From an uncultured Clostridia bacterium (GTDB lineage: Bacteria > Bacillota_A > Clostridia > Oscillospirales > Oscillospiraceae), in NCBI GenBank assembly GCA_947307375.1, contig CAMZIX010000021.1, positions 1 through 14,542 of the forward strand: 14,542 nucleotides of DNA, written 5' to 3'. Shown piece by piece: positions 1 to 14,542 of this stretch (within the stretch, counting starts at the first letter, position 1; each line of letters begins with the position of its first letter). A program made the position numbers and the translations under genes. A model generated the notes under the pieces. It was not told where the DNA came from and made no database searches. It saw only the letters and a list, made by a program, of their open reading frames with translations.

Positions 1-97
1 AGCCGTTGAAATGCTCCGGAGTCCCGGCCGTGACCAGGGCCCACTGCTTTTCGAACAGTTCGAAGACCGGATCGTCTTCTTCTTTCCAATCGCTCAT
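1..97 (-). CDS. Flavin reductase-like protein, N-terminal 32 codons (partial)
   Basis: The frame opens with ATG at 97 and runs off the left edge. The start is supported by an AAGGA ribosome site a few bases upstream. The visible residues include FELFEKQWALVTAGTPEHFN, which resembles the opening of flavin reductase-domain proteins of Clostridia, where an F-x-K-Q-W-A-L-V-T-A-G stretch precedes the FMN-binding split-barrel. Such proteins bind FMN and usually reduce flavin with NAD(P)H or take part in FMN-dependent redox chemistry in the cytoplasm. The gene lies 89 bases downstream of the preceding minus-strand gene with no clear terminator between, so read-through is possible. Only the first segment is visible, so no catalytic or FMN-binding residues can be checked. 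Confidence 0.7.
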   Translation of the reverse strand, partial: MSDWKEEDDPVFELFEKQWALVTAGTPEHFNG

Positions 98-186
98 TGC
101 TTTTCCTTTCGCTGGCAGTCTTTCCGCGAACCGCCGCCGGCTCCTCGTCAGCCGTATGGTTTTTTCGTGCCGGGATGCCTTTTCCC

Positions 187-1815
187 TTATTCCAGACTTT
201 TCAGCCCTGCCTCGATCTCGGCCAGGCGGGCCTCGATCTCTCTGCGCCGCTTGGCGGAGAACAGACCCTTGAGCCTGGCCAGCTCATCCCGGAGCTCAGT
301 TTCCTCATTTTCCAAAGCGCTGCGCTTTATCCTGCGCTCGTCTTCGGCAAGCGCAGCCGCTTTTTCCTCTGCAGCTCTGCGCTCGGCCTCGGCTTCCTCC
401 GCTTCGGCGGCGCGGCGCTCAGCCTCGGCCTCCTCCCGCTCCTTCGCCTGCTGCTCCGCGGCTTTGGCGCGTTCCTCTTCAAGGACTGCCAGACTGTCAA
501 AGAGCTTCCAGCCGAGATCCTGGTAGCTGTCCCCCGCCGGCTTCTGGATCATGACCTTCCCGTCCTCCGTGAGGCACGCGATCCTCGCGACAGATCTGCT
601 CCAGTCGTTCCCCAGAACGGCGATCACCTTTTCACCGGCCGGAACGGGAACGCTCGCATAGTACAGGTTGCCGCGGTAAGGGCTGATCTGTTCCCATACA
701 TTCCCGTCCAGGCCCACGCGGAAGGTCCCGGGCGCATAGCTGCTCTCATCTTTTCCGAGCGCCACCGCCTCCCAGCCTTCTTCACAGAAAGGCACTTTCC
801 TTTTCTCATCACTCGGGAAATACGTGTTTTCCTTTGACGGATCCGTCGTCTTCACCGTTCCGTTCGCGGTGAGGCCGAGCACATAGTACGTGGAGTTGAG
901 GGAGAAGGTGTTGTACGCGGACATAAGCGCGATCTTCTCCACATCGTCCCAGCCGCTTGCGCCGAGCTTGTAGGAGTCGTTCCCGTTGCCCTTATCGACG
1001 GCGGAGCAGAGCGTTCCGTCCTTCTTCAGTCCGACCAGGACCCCGTCCTTCCACGCGATCCTTCTGACGTCCGACCATCCGGCGACATCCCACTTCTCGC
1101 TGCTGCTTTTGGAGGCGAAATAAACGGCCCCGCCGCAGCTCACGCCGATCGCCTTGGCGCTGTCGGTCTCCAGTTGGCAGAGAGGAGGCCAGTTTTCCAT
1201 GGCGAAGGCCCAGTGCTCCGGATCCTCCGCATACACGTGGACTTTCCCGGCCGCGTCGAGCGCAAGGATCGCATCGCCCAAATGATGCAGCATGCCTTTC
1301 ACGGAAGCGAGCTCCTGCGCGCGCCTTTCCGCAGCCCTCCAGCGCTCTTCGGCCTTCTCCGCCGTCTGATCCAGCCGCCGGTTCATCTCTTCATCGCCGA
1401 AGCGTTTTGCATTCTTCCAGCTCGAACGGCGTTCCAGGAAGCGAAGATCCGTCCGCGTCACCCGGTCCAGCCCGGGCAGCTTGACGTCGGCCAGCGAGAG
1501 GAGCAGATAGGCCTCGGCGCATTCCGGGTCGAGGTTCAAAACCCGTTCGCACAATTCGTTGGTCTTATCCCAATCCATGTCGCTGAGGCTGATCTTTGCC
1601 CGTCTCAGCAGACTGTCCTTGTTGGCGGCGCCTGCATCCCGGACGCCGCCCGGGATTTCGGCCGTCTCCTCATGACGGAGCTGGCCGCTGTTTTCCCGGA
1701 CCTTGGCCCTGGCCCATTCGATGGAGTATCCCACGCCGCAGGAATCACATTCAAAGATCCCGCCCGGCTTGCATATCAGCTTTCCTCCGCAGATCTCACA
1801 TTGCAGTTTCCCCAA
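187..1815 (-). CDS. Zinc-ribbon, TPR-like, RCC1-like propeller and coiled-coil protein
   Basis: This is a 542-aa cytoplasmic protein of unknown role. I chose a TTG start at 1815 because GAGGAG lies 8 bases upstream. A TTG seven codons earlier has no such site, and the chosen start places the zinc ribbon at the very N-terminus, as usual for this type. Residues 6-9 and 23-26 are CxxC pairs (CEIC, CDSC) forming a TFIIB-like zinc ribbon. Residues about 72-112 look like one TPR-type helical repeat. Residues about 175-435 hold repeats of the type GW-x-DV-xx-IA followed by VGLKKDGT, typical of RCC1-like beta-propellers. Residues 443-542 are an Ala/Glu/Arg coiled coil with two near-copies of AEAERRAAE, ending in a KGLFSAKRRREIEARLAEIE-type helix seen in many clostridial proteins. 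No signal peptide or membrane helix is present. A sensor or scaffold role is only a guess. Confidence 0.85.
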   Translation of the reverse strand: MGKLQCEICGGKLICKPGGIFECDSCGVGYSIEWARAKVRENSGQLRHEETAEIPGGVRDAGAANKDSLLRRAKISLSDMDWDKTNELCERVLNLDPECAEAYLLLSLADVKLPGLDRVTRTDLRFLERRSSWKNAKRFGDEEMNRRLDQTAEKAEERWRAAERRAQELASVKGMLHHLGDAILALDAAGKVHVYAEDPEHWAFAMENWPPLCQLETDSAKAIGVSCGGAVYFASKSSSEKWDVAGWSDVRRIAWKDGVLVGLKKDGTLCSAVDKGNGNDSYKLGASGWDDVEKIALMSAYNTFSLNSTYYVLGLTANGTVKTTDPSKENTYFPSDEKRKVPFCEEGWEAVALGKDESSYAPGTFRVGLDGNVWEQISPYRGNLYYASVPVPAGEKVIAVLGNDWSRSVARIACLTEDGKVMIQKPAGDSYQDLGWKLFDSLAVLEEERAKAAEQQAKEREEAEAERRAAEAEEAEAERRAAEEKAAALAEDERRIKRSALENEETELRDELARLKGLFSAKRRREIEARLAEIEAGLKSLE

Positions 1816-1854
1816 GATGATCACTCCTCTGTTCAAAGTGTTCCCGATGAGAAT

Positions 1855-1883
1855 ACTATAGCAGACTGCCGCTTTTATGGCAA
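1855..1883 (-). promoter_or_regulatory. Sigma-A promoter for the zinc-ribbon/RCC1-like gene
   Basis: TTGCCA (1878-1883) and TATAGT (1855-1860) are separated by 17 bases on the minus strand. Transcription would start near 1848, giving a leader of about 33 bases before the TTG start at 1815. The promoter lies just beyond the terminator of the upstream acyltransferase gene, so this gene is probably an independent unit. Confidence 0.75.
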
Positions 1884-1919
1884 GAAAAATGGGAGAAACG
1901 GCGGAAAAACCGCACAGAA

Positions 1920-1952
1920 GCCCCGACTTTGCCGGACAGGCAAAGTCGGGGC
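1920..1952 (-). terminator. Intrinsic terminator-like hairpin after the acyltransferase gene
   Basis: A perfect 14-bp stem (1920-1933 with 1939-1952) encloses a 5-base loop. It begins 38 bases past the stop codon at 1990. The U-tract after it is poor (TTCTGTG), so termination may be partial or need extra factors. Its stem core CCCGACTTTG/CAAAGTCGGG recurs in the hairpin at 7950-7990. Confidence 0.65.
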
Positions 1953-1989
1953 CGCCGTCTGACAGGAAAGGCCTCGGAACAGGCCTCCT

Positions 1990-3264
1990 CTATTCCATGT
2001 CATCCCGATGCCGGTAGGGCGTATTCTGCCACTTGCCGCCCTGATAACGGTGCAGCTCTTCGGTCAGGTGGTCCCACAGGAGCACATCGCCCGCGTCGGG
2101 GTAGAATTCCAGAAAACGCCCGTCGACAAATGTGTAGAAGCGGCTGATGTCCGTACACATGCCGTAGGTGGGCAGCTGGGCGCTGGGGATCGAAAAGCGG
2201 AACGGTTTCTCTTCCAGCGTGCCTTCAAAGCGGAGGCCCCCGTGATCCAGCGTCAGCATGCCTTCGCCGCGGATCAGCGAGGTCGCGTCCCCGGTCAGCG
2301 GCTTGTGCTCGGGAAGGACGCCGACCCGGACATGCCCGCGATGGCAGAAGTCCGGCTTCCGCACTTCCTCCGCCGCTCTCTGCCGTTCCAGGATCGTCCA
2401 GTCCGTCACCAGTTCCGGGCAAACGCTGCCCTCTCCGGCATGGAGCCGGTAGGTCTCGTCCAGCTCCACACGGTTGCCGCAGCGGCGGCAGCTCATGGTA
2501 TTGCCCCGGCAGTCCATCTCATAGACGGCTCCGCACTTCGGGCAGAGATACAGCAGCGTATCCAGCTTTTTCGCCATCTGTCCCCTGCCGTCGAAACGGA
2601 CCCGGGCCTTTTGGTTCCACATATAATCGTCATGCGCCAGCAGCCGGTTCATCGTGTCTTCGATCTCTTCCGCAGACAGCTCCTTCAGCTGCTCGGCCGT
2701 AAACATCCGGTCCACCACGACCTCGATGCGTCCCTTCCTCTGATCCAGGCAATGCTTGGTATAGGTCAGATAGCCGCCGGAGATCTTGGAATAGTAGACG
2801 GGGACGCCCAGCTTTTTCAGAAGCTTGGCCCCGCCGGGGATCACCGGCTGCGCCATGCCGGTGATGGAGCTCATGCCCTCCGGCATCAGACAGATATTGC
2901 CGCCCTGATGGATCACACGAAGGATCTGCCGCATCGCATGGGTATCCGGCGTAAAGTTTTTCTTGGGAATGACCTGCATGGTCGGCAGGAGCCAGCTGGT
3001 CGGGAAACGGAAAAATTCGTTGTACCCGACCACGTAATTGAGGCGTTTGGGATAGCAGGGCGGCGCGGTGAACTGGTAATCCACGCGCGAGGCGTGATTT
3101 GCGATCATGACTATGGAGCCGGGCTCCTCAGAAGGCCGCGCCCGGTAGGTGAAATGCGTATTGCTGGATTTGTTAAGGAGCTTCGTCACCTGCATCAGGA
3201 GCCAGTACAGCCCCCGGGGCGGCGTCGTTACGTTTGTCTGTTCCACTCTTTCGTCGATCGTCAT
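1990..3264 (-). CDS. PlsC/LPLAT-family acyltransferase with zinc ribbon and extra C-terminal domain
   Basis: This 424-aa protein is probably a membrane-associated lysophospholipid or glycerol-phosphate acyltransferase. The start at 3264 has a perfect AGGAGG seven bases upstream; a longer frame to 3303 lacks one. The LPLAT signature H-x4-D is seen at His57-Asp62 (NHASRVD), with PEG at 128-130 as the phosphate-binding motif and a later PVYYSK strand. Residues 241-244 (CPKC) and 259-262 (CRRC) form a zinc ribbon, which simple PlsC enzymes lack. The last 140 residues form a separate beta-rich domain I do not recognise (possibly PH/GRAM-like). That makes it about 180 residues longer than a standard PlsC of about 240. 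It follows the DUF218 lipoprotein gene by 35 bases and should be co-transcribed with it. Substrate and acyl donor cannot be read from sequence. Confidence 0.88.
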   Translation of the reverse strand: MTIDERVEQTNVTTPPRGLYWLLMQVTKLLNKSSNTHFTYRARPSEEPGSIVMIANHASRVDYQFTAPPCYPKRLNYVVGYNEFFRFPTSWLLPTMQVIPKKNFTPDTHAMRQILRVIHQGGNICLMPEGMSSITGMAQPVIPGGAKLLKKLGVPVYYSKISGGYLTYTKHCLDQRKGRIEVVVDRMFTAEQLKELSAEEIEDTMNRLLAHDDYMWNQKARVRFDGRGQMAKKLDTLLYLCPKCGAVYEMDCRGNTMSCRRCGNRVELDETYRLHAGEGSVCPELVTDWTILERQRAAEEVRKPDFCHRGHVRVGVLPEHKPLTGDATSLIRGEGMLTLDHGGLRFEGTLEEKPFRFSIPSAQLPTYGMCTDISRFYTFVDGRFLEFYPDAGDVLLWDHLTEELHRYQGGKWQNTPYRHRDDME

Positions 3265-3299
3265 GGGGATTCCTCCTGAAAACCATTGTCTTTCGCGGG

Positions 3300-4172
3300 T
3301 CAATGCAGCGGGGGCAGCTCGTGGATGTCATAGGTGTCGTAATAGATAGCATACGCCGTATCCATATCGCCGGACAGTTCGATCAGCGCGCCCGCCTGGA
3401 ACATGGTCGACAGGCTGCCCGCAGGAGCCTTCCATGCGGCGTTGGAGACGACGTGCACGCTCTCCGCTCCTGCCGTCGGAGCCCGCAGGATGGCCTCCGC
3501 CTCGAACAGAAGCGTGCCGGTCGCGATGTGATAGTCGCTGGACACGATCGCGAGCTCTGTGACCTGCGGACAGCGCCCCGCCAGAATATTAAAGGTGTAA
3601 ACGGCATTCTGCGCCGTCGTGAGAGAGCGGTCCTCCACGATGATACGCTCCGCCGCGACCCCGTTTTCCAGCAGCCATTCCGCCATTTTTCCCGCCTCTG
3701 TGGCGGTCTCGTTCTCCGCGGCCGTCCCGCCTCCGGTACAGACGATCAGCGCGTTCGGATACTTCTCGGCGCTGGCGGCGACGACCTTCAGGCGTTCGAT
3801 CAGTTCGTCGCGCATCGTTCCGTCGGGATTGAGCTGGAATCCGAGCGCGACGATGCACAGCTCGTCCGTATCCGGCAGACCGTCCGGCAGCACGCCCTCG
3901 TGGATCGTCAGCTCCGTGTTCGCCGATTTCCACAGCGTCATGATGCGCTCCCAGCGATCCGCCGCATCAGCGTCCGCCGCCCGCAGCTCTTTCAGCAGCG
4001 ACTGGACTCGCTCATCCGCTTCGCCGCCATAGCTGCCGTAGTCGACCACCAGCTCCTCGATGATCTCCCGGCGGTCTCTTTTTTCCTGCTTCTGCCCGCA
4101 GCCGGAGCAAAAGCAAACGGCAAACAGGGCCAGAATCAGACAAAGGGCCCGGATCCGGAAAGCAGTTTTCAT
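3300..4172 (-). CDS. DUF218 (YdcF/SanA-like) probable lipoprotein
   Basis: This is a 290-aa exported protein. The start at 4172 follows GAGGTG by five bases; the frame stays open further upstream to 4463, but that region holds the promoter and leader. Residues 1-25 form a signal peptide (positive N-terminus, hydrophobic LCLILALFAV core) ending in CSGC, with Cys25 the likely lipidated residue. The Cys at position -3 of this lipobox is unusual. Residues about 104-255 match the DUF218 fold: IVALGFQ, then VCTGGG, then a NETATEAGKMAEWLLENGV stretch, IIVEDRSLTTAQNA and IVSSDYHI. DUF218 proteins such as SanA and YdcF are linked to envelope integrity, but their reaction is not settled. Pairing with an acyltransferase gene fits an envelope role (inference). 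It is the first gene of a two-gene unit with its own promoter and a structured leader. Confidence 0.87.
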   Translation of the reverse strand: MKTAFRIRALCLILALFAVCFCSGCGQKQEKRDRREIIEELVVDYGSYGGEADERVQSLLKELRAADADAADRWERIMTLWKSANTELTIHEGVLPDGLPDTDELCIVALGFQLNPDGTMRDELIERLKVVAASAEKYPNALIVCTGGGTAAENETATEAGKMAEWLLENGVAAERIIVEDRSLTTAQNAVYTFNILAGRCPQVTELAIVSSDYHIATGTLLFEAEAILRAPTAGAESVHVVSNAAWKAPAGSLSTMFQAGALIELSGDMDTAYAIYYDTYDIHELPPLH

Positions 4173-4221
4173 GTGAACACCTCGATGATCGATCAAAAAT
4201 CTGTATAGGGCACGCACTTGT

Positions 4222-4267
4222 TTCGTGCGGATGATCCTAAAACAGGAGTAAAGACTCCTCGCACGAA
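4222..4267 (-). promoter_or_regulatory. Structured 5' leader of the DUF218-acyltransferase unit
   Basis: On the minus strand an 8-bp outer stem (TTCGTGCG at 4260-4267 with CGCACGAA at 4222-4229) encloses a 6-bp hairpin AGGAGT/ACTCCT and an unpaired 14-base stretch at 4230-4243. The CGCAC of the outer stem can instead pair with a downstream GTGCG, giving two exclusive folds. It lies between the promoter at 4315-4343 and the start codon at 4172. I do not recognise it as a known riboswitch class. Confidence 0.5.
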
Positions 4268-4314
4268 GGAGACGACGCTCAACCCGGATCGGGGAACGCC
4301 GCTTCGTTGAGATG

Positions 4315-4343
4315 AGTATATCATAGGTCCCCGGTGATAACAA
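4315..4343 (-). promoter_or_regulatory. Sigma-A promoter for the DUF218-acyltransferase unit
   Basis: TTGTTA (4338-4343) and TATACT (4315-4320) lie exactly 17 bases apart on the minus strand. A transcript starting near 4308 would carry a leader of about 135 bases, long enough for the folded element at 4222-4267. Confidence 0.8.
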
Positions 4344-4380
4344 CAAAAAGCTCCTTGGCCTTTTCCGGATAAAGAGCATT

Positions 4381-4614
4381 TTATATACCTGCTGTATTCT
4401 CCTGCGGGAGCGGAGCGGGAAACGACGATATAAAGAAAAGCGAAAGCACAGAACCGGGATCATCCCTCCGTTTCTGTGCCTTCTTTCTGTTATAGGCTTT
4501 CGGATTATCGGGCCTGCGCGTCACCGGGCTGATCGCCCAGAGCGTCCGCCCGAGCGCGTCCAGCTCCCGCTTTTTCTTTTTCGAGAGCTTTTCGTACGGG
4601 ATAAACTTTTCCAT
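4381..4614 (-). CDS. Small basic protein with in-frame terminator; candidate ribosome-rescue factor
   Basis: This is a 77-aa protein. The ATG at 4614 follows AGGAGG by eight bases. Residues 1-50 are strongly basic (SKKKKRE at 11-17, PVTRR at 30-34, NPKAYNRKKAQKRR at 37-50). I have seen small clostridial proteins of unknown function that share this PVTRxPxNPKAYNRKKA pattern. An intrinsic terminator (4446-4479) covers codons 46-57, with its U-rich tail over codons 57-62, so a terminated mRNA would end before the stop codon at 4381. Residues after the hairpin (SLFFISSFPAPLP...) turn hydrophobic. E. coli ArfA and B. subtilis BrfA are small basic proteins made from such non-stop mRNAs and kept low by tmRNA; in ArfA a hydrophobic C-terminal tail is lost by truncation. 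The function here is inferred from gene layout and composition, not homology. The gene has its own near-consensus promoter. Confidence 0.8.
   Translation of the reverse strand: MEKFIPYEKLSKKKKRELDALGRTLWAISPVTRRPDNPKAYNRKKAQKRRDDPGSVLSLFFISSFPAPLPQENTAGI
4446..4479 (-). terminator. Intrinsic terminator inside the coding frame of the 77-codon gene
   Basis: GCACAGAA (minus strand, 4472-4479) pairs with TTCTGTGC (4446-4453), with an inner GGGA/TCCC stem and a short loop. It is followed by CTTTCGCTTTTCTTTATA. RNA polymerase would release around 4430-4445, which is 16 to 20 codons before the stop at 4381. The U-tract is interrupted by C and G, so strength is uncertain. Confidence 0.65.
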
Positions 4615-4648
4615 CGGGTAAACCTCCTTCTTTCGCATGGTCGAGGAT

Positions 4649-4678
4649 ACTATAGTCGATCAAAGCCCGTCCTGTCAA
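4649..4678 (-). promoter_or_regulatory. Strong sigma-A promoter for the 77-codon gene
   Basis: A perfect TTGACA (4673-4678) and TATAGT (4649-4654) are 18 bases apart on the minus strand. The -35 box overlaps the TGA stop codon of the upstream DUF4234-like gene (4675-4677). The leader to the ATG at 4614 is about 28 bases. Confidence 0.85.
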
Positions 4679-5085
4679 GGCCTGCCCGTGCCCGAGGCGT
4701 TCCGCCTGTTCAGCTCGATCTCGACCCTGTTCAGCGTATCGAAAAAGCGCTTTGTCGCGATCATCGGGCCGCAGCACGGGCAGCCGAGCATGTTCCACCA
4801 GAACATGTGCTTCCACGAGGTATAGGGTCCCGGTATTCCGAGCTCGATCGCCTTTGCCTTCAGTTCCTCGGCGATCCTCGCCATCCAGACCAGCGTGTAG
4901 ATGAACAGGGTCGGGACGCCCAGAAGATAGGCCTTCCAGTAGGGCTGCACCTTGTGCCCCAGGATCTCTTCCAGCTCGTCCTGCAGCCCGCCGAGCGGCA
5001 TATACAGCAGGAAAAAGAGCCCGGCGGTAAAGAAGTCGATAAAACCCAGCAGGAACCCGGGCCTGTTTGTGTGCTTGTACTTCAT
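4675..5085 (-). CDS. DUF4234-like small membrane protein
   Basis: This 136-aa protein starts at 5085 behind a GAGGAAG ribosome site. Two hydrophobic segments are visible, at residues about 9-33 (LLGFIDFFTAGLFFLLYMPL) and 50-68 (WKAYLLGVPTLFIYTLVWM). They are followed by a charged helix (ARIAEELKAKAIELG) and a WKHMFWWNMLGCPCCGP motif. Two short helices, a polar turn and a Trp/Arg boundary resemble DUF4234 proteins, which are small membrane proteins of unknown function. It is last in the left-running gene run after the metallo-hydrolase (57-base gap). The CPCC motif could bind metal or be redox-active; nothing in the sequence proves either. Confidence 0.75.
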   Translation of the reverse strand: MKYKHTNRPGFLLGFIDFFTAGLFFLLYMPLGGLQDELEEILGHKVQPYWKAYLLGVPTLFIYTLVWMARIAEELKAKAIELGIPGPYTSWKHMFWWNMLGCPCCGPMIATKRFFDTLNRVEIELNRRNASGTGRP

Positions 5086-5142
5086 TCTTCCTCGCTCCGA
5101 TCGAAAAAGGCTCCGTCTTTCTTTTGTAAGCTTTCCGTGCCG

Positions 5143-5853
5143 TTATTTCAGCGGGTACAGCCTGATCCGCTCGAGGCTGCTCCGGTATTTCCGGAGGTCC
5201 GAGGCCTTGAAGGGCTTGCCGTGGCCGGGATAAAGCACGGCGGGCGCTTTCTGCAGGATCGCGTCCCAGGACTGCTTATACTGCTCCGGGTTTTCGATCC
5301 AGATGATCGTCCGTCGCCGGCTGGGGAAGCCGTTCATGGCCGCGTCGCCGCAGAAGAGCTTATCGCCCGCGAGCAGAGAGATATGGTCCGCCGTGTGCCC
5401 AGGCGTCTCGAGGATCTCATAGGGGAAGCCGAGCGAGCGAAAGCGCTCGGAGCCGATAGGGATCAGCCTGTTCAGAAACTCGTCCCGGATGGGCGGGTAG
5501 CGGTGCTCGCCGTGACCGAACAGGGCCAGGATCTGGCAGAAGAGCCAGGCCGGATACGAGGAGCAGCCGCCCTCAAAGGAGTTCTGCCCGCGCTTCAGGC
5601 CCGCGACGGCCCCGGGGTGCAGGAGCACCTGCGCGTCCGTCGCGGCCAGGACCTCGTTGAGAAAGCCCGCGTGATCGTCATGGGCGTGGGTGAGAAAAAC
5701 GAATTTGATCTCCTTGGGATCGACGCCGTTCTTCCCGAGCATCTTCAAAAAGCGCGGGAAGCTCCCGTCGTACCCGGTGTCGATGAGGATATAGCCGAGG
5801 TCGGAGGAGATCAGATAATTGTTGACGACCCGACTGCCGAGATTGCAGATCAT
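5143..5853 (-). CDS. Metallo-beta-lactamase-fold hydrolase
   Basis: This 236-aa cytoplasmic enzyme starts at 5853 with GGGAGG upstream. The full set of MBL-fold metal ligands is present: H56-x-H58-x-D60-H61 (THAHDDH), H153 (TPGHT), D170 (FCGDAA) and H211 (YPGHGKP). An early ILIDTG strand at 23-27 is also typical. Length and motif spacing fit the glyoxalase II / general MBL hydrolase group, which hydrolyses thioesters, lactones or phosphodiesters using two Zn or Fe ions. An insertion at about 95-130 (Cys/Tyr-rich, SSYPAWLFCQILALFGHGEH) between the first motif and His153 probably shapes substrate choice. It sits 39 bases after the nucleotidyltransferase-like gene. The substrate is unknown. Confidence 0.92.
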   Translation of the reverse strand: MICNLGSRVVNNYLISSDLGYILIDTGYDGSFPRFLKMLGKNGVDPKEIKFVFLTHAHDDHAGFLNEVLAATDAQVLLHPGAVAGLKRGQNSFEGGCSSYPAWLFCQILALFGHGEHRYPPIRDEFLNRLIPIGSERFRSLGFPYEILETPGHTADHISLLAGDKLFCGDAAMNGFPSRRRTIIWIENPEQYKQSWDAILQKAPAVLYPGHGKPFKASDLRKYRSSLERIRLYPLK

Positions 5854-5892
5854 GGTTTCCCTCCCTGCTGCACGGGAATGTGCAAATCCCCG

Positions 5893-6561
5893 TCAAATCA
5901 AACCGATGCGGACGAATGCGCGCTGACACCAGCGGAAAAGGAGTCGAAAAGCCGTGTCAAAATTATATTCATCCGGGTATTCTGCCATATCAAGGATGGT
6001 GCGGTCTTCTTCGGACACCTGTTCTTTGAGCTCCCGCTTTGTCACCGCGAAGGATCCGCTCTCCAGAAAATGCAAATTCTGAATCAGGAAAAATGCGCTT
6101 TTGCATGTGCGGCGAAATGCCGCTAAATTCTTCTCCCTGTCGGCATGAATATAGCGGTGGCAGAGTTCGTGATACAGATTTCCCAGACTCAGTTTGACAT
6201 AGTTGATCTCGTCCTGGCGCGTCGCGGACGGAAGATAGTCTTTTAATTCGCCGAACAAATCTTTCGTCGTATGGCGCAGCTGGCAAACCTCAAGGGGATT
6301 CCACAGCAGCATCTCGTTCCTGCCGCAAATGAACCCGCAGGACTTCTCATACGCTCCGATCTTTTTCAGAATCTCCCGATACGCGTCCATATCCGCAACC
6401 GAAAAGTCTTCCAGGATGATCATGACGTCAACGTCGCTTTGATCGGTTGCTTCATCGCGCATATAGCTGCCTTGAAGTCCGACATACAGCAATCGTTCAC
6501 GGAAGGTGTTTTTACACGCCCCGATCTGTTTTTGCAAATAGTCTTCAATATCAATCATCAT
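5893..6561 (-). CDS. Nucleotidyltransferase-fold protein (MNT/Pol-beta superfamily)
   Basis: This is a 222-aa cytoplasmic protein. Two adjacent ATGs (6561, 6558) lie 5 and 8 bases after GAGGAG, and either could start translation. The Shine-Dalgarno overlaps the TGA stop of the preceding gene, and only 9 bases separate the two, so translational coupling is likely. The nucleotidyltransferase signature is seen as G31-S32 (GLQGSYMRD) followed by SDVDVMI with Asp43 and Asp45. The remainder (about 90-222) is helical, with ELCHRYIHADREKNLAAFRR resembling the substrate-binding helices of aminoglycoside or tRNA-type nucleotidyltransferases. This fold transfers NMP to small molecules, proteins or RNA. 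I cannot assign a target, and an antitoxin-like MNT role is not supported because no HEPN partner gene is adjacent. Confidence 0.85.
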   Translation of the reverse strand: MMIDIEDYLQKQIGACKNTFRERLLYVGLQGSYMRDEATDQSDVDVMIILEDFSVADMDAYREILKKIGAYEKSCGFICGRNEMLLWNPLEVCQLRHTTKDLFGELKDYLPSATRQDEINYVKLSLGNLYHELCHRYIHADREKNLAAFRRTCKSAFFLIQNLHFLESGSFAVTKRELKEQVSEEDRTILDMAEYPDEYNFDTAFRLLFRWCQRAFVRIGLI

Positions 6562-6570
6562 GGTTTCTCC

Positions 6571-7425
6571 TCAGCTATCAACTTGACGTGATATTTCGCC
6601 GTACAGCTCCGGACGGCGGTTTTTCATGCCCCAGACTTCACGGCGGCGGTACTCCCGCAGCATGTCCACGTCCAGCTCGGCCGTGTACACGCCTTCTCCC
6701 TCCCCCGCCTCGAACACGCAGGTGTCCCGCGAAGCGGGAAGCTCCGGGAGATAGACCACGCCGTCGAACAGGGTGGAACGGCCGTTGCAGTCCGGATGCG
6801 GTGACGGGTAATTGCAGGTGGCGATGGCCAGCATGTTTTCATAGGCTCTGCCCCGCAGCTGCGCGAGGCGGTTGAGCTCCATCGGGCAGGCGTTGGGGAC
6901 CAGAAGGAGCTCCGCGCCTTTGAGCATCAGGATCCGGGCGCTTTCCGGAAACTCCCGGTCATAACAGATCATCGAGCCGACCTTTACGATCCCGTCCTTC
7001 GTGTCCAGGTCTGCGACAAAGAAGCTGTCGCCGGCGTCCAGGACGCTTTCGTCGTCCGCTTCTCCGAAATCGCAGATATGGACTTTGGCATAGCGGTACT
7101 GCAGTTTTCCGTGCCGGTCGAAGAGGCAGACCGTGTTTCTCGGCTTCGGCTCGTGCCGTTCCAAAAAGGTGACGGCTATGGCCATATTCAGGTCTGCCGC
7201 CAGCTCCGAAAAGCGCTGCACAAAAAAGCCGTCGCTAGGGGCGGCGCGCTCCCGCAGAGCTTCCTTTTCCCGCGGAAAGCTGTATCCGCAGCTCCACATT
7301 TCCGGGAAAAGCGCAATATCCGCGCCGTTTTCTTTCGCCTGAAGGCAGGCTTTGATCCCCTTTTCCAGGTTTTCGTTCAGGCTCCCCGCCGGAAGGAGCT
7401 GCAAAAATGCGATCCTAAGCTTCAT
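6571..7425 (-). CDS. Carbon-nitrogen hydrolase (nitrilase superfamily amidase)
   Basis: This 284-aa cytoplasmic enzyme starts at 7425, with GGAG six bases upstream; the longer frame from 7497 has no ribosome site and an unlikely leader sequence. The catalytic triad of the superfamily is visible: Glu42 (LFPEMW), Lys114 (YAKVHI) and Cys154 (MICYDREFPES). The RILMLKGAELLLVPNA strand and the final VWGMKNRRPELY segment are also typical. Such enzymes hydrolyse amides or carbamoyl groups through a cysteine thioester. The opening MKLRIAFLQ and GYSF region resemble N-carbamoyl-putrescine or omega-amidase-type members, but substrate cannot be fixed. It lies 77 bases after the small barrel protein and 9 bases before the nucleotidyltransferase gene. 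Confidence 0.92.
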   Translation of the reverse strand: MKLRIAFLQLLPAGSLNENLEKGIKACLQAKENGADIALFPEMWSCGYSFPREKEALRERAAPSDGFFVQRFSELAADLNMAIAVTFLERHEPKPRNTVCLFDRHGKLQYRYAKVHICDFGEADDESVLDAGDSFFVADLDTKDGIVKVGSMICYDREFPESARILMLKGAELLLVPNACPMELNRLAQLRGRAYENMLAIATCNYPSPHPDCNGRSTLFDGVVYLPELPASRDTCVFEAGEGEGVYTAELDVDMLREYRRREVWGMKNRRPELYGEISRQVDS

Positions 7426-7502
7426 GTCGTTCTCCGTATCACCAGTGATGTTCCGCAAATCCCGATTCGTCGCTGCCCTGGAAACTCGAATTTGCAAATC
7501 TC

Positions 7503-7850
7503 TTAAACAGAGTATCCCAAATGAATATCAAAAGGTGCGATCAGCAGTTTTTGCAAATCTTTATTGTAGTTATCGAAAAAGATTTTTATGGCCTTGCCAT
7601 AGTTTTCTTTTGTATCAAACTCCCAGAATGAGCAGTACTTTACGCACTTTACGATCCTGGTCAGCTCTCTCGGAGGCTCGCCGAGTTCGATCCCGTCTAT
7701 GGTATAAAACCTCTTGAAATACTTAAGAGACAGGCAGCCTTCGCATTTGAGCTGATTTGCGGACATTTCCCCGATCTTTGCTTCAAATTGTTCGAGTCTG
7801 TCAGGCTTTACCTGAAAGAGCTTCATCTCGATAAAGGTCTTTTTCATCAT
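7503..7850 (-). CDS. Dimeric alpha-beta barrel (ABM-like) protein
   Basis: This is a 115-aa protein. The likely start is ATG at 7850 or the adjacent one at 7847, three or six bases after GGGGGA; a TTG frame from 7898 is not supported. The N-terminal strand TFIEMKLFQVKPDRLEQFEA and the later KCVKYCSFWEFDTKENYGKAIK follow the beta-alpha-beta pattern of the antibiotic biosynthesis monooxygenase / dimeric ferredoxin-like barrel group. Members serve as small oxygenases, heme-degrading enzymes or ligand-binding subunits. Five cysteine or tyrosine positions (including CEGC at about 38-41) are unusual for the family and could reflect metal or redox roles. It is first in the gene run that continues with the carbon-nitrogen hydrolase. 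The family assignment is by pattern only. Confidence 0.7.
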   Translation of the reverse strand: MMKKTFIEMKLFQVKPDRLEQFEAKIGEMSANQLKCEGCLSLKYFKRFYTIDGIELGEPPRELTRIVKCVKYCSFWEFDTKENYGKAIKIFFDNYNKDLQKLLIAPFDIHLGYSV

Positions 7851-7912
7851 GCGTCCCCCAAAGGTTTCTTCTCTTTTCTTCAAACTGCGATTTATCAAAT
7901 CATATTGTTATG

Positions 7913-7921
7913 ATGATACCA
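7913..7921 (-). promoter_or_regulatory. Possible extended -10 promoter for the 7850-to-4675 gene run
   Basis: TGGTATCAT on the minus strand (TG at 7920-7921, TATCAT at 7913-7918) fits an extended -10 element. No good -35 box is seen 16-18 bases upstream. A transcript would have a leader of about 55 bases to the ATG at 7850. Confidence 0.4.
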
Positions 7922-7949
7922 CAAACAGAAAGCAAAATCCATTAAAAAA

Positions 7950-7990
7950 CAACAGCCCGACTTTGTCCGGTTGACAAAGTCGGGCTGTTG
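7950..7990 (-). terminator. Strong intrinsic terminator, 18-bp stem
   Basis: An 18-bp perfect stem (7950-7967 with 7973-7990) and a 5-base loop are followed on the minus strand by TTTTTTAATGG. It stops transcription entering from the right just before the promoter region of the ABM-like gene. It lies about 290 bases past the large lipoprotein gene, which already has its own hairpin at 8182-8235, so it may have served a gene since lost. Its core matches the hairpin at 1920-1952. Confidence 0.85.
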
Positions 7991-8000
7991 CCTGTCTGTG

Positions 8001-8048
8001 TTGCACCAACGGTGTCCAGAGAAGGGTATTTGCACCAAAAGGTGTCCA
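8001..8048. repeat. Two short direct repeats resembling a transposon end (remnant)
   Basis: TTGCACCAACGGTGTCCA (8001-8018) and TTGCACCAAAAGGTGTCCA (8030-8048) are near-identical. Each contains an inverted CACC/GGTG pair. Closely spaced repeats of this style are seen at the ends of IS21-type elements. No transposase frame or second end is present, so this would be a leftover end at most. Confidence 0.45.
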
Positions 8049-8093
8049 AACTAATGTTGCTATGATGCGAACAATTTCAGGACAGACATCCCT

Positions 8094-8124
8094 TTCGGCG
8101 TATCTCGGGAAACGCCAAAAAGGA
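8094..8124. repeat. Hairpin repeat, left copy
   Basis: This is a 31-base unit with GGCG/CGCC arms around a 12-base loop and a following AAAAAGGA. It matches the unit at 13550-13580 at 27 of 31 positions by my count, in the same orientation. The two copies bracket the large lipoprotein gene. Confidence 0.7.
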
Positions 8125-8181
8125 TCCTGGATGGTTTCACATTCATCGTCGCCCCAACCCGCACAACAAACAATGTTAAGA

Positions 8182-8235
8182 TAAACAGCGAGAACGGACA
8201 GGTTCCGGAGGGAGCCCGCCCGTTCTCGCTGTTTA
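8182..8235 (-). terminator. Terminator of the large modular lipoprotein gene
   Basis: A perfect 16-bp stem (8182-8197 with 8220-8235) surrounds a 22-base GC-rich loop. It begins 44 bases after the TGA at 8279. The tail is TTTATCTTAAC, only moderately U-rich. Confidence 0.7.
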
Positions 8236-8278
8236 CTTTATGATGCGGGGGAATGTGACCCGCGGCGTCCGTTCGGCG

Positions 8279-11200
8279 TCAGAAGGTGTAGATCGTATCC
8301 GAAATCAGCTCGACGGGTCCGGCCTTTTCAACGGATAGGCCGCTGAGCGTAAGGCTGTTCGGTGCCTCGCAGTTGCCGTGGGAGATCTGGATAACGAGCC
8401 GGGTATCCTGCCTCGGGTAGACGAGGTACTCGACGGTCTCTCCGTCGGGACCGGCAGTCAGACCATAGATCGCGCCGAGGCCCTTCTCCTCGTTCCCGTT
8501 GTTGAAGCAAACTTCGAAGGGCGCGGGACTGTCGGCCGTGACATCCATGCGGATGCGGTATTTCTGTCCGGCCTTGAGCGTCACACCGGTCTCGACAAAG
8601 AGCTTGGATTTCCAAGGCTCCCTTCCTGCCGCCGGTGTTTTTTCGATGCGGACCGTCGCATGGTCGGGCGACTTTTCCAGACGCTCGGTATAGTCGGGCT
8701 GCTTGTCAAGCGTGGTGACTTCCTTCTTTTCCGACGTCTGGACGTAGTTGAAGCTGACTTCTTCGATCTTCACGTTGCTGACGGTGTAGGTGTTGCCGTC
8801 GGTACCGTCGGTCTTGCCGAAGCGCAGCTGTAAGACAAGCTCGCCCTTGCTCGGACCGGGATAGATGATCTGCGAGAAGCTCGTCTTGCCGCCCGCCAGC
8901 GCCGGGCCGAAGAACTGGCCGTAAGCGCCCTCGGAGGAACCGTCGAAGAAGAGCTCAAAGGTGCTCTGCGGCTTGGCGGCATCGAGATCGAAGCTGACGC
9001 GGTAGCCCTTGTCCTTCTTAGGCGTGAAGCCGGTTTTGACGTTGAGCTTGACGTTCCAGGGATTGCGGTTTTCGGCCGGGGCCTGGATGATCTGGAGCTC
9101 GGCGGAGCTTGCCGCCTTGTTGAGCGCGGCGATGTATCCGTCATCGGCATTGTAGCTGAAGCTGCCCACGCTGTCATAGCTGAAGGAGGGCAGGACGCTC
9201 TCGCCTTCGCCTTCGGCCATCTCCTCGACCTTTACGTTGCTGACCGTCACGGTGCAGGGAGCGGTCGCCCAGCCGAGGTTGAACTGCAGGGTCAGGGTCG
9301 CGGCTTCCTCCGGCGTGCCCTCAAAGACCGCCGTTTGGGCCGCAGACGAGGCGTGCAGGCCGTAGAGCGCGCCAACGCCCTTCTCCACGGCGCCGTTATT
9401 GTAGCAGACCTCGTAATCGGTCTCCGCGCTCGCGCTCACATCGGCGCTGACGCGGTAGTGCTTGCCGGCCTCCAGGGCGATGCCGGTCTCCACGAAGAGC
9501 TTGACCTTCCAGGCTTCCCCGTTGTCGGGCGTCTTGGAAATGGCAAGGCTCGCGGAGCTGCCGTCGCCGGAAAGCGCGGCCGCATAGTCCTCATGCGCCC
9601 AGAAGTTGACGTTGCCGCTGTCGCCGGCGGTCAGCGGATCGGTCAGCAGATTTTCGCCCAGAGTCTTCGCGCCGAGCTTGACGACGGAAATGTCACTGAC
9701 TGTGATGCTCTTGCCCGCCGCCACACGGTCGAACTTGAGCAGGATGTTCAAATTGCCGCTTGTCGTCGCATTGATGATATTTCTGACTGTGACCGGGCCG
9801 TCCCAGACCAGGGTACCCTGGTCGCTGTATTCGTAGTCTCCGCCGCCCTCGCGCGCGTAGCAGACGTCCCAATCGCCGCCGTCAACATTCATGTCGACCT
9901 GATAGGTATTGCCGGCTTCCAGCGCGACGCCCGTTGCGGCGCAGAGCACGATGCCGGACGCAGGCGTGTTGATCGTAACGGTGGCGCTCGTTCCGTTGCC
10001 CGTCAGGGCAGCGTCCGTATCTTCGGGAGTCAGGGAGAAGGAGTTGTATTTCGTGCTCTCCGCAGACGTCTGCGGGTAACCGAAGCCGGACATGCTGACC
10101 GGAGTGAAGGAGCCGCCGAGTTTTATCACGCGGATATCACTGATCGTCACCTGGTCGCCGACCTGGCGGGCGCCGATCAGCGACACGATCTCCACCATGC
10201 CGTTCTGACCTTCAAAATCCTTGCTTCTGATCTCCTGCTTGTCGTCCGTTTCGATGCGGCCGGTGTCGCCGTAGAACGTTTCATCCCATCCGGCCACGCC
10301 GCTGCCGTCCTTGAAGTGGACGAAGCAGTCTTTCGCGCCCTCAATGTTCGCGACGATCCGGTAGGTGCTGCCCGGTTCCAGCGTCACTTCGGGCTTGGTA
10401 TACATCTTGAGCTGCCAGTCCACGCCGGCGCCGCGGTTCACGATCGTGGCCGTCGCGCCGGTAGCGCCCGGGGCGATCGTCGCCTCCGTTCCGGAGTCGG
10501 CAATATTGTTCTCGACCCATGCGCCCAGGTTGTAACTCAGAACGGTATCCGTTTCTTCGGAAACCGTGATGTCCTTGACGGTGATGCTGCTGCCTGCCGC
10601 CACGCGGTCAAACTTGAGCAGGATGTTCAGTTTGCCGGTCGTGGTCGGTTTGCAGATATTTCTGACCGTAAACGGGCTGTCCCAGACCAGGGTGCCGGAA
10701 TCACTGTACTCGTAGTCTCCGCCGCCCTCGCGCGCATAGCAGACGTCCCAGTCGCCGCCTTCCACGTTCATATCGATCTGGTAGGTCTTGCCCGCCTCGA
10801 GCTGCACGCCCGTCGCGGCGCAGAGTACGATGCCGCTGCCCGCCGTGTTGACGGTCACGGTGGCGCTCGTACCGTTGCCGGTCAGCGCTGCGTCAGTCCC
10901 TTCGGGAACGGTCAGCGAGAAGGAATTGTTCACCGTGCTGCCCGGAACGGACTCCGGATACGCGAGGCCGGAGAGGTTGGAGGAGGCTTCTCCCTCGCTG
11001 ACCTCGCACAGCTTCAGCTCGCTGACGGTGACGGTATTCCCCGCCGCGCTGTTGCCGAGCTGGAAGACCAGCACCAGCTCGCCGCAGCCGGAGTCGGGAG
11101 CGACGAACTCGGAGCTGTATTCACCCGAGCCGTTCAGGCCCCACTGTCCGCCGTAGAGCTCGGAGGCGGCCGCGTTCTGATACAGAATCTCGAATTCGCC

Positions 11201-13048
11201 CGTATCGGCGGAGGCGTCGACTTTCGCGCTGAACTGATATTTCTTGCCCGCTTCCGGCGTCACGCCGGTGCGGATGATCATCTTCGAACTCCAGACGCCG
11301 CCGTCCGTGCGCGCCTGGGTGACGTTCAGCGCCGCCGAGCTGCCGGAGGCCGTGAGCGTCTGCTCGACCCCATCGCTGTGCTCTTCACTGACATTGCCGT
11401 TGCCGCCGGTGCTGAGGGCGACCTCGCCGATCGTCTTGTACTGCGGCTCAAGCTTCTCCACGCTGAGATTGCTCAGCGTGACCGTGTTGCCGTCGGCCGT
11501 ATCCGTTTTGCCCATCTGCAGGCGGAGCGTCAGCGGCCCGTGGCTCACGTCCGGCGTGACGATCAGCTCGACGCTGTCCGTACCGCCCGCCGTCAGGCTG
11601 CGGCCATAGAGCGCGCCGTAGGCGTTTTCATAGTCGCCGTCGAAGCAGGCCTCGTACTCGGCCTGGTCGCCGGTGGAGGCCAGGTCAAATTTGATGCGGT
11701 AGGTTGCGCCGGCATCCAGCGTCAGGCCGGTGGCGGCATAGAGCTTCGCCTTCCACACGCCGCGCTCGCCAGCGTCGGCCGGCGCCTGCGTGATCTTCAG
11801 CGTCGCGCTGGATGCGCCTTCCTCGAGGCTGACGACGTAGCCGTCGTCATGACCTTCATAGACCGTATCGGTGCCTGCGTAGGAGAAATTCGTCAGCGGG
11901 ACGTTCTTGAAAGACGTGGGGATCGCGGCGCTCAGGATCCTGCCGGTGGCGACCGAGGAATCCAGGGCGAAGCCGGCCGGAAGCACATTGGCATATCGGT
12001 CGGTGAAGGTCTCTGCGCGGAGATTGCCAATCGTGACAGTTGCGCCGGCGGGCGCCTCGCCGAGCGAGAACTGCAGCACAAGTTCGCCGCCGCCGTCGAC
12101 TCCGGTGATCACGGCCTCGACGCTCTTCGTTTCGCCTGCGGCCAGGCTCTGGCCGTACAGGGCGCCGTAACCTTTCTCCTCGCCGCCGTTATTGAACAGG
12201 ACTTCAAAGGGCAGATCCCGGTCGCCGCTGATGTCGGCCGCAATGTGATAACGCACGCCGGGCTCGGGGATCAGGCCGGTCCGGATGAAAAGTCTGGATT
12301 TCCACACCCCGGGCTCCGAAGAAACAGCACGGTAGTTGACGCTGACCGCGTCCGCGGCGCGCGTGAGGACAGAGTCATAGTCCTCGTCGTGTGCTTCATA
12401 GACGGCCGCCTCGTGCGAAAAGTTCACGGGTGCGGGCAACACGTTTTCATAATCGACCACGTCCGCATATTCCTCGACCTCGATCTCCGTAAAGTCGATC
12501 GTAAAGGGCGGGAGCATACCGAGCTGCAAATCGAGATAACTCGAGCCGCCGGAGGCGATCAGAATGCCGGTGACGCTGTTCTCGCCCTTCTCGATCGCAA
12601 ACTCCTGGAAATCGCCGAACTTGACCTTGCCGGCCACATCCGAGCGGAAACGATAGGTCACGCGGTAATCCCGCCCGGCAACGGTAGGATAGCTGCACTC
12701 AAGCTTGACGTGCCAGGCCTCTCCGTCCGTTTCCGTGGCGACGAAGCGGTACACGCCGTCTACGGCCTCGCCGCTGCCCGCAACTGCATCGCCCTCGAAT
12801 TTGGCGGAAAACAGGTCGCTCTTCACGACGTTCTGCCTGATTCTTTTGTTGACAGTCCACAGGGGCAGGAAACCCGCGCCGAGCGCTTTCGCTTCCGGAG
12901 ACGTGTCAAGCAGCGCCGCCTCCTGCGGAGCCGTGTCCGTCCCGGCCGCTTTCTCCGCTTCGGTCGGCTGCACGGCAGCCTGGCCGCAGCTGGAAAGCAG
13001 CAGAGAGGCCAGGAGAATGATCGCAATCAAGATTTTTGCGCGCTTCAT
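8279..13048 (-). CDS. Giant lipoprotein of ten tandem CBM4/9-like modules
   Basis: This is a 1589-aa surface lipoprotein. The ATG at 13048 follows GAGGAGG; the frame continues to 13120 without support. The signal peptide MKRAKILIAIILLASLLLSSC ends at Cys21 (LSSC lipobox), followed by an Ala/Glu/Thr linker to about 56. Ten repeating units follow: 57-201, 202-353, 354-542, 543-697, 698-837, 838-991, 992-1132, 1133-1290, 1291-1457 and 1458-1589. Most share a W-x-x-KL strand, (T)G-x-x-x-x-x-G-x-x-YR, an NNG...YGALYG segment, LVLQFxLG and a final VTVSNLxVE strand. This is the jelly-roll layout of CBM_4_9 carbohydrate-binding modules. No catalytic domain is visible. Units 5 and 7 are a distinct subtype and recent copies. 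A role in holding glycans at the cell surface is inferred; no polysaccharide-utilisation genes are adjacent. Confidence 0.9.
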   Translation of the reverse strand: MKRAKILIAIILLASLLLSSCGQAAVQPTEAEKAAGTDTAPQEAALLDTSPEAKALGAGFLPLWTVNKRIRQNVVKSDLFSAKFEGDAVAGSGEAVDGVYRFVATETDGEAWHVKLECSYPTVAGRDYRVTYRFRSDVAGKVKFGDFQEFAIEKGENSVTGILIASGGSSYLDLQLGMLPPFTIDFTEIEVEEYADVVDYENVLPAPVNFSHEAAVYEAHDEDYDSVLTRAADAVSVNYRAVSSEPGVWKSRLFIRTGLIPEPGVRYHIAADISGDRDLPFEVLFNNGGEEKGYGALYGQSLAAGETKSVEAVITGVDGGGELVLQFSLGEAPAGATVTIGNLRAETFTDRYANVLPAGFALDSSVATGRILSAAIPTSFKNVPLTNFSYAGTDTVYEGHDDGYVVSLEEGASSATLKITQAPADAGERGVWKAKLYAATGLTLDAGATYRIKFDLASTGDQAEYEACFDGDYENAYGALYGRSLTAGGTDSVELIVTPDVSHGPLTLRLQMGKTDTADGNTVTLSNLSVEKLEPQYKTIGEVALSTGGNGNVSEEHSDGVEQTLTASGSSAALNVTQARTDGGVWSSKMIIRTGVTPEAGKKYQFSAKVDASADTGEFEILYQNAAASELYGGQWGLNGSGEYSSEFVAPDSGCGELVLVFQLGNSAAGNTVTVSELKLCEVSEGEASSNLSGLAYPESVPGSTVNNSFSLTVPEGTDAALTGNGTSATVTVNTAGSGIVLCAATGVQLEAGKTYQIDMNVEGGDWDVCYAREGGGDYEYSDSGTLVWDSPFTVRNICKPTTTGKLNILLKFDRVAAGSSITVKDITVSEETDTVLSYNLGAWVENNIADSGTEATIAPGATGATATIVNRGAGVDWQLKMYTKPEVTLEPGSTYRIVANIEGAKDCFVHFKDGSGVAGWDETFYGDTGRIETDDKQEIRSKDFEGQNGMVEIVSLIGARQVGDQVTISDIRVIKLGGSFTPVSMSGFGYPQTSAESTKYNSFSLTPEDTDAALTGNGTSATVTINTPASGIVLCAATGVALEAGNTYQVDMNVDGGDWDVCYAREGGGDYEYSDQGTLVWDGPVTVRNIINATTSGNLNILLKFDRVAAGKSITVSDISVVKLGAKTLGENLLTDPLTAGDSGNVNFWAHEDYAAALSGDGSSASLAISKTPDNGEAWKVKLFVETGIALEAGKHYRVSADVSASAETDYEVCYNNGAVEKGVGALYGLHASSAAQTAVFEGTPEEAATLTLQFNLGWATAPCTVTVSNVKVEEMAEGEGESVLPSFSYDSVGSFSYNADDGYIAALNKAASSAELQIIQAPAENRNPWNVKLNVKTGFTPKKDKGYRVSFDLDAAKPQSTFELFFDGSSEGAYGQFFGPALAGGKTSFSQIIYPGPSKGELVLQLRFGKTDGTDGNTYTVSNVKIEEVSFNYVQTSEKKEVTTLDKQPDYTERLEKSPDHATVRIEKTPAAGREPWKSKLFVETGVTLKAGQKYRIRMDVTADSPAPFEVCFNNGNEEKGLGAIYGLTAGPDGETVEYLVYPRQDTRLVIQISHGNCEAPNSLTLSGLSVEKAGPVELISDTIYTF
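9683..10018 (-). repeat. Internal repeat, copy in unit 7 of the lipoprotein
   Basis: It encodes residues 1011-1122 and matches the copy at 10562-10897 at 94 of 112 residues by my count. The two copies are 879 bases (293 codons) apart, so one unit plus its neighbour forms the period. Long stretches such as GGDWDVCYAREGGGDYEYSD are identical. Confidence 0.9.
10562..10897 (-). repeat. Internal repeat, copy in unit 5 of the lipoprotein
   Basis: It encodes residues 718-829. It is the partner of the repeat at 9683-10018. Both copies lack the tryptophan strand of the other modules and carry an SGIVLCAATG strand instead. Confidence 0.9.
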
Positions 13049-13160
13049 CGTATGTTCCTCCTCGCTTCCGTCACCCGTCCGCGCAAAAACGCAGCGAACA
13101 GGCTTTGAATAAATATGCAAAATGTAAAAAAACGTAAACTAAATATTTTGATACAAATTA

Positions 13161-13189
13161 ATGTTATAGTGTTGCGCACAACTTGTCAA
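13161..13189 (-). promoter_or_regulatory. Promoter of the large lipoprotein gene with spacer palindrome
   Basis: A perfect TTGACA (13184-13189) is followed after 17 bases by TAACAT (13161-13166), or after 15 bases by TATAAC (13163-13168). The leader to the ATG at 13048 is about 105 bases. Between the two boxes lies GTTGCGCACAAC (13171-13182), a near-palindrome that could be a repressor operator. AT-rich tracts upstream (13190-13230) could act as an UP element. Confidence 0.65.
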
Positions 13190-13244
13190 TAAAAAATTAT
13201 ATATTATGTATATTATTCTTTGAAATTTAACGTTGTATCTGTTG

Positions 13245-13266
13245 AAAATGACAGTTTTGTCATTTT
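13245..13266. promoter_or_regulatory. Perfect inverted repeat upstream of the lipoprotein promoter
   Basis: AAAATGACA and TGTCATTTT are perfect 9-base arms around GTTT. The position, about 60 bases upstream of the -35 box, and the TGACA-N4-TGTCA core suggest an activator or repressor site rather than a terminator. No regulator is encoded in the window. Confidence 0.4.
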
Positions 13267-13549
13267 GCGTTTACTTTTTGTAAATATTGCAGCTCCGGCA
13301 GTCCCGAAGCAGGCCCTGCGGTGGAGAGAGCTGCCGCCTGCGGGAGCCCGGTCATGTCATATCCGGGAGGAACCGGCATTTTTCCTGTGCCTGTTAAGAT
13401 TTCCTCCGCCTGCTGTTGAGCAGGAATGCGAATGGATAGCAGCCGACAGAGGCTAAGGTCGGATTCCCTGTGTATTGGAGCCCCGCAGACCGCCGGATGC
13501 CGAGGAGATATTGATTGCACGGCCGGAAGTGAAGTTTATTCGTAAACCG
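13267..13549. other. Gene-free, hairpin-rich GC stretch
   Basis: I see no supported gene here. Several short complementary arms occur, such as GCAGCTC (13289-13295) with GAGCTGC further on, CCCGG/CCGGG around a TCATGTCATAT loop, and CCGAC/GTCGG near 13443-13465. This could be a structured RNA or decayed coding DNA; nothing in it matches an RNA family I can name. Confidence 0.3.
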
Positions 13550-13580
13550 TTTGGCGAATCTTGAGAAACGCCAAAAAGGA
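13550..13580. repeat. Hairpin repeat, right copy
   Basis: TTTGGCG and CGCCAAA form a 7-bp stem around a 12-base loop, followed by AAGGA. It is 27 of 31 identical to the copy at 8094-8124, including the GAAACGCCAAAAAGGA tail. Confidence 0.7.
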
Positions 13581-13629
13581 CAGGGACGCGTGCAGATCCG
13601 GAGCACCCGACACGAGACCCAAAAACGAA

Positions 13630-13676
13630 AAAGCGAGGCAGGCAGATGCAAGTTTGCACCCACCTTGTCTCGCTTT
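13630..13676 (-). terminator. Second terminator-like hairpin downstream of the 101-codon gene
   Basis: AAAGCGAG (13630-13637) pairs with CTCGCTTT (13669-13676), with extra wobble pairs and an inner TGCA/TGCA pair. On the minus strand it is followed by TTCGTTTTTGG. Confidence 0.55.
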
Positions 13677-13717
13677 GCCCCTGTATCTAAAACCTTCCCG
13701 GGGAGAAACGCAAAAAA

Positions 13718-13749
13718 GTACACAGGCTATTGTATCATAGCCTGTGTAC
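13718..13749 (-). terminator. Terminator overlapping the stop codon of the 101-codon gene
   Basis: A perfect 13-bp stem (13718-13730 with 13737-13749) and a 6-base loop are followed by TTTTTTG on the minus strand. The TAG stop at 13727-13729 lies inside the 3' arm, so terminated transcripts still contain the stop codon. Confidence 0.85.
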
Positions 13750-14032
13750 CAATGTGGTCAAGCGGTGAATAACGTATCTGAGCAAGCACATTGAAAAACA
13801 TTGAAAGGTCGCTGAATGCGGCCTTTTTTATTTTTTCGCCCTTTGATCCAATGAAGAATTCTTCTGTGTCTTCGATGGTGCTATCTTGCATGACAAGATC
13901 AGCCAATGCTTTTACTAGCGAAGTAGTCTTCCCAACGCTCGTTCCAAGATCCAAGAAAGATCTGACAAACTCCGTCATAGCCGCAAGAACAGAACTGTAA
14001 GAGTTTTTAACACGCGAATCAAAAGACTGCAT
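13727..14032 (-). CDS. Hypothetical 101-aa protein in AT-rich patch
   Basis: The frame runs from ATG at 14032 to TAG at 13727 and ends inside an intrinsic terminator, which supports a real gene end. The sequence is mostly helical and soluble (VLAAMTEFVRSFLDL, then SLVKALADLVMQDSTIEDTE, then AFSDLSMFFNVLAQI). I do not recognise the family. GTSVGKTT at about 31-38 looks like a P-loop but is one residue short of GxxxxGKT. There is no clear Shine-Dalgarno, and codon use is more AT-rich than in the neighbours. It sits directly downstream of an rRNA-tRNA operon, a common integration spot. It may be an imported orphan or the 3' remnant of a longer gene. Confidence 0.5.
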   Translation of the reverse strand: MQSFDSRVKNSYSSVLAAMTEFVRSFLDLGTSVGKTTSLVKALADLVMQDSTIEDTEEFFIGSKGEKIKKAAFSDLSMFFNVLAQIRYSPLDHIGTQAMIQ

Positions 14033-14154
14033 ACATTATTCATTATTTTCTGCAACATCGTGCAACAAAACAAGGGTAAAATAGGGTAAAAAAGAGTCAA
14101 ATAGGACAAAATATTCAATTGCGCTCAATTGTTTAATGCCTTAAAAAAGTTATG
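14033..14154. other. AT-rich spacer with short repeats
   Basis: This stretch separates the tRNA terminator from the 101-codon gene. It contains TGCAACATCGTGCAACA (two TGCAACA copies), several GGGTAAAA/AGGACAAAA-like repeats and the inverted pair CAATTGCGCTCAATTG. No convincing promoter pair is seen. Short repeats beside tRNA genes could mark an old attachment site. Confidence 0.35.
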
Positions 14155-14190
14155 AAAAAGCCCTGAAACCTCTCGATTCCAGGACTTTTT
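14155..14190 (-). terminator. Terminator of the rRNA-tRNA operon
   Basis: A continuous 16-bp stem with a few G-U pairs (14155-14170 with 14175-14190) and a GAGA tetraloop lies 2 bases past the tRNA-Trp CCA end. Its 3' arm ends in GCTTTTT, followed by CATAACTTTTTT. Confidence 0.9.
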
Positions 14191-14192
14191 CA

Positions 14193-14268
14193 TGGCAGGG
14201 GAAGAAGGCTTCGAACCCTCGGCCTACGGTTTTGGAGACCGCCGCTCTACCAGCTGAGCTATTCCCCT
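14193..14268 (-). tRNA. tRNA-Trp (CCA anticodon)
   Basis: A 76-base cloverleaf with acceptor stem AGGGGAA/TTCCCCT, D-arm AGCTCAGCTGGTAGAGC, anticodon loop CTCCAAA and T-arm GGTTCGAA. The discriminator is G and the 3' CCA is encoded. It is last in the three-tRNA cluster, 9 bases after tRNA-Met. Confidence 0.97.
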
Positions 14269-14277
14269 ATATGAAAT

Positions 14278-14353
14278 TGGTGGACCGTCAGGGACTCGAA
14301 CCCCGGACCGACCGGTTATGAGCCGGCTGCTCTACCAACTGAGCTAACGGTCC
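14278..14353 (-). tRNA. tRNA-Met (CAT anticodon, elongator type)
   Basis: A 76-base cloverleaf with acceptor stem GGACCGT/ACGGTCC, anticodon loop CTCATAA, T-arm GGTTCGAG and encoded CCA. The fully paired first base pair and the GGACC start match elongator tRNA-Met rather than initiator tRNA. A lysidine-modified Ile tRNA cannot be fully excluded by anticodon alone. Confidence 0.95.
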
Positions 14354-14367
14354 ATATCCATGAAAGG

Positions 14368-14395
14368 ATTGCCGCCACGATATCGTGACGGCAAT
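14368..14395 (-). other. Near-perfect palindrome between tRNA-Asn and tRNA-Met
   Basis: Two 14-base halves are complementary except at one position, which is a U-G pair in the minus-strand RNA. The centre is CACGATATCGTG. There is no U-tract, so a processing hairpin is more likely than a terminator. Confidence 0.6.
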
Positions 14396-14405
14396 ACCGT
14401 TTCTC

Positions 14406-14481
14406 TGGCGCCCCCTGTAGGACTCGAACCTACGACCCTGCGGTTAACAGCCGCATGCTCTACCTATTGAGCTAAGGAGGC
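14406..14481 (-). tRNA. tRNA-Asn (GTT anticodon)
   Basis: A 76-base cloverleaf with acceptor stem GCCTCCT/AGGGGGC (one G-U pair), anticodon loop CTGTTAA, T-arm GGTTCGAG, discriminator G and encoded CCA. It is the first tRNA after the 5S rRNA. Confidence 0.97.
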
Positions 14482-14487
14482 AAAGGG

Positions 14488-14517
14488 CAAACGGTTTGAC
14501 TTGCGCCAAACCGTTTG
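14488..14517 (-). other. Processing hairpin between 5S rRNA and tRNA-Asn
   Basis: CAAACGGTTTG and its exact partner CAAACCGTTTG form an 11-bp stem around an 8-base loop, beginning 2 bases past the 5S end. A double-stranded spacer like this fits cleavage by RNase III-type enzymes. It lacks a U-tract, so the operon should read through into the tRNAs. Confidence 0.6.
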
Positions 14518-14518
14518 T

Positions 14519-14542
14519 GTTGGCATTGACCTATCTTCCCGG
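14519..14542 (-). rRNA. rrf: 5S rRNA, 3' end (partial)
   Basis: The minus strand reads GGGAAGATAGGTCAATGCCA up to the edge, matching the conserved 5S 3' end pattern GGGAGAGTAGG...GCC followed by the terminal helix strand. The following tRNA-Asn-Met-Trp cluster fits the tail of a Gram-positive rrn operon. Only about 24 bases are present. Confidence 0.75.

Follow-up and report, generated by a model that had tools for sequence, protein, structure and literature searches.

What is the role of a short, basic reading frame of an uncultured Clostridia bacterium that carries a transcription terminator ahead of its own stop codon? The frame lies within a stretch of 14,542 nucleotides (contig CAMZIX010000021.1; the whole stretch is called the window here), and a sequence-only reading of this stretch had proposed that it is transcribed into a non-stop mRNA and encodes a ribosome-rescue factor of the ArfA/BrfA type. 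To our knowledge, the small basic proteins with a non-stop gene layout are ArfA and BrfA, both of them rescue factors. The architecture of the gene, its conservation among relatives, its distribution and its resemblance to the known rescue systems are considered in turn below.

Organization of the Window Gene

The gene forms a compact unit on the (-) strand, to which all coordinates of this section refer. A -35 hexamer TTGACA (4673..4678) and a -10 hexamer TATAGT (4649..4654), separated by an 18-nt spacer and together scoring 11/12 promoter matches, precede a Shine-Dalgarno sequence AGGAGG (4623..4628) located 8 nt upstream of the ATG at 4614, which opens an ORF of 77 codons plus the stop codon (4381..4614, with the stop at 4383-4381); the promoter and ribosome-binding site assigned to the gene in the sequence-only reading are both present. 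The ORF listing also offers a version of 85 codons starting at 4638, which is disfavored because this ATG precedes the ribosome-binding site and sits approximately where transcription should begin; the inner ATG is also the start in most relatives among the matches listed.

The in-frame terminator first noticed upstream of the stop codon of this gene exists. Its hairpin, delineated by folding and by the family alignment, occupies nucleotides 132-173 of the ORF (4442..4483), is followed by GCTTTTCTTT and leads into the U-rich tract GCUUUUCUUU (4432..4441). The hairpin region folds with -26.9 kcal/mol (z = -3.1), a value equaled by 1 of 200 shuffles; a simple terminator scanner missed it, and the stem contains an internal loop. 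The terminator had originally been placed across codons 46-57, and while its presence in frame stands, the stem in fact covers codons 44-58. Release of the RNA is predicted 7-9 nt past the stem, at codon 60-61, with an RNA 3' end at approximately codon 60, that is approximately 17 codons short of the stop and within the 16-20 codons first estimated.

The predicted 3' end divides the gene into a conserved core (codons 1-60, 4435..4614), the portion expected in both mRNA and protein, and a read-through tail (codons 61-77, 4384..4434) that comparison with the relatives shows to be non-conserved. Residues 1-60 have a charge of +9.5 and a pI of 10.4, in line with the basic character originally ascribed to the part before the hairpin; the part beyond it, described as hydrophobic, is a 17-residue acidic and mildly hydrophobic tail (GRAVY 0.24), a hydrophobicity that does not count as evidence because the relatives do not share the tail. 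Scans of the protein against the Pfam and NCBIfam libraries gave chance-level matches only (best E 0.022 and 0.03), the family protein matched no release-factor family in either of them, and a PDB profile search with the family returned nothing better than E = 0.55. A GGQ motif is absent from the translated ORF. AlphaFold2 predicts helices at residues 12-22, 38-41, and 43-51 with low overall confidence (pTM 0.34), being confident only across approximately the first 20 residues.

The neighbors on the same strand are a gene for a DUF4234 protein upstream and one for a DUF218 protein downstream; no mobile gene was present among five scanned neighbors and no rtcB among the scanned neighbors of the window copy. 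Elsewhere in the window, an ORF of 1,613 residues (8279-13120) by eye begins like a lipoprotein and contains many repeated modules, and its product looks like a surface carbohydrate-binding protein. In another single ORF (1990-3303), an acyltransferase domain occurs together with a putative zinc ribbon whose matches are weak. Immediately after a cluster of tRNA-Trp, tRNA-Met, and tRNA-Asn genes (14152-14481) comes a long hairpin whose tail is T-rich.

The Non-stop Layout in the Family

One protein search with the window protein produced 1,263 relatives (E <= 0.01), and the details given here rest on 120 listed of these. Among the matches listed, total lengths range from 60 to 130 residues and conservation runs to approximately residue 60, the position of the U-tract, past which the tails form many unrelated groups common only to close relatives. 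The position of the stop codon was scored with a strict terminator scan (dG <= -13, at least 5 T in 8, single hairpin) on a span of 190 nt that starts at codon 34 in family members and surrounds the stop in controls, the controls being 355 ORFs of the same loci that lie outside the family and have 200 codons or more. With members too short for scoring dropped, the stop was found at least 8 nt past the stem of a strong terminator in 126 of 166 unique members and 0-7 nt past it, inside the U-tract, in 11; the other 29 comprise 23 in which no strong terminator was detected, 4 whose stop falls inside the hairpin and 2 whose stop precedes it. Homologues lacking an in-frame hairpin were what the sequence-only reading had named as a refutation, and this check favors its proposal, with the hairpin ahead of the stop in 126/166 members and 11 borderline cases. 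Expressed differently, of the 143 members in which a strong terminator was detected, 137 remain open through the end of the stem, whereas in the controls the same scan found a terminator in 65 of 355 ORFs, located after the stop in 58, before it in 5 and enclosing it in 2. In a few members (L046, L057, L099, L105, and L161) the scan scored a different hairpin located farther downstream. The stricter scan was applied to family and controls because a looser one called 52/355 control genes non-stop; under the looser scan, 142 members divided into 113 non-stop, 11 U-tract, 6 whose stop lies within the hairpin, 2 whose stop precedes it, 9 with none and 1 too short.

After clustering of the members, groups that are mostly of the non-stop or U-tract kind number only 63 of 81 at 75% core identity, 26 of 41 at 65% and 11 of 19 at 55%; at this last level, seven of the eight remaining groups have a single member and one has three. 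Between codon 31 and the stem end, the other two frames hold stops in 71 and 97 of 118 members, a set preselected for a stop after the stem in which the zero of frame 0 arises by construction. Past the terminator the first in-frame stop comes early (median 9 codons vs 24 and 16 in the other frames), perhaps as a safeguard for read-through RNA or as a by-product of downstream coding frames. A-rich and T-rich runs border the hairpin of the window gene by eye, and it could terminate in both directions.

These last features suit an explanation in which the terminator merely overlaps the end of the gene in a compact or two-way arrangement, the stop codon is reached often enough and there is no tmRNA control; the A-rich/T-rich flanks, the early in-frame stops and the 11 members with the stop inside the U-tract would all agree with it. 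Such an overlap is nevertheless improbable, given that the control genes with a terminator have it after the stop in 58 of 65 cases, that 137/143 family members reach the stem end with no stop, and that the tails past the U-tract belong to many unrelated groups, even though the closest relatives share them.

Selection on the Hairpin and on the Protein

Two-sided compensatory changes affect 14/14 base pairs in an alignment of 58 hairpins, hand-chosen from 123 and all of the general type of the window, with 111 compensated cells vs 31.4 in shuffles and 92.2% of cells pairing. Relatedness inflates such compensation counts; slid-register controls of the hairpin alignment, which retain the relatedness, gave 5-8 pairs. 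The divergent subfamilies possess different stems at the same location. A chance hairpin is ruled out by the control-gene comparison together with the compensatory changes. With respect to the protein, codons 2-26 give a pN/pS of 0.20 across 313 pairs (80-97% identity, pS < 0.7, pairs not independent of each other), so that the family core is under purifying selection and an ORF that is spurious or acts as RNA only is ruled out. The expression signals recur throughout the family as well: an 11/12 promoter match lies within 110 nt upstream of 29% of 141 members vs 0.2% of mononucleotide shuffles, a 9/12 match in 56% vs 9%, and an SD-like motif was found in 128/141 members.

Distribution and Copy Number

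A genome scan located 253 encoding places, 80 of which were kept, with titles that are mostly those of Oscillospiraceae and other uncultured rumen or gut Clostridia. A search seeded with a divergent relative gave 518 proteins, and the names among the matches listed include Butyrivibrio (sp. VCB2001 and YAB3001) and Eubacterium cellulosolvens. In genome samples that each include the chosen center genome, itself a known holder, the gene was present in 39 of 120 genomes of one family, in 34/297, 25/196, and 4/30 genomes of the orders of G014, G366, and G756 respectively (one of the last four at E = 6e-4), in 6/392 and 6/371 genomes of the class in two largely overlapping draws, and in 5/199 genomes of the phylum. 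The record titles suggest Oscillospirales and Lachnospirales as the two main orders. In 50 genomes chosen as gene holders, 38 carry one copy, 10 carry two, one carries three and one carries five. The five copies belong to a draft genome (G026) and are found on contigs 138, 60, 84, and 52, two of them approximately 900 bases apart; they could represent a real amplification or a mixed bin. A phage collection searched with the window core as sole query gave 3 weak matches, one of them in a Brevundimonas phage, and a plasmid collection searched with the relaxase-linked type as sole query gave no match.

Members with an Ordinary Stop Codon

A number of relatives end at an ordinary stop codon. In one such type (L110, L112, L113, L114, and L116) the ORF overlaps, in a different frame, the start of another ORF common to these loci (MTEQELNKRIAE... 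in L113); an Xre-like regulator was noted by eye near this type, and a MobL relaxase gene is found near the terminator-less L113. A second group of stop-coded paralogues (L179-L182) occupies three places in the genome G1137 and one in G1158, each of which carries another copy besides this group; L179 and L180 contain KTWGNLKPTERIIPNKKK, and L181 and L182 are more diverged.

The relaxase neighbor, the patchy distribution and the presence of at least two copies in 12/50 genomes are what would be expected of a gene of mobile elements, selfish or defense-related, whose chromosomal copies are remnants. The single copy in 38/50 genomes, the promoters enriched upstream of members, the purifying selection on the core and the five scanned neighbors of the window copy, none of them mobile, all speak against a mobile origin and make it very improbable.

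Another association, seen in several divergent members, concerns the RNA ligase gene rtcB. In L157 (1264-2674) rtcB is followed by a relative with an ordinary stop that starts 1 nt after the rtcB stop codon, and the two are likely to form an operon; the L157 record is filed as phage, and an adjacent Sir2-like ORF (by eye) suggests bacterial DNA. rtcB was also located within approximately 2.3 kb of L118, L107, L027, and L156, all with a terminator in the strict scan, and of L044, which is of the same type and did not pass that scan; it adjoins L111 at a contig end. These 7 loci (L157 included) come from an exploratory count, since rtcB was looked for after the neighbors of L157 had suggested the link. 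In a wider set rtcB occurred in 4/60 loci, three of them known beforehand and deliberately included, which compromises the Poisson value for this set; the only new one was L240, a wider stretch in which rtcB is approximately 2.5 kb away from L105. All four rtcB ORFs scanned (4/4) matched PF01139. If the link with rtcB is real, the stop-coded copies would lie outside the control exerted by tmRNA, an arrangement similar in principle to the RtcB2-PrfH repair/rescue operon (PMC9223846). A broader proposal, tentative and rather doubtful as a whole, is that a large, independently evolved rescue family encoded by non-stop genes protects gut and rumen Clostridia whenever trans-translation is overwhelmed and that its stop-coded, tmRNA-free copies may have been adopted by mobile elements and by RtcB repair operons as a permanent rescue or ribosome-repair partner.

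Comparison with Known Rescue Factors

Control of arfA is described as a terminator before the stop codon that yields a non-stop mRNA, with an RNase III site as well (PMC6299226). An mRNA ending before the in-frame stop is likewise predicted by sequence for the window gene and its family, and ArfA is also short, basic and devoid of GGQ in the sequence used; unlike ArfA, the family occurs in Clostridia and sometimes has several copies per genome. At the level of sequence no relationship was detected: PF03889 (ArfA) matched none of 40 core members, and hhalign gave probabilities of 0.6% and 0.4% when the ArfA side was a narrow alignment built from 14 proteins. A likeness seen by eye between NPVTR..KAYNRKK of the family and DPLFR..KGSYMRK of ArfA received no profile support with this narrow ArfA alignment. 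ArfA similarity was found neither by Pfam nor by profile comparison, which fits the "independently evolved" member of the original suggestion.

The closest parallel in layout is BrfA (YqkK of B. subtilis), whose gene carries a rho-independent terminator in the coding region and whose product, as described, has approximately 62 of 71 residues (PMC6881298), closely matching the approximately 60 of 77 predicted here, also in a Gram-positive host with an in-frame terminator. According to PMC6881298, BrfA occurs in part of the Bacillaceae only; among the PDB chains that the family profile hit at E values up to 10, none carried the name BrfA, and BrfA was otherwise compared by description. ArfT of Francisella, which recruits release factor RF1 or RF2, is reported in the account of PMC6299226 to have no terminator or RNase III site ahead of the stop; compared by description, the window gene differs from arfT by its terminator before the stop. 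The window protein differs from ArfB/YaeJ in having no GGQ catalytic motif. Finally, the RtcB2-PrfH repair/rescue operon is described as encoding a rescue protein beside the RtcB ligase (PMC9223846), and some relatives are likewise found near rtcB; PrfH is however described as an unusual class-I release factor (PMC1586002), whereas the family protein matches no release-factor family. By sequence, then, the family is neither ArfA nor ArfB-like, and on present evidence from its layout the gene would be controlled like those of ArfA and BrfA.

Trans-translation and the Proposed Function

Among 30 hand-picked host genomes, tmRNA was found above cut-off in 23 and SmpB in 26; RF-1-domain proteins were present in 30/30, with two matches in 25 (RF1 and RF2 were not told apart). 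ArfB above cut-off was found in 0/30, and the weaker matches to the ArfB model in 30/30 hosts lie mostly within long ORFs that have the size of release factors. All 4 genomes with no SmpB fall among the 7 with no tmRNA above cut-off, as expected if drafts miss a contig, and draft incompleteness is the likely reason for these absences. The presence of tmRNA and SmpB in most hosts makes repression by trans-translation possible. Together with the 126/166 (plus 11) members of non-stop type and the compensatory base changes, the trans-translation genes of most sampled hosts leave the proposed non-stop mRNA, and with it the non-stop design of the family, strongly supported by sequence.

The gene probably encodes an independently evolved backup rescue factor, comparable to ArfA and BrfA and under the control of trans-translation. 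Transcription would end at the in-frame terminator and generate an mRNA without a stop codon, at whose 3' end ribosomes would stall, and tmRNA-SmpB would normally tag the product of approximately 60 residues for destruction. When trans-translation is overloaded or lost, this product would accumulate and bind non-stop ribosomes in their A site, placing the basic NPxTRxP..KAYNRKK segment in the empty mRNA channel; having no GGQ motif, it would depend on a release factor, and by analogy with ArfA and BrfA it may recruit RF1 or RF2 to free the peptide. Rescue activity of the family protein is what we infer from this analogy. Several observations count against the backup-factor reading: the 2-5 copies in 12/50 genomes are unexpected for a simple backup factor, the early in-frame stops after the terminator look as if the read-through product mattered, 29/166 members have no strong terminator ahead of the stop, and eight of the 19 groups formed at 55% core identity are not mostly of the non-stop or U-tract kind. 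The failure to detect similarity to ArfA or a family match above cut-off, the low-confidence structure prediction and the 7/30 hosts with no tmRNA above cut-off point in the same direction.

Non-stop control predicts regulation by tmRNA and not a biochemical activity, and a protein under the same control, made only while tmRNA is saturated, could have a job other than triggering peptide release, as a ribosome-binding stress regulator, a hibernation factor or an RNA-repair partner; the rtcB genes near some members and the multi-copy genomes allow such other roles in translation stress. This is unlikely, though it deserves serious attention, considering that ArfA and BrfA, which share the layout, are both rescue factors and that the 0/30 hosts with ArfB above cut-off leave room for a backup role.

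Implications

In a survey that covered over 15,000 genomes, ArfA is described as restricted to Gammaproteobacteria, part of the Betaproteobacteria and 10 species of the B. subtilis group, with arfB missing from most Gram-positive phyla including Firmicutes (PMC11633108), and the authors of the BrfA study considered that many bacteria may hold rescue systems yet to be identified (PMC6881298). In the open-access PMC literature, the scope of the search, which did not extend to preprints, none of the titles among the matches listed reported such a rescue factor in Clostridia. The analysis provides a search rule, namely small basic ORFs with compensated in-frame terminators, by which further candidates can be sought. 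Backups of this type could blunt drugs aimed at trans-translation. If the preferred reading of a backup rescue factor is true, the family would represent another instance in which this regulatory circuit has arisen and would fill part of the rescue gap in the abundant Clostridia of gut and rumen.
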